A stretch of DNA of 64,000 bases from Desulfosporosinus sp. FKB (GTDB taxonomy: Bacteria; Bacillota; Desulfitobacteriia; Desulfitobacteriales; Desulfitobacteriaceae). Positions 1 to 64,000 of this stretch are shown here, in pieces. The stretch is taken from contig NZ_NADJ01000040.1 of assembly GCF_002196705.1 (NCBI RefSeq), positions 310,001-374,000 of the forward strand, given 5' to 3'. Below the pieces are notes generated by a model. That model saw only the letters and a program-made list of their open reading frames with translations, ran no database searches and was not told the origin of the DNA. Both the position numbers and the translations under genes were made by a program. Every line of letters starts with the position of its first letter. The first letter of the stretch is position 1.

Positions 1-321
1 CATTTTTTCTGCAAGCTTAATATACCCTTCATGAGTCACTATGTTCATCATAGCATGGAAATATTTATCGGACTGTTCTTTGACAGCCTCTATTAGTTCA
101 GGATGACTGTACCCTATATTCAGTACACCTACTCCTCCAACCCAATCGAGAAAAATATTACCGTCCACATCTTCCAGCATTGCACCTTCCCCTCTGCTGA
201 TTACGCAGGGATAAATACAGTTTATGGCGCTTGGAACAGCCTCTCCTCTCCTTTCTATTATTGCTTTGGCTTTCGGGCCCGGCAAAGGTGTATTTATTTT
301 TGGCAAAGCATCTCTAAGCAT
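1..321 (-). CDS. Class III aminotransferase, GABA aminotransferase-like (3' end outside window)
   Basis: The minus strand reads 107 codons from ATG at 321 to the window edge without a stop, preceded by an AAGGAGA ribosome binding site. The N-terminus contains the pattern seen in PLP-dependent class III aminotransferases: a proline-rich start (LPGPKAKAIIERR), then DVDGNIFLDWVGGVGVLNIG and HPELIEAVKEQ. This most resembles 4-aminobutyrate aminotransferases, which convert GABA and 2-oxoglutarate to succinate semialdehyde and glutamate. The catalytic lysine would lie beyond the window, so substrate is inferred from the neighbouring putrescine genes. It lies downstream of the alcohol dehydrogenase gene on the same strand, probably in the same operon. 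Confidence 0.8.
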   Translation of the reverse strand, partial: MLRDALPKINTPLPGPKAKAIIERRGEAVPSAINCIYPCVISRGEGAMLEDVDGNIFLDWVGGVGVLNIGYSHPELIEAVKEQSDKYFHAMMNIVTHEGYIKLAEKM

Positions 322-436
322 AATAAATTATCTCCTTAAACTATAAATATTTTTTACGACTCCCATACCGTTTTACAGCACCACTGAGGTAAGGAAAATT
401 AATATTCCTGGTAGAAAAACCTACGTTGTATACTTT

Positions 437-1570
437 TTATAAGGCTTTCCGGTAAATCTTTTTAATTTCTTCCAAACTAAATACAACCGGGTGATTGGCG
501 ATACCTGCTGCAGAAACTTTCAGGCAATTTTCCGCCATCCAATCCACATCTTCCAGAGTAACTCCTTGCTCGCCCAGGGTCGTTGCTAAATCAATTTTAG
601 TAAGTAATTCTCTAATTTTCGGTACACAGTCATTTTCATCCTTGCCACCTAAAAGTTTAGAAATAACAGCAAATTTCTCAGGTGCACCACTGATTGATTC
701 TTCAAAAATTACCGGGGCAAGGGCTGCCAGCCCCCTGCCATGAACAATATTTTTCAAACCGCTTGCAGGATGTTCCATTCCATGCGGTGCTGTAACACCG
801 GCTGTATTAATAACCATTCCGCCAAGTGTACTGGCGAAACACAGCTGCTCCCAGCTGGCAAGATCTGACGGATCATTATATACCTTGCAAAGGCCATAGG
901 CACTTAGGCGGATGCCTTCCAAAGCCTGCATTCTGGTCAGCGGTTGCGCTAGAGAGGACAAATACCCCTCCATACAGTGACAAAGGGCATCAAAACCAAC
1001 GCCAGCCAGCGTGGATTTTGGCAGGGTAGTCATAAGCAGCGGATCTATTATGGAACAGGCAGGCACAATGGCCTTACAGCGCAAAGATTTTTTATCCATA
1101 GTTTCCGGATTGGTCATTACGGCAAAACCGTTTCCTTCACTTCCCGTACCGCAAGTGGTCGGTATGGCAATCACAGGCAGGGCTTGATCACTGAGTTTGC
1201 GGCCAAAAACATAGTCATTGATATCACCGCTGTTAACTATTTGAAAGGCAATACCCTTCGCAGCGTCAATACTGCTGCCTCCACCTACGCCGATTACAAC
1301 GTCGCAGCCCTCCGCAGCTGCCAGTGCTGCCCCTTCGTAGATTGTGGTAGTCAAAGGATTCGGGGTGACCTTGTCAAATAAACAAAAGGAAACCTTGTTC
1401 TCTTGCAAAAGTGTTTCAATCTTATGCAAAAGGCCGGAGCGTTTGGTGCTGCTGCCGCCAGTGACGAGCAGAGCGCGCTTGCCCAGTGCCGCCGCTTTTT
1501 CACCAATGGTATCTGATTTTCCGCAACCGAACACGAGATTAACAGGTAAATGGTAATCAAATTCCAACAT
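437..1570 (-). CDS. Iron-containing alcohol dehydrogenase, possible 4-hydroxybutyrate dehydrogenase
   Basis: About 377 residues, the usual length of type III (iron-dependent) alcohol dehydrogenases. The NAD-binding GVGGGSSIDAAK motif is near residue 95. Metal-ligand regions are recognisable as GVGFDALCHCMEGY and APHGMEHPASG followed by VHGRG. ATG at 1570 is chosen because GGAGG lies 7 bases upstream; an in-frame ATG at 1609 lacks this. Family members reduce aldehydes or oxidise alcohols with NAD(P)H. Lying between a GABA-type and a putrescine-type aminotransferase, it could reduce succinate semialdehyde to 4-hydroxybutyrate, as the iron enzyme of Clostridium kluyveri does. The substrate is inference; the family is clear. 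Confidence 0.85.
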   Translation of the reverse strand: MLEFDYHLPVNLVFGCGKSDTIGEKAAALGKRALLVTGGSSTKRSGLLHKIETLLQENKVSFCLFDKVTPNPLTTTIYEGAALAAAEGCDVVIGVGGGSSIDAAKGIAFQIVNSGDINDYVFGRKLSDQALPVIAIPTTCGTGSEGNGFAVMTNPETMDKKSLRCKAIVPACSIIDPLLMTTLPKSTLAGVGFDALCHCMEGYLSSLAQPLTRMQALEGIRLSAYGLCKVYNDPSDLASWEQLCFASTLGGMVINTAGVTAPHGMEHPASGLKNIVHGRGLAALAPVIFEESISGAPEKFAVISKLLGGKDENDCVPKIRELLTKIDLATTLGEQGVTLEDVDWMAENCLKVSAAGIANHPVVFSLEEIKKIYRKAL

Positions 1571-1721
1571 AAGTAATCCTCCAAAGGTGCGGGGAGAGAA
1601 GCTCAGCATCCCTCCCCATGATATTTCTGGTTTTGGTGCAAATCTGCTAAGATGTTCTCTTTCTCACATCGACCAAACCTTCCTTAAGATGATCGCACTT
1701 GCCTTAGGGGAGCGTTGATTA

Positions 1722-3077
1722 TTAGAGCGCATCAATCTGCTTATCCGCTTCAGCAACTGCCTGCTCAAAGCGTTCGACAACGATGTCAAAATCCTCGTAA
1801 GAAGTGGTCGCCGCAGGCTCAAAGCGGATTACCTTAGAATTGTTGAGGGTGCCGGCTGTCATGACACGTCGTGCAAACATGCCTTTGGCCACAATATAGC
1901 CGATCTCCGATTTGGGGAACTCAACCCCAATCATCAAGCCAATGCCGCGGATTTCACTTAGAACGCGCGGATACTTGGCCTGGACCCCCTTAAGCTTGCT
2001 CATCAGATATTGACCTTTTTCTTTTGCCTGCAGCGGAATGTCATATTTGAGCATGAAGTTTATCGTTGCAATCGCCGCTGCGCAGGCCAGGGGATTGCCG
2101 CCGAAGGTTGGGGAGCCAAGTATCCAAGGATTATCCTGGAGCTCCTGAGTCCACAGATGAGGGCGGGCTATAATACCAGTGATGGGCATGATACCTCCGC
2201 CGAAGGCCTTGCCGTAGGTCATGATGTCAGGGGTTACTCCTTCTGCCTCGCAGCGAAACATAGAACCCGTCCGACCCATGCCGGTCTGGATTTCATCAAA
2301 GATTAAACAGACCCCATATTCGTCACAGATCTTACGAACCTCCTGGAGATAGCCTTCAGGTGGGAGGATAACACCGGCTTCGCCCTGGATCGGTTCGAGG
2401 ATAACAGCCGCTACTCCCTCTCCCACAGCTGTGAGGTTTTTGATTGCTTTACGGATATCCGCTGCCACTCCATATTCCACGTGCTGCACCTGCTGCACTA
2501 TAGGCAGATAGGGAATGCGGTAAGTACCTTTCCCTCCCATCGATAGTGCACCCATTGATTTGCCATGGAAACCTCCAATGGTGGAGATATACCAGCGGCC
2601 GCCCGTGGCAATACGAGCGAGTTTAAGCGCCATCTCAACAGCTTCAGCACCACCATTGGTGAAAAAGCAGTATTGCAAGTCACCGGGGGTAATTTCAGCC
2701 ATCGCTTTGGCCAGATAACCGCGCAGCGGATCAAGCAGTTCTTGGCTGTGCAGTGCCTGCCGGTGAAGCTGTGCCTCGACCGCCTCTAAGATTTCCGGAT
2801 TTCGATGACCGCACATATAGATGCCAAACCCACCTAAGCAATCAATGAATTCTTCACCATAAACATCGTAAAAATAAGAATCGTGATCCATCCACTCAAC
2901 AAAGGCGGCATTTGTAGAAACGGATTTGCGGTATTTAAGCCAGCCGGGATTGACATAGTTGTTATAATTTTCTATCGCATCTTCGACGATTCTTCCCTTG
3001 TCTTCTATACTGAGCTCATGGCCAGTAATATAACCGAGTGCCCTGTCAAGTTCTTTTAGTGCCTGCTCTTTACTCAT
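1722..3077 (-). CDS. patA: Putrescine aminotransferase-type class III aminotransferase
   Basis: 451 residues, matching YgjG/PatA-type putrescine aminotransferases (about 450-460). The sequence has the PLP enzyme hallmarks: FTNGGAEAVEMALKLAR (phosphate binding), GFHGKSMGALSMGGK, the Asp of FDEIQTGMGRTG that contacts the pyridine nitrogen, and TYGKAFGGGIMPITG holding the Schiff-base lysine. The likely reaction is putrescine plus 2-oxoglutarate to 4-aminobutanal plus glutamate. AGAGGGG precedes the ATG at 3077. The next gene downstream in transcription order is the alcohol dehydrogenase and the upstream one is the aldehyde dehydrogenase that would take the aminoaldehyde product. Other diamines (cadaverine) or ornithine-like substrates cannot be excluded. 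Confidence 0.82.
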   Translation of the reverse strand: MSKEQALKELDRALGYITGHELSIEDKGRIVEDAIENYNNYVNPGWLKYRKSVSTNAAFVEWMDHDSYFYDVYGEEFIDCLGGFGIYMCGHRNPEILEAVEAQLHRQALHSQELLDPLRGYLAKAMAEITPGDLQYCFFTNGGAEAVEMALKLARIATGGRWYISTIGGFHGKSMGALSMGGKGTYRIPYLPIVQQVQHVEYGVAADIRKAIKNLTAVGEGVAAVILEPIQGEAGVILPPEGYLQEVRKICDEYGVCLIFDEIQTGMGRTGSMFRCEAEGVTPDIMTYGKAFGGGIMPITGIIARPHLWTQELQDNPWILGSPTFGGNPLACAAAIATINFMLKYDIPLQAKEKGQYLMSKLKGVQAKYPRVLSEIRGIGLMIGVEFPKSEIGYIVAKGMFARRVMTAGTLNNSKVIRFEPAATTSYEDFDIVVERFEQAVAEADKQIDAL

Positions 3078-3164
3078 TCTAAGCCCCTCTTTCCCTTACC
3101 TAATAAATTCCTGCCTAATTGAATATAAGTTTCAAAGTATGCCAGACTAGCCAAGAAAAAAAAC

Positions 3165-4643
3165 TTACCGCTCTTTAAACCAACCGAGGGGCAACGGTTC
3201 GAGATTGATGTTGATCTGTTTCACCTCGGTATATTCCTCAAAACCAAAGGTACCGAGTTCGCGACCCAAACCGCTCTGTTTGTAGCCTCCCCACGGAGCT
3301 TCGTTATACGTTGGATTGTAAGCGTTGATCCAGGTAATACCTGCCCGCAGCTTCTTAATGACTCGGAGTCCTTTAGCACCATCTTGGGTAAAGACTCCGC
3401 CTGCCAGTCCATAAATTGTGTTGTTAGCCAACGAGATGGCTTCTTGTTCATCTTTGAATTTCTGGACGACCAACACCGGTCCGAAAATTTCCTCTTGAAC
3501 AATGCGCATTTCCGGTGAGGTGTCAGTAAAAATCGTAGGTTCTACGAAGTATCCCTTTTCAAAACTGCCCTCCAGAATTCGGTTTCCACCGCACACCAGG
3601 CTGGCACCCTCTTTTTTTCCCAGTTCTATGTAATCAAGTACCCGCTTCAGGTGCGTTTCACTGATCAGGGGGCCCATTTCGACGTCCTCCTCCATCCCCG
3701 GTCCGACCTTGATCTGCTTAGTCCGTTCAACAAGCCTCTTCAGGAATTGGTCATGGATGCTCTCTTCAATCAGGAGCCTGGAGCCTGCGCTGCAGACCTC
3801 ACCTTGGTTTACAAAGATGGCAAAAAGAGTCCAATCCACAGCTGCCTCAAGATCCGCATCGGCAAAAATGATATTCGGTGATTTACCGCCCAGTTCAAGG
3901 GAGATATTCTTAATGTTGCCTGTTGCTGCCATCATAATCGAACGCCCTGTCTTAGTACCACCTGTAAACGCGACCTTATCAATATCGAAATTGGCAGCCA
4001 TCTCGTGTCCCACTGTATCGCCGGCACCCAGCACAAGGTTTGCGACCCCCTTGGGATAACCCACTAGGTCAATAAGTTCAAAAAGCCTGATAACTGTCAA
4101 TGGGGTTAGCTCTGAGGGCTTAAAGACAACTGTGTTGCCTGCCGCGAGGGCCGGTGCTAATTTCCAGGCAGCCATCAGCAGCGGATAATTCCAGGGAACG
4201 ATCTGACCGCAGACACCGATGGGCTCGCGCACAACCAGAGTCTGCATAGGATCAGCTACATCGTAAGTCTGACCATGGGGCTTGGTGGCAAGACCGGCGT
4301 AATACCTAAAACAAGCGACGGCATCACTGACATCGCACTGGGCCTCGCGCAGGGCTTTGCCGTTGTTCTGAGTTTCCAGCTTGGCAAATTCCTCCGTCCG
4401 CTTTTCCAGGGCGTCAGCAAGTGCAAACATAAGCCTGGCGCGTTCAATTGGAGGCGTCGCCATCCAGCCGTCTTCATAAAAAGCCCTCTTGGCTGCTGCA
4501 ACGGCAAGCCTCACATCTTCCGCAGCGCCTTCGGCTACGGTTGCCAGAACACTGGCGTCGGCTGGATTGATAACGTCTCGGGTCTTACCGGCAAGCGCCG
4601 GCACCCATTGACCGTCAATATACATTCTTTCGATACTTTCCAT
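3165..4643 (-). CDS. Aldehyde dehydrogenase, gamma-aminobutyraldehyde dehydrogenase-like
   Basis: About 492 residues of NAD(P)-dependent aldehyde dehydrogenase fold. Visible motifs are VPWNYPLLMAAWKLAPALA, VAFTGGTKTGR, the catalytic Glu in ISLELGGKSPNIIFAD and the catalytic Cys in NQGEVCSAGSRL. The C-terminus GGYKQSGLGRELG is typical of betaine- or aminoaldehyde dehydrogenases. ATG at 4643 is chosen for the GAGAGGAG box seven bases upstream; the frame runs open further to 4694. In context it would oxidise 4-aminobutanal from the PatA reaction to GABA. It follows potC directly (62 bases), consistent with one transport-catabolism operon. Confidence 0.85.
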   Translation of the reverse strand: MESIERMYIDGQWVPALAGKTRDVINPADASVLATVAEGAAEDVRLAVAAAKRAFYEDGWMATPPIERARLMFALADALEKRTEEFAKLETQNNGKALREAQCDVSDAVACFRYYAGLATKPHGQTYDVADPMQTLVVREPIGVCGQIVPWNYPLLMAAWKLAPALAAGNTVVFKPSELTPLTVIRLFELIDLVGYPKGVANLVLGAGDTVGHEMAANFDIDKVAFTGGTKTGRSIMMAATGNIKNISLELGGKSPNIIFADADLEAAVDWTLFAIFVNQGEVCSAGSRLLIEESIHDQFLKRLVERTKQIKVGPGMEEDVEMGPLISETHLKRVLDYIELGKKEGASLVCGGNRILEGSFEKGYFVEPTIFTDTSPEMRIVQEEIFGPVLVVQKFKDEQEAISLANNTIYGLAGGVFTQDGAKGLRVIKKLRAGITWINAYNPTYNEAPWGGYKQSGLGRELGTFGFEEYTEVKQININLEPLPLGWFKER

Positions 4644-4705
4644 GCATAAGCTCCTCTCTAAATTTATTAATTTGGGAGTCCTTGACTCAGGCAAGTTTAT
4701 AGGTA

Positions 4706-5509
4706 TTAAACCAGACCTTTTTTAGAGGTTTTAGCCTCAAAAGTTCGCATAACCACGAGAATTAAGAGCGTGATAAGGATAATCACAGTGATTAAGGCAT
4801 TGATATCCGGCGAGACTCCTGTTTTGACCTTATTGAAGATATAAATAGGCAGCGTCACGCTGTCCACACCGGTGGTAAAAAAGCTGACGATCACATCATC
4901 GAGGGACAGGGTGAGGGCCAGCATAGCGCCGGCGAGAATCCCAGGGGCGATGATCGGCAGCGTGATGCGCAAAAGAGTGTGCAGGCGGGTAGCACCCAGG
5001 TCCATCGCTGCTTCTTCCACCGACATGTCAAAGCCGGAGATGCGTGAACGCACCGTGACAACAACATAGGGCATCGAAAAGGTGACATGGGCAATAATCA
5101 GCGTCGTAATGCCTAAACTAATATTTAGGATGTGGTAAAAGGCGAGCAAGGAGATGCCCATGACGATCTCGGGGATAACAATGGGGATATAGAGGAAGGA
5201 GTCAACAATACTTTTACCCCTAAATTCATAACGAAACATTCCTATAGCGGCAAGGGTGCCAATGAAAACCGAGATGACGACGGTGGAAACGGCAACGATC
5301 GCTGTGTTTTCTAAGGCCGACATAAGATCCGTGTTCTGCAGCATGATGCCGTACCATTGGAGGGTAAATCCCTGAAAAACAATATTAAGCTTAGACGAGT
5401 TAAACGAGAAAAAAACAATAATCGCGATAGGCAGGTAGAGAAAGATATAAATCAGGGTCACAAAGACCGCCGACAGGAGCTTGGTTAACTGTTTGTTGCT
5501 TGAATTCAT
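4706..5509 (-). CDS. potC: Spermidine/putrescine ABC transporter permease PotC
   Basis: 267 residues with about six hydrophobic membrane segments. The EAA loop that docks the ATPase is clear: VEEAAMDLGATRLHTLLRIT followed by LPIIAPGILAG. The opening segment (LIYIFLYLPIAIIVFFSFNSS) and overall length match PotC. It is a membrane half of a type I ABC importer, paired with PotB upstream (13-base gap). AAGGGGGG lies before the ATG. Substrate is inferred as putrescine/spermidine because the operon also encodes putrescine-degrading enzymes. Confidence 0.9.
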   Translation of the reverse strand: MNSSNKQLTKLLSAVFVTLIYIFLYLPIAIIVFFSFNSSKLNIVFQGFTLQWYGIMLQNTDLMSALENTAIVAVSTVVISVFIGTLAAIGMFRYEFRGKSIVDSFLYIPIVIPEIVMGISLLAFYHILNISLGITTLIIAHVTFSMPYVVVTVRSRISGFDMSVEEAAMDLGATRLHTLLRITLPIIAPGILAGAMLALTLSLDDVIVSFFTTGVDSVTLPIYIFNKVKTGVSPDINALITVIILITLLILVVMRTFEAKTSKKGLV

Positions 5510-5522
5510 AACCTTACCCCCC

Positions 5523-6437
5523 TTAAGTAATATTTTCGAGACTACCGCCGAAGTGCTTGTAGACCCTCATCAAGACGATGGTGAAGACAATCAGGAGAAT
5601 CGACAGGGCTGCACCGAAGGGCCAATCTCTTGCCGCAAGAAATTGGTTTCTGATAAGATTGCCAACGAGGACGGAATTTCCGCCGCCTAATAGGTCACTG
5701 ATGAAGAAGTAGCCAAGCGTCGGGATAAAGACTTGGATGCAGCCGGCAAAGACACCCGGAACAGTGAGCGGGAGCGTCACCCGCCAAAAAGCTCGCCGCG
5801 GCTTGGCACCGAGATCGTTGGCGGCTTCCAGCAAAGAACGATCAAGTTTCTCGATTGAGCTGTAAAGCGGCAGCACCATAAATGGAAACAGGGTATAGAC
5901 CATTCCGACCATCACTGCTCCGTTTGTATAAAGCATCTGGAGTGGCCGAAAAACCAAGTGCGTCGACTGCAGCAGGGTATTAAAGGTACCATTCGTCCGC
6001 AACAGAATTATCCAGCCATAGGTACGAATGAGTGAGTTAGTCCAAAATGGCAGCATGATCAGGGAAAGCAGAATACTTTTGTTGCGGTCTCTGGCCCTGG
6101 CAATGATATAGGCGAAGGGATAGCCTAGTACCAGGCAGAGTACAGTGGTTGCCAGAGCAATGACAATGGAAACAAAAAAGATTTTCAGGTAAAGGGGATC
6201 ATAGATCCGCAGGTAGTTTTGAAAATTTAAGCTGGCAACTACCCCCCCATAAGTACCTTTTTTCATAAAACTGATGACAAGGATATACACCAGAGGAGCG
6301 GCGACAAAAATTAAAAGCCATAGGATGACCGGACCAACCATCAGGAAAAGCGGAATGCTTCGGGAAAGGGCCATTCGCTTCTCTGATGCGGTTGCCTCTG
6401 CTCTGAACGAAACTAGTGGTGGAGTCACGGTATTCAT
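5523..6437 (-). CDS. potB: Spermidine/putrescine ABC transporter permease PotB
   Basis: 304 residues, six predicted membrane helices after a polar N-terminus of about 30 residues. The EAA loop reads LLEAANDLGAKPRRAFWRVT then LPLTVPGVFAG, as in PotB-family permeases. The ATG overlaps the end of potA by four bases (ATGA), indicating translational coupling, and GAGGTGA precedes it. It pairs with PotC to form the membrane channel for polyamine uptake. Confidence 0.9.
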   Translation of the reverse strand: MNTVTPPLVSFRAEATASEKRMALSRSIPLFLMVGPVILWLLIFVAAPLVYILVISFMKKGTYGGVVASLNFQNYLRIYDPLYLKIFFVSIVIALATTVLCLVLGYPFAYIIARARDRNKSILLSLIMLPFWTNSLIRTYGWIILLRTNGTFNTLLQSTHLVFRPLQMLYTNGAVMVGMVYTLFPFMVLPLYSSIEKLDRSLLEAANDLGAKPRRAFWRVTLPLTVPGVFAGCIQVFIPTLGYFFISDLLGGGNSVLVGNLIRNQFLAARDWPFGAALSILLIVFTIVLMRVYKHFGGSLENIT

Positions 6438-7567
6438 ACACTCACCTCGATTTTCGGGACCTGCTCTATGAGATTATAAAGAGTTTCCTCATGGGTATGG
6501 AGAACAACGGTACCGTCCTTTTCCCAATAGACCCAAACGACCTCGCCTGGAGCAATCAGCGGCGTGCCTGCCAGCAAACTCATTTTAAGGTCCTGTCCAT
6601 TAGGCAGCTCAATGATTGTCTTGATAATCGAGCCCACATAGATATGTTCTTTGACAGTGCCCCTGAGGTTGAAACCGGGCACAGCGGCAGCAGAGCATTT
6701 GAGCTTTTCAGGGCGCACTGAGATATACACCATCTCGTCCTGACTGAACCCGGCGGCGCTGACCTCGGCGCTGCCAGTTTCAAAGATAACGTTAAGGCTG
6801 TCGCCGTCGACACTTCCAACCGAAGCCTCAAGAATATTCGATTCACCAATAAAATCCGCGACAAATTTCGTTGCCGGTTGATTATAGATCTTATCAGGCG
6901 GACCGATCTGCTCCAGGATACCGTTGTTCATGACTGCGATGCGATCGCTCATGGTTAAGGACTCTTCCTGATCGTGCGTTACATAGACAAAGGTAATGCC
7001 CAGTTGGCGTTGGAGGTGCTTGAGCTCGACTTGCATCTGCTTGCGCAGTTTGAGATCCAAGGCGCCAAGCGGCTCATCAAGCAACAAAACCTTAGGTCGA
7101 TTGACAAGTGCTCGGGCAATAGCCACACGCTGTTTCTGTCCGCCTGACAACTGGGAAGGCATCCGCTTCTCATAGCCATCCATCTGCACTAAGGAAAGCA
7201 TCTCACCTACCCGCTGACGAATTTCCTCTTTCTTGACTTTTTTTTCAGTTAGCCCAAAAGCAATATTGTCATAGACGTTCATATGAGGGAACAAGGCATA
7301 ATTCTGAAACACAGTGTTGACATTGCGCTGGTAGGGTGCCTTGTTCCCAACATTTTCACCCTCGATTATCACTGCGCCTGAGGTCACGGCTTCAAATCCG
7401 GCAATCATCCGCAAGGTTGTCGTCTTGCCGCAGCCGGAAGGCCCGAGCATTGTTAAAAACTCACCCTCCCGTATCTGAAGGTTTAGGTTTTTGACGACCT
7501 TGTTAGCACCATAAAATTTATCCACATTGCGTAGTTCAACCATGACCTTATCAGATACTTGTGCCAT
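6434..7567 (-). CDS. potA: Spermidine/putrescine ABC transporter ATP-binding protein PotA
   Basis: 377 residues. Walker A GPSGCGKTT is near residues 42-50, the Q-loop at VFQNYALFPHMNVYDN, the signature at QLSGGQKQRVAIARAL and Walker B at LLLDEPLGALD followed by THDQEE. The C-terminal 130 residues form the TOBE/OB regulatory domain typical of PotA and other CUT1-like ATPases. AGGAGG stands 7 bases before ATG. It powers import through PotB/PotC. Thirty bases upstream is the PII-like gene, an unusual position for such a regulator. Confidence 0.92.
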   Translation of the reverse strand: MAQVSDKVMVELRNVDKFYGANKVVKNLNLQIREGEFLTMLGPSGCGKTTTLRMIAGFEAVTSGAVIIEGENVGNKAPYQRNVNTVFQNYALFPHMNVYDNIAFGLTEKKVKKEEIRQRVGEMLSLVQMDGYEKRMPSQLSGGQKQRVAIARALVNRPKVLLLDEPLGALDLKLRKQMQVELKHLQRQLGITFVYVTHDQEESLTMSDRIAVMNNGILEQIGPPDKIYNQPATKFVADFIGESNILEASVGSVDGDSLNVIFETGSAEVSAAGFSQDEMVYISVRPEKLKCSAAAVPGFNLRGTVKEHIYVGSIIKTIIELPNGQDLKMSLLAGTPLIAPGEVVWVYWEKDGTVVLHTHEETLYNLIEQVPKIEVSV

Positions 7568-7596
7568 GCGGGCACCTCCTTATTGCTTGTGTCGGT

Positions 7597-7935
7597 TTAT
7601 AGAGTTTTCTCCCCTCTCTCTCCGGTTCGTATGCGCATGACATCGCGGACATCCGAAATGAACACTTTTCCGTCTCCCACTTTACCCGTCGAGATTGTTT
7701 CGTGGAGCTCAGTGAGAATCTCCTCGACATCCTCATCCAAAACCACCGTCATCACCTGAACTTTAGGCAGTAAGTTTATCTCGAGGTTAAGTCCTTCAAA
7801 CTCCTTGATTCTGCCCTTTTGGTGACCACAGCCCATAACGGCTGTGACTGTAAGGCCGATATAGTCATGCTTAGCTAGGATTTTCTTTACGTCGACGAGT
7901 TTCTCTGAACGAGTGATTATTTCAAGTTTCACCAT
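7597..7935 (-). CDS. PII family nitrogen regulatory protein
   Basis: 112 residues, the standard PII length. The ferredoxin-like core is recognisable from KLEIITRSEKLVDVKKIL, and the C-terminal signature reads ISTGKVGDGKVFISDVRDV (ATP-binding region). The T-loop follows CGHQKGRIKEFEGLNLE and lacks the Tyr at the position uridylylated in enterobacterial GlnB, as in many Gram-positive PII proteins. PII proteins sense ATP/ADP and 2-oxoglutarate and bind transporters or enzymes. Most sit beside amtB or glnA; here the gene lies between potD and potA, suggesting it gates polyamine import or catabolism by nitrogen status. That role is inference. Confidence 0.88.
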   Translation of the reverse strand: MVKLEIITRSEKLVDVKKILAKHDYIGLTVTAVMGCGHQKGRIKEFEGLNLEINLLPKVQVMTVVLDEDVEEILTELHETISTGKVGDGKVFISDVRDVMRIRTGERGEKTL

Positions 7936-7981
7936 TTTGTTCGCACTCCCTTTTTTGCGTTAGCTATGCCTGGAAGATTAA

Positions 7982-9049
7982 TTAGCCCTTAAATTCTGTC
8001 CAGATCCTATCAAATTGGCTCAAAGAGGCCCCCACATCGTTAAGAAGTTCGCTGCTTTTGATCTTGTCGAAGGGGATATTGCTGGCTGAGTTGTCAAGAT
8101 AACTTTTCCCTAACAATGAATGGGCGGCTTTGTTGGGATTGGTATAGGGGTACTCGTCGGAAATTAATTTACTAACTGTCGGATCAAGGATGTAGTTGAT
8201 GAACATCTCTGCTTCCTTTTCATGCTTGGTACCTTTAACGACACAGAGATTGTCAATAGTAAGTCCGGAAATGCCTTCTTTAGGCCAAATAACTTTGATA
8301 TCCGGGTTCGATTTAATGGCCAGGGCAGCTTCGCCGTTGTAAATAAGGCCAATGGAGCACTCTCCGGAAATTAAGGCGGTTTTAGGACTGTCACTGTCGA
8401 ACACCTTAATATTCGGTCTGAGTTTCTTCAACCAACTTTCCGCATCTTTAAGATCATTTTCATTGGTGTCATTTAGCGAGTGACCTGTCGCGAGCAAGGC
8501 AGCTCCGATGATGGGCCGCTCATCGTCAACAACGACTATCTGATTTTTGAATGAAGGATCAAGCAAATCGTTATAGCTGGTAATGGTCTTAGTCACCTTT
8601 TTGGTGTTGACCGCCAGAACAACCGGACTGGAAAGGTATGGAACAGTGTATTTGTTTCCCGGATCGTAATCACGGTTTAGAAAACTGTCATCTATGTTTT
8701 GGAAATTAGGGATATTATCCTTGTTAATCGGCTGAATAAGATTTTGGGCTATCATACCTTTAACAGCGTAATTGCTGGGTACGACGACATCATACTGTGA
8801 GAGCCCGCCCGCTTGTAGCTTAGCTATCATTTCCTCGTTAGAAGAGAAGTTACTCATCTTGACTGTGATGCCATACTTCTGTTTGAAAGAATCGAGCACT
8901 GACTGCGGGGTATACTCAGTCCATTGGAAAAAGTTAATTTCTTTAGTATTGCTCCCGTCACTCGTAGTTTTACTGGAACCGCAGCCGCCGAGAGATACCA
9001 CTCCAAACGACAAGAGCACCACCATAACCAGGGATAAGATACGTTTCAT
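7982..9049 (-). CDS. potD: Spermidine/putrescine-binding lipoprotein PotD
   Basis: 355 residues. A lipoprotein signal (charged start, hydrophobic stretch, lipobox SLGGC near residue 27) anchors it outside the membrane. The mature part begins with INFFQWTEYTPQSVLDSFKQ, the typical PotD/PotF opening, and contains DVVVPSNYAVKGMIAQNLIQ. It would capture polyamine for PotABC. AAGGAGG precedes the ATG. It appears to be the first gene of the polyamine operon, because a terminator and non-coding sequence lie upstream. Confidence 0.9.
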   Translation of the reverse strand: MKRILSLVMVVLLSFGVVSLGGCGSSKTTSDGSNTKEINFFQWTEYTPQSVLDSFKQKYGITVKMSNFSSNEEMIAKLQAGGLSQYDVVVPSNYAVKGMIAQNLIQPINKDNIPNFQNIDDSFLNRDYDPGNKYTVPYLSSPVVLAVNTKKVTKTITSYNDLLDPSFKNQIVVVDDERPIIGAALLATGHSLNDTNENDLKDAESWLKKLRPNIKVFDSDSPKTALISGECSIGLIYNGEAALAIKSNPDIKVIWPKEGISGLTIDNLCVVKGTKHEKEAEMFINYILDPTVSKLISDEYPYTNPNKAAHSLLGKSYLDNSASNIPFDKIKSSELLNDVGASLSQFDRIWTEFKG

Positions 9050-9109
9050 AAAAGTTCCTCCTTACTTTGATTTAGAATAATATTCGTGTGGGTTATCTCT
9101 ATATAAAAA

Positions 9110-9134
9110 CTTAACAATAAATACAGTTGTTAAG
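9110..9134. promoter_or_regulatory. Inverted repeat upstream of potD, candidate operator
   Basis: A perfect 8-base inverted repeat, CTTAACAA / TTGTTAAG, separated by 9 bases, lies about 60-85 bases upstream of the potD start. Just downstream in the direction of transcription is an AT-rich TATATA block that could be a -10 region. The symmetry suits a dimeric regulator; the PucR-type protein encoded at 10097-11218 is the obvious candidate. No direct evidence links them. Confidence 0.4.
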
Positions 9135-9158
9135 CCAACACCTACGTCAGAGCAAGAA

Positions 9159-9195
9159 AAGGGGGTTGTCTCGCCTGTAGCGAAACAACCCCCTT
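9159..9195 (-). terminator. Rho-independent terminator of the cytidylate-kinase-like gene
   Basis: GGGGGTTGT and ACAACCCCC (extended by AA/TT) form a GC-rich stem around a short loop. On the minus strand the stem is followed by CTTTTCTTGC. It lies about 110 bases after the stop at 9306 and separates that gene from potD. Confidence 0.7.
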
Positions 9196-9305
9196 GTTGT
9201 TATGAGATAAAAAAATCTAGCTCTAACAATTTGTTGCATCATTTTTGATATTTAACCAGAAATGCCCCATTGCATATTTTTTTGAGATTCTATCTTGAGA
9301 TCCTG

Positions 9306-9896
9306 TTATTGCAAATTGAATCTCTTCCTTATAATTTCTACGAGCACATCACAGGTTCCCTCAACTCCCAGCAGACTGGAATCCAGCATTACATGCTTGA
9401 AGTCTTTATCTGACATGGAGTAGCCACAGTAGTGTTTGTGATATGCGTCCCTGGCTTTGTCTACAGCAGCAATCATCTTCTTTGCCTCGGCGGGTTGCAT
9501 ATCGAGTATCTCCACACAATTACAAAGTCTTGCGCTATAAGGTGCATAGATAAAGACATTAATAATATCCGTACAATCTTTGAGAATATAATCTGAGCAC
9601 CGACCGACGATAATACACGGTCCTTTTTCCGCGAAATCTGTGATAATTTTTCGCTGAACAGCAAATATTTGATCCTGAATTTCGTTAGTCCCCATACCCA
9701 ACGGGAAACTCATGTTGAAAAATGCAGATGATTTTGCGCTTTCCTCTTCATCACTGATGGTTGAAACCGGAAGATTCAGCTTCTTTGAGGTAAATTCCAC
9801 GATCTCTCTGTCGTAATATTCAATGCCCAACGTTTCACTGACTTTTCGAGCAATTGGCCGGCCTAGACTGCCAAACTGCCGTGCTATTGTAACCAC
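9306..9896 (-). CDS. Cytidylate kinase-like family protein
   Basis: 196 residues read from GTG at 9896. The N-terminal TIARQFGSLGRPIARKVSE has the form of the cytidylate kinase-like family ([IV]TI[SA]RQ.GS.G..IA), followed by GIEYYDREIV, and IIVGRCSDYIL stands where family members have an 'ivGR.a..iL' motif. These proteins share the P-loop kinase fold with Cmk but are often regulatory or of unknown substrate; a housekeeping cmk is normally elsewhere. It is divergent from the pucR-type gene and ends in its own terminator. No strong ribosome binding site is visible before the GTG. Confidence 0.72.
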   Translation of the reverse strand: MVTIARQFGSLGRPIARKVSETLGIEYYDREIVEFTSKKLNLPVSTISDEEESAKSSAFFNMSFPLGMGTNEIQDQIFAVQRKIITDFAEKGPCIIVGRCSDYILKDCTDIINVFIYAPYSARLCNCVEILDMQPAEAKKMIAAVDKARDAYHKHYCGYSMSDKDFKHVMLDSSLLGVEGTCDVLVEIIRKRFNLQ

Positions 9897-10096
9897 AAAT
9901 TTTTGTCCCGTAGTTAATCATCCCTTTGGAGAAATCTTGTTTTGTTTATGTTAGTATTTTAGCACACACAAACTAAAATCCAATGGCCCCACGCTACAAA
10001 CATTTCGCAGCTTTTTGTATTACCGGTACAATTAATTCTTTAATTAGTAATATTAGTATGATATACTCTAAAAAATCTACCAAGGAGGAAAGCCCT

Positions 10097-11218
10097 ATGC
10101 GGACACAAGTAAAAACTTTATATGAGTCTGCAAAAACAAAATACATGCTGACCATCCTTGGTGGGCAAAGCGGATTGAACAATGCTGCTTCCTGGGTATA
10201 TGTTACTGAAGATATTCAAACCGTTTCATTTTTAAAGGGTGGAGAGCTGGTTATTACCACGGGGCTTTTTACTCAAAATAACATTAATCTGTATAATTTC
10301 ATCCGAACGATCGCTTTACACAATTGCAGCGGCATCGTGATTAATGTAGGTAAGTATATTATTAAGGAAGATATTACTCCAGAAATTATCGAATTTTGCA
10401 ATATCAACGGATTCCCGCTCTTCACTATGCCTTGGGAGATCCATTTAGTGGACATTTTACAGGATTTCTGCAAACTCCTTCTATATGACAACAATTGGGA
10501 AAATCAACTCAGTTCAACATTTCAGAACGCCATTAATCAGACGCCGGTACAAGACAATACTCTCCGCACTCTAAATCAGTTTGGGTTCGAAACTATAGGG
10601 GATTACAGAGTTTTCGTAATCCGCAATTTAATGGAGACAACGATCATTACTTCTCCACTGAACAGCTACAGTCTGAAATATCACCTGTTCCAATATGACA
10701 ATATGCACATTCTTGTCTATAATACGGCGCAGAAGCAGCTTTCCTTGGACAGGGTAATTACACTGATTTGTTATTGTGACAGTATTATCCTGGGTATCAG
10801 TGATACTGCACATTCTCTTGCCCAAATTAGTCTAAACTATAAACGCGCTCGCTTTTCTCTGGCTGCTGCAGAATTCTACCAACGGCAGTGTGTGCGTTTT
10901 GATGAGCTTGGATTGTTTCAGATATTTTTCAGTTTATCTGATCCAAGTTTGCTGGAAACACTTTTTCTGCAGCATCTGGGTAAATTGGAAAAATACGATC
11001 GCGATCACGATTCAGATTACATGAACACACTTCATATTTACCTCTTATCAGATTGCAGCCTGCTCGATACGGCCTCCCGGCTGCATACACATCGAAATAC
11101 GATCGTCTACCGCATCCGGAAAATTAAAGAAATCCTTAATATTGAGCTGGACAATTCTTCGATTAAATTCAATCTTATGATGTCATTTTGTATTAAAGAA
11201 TATCTTTCTATGTTGTAA
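10097..11218 (+). CDS. PucR family transcriptional regulator
   Basis: About 373 residues from the ATG at 10097, preceded by AAGGAGG; the frame is open upstream to 9983 but without a better start. The N-terminal half has the PucR-type pattern (VYVTEDIQTVSFLKGGELVI, TTGLF, FPLFTMPWEIHLVDI). The C-terminal end carries the family helix-turn-helix: LHIYLLSDCSLLDTASRLHT then HRNTIVYRIRKIKEIL. Members activate catabolic genes for purines, polyamines or amino acids. As the only plus-strand gene beside the polyamine cluster, it is the likely local regulator, which is inference. Confidence 0.85.
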   Translation: MRTQVKTLYESAKTKYMLTILGGQSGLNNAASWVYVTEDIQTVSFLKGGELVITTGLFTQNNINLYNFIRTIALHNCSGIVINVGKYIIKEDITPEIIEFCNINGFPLFTMPWEIHLVDILQDFCKLLLYDNNWENQLSSTFQNAINQTPVQDNTLRTLNQFGFETIGDYRVFVIRNLMETTIITSPLNSYSLKYHLFQYDNMHILVYNTAQKQLSLDRVITLICYCDSIILGISDTAHSLAQISLNYKRARFSLAAAEFYQRQCVRFDELGLFQIFFSLSDPSLLETLFLQHLGKLEKYDRDHDSDYMNTLHIYLLSDCSLLDTASRLHTHRNTIVYRIRKIKEILNIELDNSSIKFNLMMSFCIKEYLSML

Positions 11219-11240
11219 CTTATTGTTGATTGAACACAAA

Positions 11241-11281
11241 TAGGGTACTATCCCTTAAAATTATTAGTGACTGTACCCCTA
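11241..11281. repeat. REP-like imperfect palindrome, copy 1
   Basis: TAGGGTACTATCCC and GTGACTGTACCCCTA frame an AT-rich centre. A closely similar sequence is at 26813-26851 (TAGGGCACTGTCCCC ... GGTGACAGTACCC). The form is like REP sequences mobilised by REP-associated tyrosine transposases, but no such gene is in the window. Confidence 0.5.
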
Positions 11282-11285
11282 CTCA

Positions 11286-11348
11286 ATTGTATAAATAATG
11301 CCCACAAGCCCTTGGTATATAAGGCCTTGCGGGCATTATTTATACAAT
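11286..11348. terminator. Long perfect inverted repeat, bidirectional terminator candidate
   Basis: ATTGTATAAATAATGCCC is repeated in inverted form 27 bases later (18 perfect pairs), with a secondary CAAG/CTTG pairing in the centre. It sits between the pucR-type gene (plus) and the toxin gene (minus), which converge here. Confidence 0.55.
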
Positions 11349-11531
11349 CTTTAGACTTGAGTTAATACGAATATTAATCACCCTAAACAATATATCAGCA
11401 TATAAGTTTGTTTATGAACAATATTACTATAACCCGATTAATTTCTAACTACACATTTTCCTACACATGCGTCATAACGTATTTTCAATATTTTACCGCT
11501 CTTCGGCTCAAATTACCCGCATCTGAAGCCT

Positions 11532-11849
11532 TCATGAATCACGTAAACGCTTGGCTATATCGCTGGCACTGTACAAAACGTTTGTAATGATTACCCGCTC
11601 TTCTCTGATATGAAAGAATACAGAAAAGTTATCAACAGGCATTTGCCTGAGTCCCAGCGCACATTCTTCTTCTGTCTCCATTAACTTCACACGTTCTGGG
11701 AACGTATCAAGAGTTTCGATTGTGTCAGCTATTCTGTTATACTGTCCCATGGCCGCTTCCGGTGCCTGTAGCTTCTCCGCGATATAATTATAAATCTCCT
11801 CCATATCGGAAAGTGCCATGTCAGTTATCTGAATCTTATACTGCTTCAT
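11532..11849 (-). CDS. RelE/ParE family toxin
   Basis: 105 residues. The opening YKIQITDMALSDMEEIYNYI is typical of the RelE/ParE fold, as are FPERVKLM, LGLRQMPVDNFSVFFHI and the closing VIITNVLYSASDIAKRL. RelE members cleave mRNA on the ribosome and ParE members poison gyrase; the sequence alone does not settle which. Its start overlaps the antitoxin stop by four bases (ATGA), the usual order for relBE pairs. Confidence 0.85.
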   Translation of the reverse strand: MKQYKIQITDMALSDMEEIYNYIAEKLQAPEAAMGQYNRIADTIETLDTFPERVKLMETEEECALGLRQMPVDNFSVFFHIREERVIITNVLYSASDIAKRLRDS

Positions 11850-12151
11850 GCGTGTGTCTTCCGAAATCTCTGAAAGGCAGCAGATGCATCCTGCACATTA
11901 CCTTTTTCGATATCGTTGTATCCTTCCTTTAACTTCGCATGAATTTCGTCCGTTGTCATCAAATCGGCATTTACGGAAACCGGTACTCTCGGCAGCGTTA
12001 CAGCAAAAGGTATTCCGCCGGTCATTGAAATCTGCTTTAGATAAATATCTATCGCTGTGGACATAGGTATGCCGAGTTGTGAAAGGACTTCCTCGGCCCT
12101 TCTTTTTACGTCAGGATTAACTCTTAAATTTAAAGTCGTAGTTTTTTCCAT
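11846..12151 (-). CDS. RelB/DinJ family antitoxin
   Basis: About 101 residues. The N-terminal TTTLNLRVNPDVKRRAEEVL then LGIPMSTAIDIYLKQI is the ribbon-helix-helix DNA-binding domain of RelB/DinJ, followed by GIPFAVTLP. The C-terminal part would neutralise the toxin encoded immediately downstream. ATG at 12151 fits AGGAG nine bases upstream better than the ATG-like start at 12160. The pair probably represses its own promoter. Confidence 0.87.
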   Translation of the reverse strand: MEKTTTLNLRVNPDVKRRAEEVLSQLGIPMSTAIDIYLKQISMTGGIPFAVTLPRVPVSVNADLMTTDEIHAKLKEGYNDIEKGNVQDASAAFQRFRKTHA

Positions 12152-12508
12152 GATAATCATCTCCTTTTAATATCATTGTAACGCTTTTGTCGTTACCTTT
12201 CAACAATATGCAGCTGTAGCTAGCAAAATAGACCAGTTGCAGTTTTTACCATTATAAACATCATTTTATAGAAGGTTTGTTCTTTAAGGGCAATAGCACC
12301 AGCATTCTTATTGGCGCAGTTGCAGCCCCAAAAAATGTTTTCCAAGATTATAAATTGACTAATCTTGCGTTTCATTATACCAAGGAGGGAATACAAATGT
12401 TCCATTTCCTAAACTAGCAAAAAGTCGACTTAACTTATGTTTTTGTCACATCACGACAAATATATACTGTGACGGAAAAAATACCCAAAATGATGAACAA
12501 ATGAAAAT

Positions 12509-12547
12509 GGGTATTGTCTTTGATAGAATTACCAAAAGACAATACCC
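12509..12547. repeat. 13-bp inverted repeat (GGGTATTGTCTTT)
   Basis: GGGTATTGTCTTT pairs perfectly with AAAGACAATACCC across a 13-base loop. A further ATACCC 22 bases before the left arm could compete for the same arm, so two alternative hairpins are possible. It may be a terminator or a mobile-repeat remnant. Confidence 0.5.
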
Positions 12548-12606
12548 TTCTTTTCTAGTATGAAACTGTCCAACCTTATTTGCACCAACTAGGCTTATTC
12601 CTACTA

Positions 12607-12695
12607 TTTACCTTACTTCGATCGGCCTTTGTTGATAACAGCCGCCTGAGCCGCTGCAATCAAAATAGGCCATTCACTATTATGGAACACTTTAT
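12607..12695 (-). repeat. Dispersed repeat carrying a ppdK 3'-end-like segment, copy R1
   Basis: Read on the minus strand it begins AGTGTTCCATAATAGTG and continues into an open frame ILIAAAQAAVINKGRSK then stop. The ppdK gene in this window ends [16 protein letters not shown] then stop, so the similarity is in sequence, frame and stop position. Related copies are at 26925-27014 and 27770-27860. Confidence 0.6.
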
Positions 12696-12858
12696 AATTA
12701 TAACATCTTTTAAGATTTAGCATTAGCGATGTCCTCGGGGTGTAGCTCCTCTAAATTCGTAAGCAACTGCTTGGAGTATTCTTTCATGTAATCGCGTTAC
12801 TGGAATAACTCAATCGCGACAGCGCCCGGCAATAGAGCTTAGCTTATATTAACTACGT

Positions 12859-14157
12859 CTATGGAATATCCTTCTCCAACATGGCTATTTCGACTTCGTT
12901 ATCCACGAGCGCTCTCTCAATAATCTCATTACCAATCAGCGCTTCATCAAGCGTATTGCCAATAGCCACATTTTCTGTCGTTTTAACCAAGGCGGCTTTT
13001 CGCCCGTGGATATAGTGATAAAGGAGAATACACGCAATCAAAACAATAGACATCATCAAGTACATTCCGCGATACTGTAAAATTGGTATAAAGTAGCCCA
13101 GTATGTATGGTCCGAGGCCAACGCCTAAATCTTGAAAAATAAAGTTTGTGGAGATTGCCAAGCCCATCCGGTTCTTTGGCGAAGCTTTGATAGCAATAGC
13201 CTGAACGCTGGAGGATGTGGTGCCGTAACCAATGCCTAATAATGCCCCCGACACCAAAAGCAGAAAAGAAGTGTTCGCGCGCGCCAGAACGAAAAGTGCC
13301 AGAGCAATTATCGTGATTGCAGGATACATTACTATGTTTTCTCCTTTGCGGTCGAACATCCTGCCCGTAAATGGCCGTGACACCAGAACAAAGATGGCGT
13401 AAATGATAAAGTAAAAGCTGCCTGCGTTAACTAAATCTAGCTCTTTGGCATTTGTTGTCACAAAAGTGAGAATACTTGAATAACCCAGTGCGATGACAAA
13501 AGCAACCACAGAAATCGGGAGTGCCTTTATCTCAATAAAATTATGCAGAGAAAAATGCCGCCTGTTCTGATTTATTGCTATTTTGAGTTCAACTTTTGGA
13601 ATTCTCACAAAAAACACCGCAATAAAGCTAAACGCCAGAAAGATAATGCATACCAGAAAATTATATTGGAATGACGCTCGATTGGCAATAAACATACCGA
13701 TAAAAGGTCCTAGCGATGCTGCAATAGTCAGACTGAGCGCATAATATCCCGTACCTTCGCCTCTCCGCTCATCTGGGATAATTTTGGATACAATAGTTCC
13801 GGTCGCGGTAGAAGCAATACCCATAGCAAAGCCATTGAGCAAGCGGATAACCAAAAGGAAACCAATACTGTTTACGGGCATATACAGGCAAGTCGTCAAC
13901 AAAAACAGAATAAATCCGATGTAAAGTGTTTTTTTCCATCCGATATAGTCAATATACCGCCCTGTAAGAAACCGGGCAAGGAGTACGCCTATAACAAATA
14001 TACCTGACGCCAGACCGGCCTGGCTTGGCGTGGTATGGAATTTCTCAGTGGCAAAGATTGAGATGGTCGCCATAAGTAAATAAAACGTGAAATACAGAAA
14101 AAAGTTCGCTGTCGTGATGATTAAAAAGTTTTTGGTCCATAGCTGAGGTTTGTTCAT
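12859..14157 (-). CDS. MFS transporter, drug-efflux type
   Basis: About 432 residues with 12 hydrophobic segments. Between helices 2 and 3 is the MFS signature region (GRYIDYIGWKKTLYIG), and FDRKGENIVMYP occupies the equivalent loop of the second half (GRMFDRKG). It most resembles efflux permeases of the drug:proton antiporter 1 group. Start ATG at 14157 is preferred because AAAGGA lies just upstream; it follows the MarR gene with no gap. The MarR partner implies induction by a toxic or signalling compound that this protein exports. Confidence 0.8.
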   Translation of the reverse strand: MNKPQLWTKNFLIITTANFFLYFTFYLLMATISIFATEKFHTTPSQAGLASGIFVIGVLLARFLTGRYIDYIGWKKTLYIGFILFLLTTCLYMPVNSIGFLLVIRLLNGFAMGIASTATGTIVSKIIPDERRGEGTGYYALSLTIAASLGPFIGMFIANRASFQYNFLVCIIFLAFSFIAVFFVRIPKVELKIAINQNRRHFSLHNFIEIKALPISVVAFVIALGYSSILTFVTTNAKELDLVNAGSFYFIIYAIFVLVSRPFTGRMFDRKGENIVMYPAITIIALALFVLARANTSFLLLVSGALLGIGYGTTSSSVQAIAIKASPKNRMGLAISTNFIFQDLGVGLGPYILGYFIPILQYRGMYLMMSIVLIACILLYHYIHGRKAALVKTTENVAIGNTLDEALIGNEIIERALVDNEVEIAMLEKDIP

Positions 14158-14158
14158 T

Positions 14159-14584
14159 TTATAAGTCCTTTCCATTTATAATATTGAGCTGTATTTTAGG
14201 AAGCGCCGTATAGACCGCCAACTGTTCTTCTTTCGTAAGTCCGATAATCGCCATATACTCAAGTTCGGTTATTCGCTCCCTGCATATTTTGTATAAATCT
14301 TCTGCCTTATCAGTTAGCTGAATGACCTTCTTCCTCTGGTCTTTGCCGTCTGCCGTCTCTTGAATAAGCAGCATTTTTTCAAGTGCATGAACCCTGCGCG
14401 TAATACTTGGCTTTTCTATATTATAATAGCCGGCAATGTCCACGAGTGAAGACTTCCCATTGTTTTTTAGGTAAACAATAACCTGCCACAAGGAATAAGA
14501 AAGGTCATATTCACCGAGAAGTTCATTCAGTTGGTTGACAAGTGGCCGATATAGGCTGAAAAAACGTTGAAAAAATCCTTGCAT
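14159..14584 (-). CDS. MarR family transcriptional regulator
   Basis: 141 residues with the winged helix core: YDLSYSLWQVIVYLKNN, SSLVDIAGYYNIEKPSITRR (recognition helix), VHALEKMLLIQETADGKDQR (wing) and KKVIQLTDKAEDLYK. AAAGGAGG precedes ATG. It would repress itself and the MFS gene that follows immediately. Confidence 0.88.
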   Translation of the reverse strand: MQGFFQRFFSLYRPLVNQLNELLGEYDLSYSLWQVIVYLKNNGKSSLVDIAGYYNIEKPSITRRVHALEKMLLIQETADGKDQRKKVIQLTDKAEDLYKICRERITELEYMAIIGLTKEEQLAVYTALPKIQLNIINGKDL

Positions 14585-14703
14585 TTGCGGCCTCCTTTAA
14601 AAATAATTAGTTACCTTAGGTAACCATATTACTCTGTACTTTCTTCGTTGTCAAGGATTATCTTATTTTGTCGGCACTTAAAATAAGCGACTTTGCTAAA
14701 AAC

Positions 14704-14755
14704 ATAGGGTGTTGGAGCCCAAAATCACTTGAGATTTTAGCTACCAACACCCTAT
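14704..14755. terminator. Inverted repeat between marR and DUF2294 gene
   Basis: ATAGGGTGTTGG pairs with CCAACACCCTAT (12 perfect pairs) and an inner AAAATC/GATTTT stem fits within it. On the minus strand the outer arm is followed by GTTTTTAGC. It could end transcription of the gene at 14978-15337, though about 220 bases of non-coding sequence intervene. Confidence 0.5.
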
Positions 14756-14977
14756 ATTTTGGTCTTGTGAAATTACTTCAAGCCCTTATTCTGCAGGCTT
14801 TTCACGCCTCTAACATAGCCTTCAGCGATAGGGAACCATTGAGTATTTATTATTAGCTTTTACATTTCCCTACTATAAACAATTACCTACTAAAGTAAAG
14901 TACAAAAAAATACACCCTTATATTCATAACAAAATATCAATAATGCTCGCTACACATTAATACCTAAAAAATAAGGA

Positions 14978-15337
14978 TTATGGAGCTAGAATTATATTAG
15001 TAAATGCCCATTGAGTTGAAGAATCATAATCCCGTAACACCGCTATAATATTAAGACCCATTTCTTGTTCCAGCTTCTGTCTCAACATACTTTTAAATAA
15101 CTTACTTAAATGAAAGTCCACTTCTTCCTTTAGCAAAGGGATCTCTCTCTCCAACGCTTCTGAACGTTGTGCCCGCCTATGCTTGGAACGAATAGTCAAG
15201 ACATCCTCTCTTATATTCGCCTTCAATATGACAGTACCATAACCAAATAATTCTATAGAGACTTCATTATAGATATGACAAATCGTTTTTCTATTCTCAG
15301 TCGAATCAGTTAAGTACACTTTACCACCTGCTATCAT
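14978..15337 (-). CDS. DUF2294 (MpsC-like) protein
   Basis: 119 residues. The pattern (ELFGYGTVILKANIREDVLT, EIPLLKEEVDFHLSKLFKSM, LRQKLEQEMGLNIIAVLRDY) follows the DUF2294 family, in which a 'lGrGp..vka.I..d.v' block is followed by a helix and a final beta strand. In staphylococci a DUF2294 protein (MpsC) is associated with a membrane-potential-generating system; the function elsewhere is unknown. It is soluble, with no membrane segment. The start is uncertain because no strong ribosome binding site precedes 15337. It appears to be a single-gene unit. Confidence 0.55.
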   Translation of the reverse strand: MIAGGKVYLTDSTENRKTICHIYNEVSIELFGYGTVILKANIREDVLTIRSKHRRAQRSEALEREIPLLKEEVDFHLSKLFKSMLRQKLEQEMGLNIIAVLRDYDSSTQWAFTNIILAP

Positions 15338-15445
15338 TCGTCATCGTTATAATTCTGGCATAACAAAATTTTAACGATTTTTAAGCCCGAATTCAATGGG
15401 ACGTTGCTAAAAGACAGCAGAAAATCCGGTATGTTGAACATTAAC

Positions 15446-16768
15446 TCAATTCATTCCAGAGTAAATACATTCCATTTTAATTTTTAGATTTAGAGCCTTA
15501 AGTTCCTGTTGGATCTTTTCAATTTCGTATTCAATAAAGCATTTGTTCCTGACCAAAACCTTGCCATTAACAATCACCGTATCTACATTGCCAGCATTGG
15601 CAGCATACACAAGGGTAGAGTAATAATCGTAGATGGGTTGCATATTCACTGAGTCGGTTTCAAGAATCACCAAATCCGCTTTTTTACCCGGTTCTATAGA
15701 GCCTATTAAGTTATCGAGTTTTAACGCTCTGGCACCGCCTAAAGTAGCCATTTCCACGATGTCCCTTGCAGGAAATAGTGTCCTGTCATGGTTAAACAAC
15801 TTGTGTATTTTAGCTACCAATGACATTTGATTGATAATATCCAGTGTATTTCCGCTCATCGGTCCGTCACTGCCAAGCCCTACCCTCATCTTTCTATTCA
15901 CCATTTCCTTGAGAGGAGGAACACCTTTTCCCGCTTTAGCATTGGCACCGATATTATGAGCGATACCGATATTTCTCTTATCAAGAATATCCATATCATC
16001 CATCGAAACATGGATCAAGTGAGCAGCAATAAACCTTTCATTTAGTGCCGATAAGCTCTCAAGATATTGCACTGGGGTCATATTATACTCGTTTCGGTAT
16101 TTCTTTATTTCATCTTCCATCTCCGCCACATGCATCATCATTGGAACATTGAATTTTTCAGCTAATGCGGAGGCCTTCTGAATATGAATACTGTCATTGG
16201 TATAAGTTGCATGAGGAGCAATAGCCGGTGTGATCAGATCATCCCCTAACCACTTTTCAATAAATTGTTCACCGACGTCTAAACCACCGTATGGTACTTT
16301 AGAGTCCGGAGATGGAAAATTAACCACAGTTTCTCCAAGGACTGCTCTAATTCCCATTTCCTTTGCCGCTTTTGCCACTTCATCCTCAAAGTAATACATA
16401 TCTGCAAATGTTGTCACACCGGATAACAGCATTTCCGCAATACCATATTTAGAACCGAGTGACACCAGGTTCTTATCGACCAACTTTTTTTCTAGTGGGA
16501 AGATATACTTTTTCAGTCTATCTGCAAAATCATCTCCCAGACTTCTAAAAACCACCATTGCGGCATGGGTATGTGTATTTACCATACCGGGTATTAAGAT
16601 GCCATTATTACCATCGATGACTCGGTCAGCTTTATATTTCTCATGCAACCCTTTGTCTCCTACTGCCTCTATGGCATCACCTTTAATAACCACAACACCA
16701 TTTTCGAAGATCTTTTTTTCCGAATTCATCGTAAGTATAGATACATCTTTGATAATCAACCTATCCAA
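15446..16768 (-). CDS. mtaD: 5-methylthioadenosine/S-adenosylhomocysteine deaminase-type amidohydrolase
   Basis: 440 residues of the TrzN/AtzA/MtaD amidohydrolase group. Metal and catalytic motifs appear in order: the HTHAAM metal pair after PGMVN, APHATYT, HVAEMEDE (His and catalytic Glu), AAHLIHV and GLGSDGPMSGNTLD (Asp ligand). The start is TTG at 16768 with AGAAGG seven bases upstream. MtaD deaminates 5'-methylthioadenosine, SAH or adenosine to the inosine forms with ammonia release. It is the last gene of an operon with adenine deaminase and an ABC importer. Guanine or other purine-related substrates remain possible. Confidence 0.82.
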   Translation of the reverse strand: MDRLIIKDVSILTMNSEKKIFENGVVVIKGDAIEAVGDKGLHEKYKADRVIDGNNGILIPGMVNTHTHAAMVVFRSLGDDFADRLKKYIFPLEKKLVDKNLVSLGSKYGIAEMLLSGVTTFADMYYFEDEVAKAAKEMGIRAVLGETVVNFPSPDSKVPYGGLDVGEQFIEKWLGDDLITPAIAPHATYTNDSIHIQKASALAEKFNVPMMMHVAEMEDEIKKYRNEYNMTPVQYLESLSALNERFIAAHLIHVSMDDMDILDKRNIGIAHNIGANAKAGKGVPPLKEMVNRKMRVGLGSDGPMSGNTLDIINQMSLVAKIHKLFNHDRTLFPARDIVEMATLGGARALKLDNLIGSIEPGKKADLVILETDSVNMQPIYDYYSTLVYAANAGNVDTVIVNGKVLVRNKCFIEYEIEKIQQELKALNLKIKMECIYSGMN

Positions 16769-16797
16769 GAGAATACCTTCTTCTGACTACATTAATT

Positions 16798-18501
16798 TTA
16801 TAAAAGTAAATCAACAAATTTCTGTTCGCTTACTTTGATTAAGCCTTGGTCGCTAATTTTTAAGGATGGACTGACAGGAAGGGTGAGAGTGCTCAGCGAC
16901 ATAATTTCATTATGATGCGTATAACCTAATTTCTTTAGAGCTTGTCTAACATCTTTTAACTTTTGGGCTAATATCTCTAGTGATTCTTCAGACAAAATAC
17001 CACCGACCGGCAGTTCCAAGGCTGAAATGATTTCACCCTGATCTGCGACACAAATACCGCCCTGATGATCAATAACCCAATTCGCAGCTAATACCATATC
17101 TTCTTCAATTCTTCCCAGGATCATTAGATTATGACTATCGTGGGAATAACTACTGGCTACAGCACCACGCTTAAGTACATCTCCACCGACCAAACCGTAA
17201 GATCTTTGATTGTTTTTTCCATACCTTTCAAAAACTGCAATGAGACAATAGTTTGAATTTTGCCACAGTAAGTGATCTCGATCAACCTCAAACCAATCAA
17301 AACATTCCTCAGTAAACGTGCTATCGTTGTGCACATTGATGATTCTGCATAAAGTTCTAGTTCTATTATCGGATGTATATACTCTAAAATCGGATGAAGA
17401 TAACCTAGAAAGCTTTATACTATTATAGAAATGAGCGGGGAAACATCGTTTTTGCTCTACAAATTCACAAGTTTCATTTCCAACCTTCACTCCACGCTTG
17501 AAAACTGAATGGATAATGAACTCATCCAGATCACTGAGCAATATAAAATCAGCAACTTTCCCCGGTGCTATGCTTCCTCTATCAGCTAACTTTAGTCTTC
17601 TTGCCGGTGTATAAGTGGACATATATATGGCCATTTCTGGCCTCATACCCATTTTAATTGACTTTTTTACTAACAGGTTTAAATGTCCTTCTACAAGTTT
17701 ATCCGCCATTACATCATCTGTTACCAACGCAACATGATCATATAGATCATGTTGTATAACATAATCTATAATTGGCTGAGTTAAAGACTTTTCCTGTATT
17801 TCCATGAACATACCTTTTTGTATCTTTTCCTCAAGGGACTGAACAGTCTGTTGAGTATGATCTCCATCTACACCACAGAAAATATACTTTGAAAGTTCCA
17901 AACCAGAGATTTTGGGACAATGTCCTTCGATAACAAGTTCTGGCCTTTTCTCCTTGATTATCGAAATAATCTTGTTAATTTCGGAATCCCGATTTTCCAC
18001 TAAATTCCTAAAATTCATTACTTCTCCGAGACAGAGCACATCTTTCCTTTGAAGGAGTTGTTCCACTTCTTGTACACCGATGTTTCCGCCTGAAGTTTCC
18101 ATTTCAAAAGAAGTCGAAGGAACAGAGCTGGGAATGCCATAAAATATATCGATGAGCTCGTTATATTTCATATCCATCATAACTTCTATTCCTTCTAGTC
18201 CAAATACATTTGCTATTTCGTGCGGATCTGCCAAGACAGTTGTTACCCCATGTGTAATAACTGTCTTGGCAAATTGTATCGGCGTCGTCATGGAGCTTTC
18301 AATGTGCATGTGCATATCTATCAATCCTGGAATAAGATACATTTCGTTTCCGTCGATTACATTTTTTGCATTTAACTGCATACCGCCTGCCTCCGATATA
18401 TGGAGAACTCTTCCCTCGAAAACAGCCACGTCCTGATAAAAAAATTTCTTAAAGTATGCATTATATACGTGCACATTTTTAATAATCAAGTCTGCATCCA
18501 T
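16798..18501 (-). CDS. ade: Adenine deaminase
   Basis: 567 residues, the length of the long Ade-type adenine deaminases (about 570-580). Motifs: PGLIDMHMHIESSM (metal pair), ADPHEIANVFG, VIEGHCPKISG, VTDDVMADKLVEG and the C-terminal domain opening SYSHDSHNLMILG. It converts adenine to hypoxanthine and ammonia with a Mn/Fe centre. It lies 29 bases upstream of the mtaD-type gene and 20 bases after the binding-protein gene, so the operon couples uptake with deamination of purines. Confidence 0.92.
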   Translation of the reverse strand: MDADLIIKNVHVYNAYFKKFFYQDVAVFEGRVLHISEAGGMQLNAKNVIDGNEMYLIPGLIDMHMHIESSMTTPIQFAKTVITHGVTTVLADPHEIANVFGLEGIEVMMDMKYNELIDIFYGIPSSVPSTSFEMETSGGNIGVQEVEQLLQRKDVLCLGEVMNFRNLVENRDSEINKIISIIKEKRPELVIEGHCPKISGLELSKYIFCGVDGDHTQQTVQSLEEKIQKGMFMEIQEKSLTQPIIDYVIQHDLYDHVALVTDDVMADKLVEGHLNLLVKKSIKMGMRPEMAIYMSTYTPARRLKLADRGSIAPGKVADFILLSDLDEFIIHSVFKRGVKVGNETCEFVEQKRCFPAHFYNSIKLSRLSSSDFRVYTSDNRTRTLCRIINVHNDSTFTEECFDWFEVDRDHLLWQNSNYCLIAVFERYGKNNQRSYGLVGGDVLKRGAVASSYSHDSHNLMILGRIEEDMVLAANWVIDHQGGICVADQGEIISALELPVGGILSEESLEILAQKLKDVRQALKKLGYTHHNEIMSLSTLTLPVSPSLKISDQGLIKVSEQKFVDLLL

Positions 18502-18521
18502 GCCTGGCCCTCTTTTATAAT

Positions 18522-19592
18522 TTAGTTATTAAACAATCTATTCCATTGATCAATCCATGTCTTTGACTGCTTGTTTACAAAGCTATAATCTAAAGTATTT
18601 GCCTTATTTACAGCCTCACCATAGGATAAGTTTGCAGCATCCTTTTCAGATAACTTAACATCCACGTTGATCGGTGAATCACCGACATTTGGAGCAGTAT
18701 TCGATTGGACTTCTGCACTTAACACATAATTGATAAACTTAGTTGCCAATTCTTTATTTTTAGAGTTCTTAGTAATGTTAATGGTGTTAAAATTGAGGAA
18801 CGCTCCCTCTTGCGGATCAACATAGACGGCATCTGGCATTGCTTTTTTAAGGGAACCTACCACGTAATCTGCAGCAACTGCTGCTGTAATTTCACCATTT
18901 GAGAACATATTGACCAAATCAGATGATTTGGTGTAGGTTTTTACCACATTTGGCTTGAGAGCCTCTAATGCTTTAAAAGCTGCAGCACCATTGTCACTCT
19001 TTACATCTGAACCCGCATCTAATCCAGCTGCGAAGATCATGGAAGGCCCAAAGGTTGTCGTGATATCAGGAATTGCGATTTTTCCCTTTAAGTCTGCTCT
19101 CCATAAATCCTTCCAGGAAGTAATTTTCCCACTCACCGCTTTGGGGTTATAAACAATCGCTGTCCGATTGAGAGTATAAGCAGGGCCATAACCCGCATCA
19201 ACAAACTTTTGTGCTACAGGCAAAATCTTTTTAGCATTAGGTACTTTACTATAGTCTATTTTTGCAAACAACCCATCATCAATGGCCTGTTGCGAGTAAG
19301 CTTCTGCTAAATACATTACATCTACCGTACTGTTTGGATTATTTTTTAGCTTTGCTAGCCTTTCGTCATTATTTCCGGTTTCAACAACGATCTTTACGTT
19401 ATTGGCTTTTTCAAAAGGTTCAACAACATATTTCATGTACTGGTCCTGATTTAATCCCCAGGTTGATACGACTAGCTGTGTTGGAGTTCCTGCATTACTG
19501 GACGTGTTATTGGATGAGCTTGTTTGAGTACCGCAGCCAGTAAACAGAGTCGTTACCATAAGAGCTGCCAAAACTAATGCTACTTTTTTCAT
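18522..19592 (-). CDS. Polyamine-type ABC transporter substrate-binding lipoprotein
   Basis: 356 residues with a lipoprotein signal peptide (MKKVALVLAALMVTTLFTGC). The mature protein starts with a Ser/Thr/Asn linker and then QLVVSTWGLNQDQYMKYVVE, as in PotD/AfuA-like binding proteins; later DVMYLAEAYSQQAIDDGLF and GKIAIPDITTTFGPSMIFA. It is divergent from the potD at 7982-9049. The ligand cannot be read off the sequence. Its co-transcription with purine deaminases suggests a purine base, nucleoside or methylthioadenosine instead of a polyamine. Confidence 0.78.
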   Translation of the reverse strand: MKKVALVLAALMVTTLFTGCGTQTSSSNNTSSNAGTPTQLVVSTWGLNQDQYMKYVVEPFEKANNVKIVVETGNNDERLAKLKNNPNSTVDVMYLAEAYSQQAIDDGLFAKIDYSKVPNAKKILPVAQKFVDAGYGPAYTLNRTAIVYNPKAVSGKITSWKDLWRADLKGKIAIPDITTTFGPSMIFAAGLDAGSDVKSDNGAAAFKALEALKPNVVKTYTKSSDLVNMFSNGEITAAVAADYVVGSLKKAMPDAVYVDPQEGAFLNFNTINITKNSKNKELATKFINYVLSAEVQSNTAPNVGDSPINVDVKLSEKDAANLSYGEAVNKANTLDYSFVNKQSKTWIDQWNRLFNN

Positions 19593-19596
19593 TAAA

Positions 19597-20664
19597 TTAA
19601 TCCTCCTTTGATTTTAGGATAAGTACTTTATTAGATGGCAAATGCAACTTTACCTTATCCCCTTGATGATACATGCGTTCCTTACTGCTGTTGACGATCA
19701 TTGCCCCCACTTCCGTGTCCACACTGTATTGATAATCTTTGCCAACAAAGGTTCTTACTTCAATACTTCCTTGAATCACATTATCAGTCTGATTGCTGTC
19801 ACTTGGCAGCAGTTCAATATTCTCGGGTCTTATGGTTCCAGTAAACACTTCTTCTCGGTCTGAATATGTTTCTTCCTCATCAATATGTATTGAAATACCA
19901 CTATCCGTTAGAAATATGCCATTTTCTTGTTTTTTAAGAGAAAAGAAATTTTCAAACCCAATAAATCTGGCAACAAACTCTGTCTTAGGACGGGAATATA
20001 TCTTTTCCGGCGAATCATACTGCTCAACAACACCTTTATTCATCACTGCCACCATATCCGAAACAGAAAAACATTCCTCTTGGTCATGAGTTACGAATAA
20101 TGTTGTTATACCCATCTTTTGTTGAATTTTTTTGATTTCCACTCTCATTTTAAGACGCAGCTTTGCATCAAGATTACTAAGCGGTTCGTCTAAGAGCAGC
20201 AAATCCGGTTGAATGACCAAAGCTCTTGCTAACGCCACTCTTTGTCTTTGTCCTCCTGACAGCTCCTTCGGATATCTTTTACTATAGGCTGATAAATCCA
20301 CTACCTCCAAAATTCCTTCAACGGATTCCTTGATTTCTTCCTTACTCGTTTTACGCATTCTCAGCCCAAAGGCTACATTATCAAACACAGTCAGATGTGG
20401 AAATAATGCGTAACTTTGAAATACCAATCCAAAATTCCTTTTATGAACGGCTAACCTTGTATAATCACTGCCATTAAATATAAATTCTCCTGCCCGCGTA
20501 TCTATGAAACCGGCGATAACCCTGAGAGTCGTGGTTTTCCCACATCCGCTAGGACCAAGCAGTGAAACAAACTGACCTTTTTCTATATTCAGATTTAACT
20601 TTTTTAAGATATCTGATTTTCCATCATAGGAAACACAGATATCTTTCAAATGGATTAATGCCAT
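19597..20664 (-). CDS. ABC transporter ATP-binding protein, PotA-like
   Basis: About 355 residues from ATG at 20664 (GGGGG box upstream). Walker A GPSGCGKTT, signature ELSGGQRQRVALARAL, Walker B LLLDEPLSNLDAK and the switch VTHDQEECFSVSD are intact, followed by a C-terminal TOBE domain. It energises the importer formed with the two permeases encoded just upstream. It is four bases upstream of the binding-protein gene in transcription order. Confidence 0.9.
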   Translation of the reverse strand: MALIHLKDICVSYDGKSDILKKLNLNIEKGQFVSLLGPSGCGKTTTLRVIAGFIDTRAGEFIFNGSDYTRLAVHKRNFGLVFQSYALFPHLTVFDNVAFGLRMRKTSKEEIKESVEGILEVVDLSAYSKRYPKELSGGQRQRVALARALVIQPDLLLLDEPLSNLDAKLRLKMRVEIKKIQQKMGITTLFVTHDQEECFSVSDMVAVMNKGVVEQYDSPEKIYSRPKTEFVARFIGFENFFSLKKQENGIFLTDSGISIHIDEEETYSDREEVFTGTIRPENIELLPSDSNQTDNVIQGSIEVRTFVGKDYQYSVDTEVGAMIVNSSKERMYHQGDKVKLHLPSNKVLILKSKED

Positions 20665-20678
20665 ACTTTTCCCCCTAC

Positions 20679-21470
20679 TCATTTTGTGAAATGACTAAGA
20701 CCTAAAGTTTTTTCTATAATAAACATAATTAATACAGTCATAGCCATAAGGATCACCGACAGTGCAGAAATTGCCGGATCGTAGTTGTATTCCACATAGC
20801 TCATCATACTAATAGGCAATGTGCTCACTCCAGGTCCTGTTAAAAATAACGAAGCAGGTACATTATTAAAAGAGTTAATGAAAGCCAACATGAATGCCGC
20901 TATTACACCCGAAGTTATATTGGGAAGAACAATTAAGAAAAAAGCTCGCAGCTTCGTAGCACCTAAGCTCACCGCCGCCTCTTCTATGGAAAAATCAAGA
21001 TTATCCAGACTCGATCCTATAACGCGAATGATATATGGAATGACAATAATCACATGACCAATCAGCAAGCTTAAAAAAACCCCAAATTGCAATTTAATGA
21101 TTAGAAAACGAAAAAAAGCAAAGCCAAGTACCACTCCTGGTACAATAATTGGTGAGATAAAAATATTTTGAACAATATTCTTTCCGCGATAATTCTTCCT
21201 GCTAAGTGCATAAGCGGCAGGTATACCTATAATAAGAGCAATAAGTGTAGCGAGAACTGCAACCTGGAAACTAATACCCAGTGTTGTCATAAAGGTTTCC
21301 GACTGAAATACCATAGCAAACCATCTAAAGCTGAAACCTTTTGGCGGAAAAGACATAATATTACCCGAGTTAAAGGCTGTGGCGCCAATTATTAGCAAAG
21401 GCCCACATAAAAACACATAAACCAAGATAACAACCAAGACCAAAATCTTATTATTTTTCAAGCTATACAC
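20679..21470 (-). CDS. ABC transporter permease, PotC-like
   Basis: 263 residues, about six membrane helices, EAA loop IEEAAVSLGATKLRAFFLIV then LPNITSGVIA. It overlaps the end of the upstream permease gene by eight bases. The first codon at 21470 is GTG; a TTG at 21458 better fits the AGAGGTG box, so the true start may be four codons later. It forms the channel with the next permease. Confidence 0.88.
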   Translation of the reverse strand: MYSLKNNKILVLVVILVYVFLCGPLLIIGATAFNSGNIMSFPPKGFSFRWFAMVFQSETFMTTLGISFQVAVLATLIALIIGIPAAYALSRKNYRGKNIVQNIFISPIIVPGVVLGFAFFRFLIIKLQFGVFLSLLIGHVIIVIPYIIRVIGSSLDNLDFSIEEAAVSLGATKLRAFFLIVLPNITSGVIAAFMLAFINSFNNVPASLFLTGPGVSTLPISMMSYVEYNYDPAISALSVILMAMTVLIMFIIEKTLGLSHFTK

Positions 21471-22290
21471 CTCTTACATAGAATCTTGAGGCTACTTTGT
21501 TAATACTAAACATCACTGCAAGTGTGATCAGTATCATCACCATTGAAAGAACAGATGCCTGTGTCCAATCGCTCAACGTCATGGCTTTCTGGTACAATAG
21601 CGTTGCGAGGACCGTATTTTTATTACCTCCCAAAAGTTGGGGGGTTGTATATGCCGTAAAAGTACCTGTAAATACCAAAACGCTTCCAACAATCATTCCA
21701 GGCACACTTAGAGGAAAAATTATCTTAAAGAAAGCAACAACCTTGTTTGCGCCCAAGCTTTCTGCCGCTTCAACCAAGTCATCCTCAATACTGTCCATAA
21801 CCCCTACCATAGAGATGATCATTAAGGGTAAAAAAAGATATACAGAACCTACAATAATCGCTGATTCTGTATATAGAAACATATGAGGTTCAGTAAACAG
21901 ATGAGCAGAAACAAGCAACGAATTGACAATACCATTCCTGCCCAATATCGTCATCCATGCAAAAGAACGTACAACTGAATCTGTTAGTTGTGGAAATATT
22001 GCAGCAGCAAGTAATAACCCTTTAATCTTAGGACTGCTTTTAGCCACATAATAGGAAACGGGTACCCCAAGAAGGATACAAATTAGAGTCGTTATAATAC
22101 CAATTCGCACCGTCCGCATAAGTATACTCATATAATAGGCATCTTTAAAAAAAATAATATATCTGCTTAACGTTATTCCTTGATCACCCTTTAATGTAGG
22201 AACGATGATCATTAGAATGGGTACAAATAGAAAAAATACAACCACAATAAGTCCTGGTATAAGCAATAAATAAATACTTTTAGCCTTCAT
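21463..22290 (-). CDS. ABC transporter permease, PotB-like
   Basis: 275 residues with about six helices. EAA loop: LVEAAESLGANKVVAFFKII then FPLSVPGMIVG. First gene of the transporter-deaminase operon; the 140 bases upstream hold a terminator-like hairpin from the previous transcription unit and AT-rich sequence but no purine riboswitch that I can recognise. AGAAAGGA lies before the ATG. Confidence 0.88.
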   Translation of the reverse strand: MKAKSIYLLLIPGLIVVVFFLFVPILMIIVPTLKGDQGITLSRYIIFFKDAYYMSILMRTVRIGIITTLICILLGVPVSYYVAKSSPKIKGLLLAAAIFPQLTDSVVRSFAWMTILGRNGIVNSLLVSAHLFTEPHMFLYTESAIIVGSVYLFLPLMIISMVGVMDSIEDDLVEAAESLGANKVVAFFKIIFPLSVPGMIVGSVLVFTGTFTAYTTPQLLGGNKNTVLATLLYQKAMTLSDWTQASVLSMVMILITLAVMFSINKVASRFYVRGV

Positions 22291-22432
22291 TTTTTAGTTA
22301 AATCCTTTCTCTTAAATGTGGCTAATTATCTCATAGCCTCGTTGTCGAAGTAAGATGAAATCAGTCGAATTTGTCGTCTATCAACACTTTTTAGTTCTCA
22401 ATTAGCCTATAAAAATGTGTAAATAAAAAAGA

Positions 22433-22473
22433 AAGTGTTTTTTGTTAGTATAAAATATCTAACAAAAACACTT
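22433..22473 (-). terminator. Terminator-like hairpin upstream of the purine operon
   Basis: AAGTGTTTTTTGTTAG pairs with CTAACAAAAACACTT around a 10-base loop, one base bulged. Continuing on the minus strand is CTTTCTTTTTTATTT, a good T-rich tail. It would end transcription reading in from the broken genes at 22.8-24.7 kb. The 300 bases between it and 22778 hold no gene; a short coding-like tail (VLNIRTRGQGVGDLKMINEH ...) ends there at about 22660. Confidence 0.6.
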
Positions 22474-22777
22474 CCCTCTGTAAACAAAGTAAAATGTATC
22501 CGTTACAAAGTGAACCTCTTATCCCTTAAGATAGATCAAAAGAGATCGAGTTAGAATTCACATAAATTTCTTTGCTAATCATGGTACCAATATTAGTTCA
22601 AAGAGTCAATAGTCTCACTCAGATTTTCTATCCGTTCGTAACTACATAGAAAATAATTAGTTTCATATAGAAGCCATGATCTTGTGTGAGATTATGCTGT
22701 GATTTATATTCTCAATATGCTCATTGATCATTTTCAAATCACCCACACCCTGTCCCCTTGTTCTAATGTTTAAAACG

Positions 22778-24160
22778 TTAATTCTTTTTTTTGCACTTCT
22801 GAGATTCGATGATGGTTTTATTTACCGAAGTAAATATTACCGTGTATAGTTGATAGAATTTGTAATAACCAAAACGACGGTCGCCGTTTTCATCTAAGGC
22901 TAGTACACCGCTAAGGCCGCAAAAAGCATGCTTGCCAACATAGCTATTGATTTCCTGTATGTCTGCGGATGTCCCCTTCTCCAGATAAGCACAGCCCAAA
23001 AGCCATAGACCGTCAAAGACGCTGACGGAACTTTCTTTAGACGGTTCGGCCGGCTGTAGTTTGTTGTTGAGCACCGCATAGAGTGGGGTAAAATAGTCGC
23101 CGTAAGGCGTATAGTCCGGCGCCGTATAGCTGAGTTGAGCCGCTTTGGCAGCCGTTTCCTGATCAGCCTGGAGCGCATGGGACAAGGCTGAGCCGTCGGA
23201 ACCGTACCAGCGAACTCTCAGCAAGGTGCTATCTGCCGGAATATCTTTGAGCACAGTGACAATTTCATCATAGGAAACAGCCAAAACGGCCGTTTCGGAG
23301 GAGATACCCTTTTGCACGGTCTGCCCAGCTTGCTGCAACAAAGCGGAGAAATCCGGATGAGCAGGATTATAGGCCAAAGGCGTTACCTTTCCTTGAAAAT
23401 TGCTCTGAAAACTCTTGACTAAGTCCTGACCATAAGTATCGTCGCGATAGAGGACCACGACGTTCTTTTTGCCGTCCTGCTGCATCAGTTTGGCCAAGGC
23501 TTTGGTTTGAGCGGCATCATTCAGCACCAGCCTGTAAATGCGGTCTTTCGTGCTTAAAGAGGGTGCCGATGACGTCGGGGAAATGACGATTGCGCCTGCG
23601 GCATCAACGAGCGGCTTGACTTCAGCCAATTCCGAACTGCTGATCAAGCCGATAATGTTCTTGATGCCTTGGCTCAGAGTTTTCTTGATTACCGCCGCTG
23701 CTTTATCCGGGTCGCCGGCCGTATCTTCCACTACCAGTTCCAAATGGAGATCAGAGCCGCAGGACTCGGCATATTGGTTAAAGTGCTCGGCAGCATAGCG
23801 GAGAATTGAGAGCATTTCTTGGCCGTCATGGGCCAGATCCCCCGTTAGGGGCAGCAGGACAGCGATTCGGACATTTCCGCCTTCTTTGGCGACAGTCCAT
23901 TTAATGGTCTGAATGATCGGCTTTCCAAAACCGGGGTTGACGTATTGCCCCAAACACCGCCAGTTGTAGCCGTCCCCTTGAGATTCGATCTGGTAGAGCA
24001 TAAAGCGTGCCCCGAGGGTATCACCGTTTTCATCCATGACATTAATGGCGGCGCTGGCGTTGCGGTAACGCTGTGCTGTATCAACAATCGTCTTTTTCAG
24101 AGAATCAATATCCCTCTGGGCGGTTTCTCTATAGGTTTCGGCAAGCAGCCAAAGGCACGC
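22778..24160 (-). pseudogene. Truncated tandem-domain periplasmic binding protein (LivJ-like)
   Basis: The intact part is a Leu/Ile/Val-binding-protein-like domain (about residues 55-400 of the open frame: VRIAVLLPLTGDLAHDGQEM, NIIGLISSSELAEVKPLVDA, VVVLYRDDTYGQDLVKSFQS). Before it, upstream of the first Met at 24037, the frame stays open and encodes the end of a second such domain: LWLLAETYRE ... NVMDENGDTLGARFMLYQI, which resembles the C-terminal LWLLGCAYLE ... LALDENGDRRFGYYKFYQL. So the ancestor had two binding domains in tandem. The 5' part, including any signal peptide, is lost at about 24160, where the frame meets the WYL gene. Confidence 0.7.
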
Positions 24161-24752
24161 TAGACCAGCTGTACTTTATACTTCGGCTATAAAACTCTTC
24201 GAGATATCCCTTTTCGAATGTATTCTTGCAAACTTCTATAGAATCTATTCTGTCAAGCCTGGATATTATGCACCTATTCTGCAAATCATAGGACACTAGA
24301 TAAAATCTCCCGCAGCTTATGTCATACCGTATTTTATACGGTTTCAACAACGGTCTATTATCAACTTTCGTTTTGGCTGCCGGAAGAATATAATCTAGTC
24401 TCACATATCTTCTTTCATGGATTGCCTTTAATATTTGGCAGAGTACCTGCTCCTCAATGACAGGATGAAAATGTAGATTTTTGTATTGAAAATCATCCCT
24501 TAATGCCAAATCCATTCTTCTCTCATACCTTGCATAGTCCTTTAAGCTTTGTTCAACGTAGTACCCATCTCTATCCGTCTTTATAAATTCAGTTTCAACA
24601 TACTGTTGTATTCTTCTGATTTCATAACTTATCTTCCTTGAACTAAGCTTTCTCTTTTCCCCTAAACCTTCTCTTGAAAAACATCCATAAAGGAAGACAT
24701 CCCTAAGTATTGACCTTATGATGTTATAGTGCTTAATAAAATCGTTAAACAA
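24129..24752 (-). pseudogene. Truncated WYL-domain transcriptional regulator
   Basis: 207 residues. An N-terminal helix-turn-helix-like part (SSRKISYEIRRIQQYVETEF) is followed by a WYL domain (RRYVRLDYILPAAKTKVDNR, LKPYKIRYDISCGRFYLVSY). WYL regulators are usually over 300 residues; here the protein stops soon after SIKYSW, where others enter the WYL C-terminal domain. The last ten residues (VPLAACRNL) are read out of frame from the truncated binding-protein gene. A deletion therefore fused two unrelated genes. It may still make a short DNA-binding protein. Confidence 0.65.
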
Positions 24753-25271
24753 TAGGAGCCCTCCTTAAGATGAATTAATTCGATTGCAACAGGGATAAAC
24801 CTATATTAAGAGTGTAAACTAAACCAATAATGTTTCACAGACAAAAAGCTTGCTATAATTAGAATTTCAATCTCTCGCAGCAACTTGCAAGTTGATACTT
24901 ATTTTGATTCATTATTCAATCTTAATATAAGCAAATTAAACCAAATACAAAGAACATCTTCGATCTCAGCAGAACCTTCTTTGTCTTGACAAAATAGCAT
25001 AACTTATTCCTCTAAACCACCGTTCACATATAAAAGAGATAAACTCAAGCCCATTAGAGCTTGAGTTTATCTCTTTTATATAGAATATCCGTTCAATTTT
25101 AGACCAATTAGCTTTTTTACTATTTTGGAACACTATAAAACTATTTATATTCACTTATTTATTAATGTCAAAATATCCATACTGCAACATTATAATTTCT
25201 TAATTATTTATCACTTTACCTTCATGCTTTTAAGAACTGCAACTAAGAATCCAGAGAACCATGACAAGAAA
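24753..25271. other. Intergenic stretch with a 23-bp perfect hairpin and repeat R4
   Basis: No gene is supported. It contains the perfect inverted repeat at 25028-25081 and a copy (25074-25135) of the dispersed repeat found at 27722-27860, here lacking the ppdK-like segment. The remainder is AT-rich. Confidence 0.5.
25028..25081. repeat. 23-bp perfect inverted repeat, probable small insertion
   Basis: Arms 25028-25050 and 25059-25081 pair perfectly over 23 bases with the 8-base loop CCATTAGA. The flanks CCTCTAAACCAC and TTTTATATAGAATATCCG are contiguous at 27709-27738, so this hairpin interrupts one of the two copies of the surrounding repeat. It resembles a miniature insertion or a terminator-like cassette. 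Confidence 0.65.
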
Positions 25272-26015
25272 TCACCTCATGGATTCGGCTATTTTTATTA
25301 ACGTGTCTCGATCAGCGCTACTGCAAAAAATTCTGAACCAATACCTACCATCAGACCAGTTGATAAAAAGAGGTAAAGAGCTTTTTGTTTGCAAAACAAT
25401 TAAACCATCGTTTTCACCAATTTTTACCTTCTCTACAGTATATCCTTGGTCAGAACCAACCATAGTTACGTCAGTTGCACTTGTTTCCCTGATATCTAGT
25501 AATTCAGACTCTGCAGAAATTGTTCTTCCTGAACCATCCAGGGTAAGGAATTTCTGGGTAACCCTGATCGCAACCGTTTCAGCCGATCCGAAACGACCGA
25601 CTAAAGTAGGAGTATCATCGTTTATAGTTATTCCTTCCGGAAGGTAGGTTGGAAGTTTGATTGGGATTTTAGCAATTTGTTTTGCATGGGAAAGCGTTGT
25701 TGGCATGAACAGGTCAGGGGTTATTTCTGCTACCTTCTCACCAATATTTTGCACAAACGTTATTGTAAACGTACCCACCCCATTTCTCAGAAGCCAAGAT
25801 TTCTCAGCATCATCTGCAAACGCAGAAGTTATCGAACCAAGTGGTATCGCAATAGCTATTAATAGCACTGTGGCCATTAAACCAACTCTACGTAGATATA
25901 GTCGCCTATTTCGTCTAAATACATGCTTCTTTTGAATACTCGCCCACAAATGTTGTGGTATCTCAATACCGTCTACAGCCCTATGAAGCCCTGCTCTAAC
26001 AAAGTTTTCAGTCAT
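25272..26015 (-). CDS. Anti-sigma-like membrane protein, DUF4367 type
   Basis: About 247 residues from ATG at 26015, which has AGGAGG eight bases upstream. Residues 1-45 are cytoplasmic, one membrane segment follows (LMATVLLIAIAIPLGSITSA), and the outer part has the DUF4367 pattern (PIKLPTYLPEGIT ... VEKVKIGENDGLIVLQTKSS ... GRYWFRIFCSS). Its start overlaps the ECF sigma factor gene by eight bases, the classic arrangement of sigma and anti-sigma partners. There is no CHCC zinc motif, so binding to the sigma factor is inferred from context. Confidence 0.7.
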   Translation of the reverse strand: MTENFVRAGLHRAVDGIEIPQHLWASIQKKHVFRRNRRLYLRRVGLMATVLLIAIAIPLGSITSAFADDAEKSWLLRNGVGTFTITFVQNIGEKVAEITPDLFMPTTLSHAKQIAKIPIKLPTYLPEGITINDDTPTLVGRFGSAETVAIRVTQKFLTLDGSGRTISAESELLDIRETSATDVTMVGSDQGYTVEKVKIGENDGLIVLQTKSSLPLFINWSDGRYWFRIFCSSADRDTLIKIAESMR

Positions 26016-26577
26016 GATAGACACCTCCTAATAGTTCCACTGTCTTAGGGAAAATCCTTCGCAACCCTTCCCGTCCTCTATTCAGGCGAGATTTTACAGT
26101 GCCCAACGGAATATGTAGCGTTTTTGCAATTTCATCTTCACTTAGGTCTGCATAATATCGAAGTACTAAGGGTACTCGCAATTTAGGTGAGAGCCTTTGT
26201 ACTGATTCCCAGATTTCAATGCACAGTTCTTTACTTACAGCTGCAGTTTCTGGATTGTTTGCTGAAGGCGACCATTTTTCGGGAATTTTGTCCGTTGGAA
26301 TTGGCCATCTTATCATCCTTCGCGTCAAGCGCATTGCTTCATTAATAAGTATGCGATAAAACCATGCCCGAAATGGTTCACCGTCTCGAAAGCGCTTTAT
26401 GTTCTGAAAAACCTTTAAGAAGGCTTCTTGACAGACATCCGTAGCAACATTCGGGTTTTTCACCAGAATCAGTGCTGTCCCATAGGCAAATTGAATGTGT
26501 TGTTGATAGAGTTCTGCAAATGCCGCCTCATCATGATTTTTACATCTCCGAATTAATTCTATCTCTGCACTAGGCAT
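26008..26577 (-). CDS. ECF-type RNA polymerase sigma factor
   Basis: 189 residues. Region 2 is seen as CKNHDEAAFAELYQQHIQFA ... ATDVCQEAFLKVFQNIKRF ... FRAWFYRILINEAMRLTRR, and region 4 as LSPKLRVPLVLRYYADLSED ... IAKTLHIPLGTVKSRLNRGR. The length fits ECF factors. The overlapping downstream gene is its likely regulator. The target genes cannot be seen; no second copy of an obvious ECF promoter was identified. Confidence 0.9.
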   Translation of the reverse strand: MPSAEIELIRRCKNHDEAAFAELYQQHIQFAYGTALILVKNPNVATDVCQEAFLKVFQNIKRFRDGEPFRAWFYRILINEAMRLTRRMIRWPIPTDKIPEKWSPSANNPETAAVSKELCIEIWESVQRLSPKLRVPLVLRYYADLSEDEIAKTLHIPLGTVKSRLNRGREGLRRIFPKTVELLGGVYHD

Positions 26578-26812
26578 TTATGAACGATTCCCCCCTTGTT
26601 TAAGGACTCACTAATAATACACTTACTAAGTGGATTTGGTTCCAATCTTTAGAAAATCTTTTTAAAGGCTTTATATTTATCAGTCACTTGAAACCCGTTG
26701 TTCCATCGGATTAGAAACTCTGTTGAGTATCATAAATCTATATTTCGAAACTAATACCAGGGGTTTCCTTCCCTCAAGAAATAAAATATAGCAAATTAGC
26801 CGGCAATAAAAA

Positions 26813-26851
26813 TAGGGCACTGTCCCCTAAAGATTTGGTGACAGTACCCTT
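26813..26851. repeat. REP-like imperfect palindrome, copy 2
   Basis: TAGGGCACTGTCCCC and GGTGACAGTACCC frame AAAGATTT-type sequence, matching the palindrome at 11241-11281. Both are followed by a block containing TATATAAGGC. Confidence 0.5.
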
Positions 26852-26924
26852 CTCTATATTTTTACAGTTGCCTACAAACCATGTATATAAGGCTTTGGCA
26901 CCTATATTAATGCTTACATATGCC

Positions 26925-27014
26925 TTACTTTGATTGGTCCTTATTGATAACCGCTGCCTGGGCGACAGCAAACACTTTAAGACCAATCCCATTTTTCACT
27001 ATTACGGAACACTT
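26925..27014 (-). repeat. Dispersed repeat with ppdK 3'-end-like segment, copy R2
   Basis: On the minus strand: AGTGTTCCGTAATAGTG, then a frame KVFAVAQAAVINKDQSK followed by stop. It starts directly after the stop codon of the DUF4160 pseudogene, so the repeat may have been inserted there or the two travel together. Confidence 0.6.
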
Positions 27015-27294
27015 TTAGCAATAGAATTTAATATCGTTAACTTTAAAATGATTCTTCCACTCTGCGCAAATCATGAAATATTGGGCAGCGATAATATCGG
27101 ATAACTCATTCAACTCTTTTTGAGGTATCCTGCTTCCATATATTAGCAATGATACATCCACCGGAGGCTGTTAGCCATATCTTAGTAGCATTAGCACTCG
27201 GCTTTCCTTTTCCGACATGAACATGAATCGCCTCATTATTTTCATTCGACCAAAAATACACCAGTTATTCGCCAATACGAAACAAACTAGGCAA
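27015..27294 (-). pseudogene. DUF4160 pseudogene
   Basis: Starting at TTG (27294), the minus strand encodes MPSLFRIGE, then an in-frame TAA, then LVYFWSNENNEAIHVHVGKG and SANATKIWLTASGG, which is the DUF4160 core (compare MPEISIFYGIRI ... PPHFHAEY in the intact gene at 28244-28504). After CIIAN a one-base shift is needed to continue with SRIPQKELNELSDIIAAQYF and CAEWKNHF, the usual family C-terminus. One nonsense mutation and one frameshift make it inactive. It overlaps the stop codon of the gene at 27287-27556. Confidence 0.75.
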
Positions 27295-27556
27295 TCTGGA
27301 TACCTTCCGCAGCAGCATACTTATACAAGAGATGAGCATTGCTATGCAGGAATTGGCTAAAGTTCTCAATCTCTTTATCTGAAAATCCGTCTCTCTTTAT
27401 CCAAGTATAAGCAGGTAACGCACATCTGGCCACATCAAATCCGCCTTCTTTCGGACGCTCGAAATGAACTTCCAAACACTGCATGCCATCTTCTTCAATG
27501 AGGTGAGAATGTGTTATTTCAGTTTCATCCGCCAAAGTCATATATGGATACATCAT
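27287..27556 (-). CDS. Hypothetical protein paired with a DUF4160 gene
   Basis: About 89 residues; I do not recognise the family. It is acidic and soluble, with a central VHFERPKEGGFDVARCALPA and a helical C-terminus (KEIENFSQFLHSNAHLLYKY). A start at 27556 (ATG) gives better spacing to the GGGGG box than the GTG at 27562. The gene overlaps the start of the DUF4160 pseudogene downstream, so the two probably formed a two-gene unit similar to the DUF4160-DUF2442 pair nearby. A toxin-antitoxin role is possible but unsupported. Confidence 0.6.
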   Translation of the reverse strand: MMYPYMTLADETEITHSHLIEEDGMQCLEVHFERPKEGGFDVARCALPAYTWIKRDGFSDKEIENFSQFLHSNAHLLYKYAAAEGIQIA

Positions 27557-27562
27557 GGGCAC

Positions 27563-27936
27563 TAACCCCCTTACTTTTTAGGCCTATAGTATACCACAAA
27601 TTGGATTTCTTTGTTCATTGGAGCAGGTATGCATCCTTTAAAAATTGTCTTATCCTTTAAAATAATAGTTTTCAATCTTTCCCGTCAAACTCCCAGTCCC
27701 TTCTTCAGCCTCTAAACCACTTTTATATAGAATATCCGTTCAATTTGACTTGAAAAATTAGGTTCCCGGCCTTACTTTGATTGCCCCTTGTTGCAAACGG
27801 TCGCCTGAGCAGCAGCTATCAAAAAAGACCTATCTCATCTTTTGGCATATTGGAACACTTCTTGCAGCCGTTAACTCCAGCCACATTCTGAACAAGTTAC
27901 TACGAACAAGAAGAAAGTGGTTTGTGCCTCCGATAG
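27563..27936. repeat. Intergenic stretch with dispersed repeat R3 (27709-27860)
   Basis: On the minus strand the repeat runs AGTGTTCCAATATGCC, then a frame FLIAAAQATVCNKGQSK and stop, then AATTGAACGGATATTC and the CTCTAAACCAC-type flank shared with 25.0-25.1 kb. It is the longest copy and shows the modules joined. The remainder (27563-27708) shows nothing. Confidence 0.55.
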
Positions 27937-28230
27937 CTATTTAAATAGACCGACAGGTTCCTCGACTTCAGGACAAGTTCTATAAAGTTCTAAAGGATCA
28001 AGATCTAAACACTCTGTTTCGTCAAAACTGCCTTTTATATCCCAAGCTAAGGTGTTATTTAATACCCTGCACGTTCTCACAAATTTCCCTTTATCACTTA
28101 ACTGTTTAAAGATTCCCTTGCTAACTAATTCTTTTGCATCAAACAATTTAATACTACCATCATCAAAATAAACATATACCTTATATTCTTCGGTAGGAAT
28201 AACCTGAATTACTTCCGGATAATAGTTCAT
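27937..28230 (-). CDS. DUF2442 domain protein
   Basis: About 97 residues from ATG at 28230 with GAGGTGA upstream. The pattern PEVIQVIPTEEYKVYVYFDD, GSIKLFDAKELVSKGIFKQL, FVRTCRVLNNTLAWDIKG and LDPLELYRTC is that of DUF2442 proteins, small proteins commonly encoded beside DUF4160. Function is unknown; a toxin-antitoxin-like module has been suggested for such pairs but cannot be shown here. It follows the DUF4160 gene by 13 bases. Confidence 0.8.
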   Translation of the reverse strand: MNYYPEVIQVIPTEEYKVYVYFDDGSIKLFDAKELVSKGIFKQLSDKGKFVRTCRVLNNTLAWDIKGSFDETECLDLDPLELYRTCPEVEEPVGLFK

Positions 28231-28243
28231 AAATCTTTCACCT

Positions 28244-28504
28244 CTATACAAGCGGAGCTATTTTATTCAAGGATTCCATTGCTCTAGCTAATTCCCAGTT
28301 TTGCATAAGCTCGTCTCTGTGGATTTCATTCCAGGCAAGGACAAGCTTTAACTGCCTTTTCGGAAATCCACCTTCGAGAACTCTTCCATTAATAATGTCA
28401 ATCAATGCGTGATTTCCGTTATATTCTGCATGAAAATGTGGAGGAACATGATCACTCCAATTCATAGTTATTCTAATACCGTAGAATATGCTGATTTCTG
28501 GCAT
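28244..28504 (-). CDS. DUF4160 domain protein
   Basis: 86 residues: MPEISIFYGIRITMNWSDHV then PPHFHAEYNGNHALIDIING, a C-terminal helix LAWNEIHRDELMQNWELARA. The His-rich PPHFHAEY is the family hallmark. It forms a two-gene unit with the DUF2442 gene. The window also holds a broken relative at 27015-27294, indicating that these units come and go. Confidence 0.82.
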   Translation of the reverse strand: MPEISIFYGIRITMNWSDHVPPHFHAEYNGNHALIDIINGRVLEGGFPKRQLKLVLAWNEIHRDELMQNWELARAMESLNKIAPLV

Positions 28505-28747
28505 CGCACCAACCCCTAATTATAATATACATATTGTACCATTTATCAATATATAAATAAACTTCCTATGTATATCCGGATAAATCCTTAATATCGATCG
28601 TTCCTAACTAATAACTCAACACACTAGCAAGCTGTGGCATATTAATTATTATCTATACTATTGCATAATAGCGAAAACCTTCTTATAATAATACCTAGAT
28701 ACTCGATGCATATATGGGCGATGTATTTTGAAAGAAGGAGTGAATTT

Positions 28748-29092
28748 ATGCAGACAAATAATGAAATGCTTAAAGGTACTACAGTAGTTTTAGTTTTAAG
28801 TATGCTGAACCGTGAGCCTATGTATGGCTATCAAATGATTAAAGAAATTGAAAAGGAATCAAACAGTATCTTTAGTTTTAAAGAAGGGACACTTTACCCT
28901 ATTCTCCACTTATTAGAGTCAAAAAATATGATTGAATCTTACTGGTGGGGTAACGAAGGCAGCAGACAAAGGAAATACTATCGTCTAACCACCAAAGGAA
29001 AATCTGAATTAAAAGAAAAACAGCAAGAATGGGATATATTCCGTTCAACGGTCGATAAGATTTTAACGGGGGAGGTTTTTGCATGGAATTAG
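28748..29092 (+). CDS. PadR family transcriptional regulator
   Basis: About 114 residues from ATG at 28748, with GAAGGAG upstream. The winged helix reads LSMLNREPMYGYQMIKEIEK, FKEGTLYPILHLLESKNMIE and RQRKYYRLTTKGKSELKEKQ. The PadR gene overlaps the start of the next gene by ten bases. PadR proteins repress adjacent operons and often control membrane proteins that carry an N-terminal 'permease prefix' domain, as here. Confidence 0.9.
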   Translation: MQTNNEMLKGTTVVLVLSMLNREPMYGYQMIKEIEKESNSIFSFKEGTLYPILHLLESKNMIESYWWGNEGSRQRKYYRLTTKGKSELKEKQQEWDIFRSTVDKILTGEVFAWN

Positions 29093-30384
29093 ATCCCAAT
29101 AAAAAAATCAAAGATTATATAAGCGGGGTATGCTCACAAATAAGATTTCGTGACATTCATCAAGATGTAAAACTGGAACTTGAAGCTCATATCCAAGAAA
29201 TTTCAGAAGAACTTTTATCACAAGGATTTTCCGAAAAGGAAGCTGTCGAGAAGGCACTTGCTCAAATGGGGGATGCTGACATTGTCGGAAAACAGCTGAA
29301 TAAAGTTCATAAACCGAAGCCTGAATGGAGCGTCTTACTATTTTCCTTTCTTTTTATATCTATAGGATTATTAGCATTGTATTTAATCCAGAGAAAGGGG
29401 TTTCTTACTTATCATATCCAAATATTTGGAAACAGTTTACTCTTTTCATTTATGAGTTTAATTTCAATTATCGGTTTGTACTTTTTTGATTATAGAAAGC
29501 TTGAAAGATATTCCAAATATATTTATCTAGGAACCCTTTTAATTCTTACTTTTACTATTTTATGGGGAAATCAAGCAAATGGTAGTAAGAGTTGGTTAAC
29601 TCTAGGTCCATTTAACATTAACGTTGTAGCAATTGGCCCATTACTATTTATGGTGGCCTTATCCGGAATCTTTAATAAATGGGACTGGGACAACAATTTT
29701 AAACTCCTGCAAGGTTTGGTCTTATTCGTAGTACCATTGATTTTAATTTTAAAGGCACGTCCTCCAATTTCAACGGGATTTATATATAGCATAGCCAGTA
29801 TAGTTATTATGATAGTATCAGGTGCAAAACTTAAAAAACTCTTCGTATTAGTTGGTTCATTTATGACTTTACTTATCCTATCTATTGTTACTGAACCTCG
29901 AGGATTAGAAAGAATCCTTGCATTCTCAAATCCTGCGGCAGATCCACTAGGAAGTGGGTATTTAAACATCCAGTTGAATAAAATAATTTCAAATTCAGGG
30001 CTTTGGGGACAAACGCTCACCTTCGATCCCCATGTATTACCCGATCTCCATACAGATTTCATTTTCGCCTTTATCACCTATACTTTTGGTTGGATTGCAA
30101 GCATCTTACTTATTACTTTTATTTTTATATTTCTAATTCGTATTGCGAATATAGCGCGCCAAGTAAAGCATAATTATGCGAAGTTATTAATAAGTGGTTT
30201 CATATCTATTCTAGCAATGCAGTTTTTATGGAATATAGCTATGAATTTAGGGCTGGCACCAATAAGCGGCTTGGGATTACCTTTTATAAGTTATAGTGGT
30301 TCACAGCTTATCATTGATTCAGCAACTGTTGGGATCATATCAAGCATTTATCGCAGAAAAAATATTTCTCAGAGCTACAATTGA
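29083..30384 (+). CDS. FtsW/RodA/SpoVE-family protein with N-terminal permease-prefix domain
   Basis: 433 residues. Residues 1-75 are a soluble helical domain (DVKLELEAHIQEISEELLSQ, GFSEKEAVEKALAQMGD) of the type found in front of PadR-controlled membrane proteins. The rest has about ten membrane helices with SEDS motifs: GSKSWLTLGPFNIN, VLPDLHTDFIFAFI, GLGLPFISYSGSQLI. SEDS proteins polymerise peptidoglycan from lipid II. The usual Glu-Glu after the DFIFA motif is Tyr-Thr here, so activity may differ. No penicillin-binding protein partner is next to it. Control by PadR suggests an envelope-stress role. Confidence 0.78.
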   Translation: MELDPNKKIKDYISGVCSQIRFRDIHQDVKLELEAHIQEISEELLSQGFSEKEAVEKALAQMGDADIVGKQLNKVHKPKPEWSVLLFSFLFISIGLLALYLIQRKGFLTYHIQIFGNSLLFSFMSLISIIGLYFFDYRKLERYSKYIYLGTLLILTFTILWGNQANGSKSWLTLGPFNINVVAIGPLLFMVALSGIFNKWDWDNNFKLLQGLVLFVVPLILILKARPPISTGFIYSIASIVIMIVSGAKLKKLFVLVGSFMTLLILSIVTEPRGLERILAFSNPAADPLGSGYLNIQLNKIISNSGLWGQTLTFDPHVLPDLHTDFIFAFITYTFGWIASILLITFIFIFLIRIANIARQVKHNYAKLLISGFISILAMQFLWNIAMNLGLAPISGLGLPFISYSGSQLIIDSATVGIISSIYRRKNISQSYN

Positions 30385-30481
30385 ATCATTAACGTTAAAT
30401 GCGGGAATCTGAAAAATGCTAATATGGCACATCCTGAATAGCTCTTTTATATATAAGAATGGTCTAAGATTTGGAATTAAT

Positions 30482-30522
30482 AAGAGGGTAATGTCTCGTA
30501 AATTAAGAGACATTACCCTCTT
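30482..30522. terminator. Bidirectional terminator
   Basis: AAGAGGGTAATGTCTC pairs perfectly with its inverted copy (16 pairs) around a 9-base loop. It separates the plus-strand SEDS gene from the convergent ppdK gene. Confidence 0.75.
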
Positions 30523-30597
30523 GTAGATCCATACAAGTCTTTCAAGGCCTCAGCATATTAATCCTGTCATAGTTTCGACCTAAGTATTTATACCATA

Positions 30598-33252
30598 CTA
30601 CTTCGATAGGTCCTTGTTGCTAACCGCGGCCTGAGCAGCTGCTAAACGTGCAATCGGAACCCGGAACGGAGAACAGGAAACATAATTCAAGCCTACGAGA
30701 TGGCAGAATTCCACAGAATTCGGCTCCCCACCGTGTTCACCGCAAATTCCCAAACTAATATCCGGGTTAGAACCTCGGCCGAGTTTCACAGCCATATCAA
30801 TTAACTTCCCAACTCCGTCGCGGTCAAGTACGACGAAAGGATCTGATTTCAGGAGGTTCTTTTCCAGATAAACGGGCAGGAACTTACCTTGAGCATCATC
30901 ACGGGATAAGCCCATAGTCATCTGGGTTAAGTCATTCGTACCAAAGGAGAAGAAGTCGGCCACTTTACCGATTTCATCTGCCAGAAGGGCAGCCCGCGGC
31001 ACCTCGATCATAGTTCCTACGTGATATTTAATTTGAACATTTTGTTCACTCATTACCGCTTGAGCCGTATCGTCAACCAGTTTGCGCATCATCACAAACT
31101 CTTCTTTGCCCATAGTCAGCGGAATCATGACCTCAGGATGAATATCATAACCTTCCTTGACCAGGCGCGCACTGGCTTGGAAAACGGCTCTTGCCTGCAT
31201 CACTGTGATTTCGGGGAAGGAAACTCCCAAACGGCAGCCGCGATGGCCTAACATGGGGTTAAGCTCGGAGAGAGCACGGACTTTGCGTAATAAACCCTCT
31301 TTTTCATTTAAAGCTTTTAGGTCACTCTTAGACATACGAAGTTTCGTAATCTCAACAATCAGCTCTTCAGAGTGCGGCAAAAACTCATGCAAAGGTGGAT
31401 CCAAGAGACGAATGGTTACAGGGAAGCCTTCCATCGCTTTTAAAATACCATAGAAGTCTTCTTCTTGCATAGGCAGTAATTTAGCCAGAGCAACTTCACG
31501 TTCTTCCAAAGTTTGAGCCAGGATCATTTCCTGCACGATGGGAATCCGTTCAGGATCCATAAACATATGCTCGGTTCGCGTAAGGCCGATTCCCACGGCG
31601 CCAAAATTCCGGGCATTAGTTGCTTCGGTCGGAGTATCAGCATTGGCCATAACTTTCAAGCGAGAAATTTCATCAGCCCAGCTTAAGAACTCTTTAAACC
31701 CTTCGCTTAATTCCGGATCAACCATTTTAACCTCGCCTTTAATGACTCGGCCTGTTGCCCCATCAATTGAGAAAAGAGTTCCTTCAGGATATTCAACACC
31801 GTCGATAGCAACCAGCTTTTGGGCATAGTCAATTTTTAAAGCATCACAGCCGCAGACAGCCGGTTTTCCCATATGACGGGATACTACCGCTGCATGACTA
31901 GTCATACCGCCGCGGCTGGTTAAAATTCCTTGAGCCGCCAAAATTCCGCGGATATCATCAGGGGTTGTTTCAGTACGGACAAGAATAACCTTTTCGCCTA
32001 ATTGTCCTAAACGTTCTGCCTCTTCAGCGCTAAAAACGATTTTGCCGGAAGCGGCACCTGGTGAAGCCGGAAGACCCTTGGCCAGAATTTGGAGTTTTGC
32101 TTCACCATCCATCCTGCGATGAAGCAGATGATCCAGTTGCTGAGGTTCTATGCGCATGACTGCTTCTTCTTTCGAAATCATACCCTCATGGTAGAGATCG
32201 ACTGCCACTCGGATAGCTGCCGAAGCCGTTCTTTTCCCATTGCGGGTTTGCAGCATATACAACTTGCCCCGTTCAATGGTAAATTCAATATCCTGCATAT
32301 CACGATAATGAGACTCGAGACGTTGGGAATTTTCTACGAATTGTTTGTAAATATTTTCGTTTTCTTGGGCTAAGGTAACGATAGGCTGGGGCGTACGTAT
32401 CCCTGCTACCACATCTTCACCCTGGGCATTCATCAGGTATTCCCCGTATAAAGCCTTCTCCCCGGTCGAAGGATTGCGTGTGAAAGCGACCCCGGTTCCT
32501 GAATCTGATCCCATATTGCCAAAGACCATGGACTGTACGTTAACAGCCGTTCCGATATCGTGGGGAATATTATTAATGATACGATATACATTGGCCCGGT
32601 CGTTATTCCAGCTTCGGAAAACGGCTAACACGGCCAGTTGCAGCTGTTCTTTCGGATCCATCGGAAAAGGCTTTCCTGTACTGCGAAGAATTTGCTTTTT
32701 GTACTCGCCAACCATCCATTTAAGGCTTTCGGGGGAAAGCTCCGAATCAAAACGAACTCCCTGTTTATCCTTAGCAGTCTCTAATATTTGTTCAAATAAG
32801 TAATGTTCAACCTCAAGGACCACATCGCCGAACATTTGAATAAAACGACGATAGCAATCCCAGGCAAAGCGCTCATTTTGCGTATTAACAGCCAAGGCTT
32901 CCACAGTATCATCATTCAAACCAAGGTTAAGTACGGTATCCATCATGCCCGGCATGGAGAACTTTGCTCCAGACCTTACCGAAACAAGAAGCGGATTTTT
33001 CTTATCGCCAAAGAGCTTTCCGGTCGCTGCTTCAACCTCAGCCAAGGCCGGCCAAACTTGATCCCAAGTCCCATCCGGAACATTTTCTCCGTTGGCATAA
33101 TACCCATTGCAAGCCTCCGTGGTAAGTGTAAATCCTGGAGGCACCGGCAGCCCAATTTGGGTCATCTCCGCTAAGTTAGCGCCTTTTCCTCCCAACAAGT
33201 CGCGCATGGATGCTTTCCCTTCTCGGAATAAATAAACATACTTCTTAGCCAT
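30598..33252 (-). CDS. ppdK: Pyruvate, phosphate dikinase
   Basis: 884 residues, near the usual 875-890. N-terminal ATP-grasp domain ([20 protein letters not shown]), the phosphohistidine loop [20 protein letters not shown] with the catalytic His, and a C-terminal PEP/pyruvate barrel ([16 protein letters not shown] and [11 protein letters not shown]). It interconverts pyruvate, ATP, phosphate and PEP, AMP, pyrophosphate. The gene overlaps the end of ppsR by eight bases, and AGGGGGA precedes ATG. The last codons ([14 protein letters not shown]) recur in dispersed repeats at 12.6, 26.9 and 27.8 kb. Confidence 0.97.
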
Positions 33253-34072
33253 TTCGCTCCCCCTTAAACAATATTTCTAACACGATGCTCGCAGTTTCTT
33301 CAACTGCTTTGCCTGTTACCTCAACGATTGGACAGCCTATACGCTTCATAATCCCCCGCGCATACTCTAGTTCCTGCATAATTCGCTCTAGGTTTGCGTA
33401 ATCTGCCGAAGCACCTAAACCGAGAGTTTTTAAGCGCTCAGTACGTATCTGGTTCAAAAGTTCTGGCCGTAGAGTCAAACCAATTATTTTCCGCGGCGAT
33501 ATTGCATAAAGTTCATCCGGAGGAATTACTTCCGGAACCAACGGAATATTCGCTGCCTTAAGTCCTTTATAAGCTAAATACATACTCAGAGGAGTCTTGG
33601 AGGTTCGAGAAACCCCAATCAATACTACATCCGCATAAAGAACTCCGCGGGGATCTTTCCCGTCATCATATTTGACGGCGAATTCAATGGCCTCAACTTT
33701 CCGGAAATACTGCTCATCCAAACGATGAATAATATTAGGAGTATGAGTAGGTTCCATACCCGTCTGCTTAGAAAGAGCCTCAATCAGGGGGCCCAAGATA
33801 TCCACCGTTTTCAGTCCTCTCTCAGCCGCTCTTCGCTCTAAATAATCTCTAAGACCTTTCAATACCAAGGTATAGACTAGAATAGCCTCTTCCGCCACAG
33901 CTTCTTCTAAAATTTCCTCCAGATGCGCTTCATCCCGTACATAGGGAACCCTTCGGATTCGAGTTTTTATACCGACAAATTGTGCTGCAGCCGCTCGACC
34001 TACAAACTCGGCCGTTTCACCGAGGGCATCTGAAATTACATAGATTACAGGCATTGGGCCCGTTACGTCCAC
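33245..34072 (-). CDS. ppsR: Pyruvate, phosphate dikinase regulatory protein (kinase/pyrophosphorylase)
   Basis: 275 residues. The family opening [20 protein letters not shown] and the P-loop-like [20 protein letters not shown] are both present, with [20 protein letters not shown] near the end. It phosphorylates and dephosphorylates a Thr next to the catalytic His of PpdK, depending on ADP. The probable start is GTG at 34072, seven bases after GGAGG. It is immediately upstream of its target enzyme and downstream of the CcpN-like regulator. Confidence 0.93.
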
Positions 34073-34217
34073 ACGACTACACCTCCGTCTTATTCCTGAT
34101 TTTCATAAAGACCCCGCCTACTCCTGATCTCTGGATATGTATCGCAACCCAAACTCTGAATACCCAATATAGCAGATGACCAATCTCACCCATTTTGATC
34201 GCTCATAGTCATTGCCT

Positions 34218-34859
34218 CTATGCTTTTGTCTCAGCAATCTGCACAAAGAGTTTCGTTACATTAGTCTTTGTGAAACGCCCTACAACCTCATAGCATTCTT
34301 CTCCGTTTTCGTCAATGAAACTTTCAACAACCGGCAAGCTGTCAACCTGATGCTGAACAAGCTTTTTGGCTGCACTATACACTGGTTCATCCGGAGTCGT
34401 CATAAAAATATTGGGCATCCTTGTCATAATAACCCCGACTGGAACCTGCTGAAGATCTCCCTTGCCGAGAGACGCTTTCAGGATATCTTTACGTGAAATC
34501 ATTCCCAAGAGCACCCGCTCCGACCCAACAACCGCTAGACTTCCAACGTTTTGTGTAAACATCGTCACAGCTGCTTCATAGATACTTGCACTTTCCGGTA
34601 TAGTTACCGCCATCGACTTAAAAGAACAAACTCTTAATTGAAGCAGCCTTTCCATCATCGGGGATGGTCCAAGATCATCTCGGTACGAATACCCGACACG
34701 CGGTCTGGCCACTAAGACCCCGGACATCGTCAAAATAGTTAAATCCGGGCGGAGGGTGGCTCGCGTCAAATCCAGCTTTTCCGCAATTTTTTCACCGGTT
34801 ATGGATCCTGCTTCTTTAACGATCTCCACAATTCGCTGTTGACGTTCCGTCCATTCCAA
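34218..34859 (-). CDS. CcpN-like regulator (HTH plus two CBS domains)
   Basis: 213 residues. N-terminal helix-turn-helix ITGEKIAEKLDLTRATLRPD, followed by two CBS domains (MAVTIPESASIYEAAVTMFT ... LGMISRKDILKASLG; GVIMTRMPNIFMTTPDEPVY ... LPVVESFIDENGEECYEVVG). This is the CcpN/YqzB pattern, which in Bacillus represses gluconeogenic genes; the gene next to ppsR is its usual place. The start is TTG at 34859 with GAGGTG seven bases upstream. Confidence 0.88.
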   Translation of the reverse strand: MEWTERQQRIVEIVKEAGSITGEKIAEKLDLTRATLRPDLTILTMSGVLVARPRVGYSYRDDLGPSPMMERLLQLRVCSFKSMAVTIPESASIYEAAVTMFTQNVGSLAVVGSERVLLGMISRKDILKASLGKGDLQQVPVGVIMTRMPNIFMTTPDEPVYSAAKKLVQHQVDSLPVVESFIDENGEECYEVVGRFTKTNVTKLFVQIAETKA

Positions 34860-35294
34860 CCCATCTCACCTCTTAATGATTCTTTCAATCTTTAATGTGA
34901 CATACTAAATGAGGTTTACGCGTACAATTATACCACATTATATAATCTATTTACTAGATAGTGTTTATATTTTATCGCAATAACTACCTAACCTGTTTAA
35001 TTGGAATATCCTTTTATTTAAAAAGCTTAAAACAAATAATCGTCACTAGGAAACAGCGATCAGAAAACATAGTTTAAGTCGGACATATCTGAAGGAAAAG
35101 CAGGATCTCACTCAAAACACTTTTGTTAAAGTTATTTCCCGGTCATTAATCCAATCCGATTAATCATATATTTACTTTAATTAAAGCTAAGGATGGAGCG
35201 ACGAGCCCCATCCCTAAGTCCTTAATCCAAAGGAAACCGGCTTTACCGAGCCATAGCAAAAGCAAAGCCATTGATGCACTTATAACATTGAATC
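34860..35294. other. Intergenic region with probable terminator of glyQS
   Basis: 435 AT-rich bases hold no gene. A hairpin at 35186-35218 (TAAGGATGG ... CCATCCCTA) lies about 80 bases after glyS and, on the minus strand, is followed by a T-containing stretch, so it may end the glyQS transcript. The remainder presumably carries the promoter of the ccpN-ppsR-ppdK unit. Confidence 0.45.
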
Positions 35295-37370
35295 TTAAGC
35301 TAAAACACTCAATTCACCTAAGCACCCTAACATTTTAACGCATTCTCCCAACAAGGCGAGTCGATTGTTCTTCAAGTTCACATCCTCAACCATAATCATG
35401 ACTGCTTGGAAGAGAGCTTCAATCAAGGGAACAAGCTCTCCGGCCAATTGGTACGCTTCCTCAAAGCTGCCATCATTCAGGGCTTTGGCAAAACGTTCTC
35501 GGCGCTGAGCAATCCCTTTTTCTAAAGCCACTTCGCTCGCATCAACCAATAAATTAGGGTCTAGTTTTTGTTCAGATTCTTTTTTCGTCAGATTGAAACA
35601 ACGGGTATAGGCTTGAAGGTAAGATACAAAGCCTTCCTCTTCACGTTTTTCCGCAAGTACCTGTGCTTTTTGCAGAACACGGTTTAATTGGTCTCCGCCT
35701 TGAGCCAAAACGGAATCCACAGTATCATAACGCAGTCCCTGTTCCTGGAGCACAAACCTTAACCGTTGTTGGAAGAAGTCCTGCAGGAGCTTCATGATCT
35801 CCTCCAGCGGCAGCAGCGAAGTTCCCTGCTCCCCAAAGGAACGATATGCTTCCTGCAGAAGCTCTGTCAAAGAAAGGTTCCAGCCGGACTCTAAGAGTAT
35901 TGCCACAATCCCTTGTGCTTGACGTCTTAAGGCATAAGGATCCTGGGAACCCGTCGGCTGAATTCCAATCCCAAAGGCTCCAACGATGGCATCCAGTTTA
36001 TCCGCAGTACTGACGACGCGTCCTGCTTCAGATACCGGCAAACTGTCACCGGCAAAGCGAGGTTGATAATGTTCGAAAATTCCCTGACATACCACTGAAT
36101 TCTCACCGTTCGCCCTTGCATAATCCGCGCCCATAATACCCTGAAGTTCAGGAAAATCGCTGACCATTAAGGTAACAAGGTCGGCCTTTGCCAAATAGGC
36201 CGTGCGGTCAATATCCCCCGTAAGGGGTTTGGCATAGCCTAATGTTTCGGCGATAAAACGAGACAGCCTGCGCAAACGTTCTACCCTTTGCTCGACGGTA
36301 CCCAGTTTTTCATGATAGACAACTTTCTTCAGCTTAGAAACAAGCTCACTCAGCGGCACCTTCTGATCTTCTCGATAATAAAACGCGGCATCCTCCAAAC
36401 GAGCTTTTAAAACTTTTTCATTGCCGGCCTTAACGACATCCAAAGCAAAAGCATCACCATTACGCACTGTAATAAAGTAAGGCAATAGTTTCCCTTCCTT
36501 GGATCGAACAGGAAAATAACGCTGATGTTCGCGCATAGGCGTCGTAATGACTGCTTCAGGCAAATGCATGTAACGATCCGCGACTTCACCCAACAAAGCG
36601 GTAGGATATTCTACGATATGGATGACTTCCTCGAGAAGCTCTTCATCGTCAGGAACCTCCCCGCCCACCTTTTCCGCAAGGGCTTTGATTTGTGTTTGTA
36701 TTGTCTCTTTTCGTTCTGCAGGGTCTACAATGACATAAGCCTTGCGCAAAACCTCGCCGTAATCTGAAGCATTCTCTATTAGAACAGAGTCTTTTGCTAA
36801 AGTGCGATGTCCCCGTGTACTGCGGCCGGACTCCAGACCCACAAATTCAAAATTAACGATCTCGGTGCCATAAAGCGCCACGAGCCAGCGTATCGGACGT
36901 GCAAAACGGAAATCCAAGTCTCCCCAGCGCATAGGTTTCGGAAAATGCAGGGCATGAATCATGTCTTGAGCTAATTGAGGCAAAAGTGTCGCGGTTTCCA
37001 CACCTATTTCAGACTTGCGGGCAAATACATAAGGCACACCGTTAACCTCTTGGACAAACAAATCTTCCACCGTTACACCCTGGCCTTTAGCAAAACCTTG
37101 AGCAGCTTTTGTGGAATCCCCCTTGGCATCATAGGCAGCCTTCACAGCAGGGCCTTTAACCTCTGTCAACAAATCTTCCTGCTTATCCTGAAGATCCCTT
37201 GCTAAAAGGGCCAGCCGCCGCGGTGTGGCATAAATCTCCAGTTTGCTATAGCTTAAGCGAAGTTCCTCTAAACGCTTACTTGCTTGTTCTTCTAATTGTT
37301 TCATAGCACCCGGGGAAAATTTAGCCGGGATTTCTTCTGTTCCGATTTCCAGCAAAAAGTCCTTTGCCAC
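35295..37370 (-). CDS. glyS: Glycyl-tRNA synthetase beta subunit
   Basis: 691 residues, standard length. The family start DFLLEIGTEEIPAKFSPGAM and FPKPMRWGDLDFRFARPIRW are clear. An HD-like region and a C-terminal anticodon-binding domain follow. With GlyQ it forms the alpha2beta2 bacterial glycyl-tRNA synthetase. One base separates it from glyQ. Confidence 0.97.
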   Translation of the reverse strand: MAKDFLLEIGTEEIPAKFSPGAMKQLEEQASKRLEELRLSYSKLEIYATPRRLALLARDLQDKQEDLLTEVKGPAVKAAYDAKGDSTKAAQGFAKGQGVTVEDLFVQEVNGVPYVFARKSEIGVETATLLPQLAQDMIHALHFPKPMRWGDLDFRFARPIRWLVALYGTEIVNFEFVGLESGRSTRGHRTLAKDSVLIENASDYGEVLRKAYVIVDPAERKETIQTQIKALAEKVGGEVPDDEELLEEVIHIVEYPTALLGEVADRYMHLPEAVITTPMREHQRYFPVRSKEGKLLPYFITVRNGDAFALDVVKAGNEKVLKARLEDAAFYYREDQKVPLSELVSKLKKVVYHEKLGTVEQRVERLRRLSRFIAETLGYAKPLTGDIDRTAYLAKADLVTLMVSDFPELQGIMGADYARANGENSVVCQGIFEHYQPRFAGDSLPVSEAGRVVSTADKLDAIVGAFGIGIQPTGSQDPYALRRQAQGIVAILLESGWNLSLTELLQEAYRSFGEQGTSLLPLEEIMKLLQDFFQQRLRFVLQEQGLRYDTVDSVLAQGGDQLNRVLQKAQVLAEKREEEGFVSYLQAYTRCFNLTKKESEQKLDPNLLVDASEVALEKGIAQRRERFAKALNDGSFEEAYQLAGELVPLIEALFQAVMIMVEDVNLKNNRLALLGECVKMLGCLGELSVLA

Positions 37371-37371
37371 T

Positions 37372-38262
37372 TTATTTCACCTCTTTCTGGGAATTATTCT
37401 TAAGCAAAGGGAAGCCCAGTTTTTCTCGCTGTTCCACATAAGCCTGTGCACAAAGACGGGCAAGGGCTCGTACCCGCCCGATATAGCTGGTGCGCTCAGT
37501 AACACTGACGGCTCCGCGGGCATCTAAAAGATTAAAGGTATGCGAACATTTTAAAACATAGTCATAGGCAGGCAGAACCAGCCCTTTCTCCACGACTCTC
37601 TTAGCTTCACGTTCATACATATCAAACCAAGTCTGTAACGCTTCAATATCCGCCACTTCGAAATTGTAATGGGAATAATCAATCTCATTCTGCAAATAAA
37701 TATCTCCATAGGTTACGTCTCCGACCCATTCGATATCGTAGACACTGTCTTTATCCTGGATATAGGTAGCCAGCCGCTCTAAGCCATAGGTGATTTCAGC
37801 ACAGACAGGTTTACAGTCAATCCCCCCGCACTGCTGAAAATAGGTAAATTGGGACACTTCCATGCCGTCAAGCCAGACTTCCCAGCCCAGGCCCCAAGCA
37901 CCCATAGTTGGCGACTCCCAGTTGTCCTCCACGAAACGGATATCATGTTCCTTGGGATTAACACCAATACGTTCCAGACTATTCAGGTATAACTCTTGAA
38001 CATTGTCCGGCGAAGGTTTGAGAATAACTTGGTATTGAAAATAGTGTTGCAAACGATTCGGATTTTCGCCATAGCGTCCGTCCGTCGGCCGACGGGATGG
38101 CTCAACATAGGCCACATTCCAGGGTTCAGGCCCAAGGGCACGTAAGAAAGTAGAAGGGTTCATCGTGCCAGCCCCTTTTTCCACATCATAGGGCTGAGCA
38201 ATAATGCAACCTTGTTCCCCCCAGAACTGATTAAGGGTCAGGATTAAATCTTGAAATTTCAT
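37372..38262 (-). CDS. glyQ: Glycyl-tRNA synthetase alpha subunit
   Basis: About 296 residues from ATG at 38262, which is preceded by AGGAGG; the open frame extends to 38328 without need. Motifs include [39 protein letters not shown] and [20 protein letters not shown]. It carries the catalytic core of the class II enzyme. A T-box leader directly upstream controls glyQ and glyS according to tRNA-Gly charging. Confidence 0.97.
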
Positions 38263-38325
38263 AGTCCAGCCTCCTAGGTTAAGAATAAAGTTGTTAAGCT
38301 GAAGGAATTTCGGCAAATAAAAAAG

Positions 38326-38530
38326 CACTCACTCCCGCAGCCATAACGGCTACAGGGACGAGAGCTTGTTCCCGCGGTTCCACCCTGTTTGACCCAAGCA
38401 AAGGGTCCTCTTAATTTTCTAACGCTCAGAGCCGCCCCATTTGCCATCTCATTCGGATTCCACCATTCCCGAACTCTCTAAGGAGATTTCCGCAAACTTC
38501 CTGCCCATCATCGCATTCTCAGGTTAATTA
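38326..38530 (-). promoter_or_regulatory. Glycine T-box riboswitch upstream of glyQS
   Basis: On the minus strand the Stem I start AGAGAGTTCGGGAATGGTGG is followed by a likely specifier region containing GGC (Gly codon), then the 14-base T-box core AGGGTGGAACCGCGGG at 38371-38386. A terminator stem follows (CTCGTCCCTGTAGCC ... GGCTGCGGGAGTGAG) with a TTTTTTA tail at about 38326-38370. Uncharged tRNA-Gly would stabilise the antiterminator and allow expression. Confidence 0.93.
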
Positions 38531-38594
38531 ATCATAATTATATGCTGTAAATAAAATTGTGTCAAACGTTTATGGCATTTTTTACCTAAGGATT

Positions 38595-39059
38595 TTAATC
38601 CTCTCTCGCTACGAAATTATAGCCTTCATCATTATAGATCGAGGGCTTGTCAACAGAATCAATTTCCAAATGAAAATGATTCAACGCTGCTCCGACAGCT
38701 CCAACAAGAGCTACCATCCGCAAACTGGGTTTTCTCCAAACCGAGTAGGCTAAAGCCACCCCCAAGGGAGCCGAAAGACTTAAAACCGTCGTGTCATTTC
38801 TCTTCAGATTAATCTTCGTCTGATTAAATTCCTTCATTTTAGCCTTAATACTATCCCACAGTTCCTCCCCGCGATCAGGAATCCCCTCACATATCTTTAT
38901 CCTATCGTGTTCATGTCGTTCTCTCTCTAAAGAATCCAAGGCCTTTACCACATCACCCTGAGCCGAATTCAAAGCAGCACGGGCTTCCTCGTATCCGATG
39001 CCCATACGTTCCCGTAAAATATCCATCTTCTCAAGTTCCGACCACAACGCTTCACTCAA
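38595..39059 (-). CDS. DUF4342 domain protein with UBA-like N-terminus
   Basis: 154 residues. The N-terminal RERMGIGYEEARAALNSAQG then DVVKALDSLER is a UBA/TS-N-like helical fold, as in EF-Ts and in DUF4342 proteins. Then a segment KAKMKEFNQTKINLKRND and a hydrophobic part (LSLSAPLGVALAYSVWRKPS, MVALVGAVGAALNHF) follow. The function is unknown. It overlaps recO by eight bases and is therefore co-transcribed with it. Confidence 0.75.
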   Translation of the reverse strand: MSEALWSELEKMDILRERMGIGYEEARAALNSAQGDVVKALDSLERERHEHDRIKICEGIPDRGEELWDSIKAKMKEFNQTKINLKRNDTTVLSLSAPLGVALAYSVWRKPSLRMVALVGAVGAALNHFHLEIDSVDKPSIYNDEGYNFVARED

Positions 39060-39846
39060 ATTCTTTTCCTTCCTTTCCGTTAAAAGATCGGATATGACGT
39101 TCTAAGCCATCACTAATAGTGTTTCCCAATCTCCAGGATTTAAGAGGCCTTTCAAACTTATGCTCCAAATAATGCCGCAATGTCTCCAGAACCTCCTCCC
39201 TCATCCACGCAGCCCAACGCAGCCGGTCAAGCTTAGAAAGATCAACCTGAATCAACTGACGCATAAAGGCAATACTGCCCGCCCGAACCATCCGCCCGGA
39301 ATAACTCTCCCTGCATCGTCCACAAAGCGTTCCACCTGCTTCAGAACTAAAAAACAAGCGTTCACCTTGTAACATCTCCCCACACTCCACACAATCACCC
39401 AAATGAGGCCGATATCCTAATATGACCATCAAACGCAGAGCATAGGCACTAAGCAAAAGAGACGTTTCATACTGTTCAAGAAGAAATAAACAAGTCAGTG
39501 TCAGGGTAAAAAGTTCAGTATTAGGCTGCCCCGAAATCGTCGAAATATCTAAAAGCTCCGCCATAACCGAAGCTGCCAAAGAACGATCCAGATCTGACCA
39601 AAGGTAAGAAAAACTTTCCTTCGGACTACACTGGCTCACCGTATCTAAGCTCTTGCCCTTATGAATTAAAAAATCCCCATATGTAAACAACTGCGCCCCA
39701 GCCCTTTGACGACTCTTAGGTTTTCTCACTCCTTTAGCAACAGCCTGAATCTTCCCCATTTCCCGGGAAAAAAGCGTGAGCACCCGATCCGATTCTCCAT
39801 ATTCTCGGCTCCGAATCACCAACGCGTCCGCATGATAAACGGCCAC
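39052..39846 (-). CDS. recO: DNA repair protein RecO
   Basis: 264 residues. The OB-fold opening ADALVIRSREYGESDRVLTL and the zinc site (CVECGEMLQGERLFF ... LCGRC) are present. RecO loads RecA onto SSB-coated DNA together with RecR. The gene follows era and deoC in transcription order, the common Firmicutes neighbourhood, but a 1-kb block of repeats separates it from deoC. Confidence 0.95.
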   Translation of the reverse strand: MAVYHADALVIRSREYGESDRVLTLFSREMGKIQAVAKGVRKPKSRQRAGAQLFTYGDFLIHKGKSLDTVSQCSPKESFSYLWSDLDRSLAASVMAELLDISTISGQPNTELFTLTLTCLFLLEQYETSLLLSAYALRLMVILGYRPHLGDCVECGEMLQGERLFFSSEAGGTLCGRCRESYSGRMVRAGSIAFMRQLIQVDLSKLDRLRWAAWMREEVLETLRHYLEHKFERPLKSWRLGNTISDGLERHIRSFNGKEGKEFE

Positions 39847-39892
39847 GCCCTCAACCCTTTCTATTCTTTGTTATCTCTAAGGCAACTATACA

Positions 39893-39938
39893 TGAACACG
39901 GGGGACGGTCCTTTTGAACACGGGGGACGGTCCTTTTA
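39893..39938 (+). repeat. Tandem GGGGACGGTCC motifs
   Basis: The block GAACACGGGGGACGGTCCTT is present twice in a row. The reverse complement, AAAAGGACCGTCCCC, recurs at 51.66, 51.92, 59.38 and 59.81 kb beside the hairpin arrays. Such motifs are seen near REP-associated tyrosine transposases in Clostridia. Confidence 0.6.
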
Positions 39939-40147
39939 ACACACTAAGCCAACACCGATTGCAAGACATGACCAAGATAAACCAGCAGGGAATAGCCTCA
40001 GGATCAGAATAAACATAACTACCTTTGCAAACTGAAGGCAACTCAACTCCAACAGTGCTTGGGGAGCAGTTATCAAAATACTCCCATCTGTCCTCTGACC
40101 CAGCCTAGGATGCTGCATGACGGGAGAACCCTCCAGAAAATTCCCAA

Positions 40148-40691
40148 TTCAGACGGTGCACACATGATGTGCCGTCTCCCTAACATCCCCGTCGTTCCCC
40201 CGACCTTAAAGCCCAGGACGCAGTATGACAAGAGAACCATCCGGTAAATCCCCAATTCAGACGGTGCCCACATGATGTGCCGTCTCCCTAACATCCCCGT
40301 CGTCCCCCCGCCCTTAAAGCCCAGGACGCTGTATGACGAGAGAACCATCCCGTAAATCCCCAATTCAGCCGGTCCCCACATTATGTGCAGCCGCCCTCAC
40401 AACCCCCCCGTCCCCCCGACCTTAAAGCCCAGGACGCTGTATGACAAGAGAACCATCCGGTAAATCCCCAACTCAGACGGTGCACACATGATGTGCCGTC
40501 TCCCTCACATCCCCGTCGTTCCCCCGCCCTTAAAGCCCAGGACGCAGTATGACAAGAGAACCATCCGGTAAATCCCCAATTCAGACGGTGCACACATGAT
40601 GTGCCGTCTCCCTAACATCCCCGTCGTTCCCCCGACCTTAAAGCCCAGGACGCAGTATGACAAGAGCGTGAAGTCTTTACGTAAGCAGTTA
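40148..40691 (+). repeat. Tandem array of five 108-bp units
   Basis: The hairpin GACGGTGCACA ... TGTGCCGTC starts at 40152, 40260, 40368, 40476 and 40584, an exact 108-base period. Each unit also contains CCCCCG-CCTTAAAGCCCAGG, ACGC-GTATGAC and GAGAACCATCCGGTAAATCC. The third unit is decayed (GCCGGTCCCCA). Because 108 is a multiple of three, spurious repetitive open frames arise on both strands. The last unit runs into full structured element A. Confidence 0.9.
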
Positions 40692-40875
40692 GCAAACTCC
40701 GTTCAAGCGACTGACCCCAGACACGGGGCGGCGCACAGGACGTGCGCCGCCACCATAGCGCCACGGAGGGCGCTTATGGTGGGAACCCCGCTCCCCAAAG
40801 CAGTCGCTTGAACGGCTAGTTTGCTCTGCGTCGTATGACTGAGCGCTCTGTCATACAAGTCCCTCATACAAGTCC
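40648..40875 (+). repeat. Structured element, full copy A (3' of deoC)
   Basis: Nested pairings: GTATGACA (40655) with TGTCATAC (40849); TACG/CGTA; AGCAAACT (40691) with AGTTTGCT (40818); CGTTCAAGCGACTG (40700-40713) with CAGTCGCTTGAACG (40801-40814). Inside are two hairpins, GGCGGCGCAC/GTGCGCCGCC (40727-40751) and ACCATA-GCGCC/GGCGC-T-TATGGT (40752-40780). The right arm is duplicated (TCATACAAGTCC twice) just before the deoC stop codon. Confidence 0.88.
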
Positions 40876-41529
40876 TCACTGAAGTACCGCGCTCGTCCCC
40901 AGCCTCTCCGCGCCGGCCTCTACCAACTGAAGAGCAAACTCCTTGGTCCTTATCCCCCCGGAAGCCTTTACCTTAACATTTTCCCCAACCCAATTTTTGA
41001 GATTTCGCACATCCTCAACAGTCGCTCCCCCGCCGGCAAACCCCGTCGAAGTCTTAATATAATCAGCACCAGACCGTTTAACAATCTCCGCCACTGTTTT
41101 CTTCTCATCATCCGTTAATAAACAAGTCTCAATAATAACCTTGATTAAAAGCCCGCAGGCATGGGCGGCTTCGACAACACGAACAATATCCCGTTCAACC
41201 GCGTCCCACTTGCCGGACTTAGCCCAGCCAACATTAATAACCATATCGACCTCTTTGCCCCCATGAGCTTTAACCATATAAACTTCCGAAACCTTTGCTT
41301 CTGTAAAGGTAGCCCCCAGAGGAAAACCAACAACAGCAGCCACACCAATTCCCGTACCAAACAAAAGCTTAGCCGCTGTCTGAACATAGGAAGGATTCAC
41401 ACAAACCGTTGCAAACTTATGCTCCTGCGCTTCATGACATAAAGCAACAATATCTTTTTCAGCAGCCTGCGGCTTTAAAAGCGTATGATCAATCATACTC
41501 GCTAAATTAACTTCACTCATTTTATTCAT
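40876..41529 (-). CDS. deoC: Deoxyribose-phosphate aldolase
   Basis: About 217 residues from ATG at 41529 (AAGGAG upstream, overlapping the era stop). Motifs: MIDHTLLKPQA, ATVCVNPSYVQTAAKLL, VDMVINVGWAKSGKWD, VKVIIETCLLTDDEKK with the first catalytic Lys, and DYIKTSTGFAGGGATVEDV with the Schiff-base Lys. It cleaves deoxyribose 5-phosphate to acetaldehyde and glyceraldehyde 3-phosphate. It lies in the era-cdd neighbourhood, fitting nucleoside salvage with cytidine deaminase. Structured element A begins at its 3' end. Confidence 0.95.
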   Translation of the reverse strand: MNKMSEVNLASMIDHTLLKPQAAEKDIVALCHEAQEHKFATVCVNPSYVQTAAKLLFGTGIGVAAVVGFPLGATFTEAKVSEVYMVKAHGGKEVDMVINVGWAKSGKWDAVERDIVRVVEAAHACGLLIKVIIETCLLTDDEKKTVAEIVKRSGADYIKTSTGFAGGGATVEDVRNLKNWVGENVKVKASGGIRTKEFALQLVEAGAERLGTSAVLQ

Positions 41530-42436
41530 CCCGCTCCTTCCCATACCCATAATTACGCAAACTATCGGTTCGATTACGCCAATCCTTCTTCACTTTAACC
41601 CAAAGCTCCAAAAACACTGGACTTCCCAGCAAAGCCTCAATGTCCTGACGGGCTAAACTTCCAATCTCCTTAAGCTGTTTTCCCTTGGCACCGATAATAA
41701 TGCCTTTTTGAGATTCACGCTCAACAATGATCAAACCCCGAATCTTAACTAAAGTCTTCTTCTCATGAACCTCTTCGATCACCACAGCAATTGAATGAGG
41801 AATTTCATCACGAGTCAACTGTAAAACCTTTTCCCGAATCAATTCCGCCATAATAAACCGCTCCGGCTGATCCGTGACCTCGTCCTCAGGATAATACATC
41901 GGCCCCTTAGGCAAAAGATCAAAAATAACTTTCAACAGCTCATCCGTATTCTCCCCAGTTTTCGCTGAAATAGGAACTATTGCCTTAAACTCAGCCAAAG
42001 AAGAAAACTGCTGAATTTTTTGCAGCAATTGTTCCTTATCCAACAAATCAACCTTATTCAAAACCAGCACAACCGGTGTCTTAGTATGCTTAAGCATCTC
42101 AATAATGTACTCTTCCCCAGAACCAAACTCCGAGGAAAGATCAACCATATACAAAATAGCATCCACTTCGCGCATCGATTCCTTCGCTGCGCCGACCATA
42201 TATTCCCCTAATTTATGCTTAGGCTTATGTATCCCGGGAGTATCCAGAAAAACAATTTGCCCCCGTTCCTCCGTTAAAATACATTGAATACGATTGCGTG
42301 TCGTCTGAGGCTTATCAGACATAATCAGCACCTTTTGCCCTAACAAATGATTAAGCAATGTAGATTTTCCCGCATTCGGCCTACCAATTACTGAGACGAA
42401 ACCGGAACGGAATTCTTTCGAAGTTATTGAAACCAA
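41522..42436 (-). CDS. era: GTPase Era
   Basis: 304 residues. G1 GRPNAGKSTLLN, G2/G3 region TTRNRIQC and DTPGIHKPKHKLGEYM, G4 NKVDLL, G5 SAKTGEN, and C-terminal KH domain (GLIIVERESQKGIIIGAKGK). Era binds 16S rRNA during small-subunit assembly. The start is TTG at 42436; the ribosome binding site is modest (GGAAGTGA). Confidence 0.97.
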   Translation of the reverse strand: MVSITSKEFRSGFVSVIGRPNAGKSTLLNHLLGQKVLIMSDKPQTTRNRIQCILTEERGQIVFLDTPGIHKPKHKLGEYMVGAAKESMREVDAILYMVDLSSEFGSGEEYIIEMLKHTKTPVVLVLNKVDLLDKEQLLQKIQQFSSLAEFKAIVPISAKTGENTDELLKVIFDLLPKGPMYYPEDEVTDQPERFIMAELIREKVLQLTRDEIPHSIAVVIEEVHEKKTLVKIRGLIIVERESQKGIIIGAKGKQLKEIGSLARQDIEALLGSPVFLELWVKVKKDWRNRTDSLRNYGYGKERDE

Positions 42437-42790
42437 CGGTTAAGTCACTTCCCTATTCTTAAACTTTAGTTCTTTCTTCTATACTTACCATAACCCTTAG
42501 ATGTAGCATCTATTCAGTTCGTGCTTTGCAATCACAAATTGTAGAATATTCCCTAAAAAGTAAATGTTCTGTTCCAAACCCAAACGGCACTGCAAGAATG
42601 CAATCCCTTAATTCATCACTCTGTTCCCAAATTCAAGGCTCAGAGCAGCACAAGCATGAGGTCTTTATGTAGCAGCCCGGGTAAAACCTTATACTAATCG
42701 ACTAACTTCCTCATCTGAAAAACATCTCCATTTCAGACGGTGCACATGAAATATGCCGTCCCCCAAGCCGTCTCCCCGTTCCCAAGACCA
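42437..42790. other. Intergenic region with one REP-like hairpin (42736-42760)
   Basis: Between era and structured element B there is no gene. GACGGTGCACAT ... ATATGCCGTC at 42736-42760 is a single, slightly decayed copy of the small hairpin that precedes every structured element here. The rest is degenerate and AT-rich. Confidence 0.6.
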
Positions 42791-43072
42791 GGACGCAGAG
42801 TGACGCAAGCGCGAGGTCTTTCCGTTAGCAGCCCAGCAAACTTCGTGAAAGCGACTGACCCCAGACACGGGGCGGCGCATAGGACGTGCGCCGCCGCCAT
42901 AGCGCCATGGACGGCGCTTATGGCGCGATAATCTCCGGTGGAGATTATCGCCGTAGGCGGGTTCCTTAAAACATTGCTATCGCCGAAGGATGAACCCCGC
43001 TCCCCAAAGCCAGTCGCTTGAACGTTAGTTTGCTCTGCGAACGTACGACCGAGCGCTGTGTCACTCAAGTCC
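42791..43072 (+). repeat. Structured element, full copy B with 66-bp insertion (3' of cdd)
   Basis: Outer arms GGAC/GTCC and AGTGAC (42799-42804) with GTCACT (43060-43065); GCGGCGCA-type hairpin and GCCATA-GCGCC/GGCGC-T-TATGGC hairpin as in copy A. Unlike the other copies it carries about 66 extra bases (42925-42991), with its own perfect hairpin CGATAATCTCC/GGAGATTATCG, before the shared AACCCCGCTCCCC. The cdd stop codon (43061-43063) lies in the right arm. Confidence 0.85.
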
Positions 43073-43522
43073 CGCTAAAAAATCCGGCCCAAACGACTCC
43101 GGCAGCAGCCTCCCTAAAGTCGTCCAGCGAGTCTCCCTCCGGCCATTGACCAAAATCACCAGACAATCCCTGGCAAATTCACGAATTACCTGCCGGCAAG
43201 CACCACAGGGAGATGGGAACTCATCAGTCGGAACTGCAACAACAATCGCCTTCAGCTCACGCTCCCCTTGAGCTGCAGCTTGAAAAACAGCATTTCTCTC
43301 AGCGCAGATTGTCAAACCATAACTGGCATTCTCAACATTACAGCCGCTGTAAATCTTTCCTGAAGAAAACAGTGCCGCCGCACCAACGGGATAATGTGAA
43401 TAAGGAACATAGGCTTGTCTATAGGCTGCTTCAGCCATACTGACAAGCTCTTCTCTTACTTGAGGCGGGATACTTGATTCCTGAATTACTGACGGCTGAG
43501 ATTCAAACTGATTCAAAGTCAT
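43061..43522 (-). CDS. cdd: Cytidine deaminase
   Basis: 153 residues, slightly longer than the usual 130-140 owing to an N-terminal extension. Zinc site: GCNVENASYGLTICAERNAV (Cys-Ala-Glu) and PCGACRQVIREF. It converts (deoxy)cytidine to (deoxy)uridine. GAGGAG precedes ATG. The final codon and UGA stop (GLE-stop) come from the right arm of structured element B. Confidence 0.95.
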   Translation of the reverse strand: MTLNQFESQPSVIQESSIPPQVREELVSMAEAAYRQAYVPYSHYPVGAAALFSSGKIYSGCNVENASYGLTICAERNAVFQAAAQGERELKAIVVAVPTDEFPSPCGACRQVIREFARDCLVILVNGRRETRWTTLGRLLPESFGPDFLAGLE

Positions 43523-43545
43523 TAACAGCTCCTCGAAAAAGAATC

Positions 43546-43587
43546 CTCTGTGAACTCATTCAGCTAAAAGTCTTACGATTAGATAAA
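43546..43587. repeat. Solo copy of IS200/IS605-like end sequence
   Basis: CTCTGTGAACTCATTCAGCT joined to AAA and then AGTCTTACGATTAGATAAA. The same two halves flank the hairpin block at 49868-49990, so this copy lacks the interior. It lies between cdd and dgkA. Confidence 0.5.
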
Positions 43588-43627
43588 TGCTGAGGCGAGA
43601 ACTTCCCGCCCCACACTTGGAGAAACT

Positions 43628-44011
43628 TTAAAAGAAATGGCTCGCCATACAAAAAAAACGCGGGCAAAAAACAATCGCCCCAATGACAATCGCTTGAATT
43701 GCTGTCACAAGGACAGCGCCCGCAGCAACATCCTTAGCCATACCGGCAAGAGGATCAAAATTAGGCTGAACCAGATCCACAACAATTTCCAGTGCAGAAT
43801 TCATAACTTCTGCGCTGATAACGCTGCCAATAGCAAAAATAAGCATCATCCACTCCGAACGGGAAACCTCAATCCACCAAGCTAAACACAAAACAGAAAT
43901 TCCGGCTGCAATATGAAACTGCATGTGACCCTGTGTTTTACATGTGTACCATATCCCACGTTTCGCTTGATTTAAACTGCGCCAAAACCCCGATCTTTGA
44001 TATCTCCCCAT
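43628..44011 (-). CDS. dgkA: Diacylglycerol/undecaprenol kinase
   Basis: 127 residues, three membrane helices. The DgkA signature AEVMNSALEIVVDLV and the nearby AGMAKDVAAGAVLV, with the catalytic Glu, are present. In Gram-positives this protein phosphorylates undecaprenol for cell wall carrier recycling. It lies between ybeY and cdd, the usual order. Confidence 0.93.
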   Translation of the reverse strand: MGRYQRSGFWRSLNQAKRGIWYTCKTQGHMQFHIAAGISVLCLAWWIEVSRSEWMMLIFAIGSVISAEVMNSALEIVVDLVQPNFDPLAGMAKDVAAGAVLVTAIQAIVIGAIVFCPRFFCMASHFF

Positions 44012-44047
44012 GCTTTCCTCCGTCTTTTAAGCAAGCATTTTCAATGC

Positions 44048-44518
44048 CTATCGTTCTAAACCTATAGCAGCCATTACTTCTTCCTCTTTGGCCCGCATCT
44101 CTTGCTTGTCCGCATCATCTTCATGATCATAACCTAATAAATGCAACGTGCCATGGACCGCTAAATAGACAATTTCCCGCTCCAAGGAATGCCCATATTC
44201 TATCGCTTGTTCTCGTGCTCTCTCAACTGAGATAACAATGTCTCCAAGCATATCGTCTTCGAATTCTGCATCGGGCTCCTCATCTGTTTCCTCTTGAAGA
44301 GCAAAGGAGAGAACATCTGTTGGACGATCAACTCCTCGATAGTCTCGATTCAATTCGTGAATCCGTTGGTTATCAACCAATATCAAACTTACCTCCGCCT
44401 CTTCCGGTCCCGCGGCGGAACGTATTCCTTCCTGAATTGCCCGTTCTAACAACCCAGTTAATTTATCTCGTACTTCGACACTAACAGAGTCTTCTTCCCA
44501 AGAAATATCTAAAATCAC
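44048..44518 (-). CDS. ybeY: Endoribonuclease YbeY
   Basis: 156 residues with [20 protein letters not shown] and the zinc motif [14 protein letters not shown]. It acts in 16S rRNA maturation and ribosome quality control. The start is GTG at 44518 without an obvious strong ribosome binding site. A stretch rich in Glu and Asp ([14 protein letters not shown]) precedes the GDIVIS motif. Confidence 0.95.
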
Positions 44519-44583
44519 ATTTATCGGGCATCAGTCAATAATTAGTCTCATGATGCCCTTCCTCCCTCCATAAAAAACGTTAG

Positions 44584-46926
44584 CTACGAATTCTGCACAG
44601 GATGCTCTGGAGTTGTCTGTGGTGCTGCCTGTGATTCTTCCGGCTGTGGCTGTGGTTCTGATTCTGCCTTATCCTTAGCGACAGTTTTCTCCGAACTCTC
44701 ATGTTGTTCTTGAGAAGCCCCATCTTCATTACCTTTTCCGGCTGCTTTACTGGCATCAGTCACGAGCTTCTTTGGAGAGTGATCTTTCCCCGATGGCAGT
44801 TCCGGATACTCCACCCGAGAATGGAAGATTCCGCTTAGAACTCTAACGAAGGCCATAGCGATTCGATCCAGATCCTGAAATGTTAAATCGCATTGATCAA
44901 GCTGCCCGTCATTGAGCTTGTCCTTAATTATTTTCCTGACAAAGCCTTCAACTCGTCCCGGTGTAGGATGTTTCATAGAACGCACAGCCGCTTCAACCGT
45001 ATCGGCAAGACTGACCAGAGCTGATTCTTTCGTTTGTGGTCTGGGACCTTCATAATGGAAGGCTTCCTCAGGAACATCGTCTTTTTCCTCAAGAGCCTTA
45101 TGATAGAAATAGCTGACTAAACCGTCCCCATGGTGCTGAGCTATAATATCCTGAATCTGCTGCGGAAGTTTATTTTCCTTGGCGAATTCCAGTCCGTCTT
45201 TAATATGGGAAATAATAATCAATGCACTTAAAGTCGGGGCGATCTTATCATGAGGATTGTCTTGGGTAAACTGATTTTCAATAAAGAAATAAGGGCGTTT
45301 TAGTTTCCCAATGTCGTGATATAACGCTGCTACCCTGACCAACGTGGCATCAGCCTGAACTGCCTCTGCAGCAGCTTCTGCCAAATTCCCTACAAGTATA
45401 CTGTGATGATAAGTTCCCGGCGCCTCCATTAATAAACGTTTCAACAGTGGGCGGTTTGGATTGGATAATTCCAAAAGCCGAACCGAGGATGTAATATGAA
45501 ATCCCGATTCAAACCAATGCAAGGCGCCGACGGTCAAGAATGATGACGCCAAGCCATTGACAATGCCTAAGATTAACCCCACAATCCAAACAGCTAAGCT
45601 TGCTCCAGTAGTCAAAGCTATGGAACTCACCATTAAAGCGTTAGCTGCTGAAACGAAAAGACCGGCGCGGGCCAAATCTGACCGCTGGCTTAGATGGGAC
45701 ACACTGTAAACTCCCACCACCCCTCCAAAAAGAGCTACGAGCCCCATTTGAAGGCCAATTGCCGTGGATAGAGTCGGATCAACTAAAATTGTTACAAAAA
45801 CCGCTAAAACTACGGAAACAAGCAAGGCTACATCTGCATCAATTAATATTGCCACTGACATAGTCGCCCAGGCAACAGGGATCAGGATTCCAGCCATGGC
45901 ATTAAAATCGTTTCCGCCTAAATTAATGGAAACAACACCTCTGCCCATCACCAGCACTAAAACCATCGTGAGCCCAATCAGAACCAAGCGGTTCGTCAAG
46001 CGTAAAATATCCCGCTTATATTGATACAAATACCCTATAATCGCTGCCAGGCCAAAAAACACTAACAAAGCTATCCCTGCGGCAGCCTCCCAAGTATTGC
46101 GGCTGTTAATCAACCCGTACTGAGATAATACATTGTAAATATCCTTAGTAACAATCTCACCGGGGCCCACAATTTTTTGATTAGCCTTATACTGGGTAAT
46201 GTCCCGTTTAACAGACGCACGGGCAGCATTACGCAGCTTTTGTGTTGTTTGCGCATCCACAACCAGAGTCGGGCGAGTTAATTCCTGATCGATAAAGGCT
46301 TTGAAAAAGGCTTTAGCGTCATCATGCAAAGCCGACTGATCAATATCCGTTTTTGTTCGTTCGCGCAGCGGAGCAACATCTGTATCCGTACGAGCCCCGG
46401 TAACCACATTGCGGGCTCTCGTCAGGATAATATCCCCGCCGACCTGTTCTTCGGTGTCCAAAGCATCGGAGGACGTTTTGAGCAAGGATAATAAGATCCC
46501 TTGGGATAACGTATTAAAGGGCTGGGTTTGCTTTAATTTTGCAACACGGGCACTATCATCTCCTGCCACAGCCGCGGCATTATGCAGAGCTGTAAAGTCA
46601 TCGCCCAGATCTCTGGTCAGACTATTAAAAAAGTCTTCATCCGGTTTATAAACCGGTTGAACAGCGTTCGCCGCAGCATCCTGGTCCTGAGCATACTTTT
46701 CTGTATCTTCAATATCTTTGGTCCATGGAGCGGTAATAAGCTGGGGGCTTGGTTCATTAACCTCCAGATGAAGCTTGGAAACAAACAAATTTGAAGATAA
46801 CAAAACGGTAAACAACAGAAAATACATCACCGCAATAATGGCACGCAGCCAAAACGTGTGATGTCTAAACCAATCCAGACGGTTGGAAATCTCTCTCCAA
46901 GTCCTTTTGAATCTTTTAATCTTCAA
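44584..46926 (-). CDS. pgpH: Cyclic-di-AMP phosphodiesterase PgpH-type (7TM-HD)
   Basis: 780 residues. Domain order: one N-terminal membrane helix, an extracellular 7TM-HDED domain (about 60-270), seven membrane helices (about 280-470), and an HD domain with YHHSILVGNLAEAAAEAVQ, AALYHDIGKLKRP and IIAQHHGDGLVSYFY. The C-terminal 70 residues are a low-complexity Ser/Glu/Gln/Pro tail. PgpH degrades c-di-AMP, controlling osmotic and wall homeostasis. In Bacillus phoH lies between yqfD and pgpH; here only 67 bases separate them. Confidence 0.93.
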   Translation of the reverse strand: MKIKRFKRTWREISNRLDWFRHHTFWLRAIIAVMYFLLFTVLLSSNLFVSKLHLEVNEPSPQLITAPWTKDIEDTEKYAQDQDAAANAVQPVYKPDEDFFNSLTRDLGDDFTALHNAAAVAGDDSARVAKLKQTQPFNTLSQGILLSLLKTSSDALDTEEQVGGDIILTRARNVVTGARTDTDVAPLRERTKTDIDQSALHDDAKAFFKAFIDQELTRPTLVVDAQTTQKLRNAARASVKRDITQYKANQKIVGPGEIVTKDIYNVLSQYGLINSRNTWEAAAGIALLVFFGLAAIIGYLYQYKRDILRLTNRLVLIGLTMVLVLVMGRGVVSINLGGNDFNAMAGILIPVAWATMSVAILIDADVALLVSVVLAVFVTILVDPTLSTAIGLQMGLVALFGGVVGVYSVSHLSQRSDLARAGLFVSAANALMVSSIALTTGASLAVWIVGLILGIVNGLASSFLTVGALHWFESGFHITSSVRLLELSNPNRPLLKRLLMEAPGTYHHSILVGNLAEAAAEAVQADATLVRVAALYHDIGKLKRPYFFIENQFTQDNPHDKIAPTLSALIIISHIKDGLEFAKENKLPQQIQDIIAQHHGDGLVSYFYHKALEEKDDVPEEAFHYEGPRPQTKESALVSLADTVEAAVRSMKHPTPGRVEGFVRKIIKDKLNDGQLDQCDLTFQDLDRIAMAFVRVLSGIFHSRVEYPELPSGKDHSPKKLVTDASKAAGKGNEDGASQEQHESSEKTVAKDKAESEPQPQPEESQAAPQTTPEHPVQNS

Positions 46927-46993
46927 AAACCATCATCCTTACTTTTCAGTCCATCCAGACCTCAAAGACCGAAAAATCTTATTCTGGTCACTC

Positions 46994-48214
46994 TTAAGGA
47001 TTTGCATAAACTGCAAGATCCTCGTAAGTTTCTACTTCTACCCTGACTCGTTCAACTCCGGTATTACCGGGAAGAACTTTCACAGTTTCTTCGATTATCT
47101 GAGTCCCAGGCGAAATTTTCTTCATGACTTCACCCCGAGCAGTCTCTTCCGCTAATTGACGAGCTTCTTGAACCGACCGTTGAATATGAACGTTTTGCAG
47201 TTCCTTATAGTTGACTTGTATAACTTCGACAGGAAAACGCCAATTCCTCCAGACCTGTAAAGAATGGCTAAGGACTTCTTTATCTGCTTGTGCAAAGGGA
47301 GAATTCTGCATTGTTACCATTATGACGCGAGATCCAAATTTTATACCCCATCCGTTTGCAGCTCTTCCACTTTCTTGATTTTTATCTTCAACTAAAGGTA
47401 TTATCTCCTCAGCGCTATACCATACACGTCCTCGCACAAATCCTTTGGCAGCAGATGTCGGAAGATCCGGAGTAGTACTCTTAGCAGGGTTTGGCTTGAC
47501 CTTGGAAACGCTTGGCGTTGTTGGTGCGCCAAGGTTTGGGGCCTTGGCTATCAAAACTTGACCGGCTCGCACCAGTTCCCCTTCATGAACCTGAGGAACC
47601 CCTTGAATCACCATGATTTCCTTAACAAGGCCGGCATGACTGGCAACCAAATTGCCTGCCTCTTTAGGAATCGACGGCCGAATCTTTTCCGAAATCTTAA
47701 TTTGGATCTCAGTTCCATTGCGTTCCAAGCCGACCCAAGCCGCATCCGGCAATTCCTCCTGCAGGGTTTTGGCAATCTTGTTTAAGTCCAATCCTTTCGA
47801 ATAGGTCCAGGTTCTCAAGCCTAGTTTTTCTGCCCGCTGTATAATTTCCGAAGTCTCAATCCTTCGATTGCCTGTTACAGAGATGACAAGGACAAGCTGG
47901 GATAAAACTGTCAATCCCACAGCAATAACAGCTATCCCGGCCAGCAGCCCTTTTCTTCTCCACCAACGCGCCGCTACAAAAGGCCAGCCATATTTGGCAA
48001 TAATATGCACCCTTGTATGAGTCCTCCGGGCGGCCCTTTTCAAACGCCGAAAATCATCAAGACGGACTTGAGCCCGCATTCCCCGCTCAGAGCGCTGAGT
48101 ATGGTAAAGGACCACACCCTCTTGCAAGACGTAGTTGAGAAAGCGCGGCAGCTGTTCTCCCCGAGCAATAAAAAAAACTCTTCCTTGCCAAAATGCCCTC
48201 AACCGGTCAAACAT
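46994..48214 (-). CDS. yqfD: Sporulation protein YqfD
   Basis: About 406 residues from ATG at 48214 (AAGGGG upstream). Features: WQGRVFFIARGEQLPRFLNY, a membrane segment (LLAGIAVIAVGLTVLSQLVL), and a long outer part with IEVNYKE-like end. YqfD (SpoIV-type stage protein) is sporulation-specific in the mother cell. It overlaps yqfC by eight bases. A Pro/Ser/Thr-rich linker (TPSVSKVKPNPAKSTTPDL) near residue 240 looks like a species-specific insertion. Confidence 0.88.
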   Translation of the reverse strand: MFDRLRAFWQGRVFFIARGEQLPRFLNYVLQEGVVLYHTQRSERGMRAQVRLDDFRRLKRAARRTHTRVHIIAKYGWPFVAARWWRRKGLLAGIAVIAVGLTVLSQLVLVISVTGNRRIETSEIIQRAEKLGLRTWTYSKGLDLNKIAKTLQEELPDAAWVGLERNGTEIQIKISEKIRPSIPKEAGNLVASHAGLVKEIMVIQGVPQVHEGELVRAGQVLIAKAPNLGAPTTPSVSKVKPNPAKSTTPDLPTSAAKGFVRGRVWYSAEEIIPLVEDKNQESGRAANGWGIKFGSRVIMVTMQNSPFAQADKEVLSHSLQVWRNWRFPVEVIQVNYKELQNVHIQRSVQEARQLAEETARGEVMKKISPGTQIIEETVKVLPGNTGVERVRVEVETYEDLAVYANP

Positions 48215-48494
48215 TTTTTTCTGCCCCTTCCTCAAAGCTCAAAGCGTTTAATTTCCCTTCAATCCGCAGCTCCGTGGCTAAAATAGTTTTCAGGACAAAC
48301 CCCTTGCCACTAAGAAAAATCTCTCCATCGGCCGTTTCCAGACGGATTTCTTCCTCTGAAAAATTAATAATGCTCTGGTAATTCTCAACTAAAATTTCTT
48401 GTCTTCCCGTTATCGTAATTTTCGGACCCTCTCCAGCTACATCCGGCGGGAAATCCAAAATATCTCCGACACTTGTTTGGATTTTTTTAAACAC
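48207..48494 (-). CDS. yqfC: Sporulation protein YqfC
   Basis: 95 residues from GTG at 48494, eight bases after GGAGG; the open frame further upstream lacks a good start. Sequence: FKKIQTSVGDILDFPPDVAG, KITITGRQEILVENYQSIIN, FSEEEIRLETADGEIFLSG. This is the YabP/YqfC fold. With YqfD it forms a pair expressed in the mother cell during sporulation, which indicates that the organism is an endospore former. Confidence 0.9.
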   Translation of the reverse strand: MFKKIQTSVGDILDFPPDVAGEGPKITITGRQEILVENYQSIINFSEEEIRLETADGEIFLSGKGFVLKTILATELRIEGKLNALSFEEGAEKNV

Positions 48495-48647
48495 AAAAAG
48501 CTCCTCCCTTCTGTAAAAATCTATGAAGGGAAGAGCCAGAATAGTCCAAGCCCACGATTTATTATGCAAAGAAAACTGAAACGTCGTCTTGATAAGGCAA
48601 AAAGACCCAGAGGCTTACGCCACCGAGTCTTTTCTCATCTTCAAATA

Positions 48648-49100
48648 TTATGCCCCGAGCACTTCACGTACAATAAGATTGACAAATTTGCCATCTGCCC
48701 GACCTTTCGTCTTTGGTGACAAAGCACCCATGACTTTGCCGAGATCCTTAGGGCCTTGCGCCCCCACTGCGGCAATGGTCTCTTGTACGAGTTGGCGAAT
48801 TTCCCCTTCGGAAAGCTGTTGAGGAAGGTATTCTTTCAGGATGGCAATTTCCTCTTCCAAAGCATTTACCTTTTCAGGGCGATCCGCTTTACCAAATACT
48901 TCCAACGCATCTCGACGCAATTTTAATTCTCGTGCCAAAACTTCAACAACCTGGTCATCATTGAATTCGATGTGCTTATCAATCTCAGCATTTTTTATAG
49001 CAGCCCTGACCATTCGGATGACGGAAAGTCTTACCTTCCCCTCCTCTTTGGCCTTCATGGCAACCTTCATATCCTCAACGAGGCGATCTTTCAGGGACAA
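48648..49100 (-). CDS. yqeY: GatB/YqeY domain protein
   Basis: 150 residues: SLKDRLVEDMKVAMKAKEEG, VRLSVIRMVRAAIKNAEIDK and EIAILKEYLPQQLSEGEIRQ, closing GKVMGALSPKTKGRADGKFV. This is the YqeY family, which shares the tail domain of the GatB amidotransferase and may help tRNA-dependent amidation. The start is TTG at 49100, with AAGGAG nine bases upstream, directly after rpsU. Confidence 0.92.
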   Translation of the reverse strand: MSLKDRLVEDMKVAMKAKEEGKVRLSVIRMVRAAIKNAEIDKHIEFNDDQVVEVLARELKLRRDALEVFGKADRPEKVNALEEEIAILKEYLPQQLSEGEIRQLVQETIAAVGAQGPKDLGKVMGALSPKTKGRADGKFVNLIVREVLGA

Positions 49101-49113
49101 TTCAAGACACTCC

Positions 49114-49290
49114 TTACTTGAACTTGCGTTTACGTGCAGCTTCAGACTTTTTCTTTCTTCTCACGCTCGGCTTTTCATAGGCCTCATGTTTACGAGCTTC
49201 TGCACTGACCCCTGCCTTTTGACAAGAACGCTTGAACCTGCGGAGTGCGGCATCAAGGGATTCGTTTTTACCAACTCTGACTTCACTCAT
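49114..49290 (-). CDS. rpsU: Ribosomal protein S21
   Basis: 58 residues beginning [19 protein letters not shown] and continuing [39 protein letters not shown], a standard S21. ATG at 49290 follows GGAGGGAGGG. It lies upstream of yqeY, the usual Firmicutes order. S21 binds 16S rRNA in the 30S platform. Confidence 0.97.
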
Positions 49291-49427
49291 TGTCTTATCC
49301 CTCCCTCCACTGGATCATCACAAATATACCTTATAATTATAATGGAATAACTGGATTGCGTCAAGCTGACTTGATGATCATAATAACAGCATTGTAATAT
49401 CCTGATATCCTCGTGCGAGCAAGGCAT

Positions 49428-49778
49428 CTAGCCGATTTTAGCCTCAAGAGCCTGCCCGCCGAGCAAATGAAAATGAATATGTCCCACGACTTGGCCACCA
49501 TCAGCTCCGGTATTGGTCACAACTCGGTAGCCTGTCTCTGCTACTCCGAACTCTTGAGCTAATCGACGTATTACCCCGAAAAGATGACCGATCAGCCCCT
49601 CATACTCAGATGTAACCTCATTAACGCTGCTCAAATGATTCTTAGGAATTACTAACAAGTGTACAGGCGCTAAAGGCTGAATATCTTTAAAAGCCACCAC
49701 TTGATCATCTTCGTAAATTATATCACTGGGTATTTTGCGTTGGGCAATTTTACAGAAAATACAATCGTCACTATACAT
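49428..49778 (-). CDS. HIT family nucleotide hydrolase (HinT-like)
   Basis: About 116 residues from ATG at 49778 (AAGGAGG upstream). DCIFCKIAQRKIPSDIIYED opens the HIT fold, and the histidine triad GHIHFHLLGG is near the C-terminus. HinT-type enzymes hydrolyse purine phosphoramidates and AMP-lysine adducts. It lies between rpsU and mtaB. Confidence 0.94.
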   Translation of the reverse strand: MYSDDCIFCKIAQRKIPSDIIYEDDQVVAFKDIQPLAPVHLLVIPKNHLSSVNEVTSEYEGLIGHLFGVIRRLAQEFGVAETGYRVVTNTGADGGQVVGHIHFHLLGGQALEAKIG

Positions 49779-49867
49779 TTTCTTTGCCTCCTTATCATAA
49801 TCCAAAATATCCTTTTGAATACTTCCCTAACAACGACATGTTTTGGCATTAAAGGTTAAGATTTACC

Positions 49868-49990
49868 TCTGAGTGAACTCGTTCAGCTAAAGCTGAATAT
49901 CGGGACTTCGGTGGGGGATTCTACCCCCACCGAAGCAGGGTACGAAAGCCCCACTCCCACTTAAGAAGTGGGAGTCTTACGATTGGATAA
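49868..49990. mobile_element. IS200/IS605-like end remnant next to mtaB
   Basis: Two perfect hairpins in 70 bases: CTTCGGTGGGGG/CCCCCACCGAAG (49906-49935) and ACTCCCACTT/AAGTGGGAGT (49953-49975). They are framed by GAACTCGTTCAGCTAAAG and CTTACGATTGGATAAA, which also occur joined at 43546-43587. The subterminal hairpins and the GTGGGAGT-CTTAC junction resemble ends of IS200/IS605-type elements. No transposase or TnpB gene remains. The TAA stop of mtaB (49977-49979) is at the edge of this element. Confidence 0.55.
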
Positions 49991-51338
49991 AATCTTCTTC
50001 TAAAACAACTTGAACAAATTGGCGTGAAAACCAGGGCTTACTTTGCTGTCTCGGCAAATGAACCTCAATATAATGGGGCGTGTGGCCAACAGCATTGCCC
50101 TCGGGATCAACCCGTTCCACCAGTACTTCTACCCGTTTCCCGATAAATCTGCGCATAAACGCTTCCTGACTTTCACGAGCAGCCGCCATTAACGCCTTAA
50201 CCCTTTGATCCTTAACTTTCTTGAGAATTTGATCAGGATAATCAGCAGCGGGAGTACCCTGACGTTTGGAATAAGGAAACACATGCACACCCGCAAAACC
50301 ACATTCCCTCACAAAATTCAACGTTGAAGCATGATCCTCCTCTGTCTCCCCCGGAAAGCCTACAATAATATCCGTCGTAACCGCAAGTCCAGGAATCCTT
50401 TGTCGTAAACGAAGCAATAACTCCCGATAATCCTGTAACGTATAAGGACGGTGCATACGGACTAACACCCTATCACTGCCGCTTTGTAAAGGCATATGTA
50501 CATGAGGACAAACAATATCCGAAGAAGCAATACAATCAATCAGCTCAGGCGTATATTCCATCGGCTCAATCGAACTCAGCCGCAAACGGCGCAGCCCCGG
50601 AATTCCAACCAGCTCACGAATCAAACGCGCTAAATTCCAACCCGAGTTCAAATCCTGACCATAAAACCCCGTATGAATCCCTGTCAGAACAATTTCCGGG
50701 TAACCCTCCTCCGCCAACCTCCTGGCCTCAGCAAGAGCCTTATCCGGCTGACGGCTCCGTAAAGGACCCCGCGCATAAGGAATAATACAATATGTACAAA
50801 ACTGATTGCACCCCTCCTGGATTTTCAGAAACGCCCTCGTCCTATTTTCCTCATTGAGCTGAGGAAGCTCCTCAAACTCACCCGCATCCTCAATCCCACG
50901 CACAGCATTCTGCGGCCTGCGCTCCTGCTTAACCCGCTCTATCCACTCTAAGATTTTCCCACGATCCTGAGTCCCTAGAACCAGATCCACCCCTTCAATA
51001 TCAAGAACATCCCCAGGAGCAGTTTGGGCATAACACCCCGTCACCACAACAATACTCTCCGGATGGACCTTAATCATCCTGCGAATCGCCTGACGCGACT
51101 TACTGCCTCCAGTATTCGTCACAGTACAAGTATTAACAACCACCACATCCGCTTCCTCCGAGACACTTACCACATCATAATCAGCCTCACGAAAAAGCTG
51201 AGCCAACGCTTCACTTTCTGCTTGGTTCACTTTACAACCAAGGGTCAGAAAACAAACAGCGGACCGTGGTTCGTGGTTCGGAGTTCGTGATTCGAACTCA
51301 GCAGCGGTCGTTTTAACTTGTCCAATTTCTATAGCCAT
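49977..51338 (-). CDS. mtaB: tRNA threonylcarbamoyladenosine methylthiotransferase MtaB
   Basis: 453 residues. N-terminal UPF0004 domain (FLTLGCKVNQAESEALAQLF, VVVNTCTVTN, VVTGCYAQT), the radical SAM cluster CNQFCTYCIIPYARG, and a C-terminal TRAM region. It adds the methylthio group to t6A37 of tRNA. The start (ATG 51338, AAAGGTG upstream) puts about 27 extra residues before the conserved FLTLGCKV; this stretch (EFESRTPNHEPRSA) is encoded by an imperfect microrepeat of TTCGTGGTTCG and AGTTCGTGATTCG. Confidence 0.93.
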   Translation of the reverse strand: MAIEIGQVKTTAAEFESRTPNHEPRSAVCFLTLGCKVNQAESEALAQLFREADYDVVSVSEEADVVVVNTCTVTNTGGSKSRQAIRRMIKVHPESIVVVTGCYAQTAPGDVLDIEGVDLVLGTQDRGKILEWIERVKQERRPQNAVRGIEDAGEFEELPQLNEENRTRAFLKIQEGCNQFCTYCIIPYARGPLRSRQPDKALAEARRLAEEGYPEIVLTGIHTGFYGQDLNSGWNLARLIRELVGIPGLRRLRLSSIEPMEYTPELIDCIASSDIVCPHVHMPLQSGSDRVLVRMHRPYTLQDYRELLLRLRQRIPGLAVTTDIIVGFPGETEEDHASTLNFVRECGFAGVHVFPYSKRQGTPAADYPDQILKKVKDQRVKALMAAARESQEAFMRRFIGKRVEVLVERVDPEGNAVGHTPHYIEVHLPRQQSKPWFSRQFVQVVLEEDFIQS

Positions 51339-51445
51339 TAATACTCACCTTTTTCGTGGCTTATGATTCCCAGTTCCGGTCATATTCAAAATTTCCACGT
51401 TCTTCTAATTCGCAGCATATCACGAATTAACACAAATAGGCAACA

Positions 51446-52047
51446 GACGGTGCACATGAAATGTGCCGTCTCCCAAGAAAGGGCTCAAAATGGAACCTAC
51501 CTTCTCCAAAGAACAGCCCCAACATTCCCCGAAGCCCAGAACGTAGCGTGACACGGGCCCGAGGTCTTTACGGGAGCAGCCCAGCAAACTTCCGTTCAGG
51601 AGACCGACCCCAGACGCGGGCAGCGTACAGGACGTGCCCCCCATCCCCTCAAAAGCGTGTCAAAAGGACCGTCCCCCCGTCTCGCTTATCGCCCACTACA
51701 GACGGCGCACATGAAATGTGCCGTCCCCCGGAAAAACTCAAAATGGGACCTACCTTCTCCAAAGAACAACCCCAACATCCCCCGAAGCCCAGAACGTAGC
51801 GTGACACGGGCCCGAGGTCTTTACGGGAGCAGCCCAGCAAACTTCCGCTCAGGAGACCGACCCCAGACGCGGGCAGCGCACAGGACGTGCCCCCCATCCC
51901 CTCAAAAGCGGGTCAAAAGGACCGTCCCCCCGTCTCGCTTCTCGCCCCCTACAGACGGCGCCCATGAAATGTGCCGTCCCCCGGAAAAAACTCCAAATGG
52001 GACTTACCTTCCCACCAGAGAACAGCCCCGACATCCCCCGAAGCCCC
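51446..52047 (+). repeat. Tandem array of about 254-bp units before element C
   Basis: The hairpin GACGG-GCACATGAA ATGTGCCGTC begins at 51446, 51701 and 51954 (periods 255 and 253). Each unit continues with CCAGAACGTAGCGTGACACG, AGGTCTTTACGGGAGCAGCC and AGCAAACTTCCG-TCAGGAG, which is the left half of the structured element, then jumps to AAAAGGACCGTCCCCCCG. So two truncated left halves precede full copy C. Confidence 0.88.
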
Positions 52048-52266
52048 GGACGTAGCGTGACACGGGCCCGAGGCCTTTACGGGAGCAGCCCAGCAAACTT
52101 CCGTTCAGGAGACGCCCCCAGACGCGGGGCGGCGCACAGGACGGGCGCCGCCGCCATAGCGCCAGGGATGGCGCTTATGGCGGGAACCCCGCCCCCCAAA
52201 GCAGTCTCCTGAACGGTTAGTTTGCTCTGCGAACGTACGACCCGAGGGCTGGGTCACCCTACGTCC
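52048..52266 (+). repeat. Structured element, full copy C (3' of rsmE)
   Basis: 219 bases. Outer arms GGACGTAG (52048-52055) with CTACGTCC (52259-52266) and GTGAC with GTCAC; then AGCAAACT/AGTTTGCT, CCGTTCAGGAGAC/GTCTCCTGAACGG, and two hairpins (GGCGGCGC ... GCGCCGCC; GCCATA-GCGCC/GGCGC-T-TATGGC). The rsmE stop codon UGA and the preceding Gly-Asp-Val-Gly codons lie in the right arm. Confidence 0.88.
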
Positions 52267-52991
52267 CCGAAATGCCCCAGCACCAGCGTCAACGCCGCCA
52301 ACGCCGCCGTTTCCGCCCGCAAAATCCGCGGCCCCAGCGAAACGCTTTGCGCCCCCAGCTCTTCACAGGCCCTGTCCACCTCGGCCGCCTCAAACCCACC
52401 CTCCGGACCGATCAAAATAGCAATCGGCAGGTCCGGATCAAAGGTACTCAGCACAGAAGTCAAACGCCGGGTCTTCTCCTCCTCATAAGGAATCAGCCAT
52501 TGAGTTCCCTCAGGCAGCTTGTCTTTCAGGTCTCCCCAATTACAAACTTCCCCGATCCGAGGCTCCTTTACCCGGTGAGACTGCTTGGAAGCTTCCCCAG
52601 CAATCTTTTGCCAGCGAACAACCCGTTCCTGAGCCTTACTTCCCTCAAGCTGCATCACTGAGCGTTTTGCCCGCAGGGGGAAAAGGCCTTTCATGCCAAG
52701 CTCTGTACCTTTTTGAATAACCCATTCCATCTTTTCCCCTTTAGAAAGTCCGGCCACCACAAAAACAGAGGTATGGGCCTCAACCTCCGGATAATCACTG
52801 CTGAGAATCCGACAAGTTACGCTTTTATCTTCGATTTTCAGAATCACACCCGTATATTCCATGCCGCTGTTATCATAGCCCAAAACCTTATCACCCGGAG
52901 TTAAGCGCAGCACACGAACCAGATGATCCCGTTCCGTTCCGCGCAGCCAAAAAGCATTTTTTCCAAGTTCCGTAATCTTAAAGCGATTCAT
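52254..52991 (-). CDS. rsmE: 16S rRNA (uracil1498-N3)-methyltransferase
   Basis: 245 residues. Motifs: [40 protein letters not shown], and the SPOUT knot [20 protein letters not shown] followed by [20 protein letters not shown]. The start overlaps prmA by 14 bases. The last four residues and stop come from structured element C. Confidence 0.95.
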
Positions 52992-53919
52992 GCTTAGCCC
53001 ACCTTGCTCGAATTAGAATCCAGCCGGAATCTTCGACTCGTTCTAAGATTTCCAAACCGGCCTTTTTCATACCTTCCTCAACATCAGAAGCCCGGTGTTC
53101 AATAATTCCGGAGGCCAGAAATTCTCCTTCAGGGCTTAAGATTCTCTTGAGGTCTTCGAGCAGCATAAGGATAATATCAGCAATGATGTTGGCAATAACA
53201 ACCTGGGCTTGACCGCTGAGCACTGTCCCTAAATCCCCCCGCAAGACACGAACTTTATCACTAACATGATTTAAATCCACATTTTCTTGCGCTACCCGAA
53301 CAGCCACTGAATCCAGATCTACAGCCTCAACCTCAGCCCCGAGCTTGGCAGCCGCAATGGCCAAAATTCCCGAACCAGTCCCTAAATCAAAAACCTTCTG
53401 TCCCGGTTTAACAATGTTCTCCAAAGCTTTGAGGCAAAGAGTCGTTGTCGGATGAGTCCCTGTCCCAAAAGCCATGCCCGGATCAAGTTCGAGTATAATA
53501 TCTTCCGGCGCCGGATCCACGTGCTCCCAGCTCGGCTTAATTAAAAACCGCCTGCCAATTCGGGCAGGCTTAAAATAAGCCTTCCAGGCCGTTGCCCAAT
53601 CTTCTTCTTTTAGAGAAATCCCTTTAACTTGAACGACCCAGTTCGGAAAACGCTCCAACAAATCCCGAATTCCCCGATCAAGTCTTTGCAGTTTGGCAGA
53701 GAGTTCATTGTCCTCAGGAAAATAGCCTTTAATTACTGTAGTTCCCGTAGCTTCAACTTCACCAAAATCGTGGAAATCCCAAGCCCCCGATTCTATGTAT
53801 GCCCGTAAAATTTCCGGATCATCGACACTCACACCCGGACATCCTAACTGATAAAAAAGATCGGCAACAATTTCTTCCCCTTCTGCCGAAATTGTCACCG
53901 CTACTTCACGCCAATCCAT
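52978..53919 (-). CDS. prmA: Ribosomal protein L11 methyltransferase
   Basis: 313 residues. The class I SAM-binding motif [20 protein letters not shown], the preceding [20 protein letters not shown], and [14 protein letters not shown] are characteristic of PrmA. It methylates L11 lysines and the N-terminus. It sits between dnaJ and rsmE, a conserved Firmicutes order. Confidence 0.96.
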
Positions 53920-53953
53920 GTTATGCTCCTTTTATCTCTATTAACCAAAATTT

Positions 53954-55072
53954 TTAACCCATTGCATCCCGGAGGTTTTCTTTAAATTTCTCAAATAAGG
54001 ACTTCTTGCCCATTTGTTGGTGATCAGGAGTAGCCTCACCAAATTGACGCAGAAGTTGTTTTTGCTTCTCATTCAGCTTTGTCGGTGTGGTCAAAATTAC
54101 CCGCACATGCTGATCTCCGCGACCGTTGCCCCGGCGATAAGGAATGCCATGCCCTTTAAGACGAAAGACCGTTGAAGTCTGAGTACCCTCAGGCACCTTC
54201 ATCTTCACAACTCCATCCAGGGTCGGCACATCAATTTCCGCGCCCAAAGCAGCCTGAATAAAGGTAATCGGAATTTCACAATAGACATCGTTGCCTTCAC
54301 GATCAAAGAATTTATGAGGTTTAACCTGCAGAACGATATAAAGGTCTCCCGAAGGTCCGCCCTTAGCTCCAGCCTCGCCGTCTCCGCTCAGCCTTAAATT
54401 CAGGCCGTCTTCAGAACCAGCAGGAACATTGATTTTAATCGTTTTAACCTTACGAACTTTTCCTTTTCCGTGGCAAGTGGAACAGGGAGTACTGATTGTC
54501 CGGCCTTCTCCTTGACAAGTCGGACAGGTTCGTGCCGTCTGTATCTGCCCAAAGGGTGTGCGTTGGGTCATTTTGACTTGCCCGCTTCCATGACACTGAG
54601 TGCAAGTCGTCGGATGAGTACCCGGAGCTGCACCGGAGCCCTGACATTCCGTACATGTCTCGTCCCTCGGAATCTGGATTTCCTTTTCCACACCAAAAAC
54701 AGCCTCTTCAAAGGTTAACGACATGGCATAACGCAAATCAGCGCCTCGCTGCGGGCCATTGCGTCGTTGTCCGCCGCCGCCTCCAAAGAACATATCAAAA
54801 ATATCGCCAAAGCCTCCCATATCCCCAAAGCCTCCGCCGCCTTGGCTGGGATCAAATCCGGCATGGCCGAATTGGTCATACCGCGCTTTTTTGTCGGGAT
54901 CATTTAAAACATCATAGGCCTCGGCAACTTCTTTAAACTTTTCCTCAGCAGTTTTATCGCCTGGGTTAGCATCAGGGTGATACTGACGGGCTAATTTTCG
55001 GTAGGCCTTCTTAATTTCCTGGTCATTGGCCGACCGTTCAACCCCGAGCACCTCATAGTAATCGCGTTTCAT
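53954..55072 (-). CDS. dnaJ: Chaperone protein DnaJ
   Basis: About 372 residues from ATG at 55072, five bases after GGAGG (the frame opens at 55105). J domain with YHPDAN (HPD), a Gly/Phe-rich segment, and four zinc CxxCxGxG repeats ([32 protein letters not shown]). It stimulates the DnaK ATPase. There are about 410 bases between dnaK and dnaJ, so dnaJ may have its own promoter. Confidence 0.97.
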
Positions 55073-55105
55073 GGTTTCCTCCATCACTCCTATAGCCATT
55101 CGCAC

Positions 55106-55483
55106 TTTCCAACCATTTTAACCTGTTTAAGAGTTTCATTATTCTCTCAGGTTTCTAAATTAACCTGTTAAAGAAATAAATACTTTAAGGCCTTTAAAGG
55201 ACACCATAAAGAAAAAATTTCCCCATATTAAGGTTAAAATAAAGTCCTCTAGTATTATATGATCCTTCGTGTTTAAGCACAAGGCAATATCCTTATCTTA
55301 GAAAATCTAAATTTATCCAATACAAACAAAGGCGGGCACAAAAGTCCGGAAAACCCTTGCGCCCAATTATTTTTGCGCAGCGAACCATTCGGCTCGGCAG
55401 CCTCTCAGTCCGCTGCGCATCTATTATAAGGGGGCTGCCCGGTAATGGCTTACCCAGGATTCTGCCGCGTACCTCTCGACTCC
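55106..55483. other. dnaK-dnaJ intergenic region with hairpin (55374-55419)
   Basis: TGCGCAGCG (55374-55382) pairs with CGCTGCGCA (55411-55419) around a partially structured loop, just after the dnaK stop. It may attenuate or terminate transcription between dnaK and dnaJ. No gene was found. Confidence 0.5.
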
Positions 55484-57322
55484 CTATTTATCCTTATCAA
55501 CCTCTGTAAATTCAGCATCTACAACATCATCGTCTTTTTTGGCGGCCCCTTCTTGGCCGGGCTGAGCTCCAGCATTTTGTGCATTAGCAGCCTGCTGTTG
55601 ATACATTTTCTCAATATAAGGATGCAGAACTTTGGTCAAAGCCTCTGACTTAGCATTGATCTCAGCAACGTCTTCCGTAGCGGCTGCAGTCTTAAGTTCT
55701 TCGAGAGCTTTCTTGATACTATCAAGTTCTCCCGCATCGCCCTTACCTTCGAAATCCTTAAGGGTTTTTTCGGTTTGATAAATCATTGAATCGGCTTGGT
55801 TCTTAGCATCAATTAATTCTTTACGTTTTTTGTCCTCATCAGCATGAAGCTCGGCATCTTGTTTCATTTTTTCAATATCATCTTTGGAGAGACCTGTGGA
55901 AGACGTAATGGTAACTTTCTGCTCGTTGCCCGTTGCCATGTCTTTAGCGGAAACGTGGACGATCCCATTAGCATCAATGTCAAATTTAACTTCAACTTGA
56001 GGAATACCGCGGGGTGCAGGTGGAATACCTGTGAGCTGGAAGCGGCCTAAAGTTTTGTTATAACTGGCCATCTCACGTTCCCCTTGCAGTACATGAATAT
56101 CAACAGAAGTCTGATTATCCGCTGCAGTGGAGAAGATTTGGGATTTGGTCGTCGGAATAGTCGTGTTACGGTCAATAATCCTGGTAAATACTCCGCCAAG
56201 GGTCTCAATTCCCAAGGACAGCGGGGTAACATCCAATAAGATCATGTCTTTAACTTCACCGCTGAGCACACCGCCTTGAATAGCAGCACCCATAGCAACA
56301 ACTTCGTCCGGGTTAACACCTTTGTGAGGTTCTTTGCTGCTTAATTTGCGAATAGCCTCTTGGACAGAAGGAACCCGAGTCGAACCACCGACTAAAATAA
56401 TTTGATCAATGTCTTTCCAACTGAGTTTAGCATCTTCAATAGCTTGACGAGTAGGTCCAAGAGTTGCTTCGACCAGATCAGCGATGATCTCTTCGAATTT
56501 AGCCCGTGAAATGTTCATATCTAAGTGCTGCGGACCTTGCTCAGTCATTGTGATAAAGGGAAGATTAACGTTAGAGGTTGTCACACCGGAAAGCTCAATT
56601 TTCGCCTTTTCAGCAGCTTCTTTTAAACGCTGCAGGGCAACACGGTCCTTCGCTAGATCAACGCCATTGGTTTTTTTATACTCGGCCACCATATAATCAA
56701 TGAGACGTTGGTCGAAGTCGTCACCGCCTAAGTGGTTGTTACCGCTGGTTGCTTTAACTTCTACCATACCTTGACTTAATTCAAGGATTGAAACATCGAA
56801 GGTTCCGCCTCCAAGGTCATAGACCAAAACAGTTTGATCCTGTTCTTTATCCAAGCCATAGGCCAAAGCAGCAGCTGTCGGTTCATTAATAATCCGTAAT
56901 ACTTCCAGACCGGCGATAGAACCGGCATCTTTTGTCGCTTGACGCTGAGCATCTGTGAAATAGGCCGGAACAGTAATTACTGCTTTATCTACGGTTTGAC
57001 CTAGGTAAGCTTCGGCATCCGTTTTGAGTTTCTGCAGAATCATTGCCGAAATTTCTTGCGGACTGTAGGGCTTATCATCAATTTTCACTTTATAGTCAGA
57101 ACCCATATGACGTTTAATAGAAATAACGGTCTTCTCAGGATTTGAGACCGACTGACGTTTAGCAACTTGACCCACCAAACGTTCTCCGGTTTTAGAAAAA
57201 CCCACTACTGAGGGGGTTGTACGATTTCCTTCAGCATTAGGAATAACAACAGCCTCTCCGCCTTCCATAACGGCTACGCAAGAGTTTGTAGTTCCTAAGT
57301 CAATACCAATAACTTTACTCAT
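55484..57322 (-). CDS. dnaK: Chaperone protein DnaK
   Basis: 612 residues. Nucleotide-binding domain signatures [35 protein letters not shown] and [14 protein letters not shown]; the substrate-binding domain begins after [16 protein letters not shown]. The C-terminus is a Glu/Asp-rich tail. GAAGGAGG precedes ATG. It is the third gene of the CIRCE-controlled hrcA-grpE-dnaK unit. Confidence 0.98.
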
Positions 57323-57353
57323 GACTAATTTCCTCCTTCAATTCAGTAACACA

Positions 57354-57956
57354 CTAATTCGAAACTTTAACCATCGAGGGACGCAGTACTTTTTCTTTCA
57401 GAAAATAACCCTTTTGCAATTCTTCTACCACGGTATTTTCCGGATGATCTTCAGATTCAACTCTCATAACAGCCTCATGAAGATTAGGATCAAAAGGTTG
57501 GCCAACAGCTTCCATCGGTTTCAAACCAACTTTACTCAAAGCCGTCTGCAACTGGCGGAGAATCATATCGACACCCTGTGAAAAGACCGTTATATCAGGA
57601 TTACTTTGGGCAGAACTCGTCGCCCGTTCAAAATTGTCTAGAACCGGCAGCAACTCGCTCACAAGTTGTTCAGAGGCATATTTAACAATTTCAGTCTTTT
57701 CTTTTTGAGTCCGTCTCCTATAGTTATCAAACTCCGCCTGCAAACGCAAGAATCGATCATAGTTTTCATCTGCCTTAGCTTTGGCCTGAGTAAGCTCAGC
57801 TTCCAGGGCCAAAATTTTCTCGGCAGGAGTCATTTCTTTGCTATTTGAATTATCGTTTTGAGTATCAGATTCCTTAGAACCATCTGATTCGCTGGTTGTA
57901 TATTCCTCGTTCACATCGGACGTTTGATCCTTAAAAGTCTCTTCCTTCTTTTCCAC
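57354..57956 (-). CDS. grpE: Nucleotide exchange factor GrpE
   Basis: 200 residues. A polar N-terminus is followed by a coiled coil (LEAELTQAKAKADENYDRFL), RLQAEFDNYRRRTQKEK and the C-terminal beta domain with FDPNLHEAVMRVESEDHPEN. It releases ADP from DnaK. Start is GTG at 57956 with GAGGTGA upstream. Confidence 0.96.
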   Translation of the reverse strand: MEKKEETFKDQTSDVNEEYTTSESDGSKESDTQNDNSNSKEMTPAEKILALEAELTQAKAKADENYDRFLRLQAEFDNYRRRTQKEKTEIVKYASEQLVSELLPVLDNFERATSSAQSNPDITVFSQGVDMILRQLQTALSKVGLKPMEAVGQPFDPNLHEAVMRVESEDHPENTVVEELQKGYFLKEKVLRPSMVKVSN

Positions 57957-58016
57957 TATTCACAATCACCTCACGTACTCTAAATTTTATATGGAATGAA
58001 CCAAAAGGTTCAAACA

Positions 58017-59060
58017 TCACTTATATCCGCGCGGCTTACCCCGCGCCAGCACCTCAGTCAAACTTTTCGTCATAAAATCGACAATGGCAATCACCTTACC
58101 ATAATCCATTCTCGTCGGTCCCAAGACTCCCACAGCACCAATAGTCTTCCCATTCACCTTGTAAGTTGCCGAAATCACACTGCAATCCCGGAATTCCTTC
58201 AAAGTATTCTCCCCACCGATAGTAACATTTAGTCCTTCCTGACGCGGCAGCAGAAGTTTCTTCAGAGGCTCATTTTCCTCAAACACCTTGAACAAGCTTT
58301 TAACCTTATCTAAATCCCGAAATTCGGGCTGATTTAACATATTAAGAGTTCCGCCCAAATAAATAGGCTCATCTTCTTCACTGCCATCCAAGATAGCATC
58401 AAGCATTTCCAAAGCATTATCAATCAAATGCCTTTGCCGGGACAATTCACTATAGATCTCATGCAGAATACTTCGCTTAACTTGGTTTAACGAATACCCC
58501 TTCATTTTTTGATTAAAAACATCAGCAACCTTTTGCAGATCTTCCGCCGTTATAGTCTCGCCCACATCAACGATATGATTTTCAACAACACCATTTTCCT
58601 TTACAATCACCATAATAACCTGACCCGGCCGATAAGGCAGAAAATGCATCTTGCCAAAAGCACTCTTTCCCTTTTGCGGACCAAGAACTAAACTAGTCAA
58701 GCTCGTTAACTCCGAAAGTAACCTGCTGGTATGGGAAACAACCTCTTGAATCTCACAAATCTTCTTTGTACTTTCCCGTTCAATAATTTCCTTATCCTCA
58801 TCACTTAGAGTTTGGGCATCCATCAAACAATCAACAAAATATCGATAACCAGCATCCGAAGGAATTCGTCCCGCCGACGTATAGGGCTGTTCAATAAAGC
58901 CCAACTCCTCCAAATCCGCCATCTCGTTGCGAATTGTAGCCGGAGAAACTCCCAAATCAAACTTTCGAGCAATAGTTCGCGAACCAACCGGTTCAGCGGT
59001 AGCAATATAATCCTGAACAATCGCTCGAAGTATTTTTCGTTTACGCTCATCCATTTGCAT
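58017..59060 (-). CDS. hrcA: Heat-inducible transcription repressor HrcA
   Basis: 347 residues. N-terminal winged helix: ERKRKILRAIVQDYIATAEP, GSRTIARKFDLGVSPATIRN then EMADLEELGFIEQPYTSAGR. The C-terminal part includes the GAF-like domain (MVIVKENGVVENHIVDVG). HrcA binds CIRCE and needs GroEL for activity. It is the first gene of its own repressed operon. Confidence 0.97.
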   Translation of the reverse strand: MQMDERKRKILRAIVQDYIATAEPVGSRTIARKFDLGVSPATIRNEMADLEELGFIEQPYTSAGRIPSDAGYRYFVDCLMDAQTLSDEDKEIIERESTKKICEIQEVVSHTSRLLSELTSLTSLVLGPQKGKSAFGKMHFLPYRPGQVIMVIVKENGVVENHIVDVGETITAEDLQKVADVFNQKMKGYSLNQVKRSILHEIYSELSRQRHLIDNALEMLDAILDGSEEDEPIYLGGTLNMLNQPEFRDLDKVKSLFKVFEENEPLKKLLLPRQEGLNVTIGGENTLKEFRDCSVISATYKVNGKTIGAVGVLGPTRMDYGKVIAIVDFMTKSLTEVLARGKPRGYK

Positions 59061-59095
59061 TCATGCTCCCCGCCTTTCACTGTTACCTCAAGTTG

Positions 59096-59122
59096 TTAGC
59101 ACTCTCCTCTGATGAGTGCTAA
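59096..59122. promoter_or_regulatory. CIRCE operator
   Basis: Perfect consensus: TTAGCACTC (59096-59104), nine-base spacer, GAGTGCTAA (59114-59122). It is about 36 bases upstream of the hrcA start and overlaps the expected transcription start, so HrcA can block the operon. Confidence 0.97.
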
Positions 59123-59136
59123 CATTTTATGTCTTC

Positions 59137-59165
59137 ACATTACCACGCTCTAATATCTTTGTCAA
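59137..59165 (-). promoter_or_regulatory. Sigma-A promoter of the hrcA operon
   Basis: On the minus strand TTGACA (59160-59165) and TAATGT (59137-59142) are spaced by 17 bases, close to consensus. The CIRCE operator begins 14 bases downstream of the -10 box. Confidence 0.85.
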
Positions 59166-59269
59166 GAATCATTTTCTCATATAATATGCCCAATTTTGAG
59201 AAACATTTTAAGCAATTCACAGTCAAAAATCAGACATCAACAAGCCTTACCCACTAAGCAAACACATAT

Positions 59270-59945
59270 CCTCCCAAGCCCCCAAAGCCCAGGGCGCAGC
59301 GTAACACAAGCACGCAGTCTTTACGGAAGCAGCCCAGCAAACTCCCGTTCTTGCGGCATCCCCCCAGATAAAGCGTGTCAAAAGAACCGTCCCCCCAACA
59401 CACCCGTCCACGGCTCATACCCAAGCCGGACGGCGCACATGAAATGTGCCGTCTCCCAAACTCTCAAGATCAAACCCAAACATCCCTCAAAGAATTACTC
59501 TCACACCCCCCAAAGCCAGGGCGCAGCCTGATACAAGCACGAGGTCTTAGTGTCAAAGAGTGTCAAAGGAGTGTCAAAGGGACGGTCCCGCTGACACGCC
59601 TTGAATCCGCTTGCGCCCGTCTCACACCCAAGCCTGACGGCGCACATGAAATGTGCCGTCTCCCAAACTCTTAAGACAAAACCCGCACATCCCTCAAAAA
59701 ATTATTCTCACACCCCCAAAGCCCAGGGCGCAGTGTGACACGAGCACGAGGTCTTTACGGGAGCAGCCCAGTAAACTTCCGTTCCTGCGGCCGACCCCCA
59801 GATAAATCGTGTCAAAAGGACCGTCCCCCCGACACACCCCAGCAAGCCCAAGACAGACGGCGCACATGAAATGTGCCGTCTCCCAACCTCTCAAGATCCA
59901 AACCACACATCCCTCAAAGAATTACTCTCACACCTCCAAAGCCCA
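59270..59945 (+). repeat. Tandem array of about 210-220-bp units before element D
   Basis: The hairpin GACGGCGCACATGAA/ATGTGCCGTC starts at 59429, 59636 and 59856. Between hairpins are left-half copies of the structured element (CCCAGGGCGCAG, CACGAGGTCTTTACGG, AGCAAACT) and GTGTCAAAAGGACCGTCCCC motifs. One unit has GTGTCAAAG repeated three times (59550-59580). No gene is present. Confidence 0.88.
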
Positions 59946-60165
59946 GGGCGCAGTGTGACACGAGCACGAGGTCTTTACGGAAGCAGCCCAGCAAACTTCC
60001 GTTCCAGCGACCGACCCCAGATACGGGGCGGCGCACAGGACGTGCGCCGCAGCCATAGCGCCACGGAGGGCGCTTATGGCTGGAACCCCGCTCCCCAAAC
60101 CAGTCGCTGGAACGGTTAGTTTGCTCTGCGAGCGTACGACCCGAGGGCTGGGTCACCCTGCGCCC
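59946..60165 (+). repeat. Structured element, full copy D (3' of hemW)
   Basis: 220 bases. Outer arms GGGCGCAG (59946-59953) with CTGCGCCC (60158-60165) and GTGAC with GTCAC; AGCAAACT/AGTTTGCT; CCGTTCCAGCGAC/GTCGCTGGAACGG; hairpins GCGGCGCAC/GTGCGCCGC and AGCCATA-GCGCC/GGCGC-T-TATGGCT. The hemW stop codon lies in the right arm. Confidence 0.88.
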
Positions 60166-61382
60166 CCTACGAACTCCCGCAATATCCCATTCGCCACAAA
60201 CGCATACTTCTCATTCAAACACAAACGATCACCCTGAATCACAAAGCAATCCCTATACCGATAGCGTTCCAAGACATCCCCATAAATATCCCTAAGATCG
60301 ACGCCAAAATCCTCGCGAAACTTCGTAAAGCTAACACCCTCACGCAGCCGCAGTCCCAAAATCATCCGTTCAGCCATACATTCCTCGAGAGACAATATCT
60401 CTTTCCCTTCTTCATCAAGAGGTTCCTTCTCCTCATGAAGACTTGCCCAATAAGCCCGCACATCTTCCACATTCTTTTGCCGAACACGTTTAAGACAAGA
60501 TACTCCGCCAGGGCCTAAGCCCAAATACTCCTCTCCGCGCCAATAACCCAAATTATGCTGACACTCAAAGCCGGGAAGAGCAAAATTAGACGTCTCATAA
60601 TGAATGTAACCGGCCTTCTCCAAACGTTCCACAGCCCACTCCTGCATATCCGCTTGAAGGTCATCGTCAGGCAAACCTTGATCCCTATCGCCATCGCAAT
60701 AAGATTCACCCGCTTCTTCTCTTCTTACTTCCTCTGCGCCGGTTGATTCCGCCCTGTCTAAGCCTTCTCCAATGCGGTCATACAATGGAGTCCCTTCCTC
60801 CAGCATTAACCCATAGAGAGAAAGATGTTCCGGCCTGTACGACAAGGCTTCTTCAACAGACGTCTTCCATAAACTCATAGTTTGACCGGGAAGTCCAAAC
60901 ATCAAGTCCAAATTTATGTTCGTGAATCCCAGGGTTCTTAAAAGCAGAACACCATCACGTGCCTGCTGAGCGCTGTGTATCCGTCCGACATTGCTCAAAA
61001 GCTTATCGTCAAAGGCTTGGACCCCCAGAGAAAAGCGATTGATTCCGTATTCCCGCAGCAAAATCAGCTTCTCTCGCGTAAGAGTCCCCGGATTCCCTTC
61101 TGTCGTCTTCTCCGCCCGCTCAGCAAAAGAGAAATTACGGGTAATAAGCTTCAGAAGATGTTCCAAATTATCAAGGGGCAGCGCTGTCGGAGTGCCTCCT
61201 CCGATAAAAAGAGAAGACACTCCTTGCGGAGCATCTTTTTGACGATTGGCCAGTTCAATTTCAAGGCCCTCTAAATATAAGGGGATAAGTTCCTTAGAGT
61301 AATTTGTCAGTCCATGAGAATAGAAAGCGCAATAATCACACTTCTGAATACAAAAAGGAACATGAACATATAGAGAAGGCAT
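60153..61382 (-). CDS. hemW: HemW-like radical SAM heme chaperone
   Basis: About 409 residues from ATG at 61382, which has AGGAGAGAGG upstream; an ATG at 61415 directly after lepA lacks a site. Motifs: YVHVPFCIQKCDYCAFYSHG (radical SAM cluster CxxxCxxC, as in HemW), LFIGGGTPTALP, INRFSLGVQAFDDKLL. HemW binds heme and is not a coproporphyrinogen oxidase. An acidic insertion (GAEEVRREEAGESYCDGDRD) near residue 215 is unusual. The last codons come from structured element D. Confidence 0.93.
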   Translation of the reverse strand: MPSLYVHVPFCIQKCDYCAFYSHGLTNYSKELIPLYLEGLEIELANRQKDAPQGVSSLFIGGGTPTALPLDNLEHLLKLITRNFSFAERAEKTTEGNPGTLTREKLILLREYGINRFSLGVQAFDDKLLSNVGRIHSAQQARDGVLLLRTLGFTNINLDLMFGLPGQTMSLWKTSVEEALSYRPEHLSLYGLMLEEGTPLYDRIGEGLDRAESTGAEEVRREEAGESYCDGDRDQGLPDDDLQADMQEWAVERLEKAGYIHYETSNFALPGFECQHNLGYWRGEEYLGLGPGGVSCLKRVRQKNVEDVRAYWASLHEEKEPLDEEGKEILSLEECMAERMILGLRLREGVSFTKFREDFGVDLRDIYGDVLERYRYRDCFVIQGDRLCLNEKYAFVANGILREFVGGAG

Positions 61383-61415
61383 AACTGGTACCTCTCTCCT
61401 TATAAATTTAGCCAT

Positions 61416-63236
61416 TTAATCTTCAATCTTTAACACGGCCATAAAGGCATCTTGGGGAATTTCAACATTTCCAACCTGTTTCATGCGCTTTTTCCCCGCT
61501 TTTTGCTTCTCGAGGAGTTTTCGTTTACGGGAAATATCTCCTCCGTAACATTTCGCCAGGACATCTTTGCGCATAGCCCGGACCGTTTCGCGGGCAATAA
61601 CCCGATTTCCGATGACGGACTGGATGGGAATTTCAAACATTTGTCTCGGAATGATCCCTTGCAGCTTTTCCACCAGTTTTCTGCCCCGGTTATAGGATTT
61701 CGACCGGTGAACAATAAAGGAAAGGGCATCCACCAACTCGCCATTTAAAAGAACATCGATTTTAACTAAATCCGACTCCTTATAGCCTGCTAACTCATAA
61801 TCAAGAGAAGCATACCCTTTGGTCCGGGATTTTAATTCATCAAAATAATCGAAGACGATTTCACTGAGGGGAAGTTCATAGACCAGTCTCACCCGGCTCT
61901 TGGACACATAATCCATAGCCAAATAAGTCCCGCGTTTTTCCTGGTTAAGTTCCATGATCGGCCCGACAAAATCAGCGGGAACCAGAATCGTCGCTTTAAC
62001 TACCGGTTCCGCAATCGTCTCAATCTGATCGACAACCGGCAGATTGGAAGGATTGTCAATATCCAGGACTTCTCCAAGGATATTCTTCACTTTATAGATA
62101 ACACTTGGCGCCGTAGTTATGAGATTCAAATCATATTCTCTCTCTAAACGTTCCTGGATAATCTCCATGTGGAGCAGACCTAAAAATCCGCAGCGAAAAC
62201 CAAAACCCAGGGCAGCCGAAGTCTCCGGTTCAAACACTAAGCTGGCGTCATTTAGATGAAGCTTCTCCAAAGAATCCCGCAAGCGGTTATAATCATTGGT
62301 TTCAACAGGGTAAAGCCCGCAAAAGACCATCGGGGTGGATTTCCGATATCCCGGCAGTGGTTCGGCAGCAGGACGTTCAGCATCGGTAATTGTATCCCCA
62401 ACTTGAGTGTCCTTTACATTCTTAATGCTGGCCGCGATAAAACCAACTTGCCCGGCTTTCAGTTCTTCGACGATTTTCATAGCAGGCGTGAATACACCCA
62501 CTTCCGTCACTTCAAATTCCTTTCCCGTGGACATCATCTTCATGGTAGTACCTTTGGCTACCCGTCCTTCAACCACCCTTACATAGGAGATTGCTCCTTT
62601 ATAAGCATCGAACTTCGAGTCAAAAATCAAGGCTTGCAAAGGAGCCTCATCGTCTCCTTGAGGAGGTGGAACCATGGTCACGATTCTTTCTAAGATTTCT
62701 TCAACACCGGTTCCCACTTTAGCCGAAGCAAGAATAGCATCACTGGCATCCAGCCCAATGACATCTTCGATTTCTTGCTGCACCCGCTCAGGTTCAGCAC
62801 TGGGAAGATCAATTTTATTAATTACCGGAATAATCTCCAGATTGTTCTCCAACGCTAAATAAACATTAGCCAGGGTTTGGGCTTCAATTCCCTGAACAGC
62901 ATCAACCACCAGCAAGGCTCCTTCACAAGCTGCCAAGCTCCTGGACACCTCATAAGTAAAATCGACATGCCCAGGTGTATCAATAAGGTTCAACTCGTAA
63001 ACCTCACCATCATTAGCCTGATAACTGAGGCGTACCGCCTGAAGCTTAATCGTTATCCCCCGCTCACGCTCCAAGTCCATGGAATCAAGGACCTGTTCCT
63101 CCATTTCACGCTTGCTGAGGGCTCCCGTATATTCAATTAAGCGATCCGCCAGCGTGGATTTACCGTGATCAATATGCGCAATAATAGAAAAGTTACGAAT
63201 ACGTTGCGAAGCCTGTGCCAAGGTCTTCCCCCTCAT
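61416..63236 (-). CDS. lepA: Elongation factor 4 (LepA)
   Basis: 606 residues. G-domain motifs [22 protein letters not shown] and [13 protein letters not shown]; the LepA-specific C-terminus with [22 protein letters not shown]4 back-translocates or remodels stalled ribosomes. It is followed directly by hemW, the normal Firmicutes order. Confidence 0.98.
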
Positions 63237-63416
63237 TTCTATATCCAGAAATAATAGTTCAAAATTTCAGCTGATCCATCCTAAACATAAAGTATATCAG
63301 ATAGTGAGGGGACTCCGCAAGAATCGTGTAAGACATCAGTAAAACATCGCTGCAAGGAGAATAAATTTGTCCATCTATTGCCAAATTAACACTAAACTTA
63401 CGAGGGGGAAAATAGT

Positions 63417-63767
63417 TTGGACGATTACTTTGACAATCTGGACGCCATTGAGAAAAATTTAAAGTATTTTACAGCCAACCACGAGCAAATCTATCAGGCT
63501 TACGAAACCTATGGTAAATTAGTTCATGAAACAGGTCCTCTTGATCAAAAAACATGTTGGTTAATTAAAGTCGCTTTGTCTACTGAATGCCAATACCCCT
63601 ACGCTTTACGAACGCATATCCTCAAGGCGTTAACGGGCGGATGTACGAAAGAGGAAATTGAGCATGCCATGATGTTGGTAGCTCCCACAGCTGGGTTTCC
63701 TAAAACAATGTTTGGCATATTAACCTTGCGAGAAGTCGTCGACGAGCTTAACAGAAACATACAATAA
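63417..63767 (+). CDS. Carboxymuconolactone decarboxylase/AhpD-like protein
   Basis: 116 residues from TTG at 63417, preceded by GAGGGGG at good spacing. Core: GPLDQKTCWLIKVALSTECQ, RTHILKALTGGCTKEEIEHA and MLVAPTAGFPKTMFGILTLR, the AhpD/CMD fold. The CxxC redox pair of AhpD is not present (ECQYPYALRTH has a single Cys), so peroxidase activity is doubtful. It stands alone on the plus strand, divergent from lepA. Confidence 0.82.
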   Translation: MDDYFDNLDAIEKNLKYFTANHEQIYQAYETYGKLVHETGPLDQKTCWLIKVALSTECQYPYALRTHILKALTGGCTKEEIEHAMMLVAPTAGFPKTMFGILTLREVVDELNRNIQ

Positions 63768-63834
63768 TCATTAATCAGTAATCATCGCCCCAGCAACATT
63801 TCAATAGCCAGAAGAGCCAGATTCACGGCTTTTT

Positions 63835-64000
63835 ATACGGCAATTGCATATAGTTGCCGGCCTTACCAAGATGATGTAACCCCTATCCTACTGTGAAAAC
63901 AGTGTTTTCGTTCTTAACGAAGTACAAATAGGGGCGGTTCACTGAATATCCGCAGTAGGTGTTCAATTAATCAGTCACAAGGGTGGTAACTCGAGTTCAT
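63835..64000 (+). ncRNA. Structured leader, possible T-box, cut by window end
   Basis: CGGCAA/TTGCCG forms a hairpin near 63840; CCCCTAT (63880) pairs with ATAGGGG (63928) and CCTACTG (63887) with CAGTAGG (63953), an interleaved order that would make a pseudoknot; ACTGT/ACAGT and TTCGTT/AACGAA are further hairpins. AAGGGTGGTAACTCGAG near 63980 resembles the T-box core (AAGGGTGGTACCGCG). The Stem I hallmarks of a T-box are not convincing, and the downstream gene is outside the window. Confidence 0.35.

Follow-up and report, generated by a model that had tools for sequence, protein, structure and literature searches.

A PotN-type PII gene within the polyamine operon of Desulfosporosinus sp. FKB

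Desulfosporosinus sp. FKB carries a gene for a PII signaling protein inside a polyamine (pot) operon, directly between potD, which encodes a polyamine-binding lipoprotein, and potA, which encodes the ATPase subunit. The gene lies in a stretch of 64,000 nucleotides (contig NZ_NADJ01000040.1, positions 310,001 to 374,000 of the forward strand), the whole of which we refer to as the window. Comparisons of aligned sequences place its product with PotN of Lentilactobacillus hilgardii and not with GlnK, a placement that is weaker when the columns of the T-loop are removed. We consider it probable that this PotN-type PII protein serves its own operon by tuning the importer, via PotA, to the energy and carbon/nitrogen state of the cell.

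The PII gene is an ATG-started open reading frame on the minus strand, and its 112-amino-acid product matches the Pfam P-II model with 87.8 bits (cut-off, 25) over model positions 1 to 102 of 102. Gaps of 46 bases (7936-7981) and 29 bases (7568-7596) separate it from potD and potA, respectively, in near agreement with the preliminary description, which had put the gene between these two with gaps of 46 and 30 bases. Shine-Dalgarno-like motifs precede both the PII gene (aagggag) and potA (aaggaggt), and a consensus scan of the two gaps found no terminator-like site on the minus strand. In the following, L numbers denote loci and G numbers denote genomes. The dN/dS of the window PII gene is 0.07 against L010 and 0.067 against L092, with pairwise values of 0.015 to 0.073 among the four Desulfosporosinus copies; because the ratio is about 0.07, we conclude that the gene is under purifying selection. 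The PII protein of L009, a Desulfosporosinus acididurans record, is 99% identical to that of the window.

Table 1. Features of the polyamine operon in the window
Feature	Position	Strand	Basis
Terminator-like hairpin upstream of potD	9159..9195	-	17-pair stem, then T-rich tail
potD, polyamine-binding lipoprotein	7982..9049	-	best NCBIfam match PRK09501 (PotD), 237.4 bits, below curated cut-off of 582
PotN-type PII gene, 112 aa	7597..7935	-	Pfam P-II, tree, residues and identity to PotN
potA, ATPase subunit	6434..7567	-	TIGR01187, 377.9 bits, above cut-off of 355.6; TOBE_2 domain
potB permease	5523..6437	-	best NCBIfam match PRK09497, 309.2 bits, below cut-off of 348
potC permease	4706..5509	-	best NCBIfam match PRK09500, 275.1 bits, below cut-off of 326
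Aldehyde dehydrogenase	3165..4694	-	Pfam Aldedh, 604.4 bits
Putrescine aminotransferase (pat)	1722..3077	-	NF008570, 676.1 bits, above cut-off of 612
Iron-containing alcohol dehydrogenase	437..1609	-	Pfam Fe-ADH, 170.8 bits

The whole run of genes, from potD (9049) to the iron-containing alcohol dehydrogenase gene (437), lies on the minus strand (Table 1). The pat product exceeds the curated cut-off of one of two NCBIfam models, its score with TIGR03372 (494.9 bits) being below the cut-off of 658.65. The aldehyde dehydrogenase, which attains no NCBIfam equivalog cut-off among the matches listed (25 families), perhaps acts on 4-aminobutyraldehyde. Upstream of potD, the hairpin probably ends the gene that precedes the pot operon and reads as a plain terminator; a known RNA element at this site was rejected, as no Rfam match reached the gathering threshold in positions 1 to 12000. 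Also upstream are a cytidylate-kinase-like gene (9306-9896, minus strand) and a gene for a PucR-type regulator (9983-11218, plus strand; PucR, 90.4 bits; HTH_30, 62.2 bits), which may control the pot operon; open reading frames resembling both are likewise found upstream in L009. Two slightly overlapping minus-strand open reading frames, RelE/ParE-like (11532-11849) and RelB/DinJ-like (11846-12160) as judged by eye, form a possible toxin-antitoxin pair.

The best match of the window PII protein in the PDB is 7o4x (E value, 5.5e-28). PMC9692440, a dye paper of 2022 that made use of PotN, identifies this entry in its reference list as PotN of L. hilgardii; the same list gives the title of Iskhakova et al. 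(FEBS J 2022), in which PotN figures as a PII subfamily of Firmicutes that senses the energy state. In a passage of PMC9692440, a C-terminal PotA domain from L. hilgardii, carrying a His tag, is also used; it was "obtained as described earlier", with two references given, one of them the PotN paper. Such use fits an interest in PotA as a partner, and the passage reports no binding. PotN and the window PII protein share 57 of 113 positions (50% identity). They differ in that the window T-loop is two residues shorter, the host is a Desulfosporosinus and the operon includes pat, aldehyde dehydrogenase and iron-containing alcohol dehydrogenase genes. We built a tree of 69 PII proteins, comprising 13 pot-linked sequences, PotN included, and 56 GlnK-type sequences chosen by hand from about 200 loci. 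A branch (99/73; 99% of 200 bootstrap trees) separates all 13 pot-linked proteins from the rest, and the 12 that remain when L165 is left out form a starred branch (98/93). After removal of the T-loop columns, the 13 stay together in 70% of bootstrap trees, and the free tree needs two changes. Location in a pot operon, which we took as a defining trait of the subfamily from the name PotN, was found for the window gene and its relatives. PII proteins nearer to PotN (57 to 61% identity to it) occur in a Lactobacillales family, in the order potD-PII-potA-potB. Plasmid-borne close relatives of PotN were rejected: 97 records match, the best place in each being below 60% identity. An order-wide scan with PotN (395 genomes) gave a highest identity of 52%, and 0 of the 30 loci retrieved had a match to a window pot protein within 1.5 kb; by eye, eight of nine of these loci (L119-L125, L128 and L130) had an ammonium-transporter-like neighbor, the stretch covered at L128 being too short to tell.

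The positions that we take to be nucleotide-binding sites, namely, G87, K90, R101 and R103, are all present in the window PII protein and occupied in 13, 12, 13 and 13 of the 13 pot-linked rows, respectively. Gln39 and Lys58, presumably ligands of 2-oxoglutarate, are kept in 13/13 and 12/13 rows. By contrast, Arg47 of the T-loop, which we assume to be the residue that plugs AmtB, is found in 1 of the 13 pot-linked rows versus 55 of the 56 comparison rows, with the T-loop alignment gapped in some pot-linked rows; the window protein has Glu at this position. It was described earlier as lacking the tyrosine of uridylylation, and position 51 is indeed Leu. As an argument, this observation is weak: Tyr51 is missing not only from all 13 pot-linked rows but also from 35 of the 56 GlnK-type rows, and we rejected a distinct meaning for its loss. 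Since Gln39 and Lys58 are kept, 2-oxoglutarate is possibly an input of the pot-linked proteins, yet the published subfamily is, by its title, "energy-state sensing".

The position of the gene recurs in relatives near and distant. Among 45 genomes of the bacterial family of the window, pot-linked PII genes were found in four, each in the order potD-PII-potA-potB (neighbors checked at 30 loci of matches). Two Oscillospiraceae and one Lachnospiraceae (L011 to L013) also have them, with potD inverted in L012, as do G781 and G532 from a sample of 391 Clostridia genomes, where potD lies behind potC instead (neighbors checked at 30 loci). In the Lactobacillales family (335 genomes, assigned to this order through an Enterococcus record), three genomes have a pot-linked PII gene; here neighbors were checked at L185-L189 of the new loci L185-L210 and at L123, L130, L131 and L133. 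With genomes met twice (G008 = L009 and G032 = L010) counted once, the PII gene immediately precedes potA, in the same orientation, in 12 of 12 distinct contexts, which were chosen for nearby pot genes, so that the fixed site beside potA is informative and the linkage is not. Synteny of PII with the pot genes, which the preliminary description had singled out for comparison with other genomes, is thus conserved in some family relatives and recurs in Oscillospiraceae, Lachnospiraceae and the Lactobacillales family. The Clostridia scan also returned many P-II matches within open frames of about 560 to 695 amino acids, which, judged by length alone, are possibly ammonium transporter-PII fusions.

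Related pot operons also occur without the PII gene. At an E value of ≤1e-110, relatives of PotA were found in at least 6 of the 45 family genomes, four of them PII bearing; because each search with PotA considered a limited number of candidates in a genome (at most 43 in the family search and 5 and 6 in the others), such counts are lower bounds. The other two belong to other genera. In G041, potD (82%) lies directly before potA (84%) with no PII gene between them, and the operon looks intact, which implies that such an importer can exist without PII. In G001, potD (77%) is likewise directly before potA (84% over the first 238 residues) with PII absent between them, and a transposase-like open reading frame splits potA (L184/L230). 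In a PotA tree with 9 of 16 inner branches open and a very long outgroup, G041 and G001 fall inside a group of 10 rows of which the other 8 are PII bearing (fork, 83/90), a placement that would suit loss of the PII gene. In the Lactobacillales family, a search of 328 genomes with PotA of L185 as the query (1e-120) found at least two genomes with close relatives, both PII bearing, and no PII-less close relative, these counts also being lower bounds. Residues of PotA that might sign dependence on PII were rejected; two positions (358 and 367) change without PII and give no interface signature. One genome, G781, has both a PII-bearing (L220) and a PII-less (L229) pot operon.

PII-bearing and PII-less operons may also differ in the genes around them. 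With the window pat as the query, a pat gene was found near 7 of 11 PII-bearing pot operons versus 1 of 6 PII-less ones, in a small and non-independent sample in which relatives are counted repeatedly (three Desulfosporosinus; L222 and L223; G041 and G001). The seven pat-bearing contexts (the window, L009, L010, L011, L222, L223 and L224) each include a relative of pat at 68% or above; pat was not found near PII in L012 (1.6 kb of upstream flank), L013, L220 and L221, and L092/G012 was excluded because its contig is 6.2 kb. Among the PII-less loci the one positive is G001, where a pat gene (46%) and a gene for aldehyde dehydrogenase (63%) both lie on the other strand. Extended to other catabolic genes, the count is 9 of 11 PII-bearing versus 1 of 6 PII-less contexts, biased in that the agmatine and tyramine-oxidase-like queries were drawn from PII-bearing loci; the count made with the window pat alone does not carry this bias. 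In L222 (11694-16702), pat and the genes for agmatine deiminase and N-carbamoylputrescine amidase come after the PotN-bearing pot operon, the deiminase and amidase scoring over their cut-offs, and L223 has close relatives of these two by similarity. A protein of the tyramine-oxidase-subunit-B family, over its cut-off, is encoded in L220, with relatives in L221. Neither pat, agmatine nor tyramine-oxidase-like genes were found near L012 and L013.

The pot-linked gene is one of nine P-II matches in the genome and the only copy in a polyamine operon. Three others (L001, L002 and L003) lie beside genes for ammonium-transporter-like proteins, the transporter of L001 being on the other strand, and L005 has no such neighbor within about 1.5 kb; two pairs (L006/L007, and L008 with an adjoining match) lie beside nifH-like genes, all as judged by eye. 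NifI1 and NifI2 are nitrogenase-linked PII proteins that are encoded with the system they serve. The NifI-like pairs of this genome belong to the same PII family as the pot-linked protein but score 67.7 to 80.1 bits with the P-II model, versus 87.1 bits for the latter in the genome-wide search. Classical PII proteins act on many targets, and the eight further matches in the genome would allow for mixed trimers or for targets in common. We considered whether the protein is a general nitrogen regulator in trans, acting on glutamine synthetase, a transcription factor or AmtB, and merely cotranscribed with the pot genes. This seems unlikely to us, as the pot-linked proteins form a group of their own with pot linkage across orders, the window T-loop is without Arg47, and the genome already has three PII genes beside ammonium-transporter-like genes. 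GlnK, the PII protein linked to AmtB, shares family and nucleotide-site residues with the window protein, but the window gene is adjoined by potD and potA instead of an ammonium transporter gene, and Arg47 is missing from 12 of the 13 pot-linked proteins.

That the gene is a passenger of little function is very improbable: two sister genera are without PII between potD and potA and few family genomes have it, but the low dN/dS, intact sites and the same position in distant lineages speak against it. A target among the catabolic enzymes, above all putrescine aminotransferase, with amino-group transfer matched to the supply of 2-oxoglutarate, would agree with the frequency of pat near PII in contexts with longer flanks and with the retention of the presumed 2-oxoglutarate ligands. 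We regard this as quite improbable, since 4 of 11 contexts with PII showed no pat nearby, whereas potA adjoins in all 12, which favors PotA as the partner. The earlier proposal, that a dedicated PII protein could inhibit PotA or the aminotransferase, is thus supported in part: the PII is encoded in the operon and its synteny is conserved, but the aminotransferase fits less well as its target.

If the PII protein acts on PotA, it would do so as a trimer, with adenine nucleotides and perhaps 2-oxoglutarate bound where its subunits meet. The T-loop, presumably no longer adapted to the ammonium channel, would dock on the PotA ATPase, and docking may in this way tune polyamine uptake to energy and carbon/nitrogen state, most likely read as ATP/ADP and possibly 2-oxoglutarate. 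Imported putrescine would then be transaminated through the downstream genes.

Going by the title in the reference list of PMC9692440, the PotN kind was already described in 2022, a point absent from the preliminary description, and the window gene adds a member to it. The 2022 paper may already cover part of the present findings; the PII-less sister operons and the link to catabolic amine import are possible additions. Our results are a modest extension of the described subfamily that places a PotN-type PII in Desulfosporosinus, within an operon that also encodes the enzymes with which putrescine breakdown begins; natural pot operons with and without PII offer a way to test what it does in polyamine uptake. 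We tentatively suggest, while holding it doubtful, that PotN-type PII proteins mark pot importers that feed catabolism (of putrescine, agmatine and perhaps aromatic amines), gating uptake by energy or carbon state, and that biosynthetic or housekeeping importers go without PII. If so, gain or loss of PII would accompany the shift of an operon from collecting polyamines for growth to consuming them as a source of nitrogen or energy, or the reverse.
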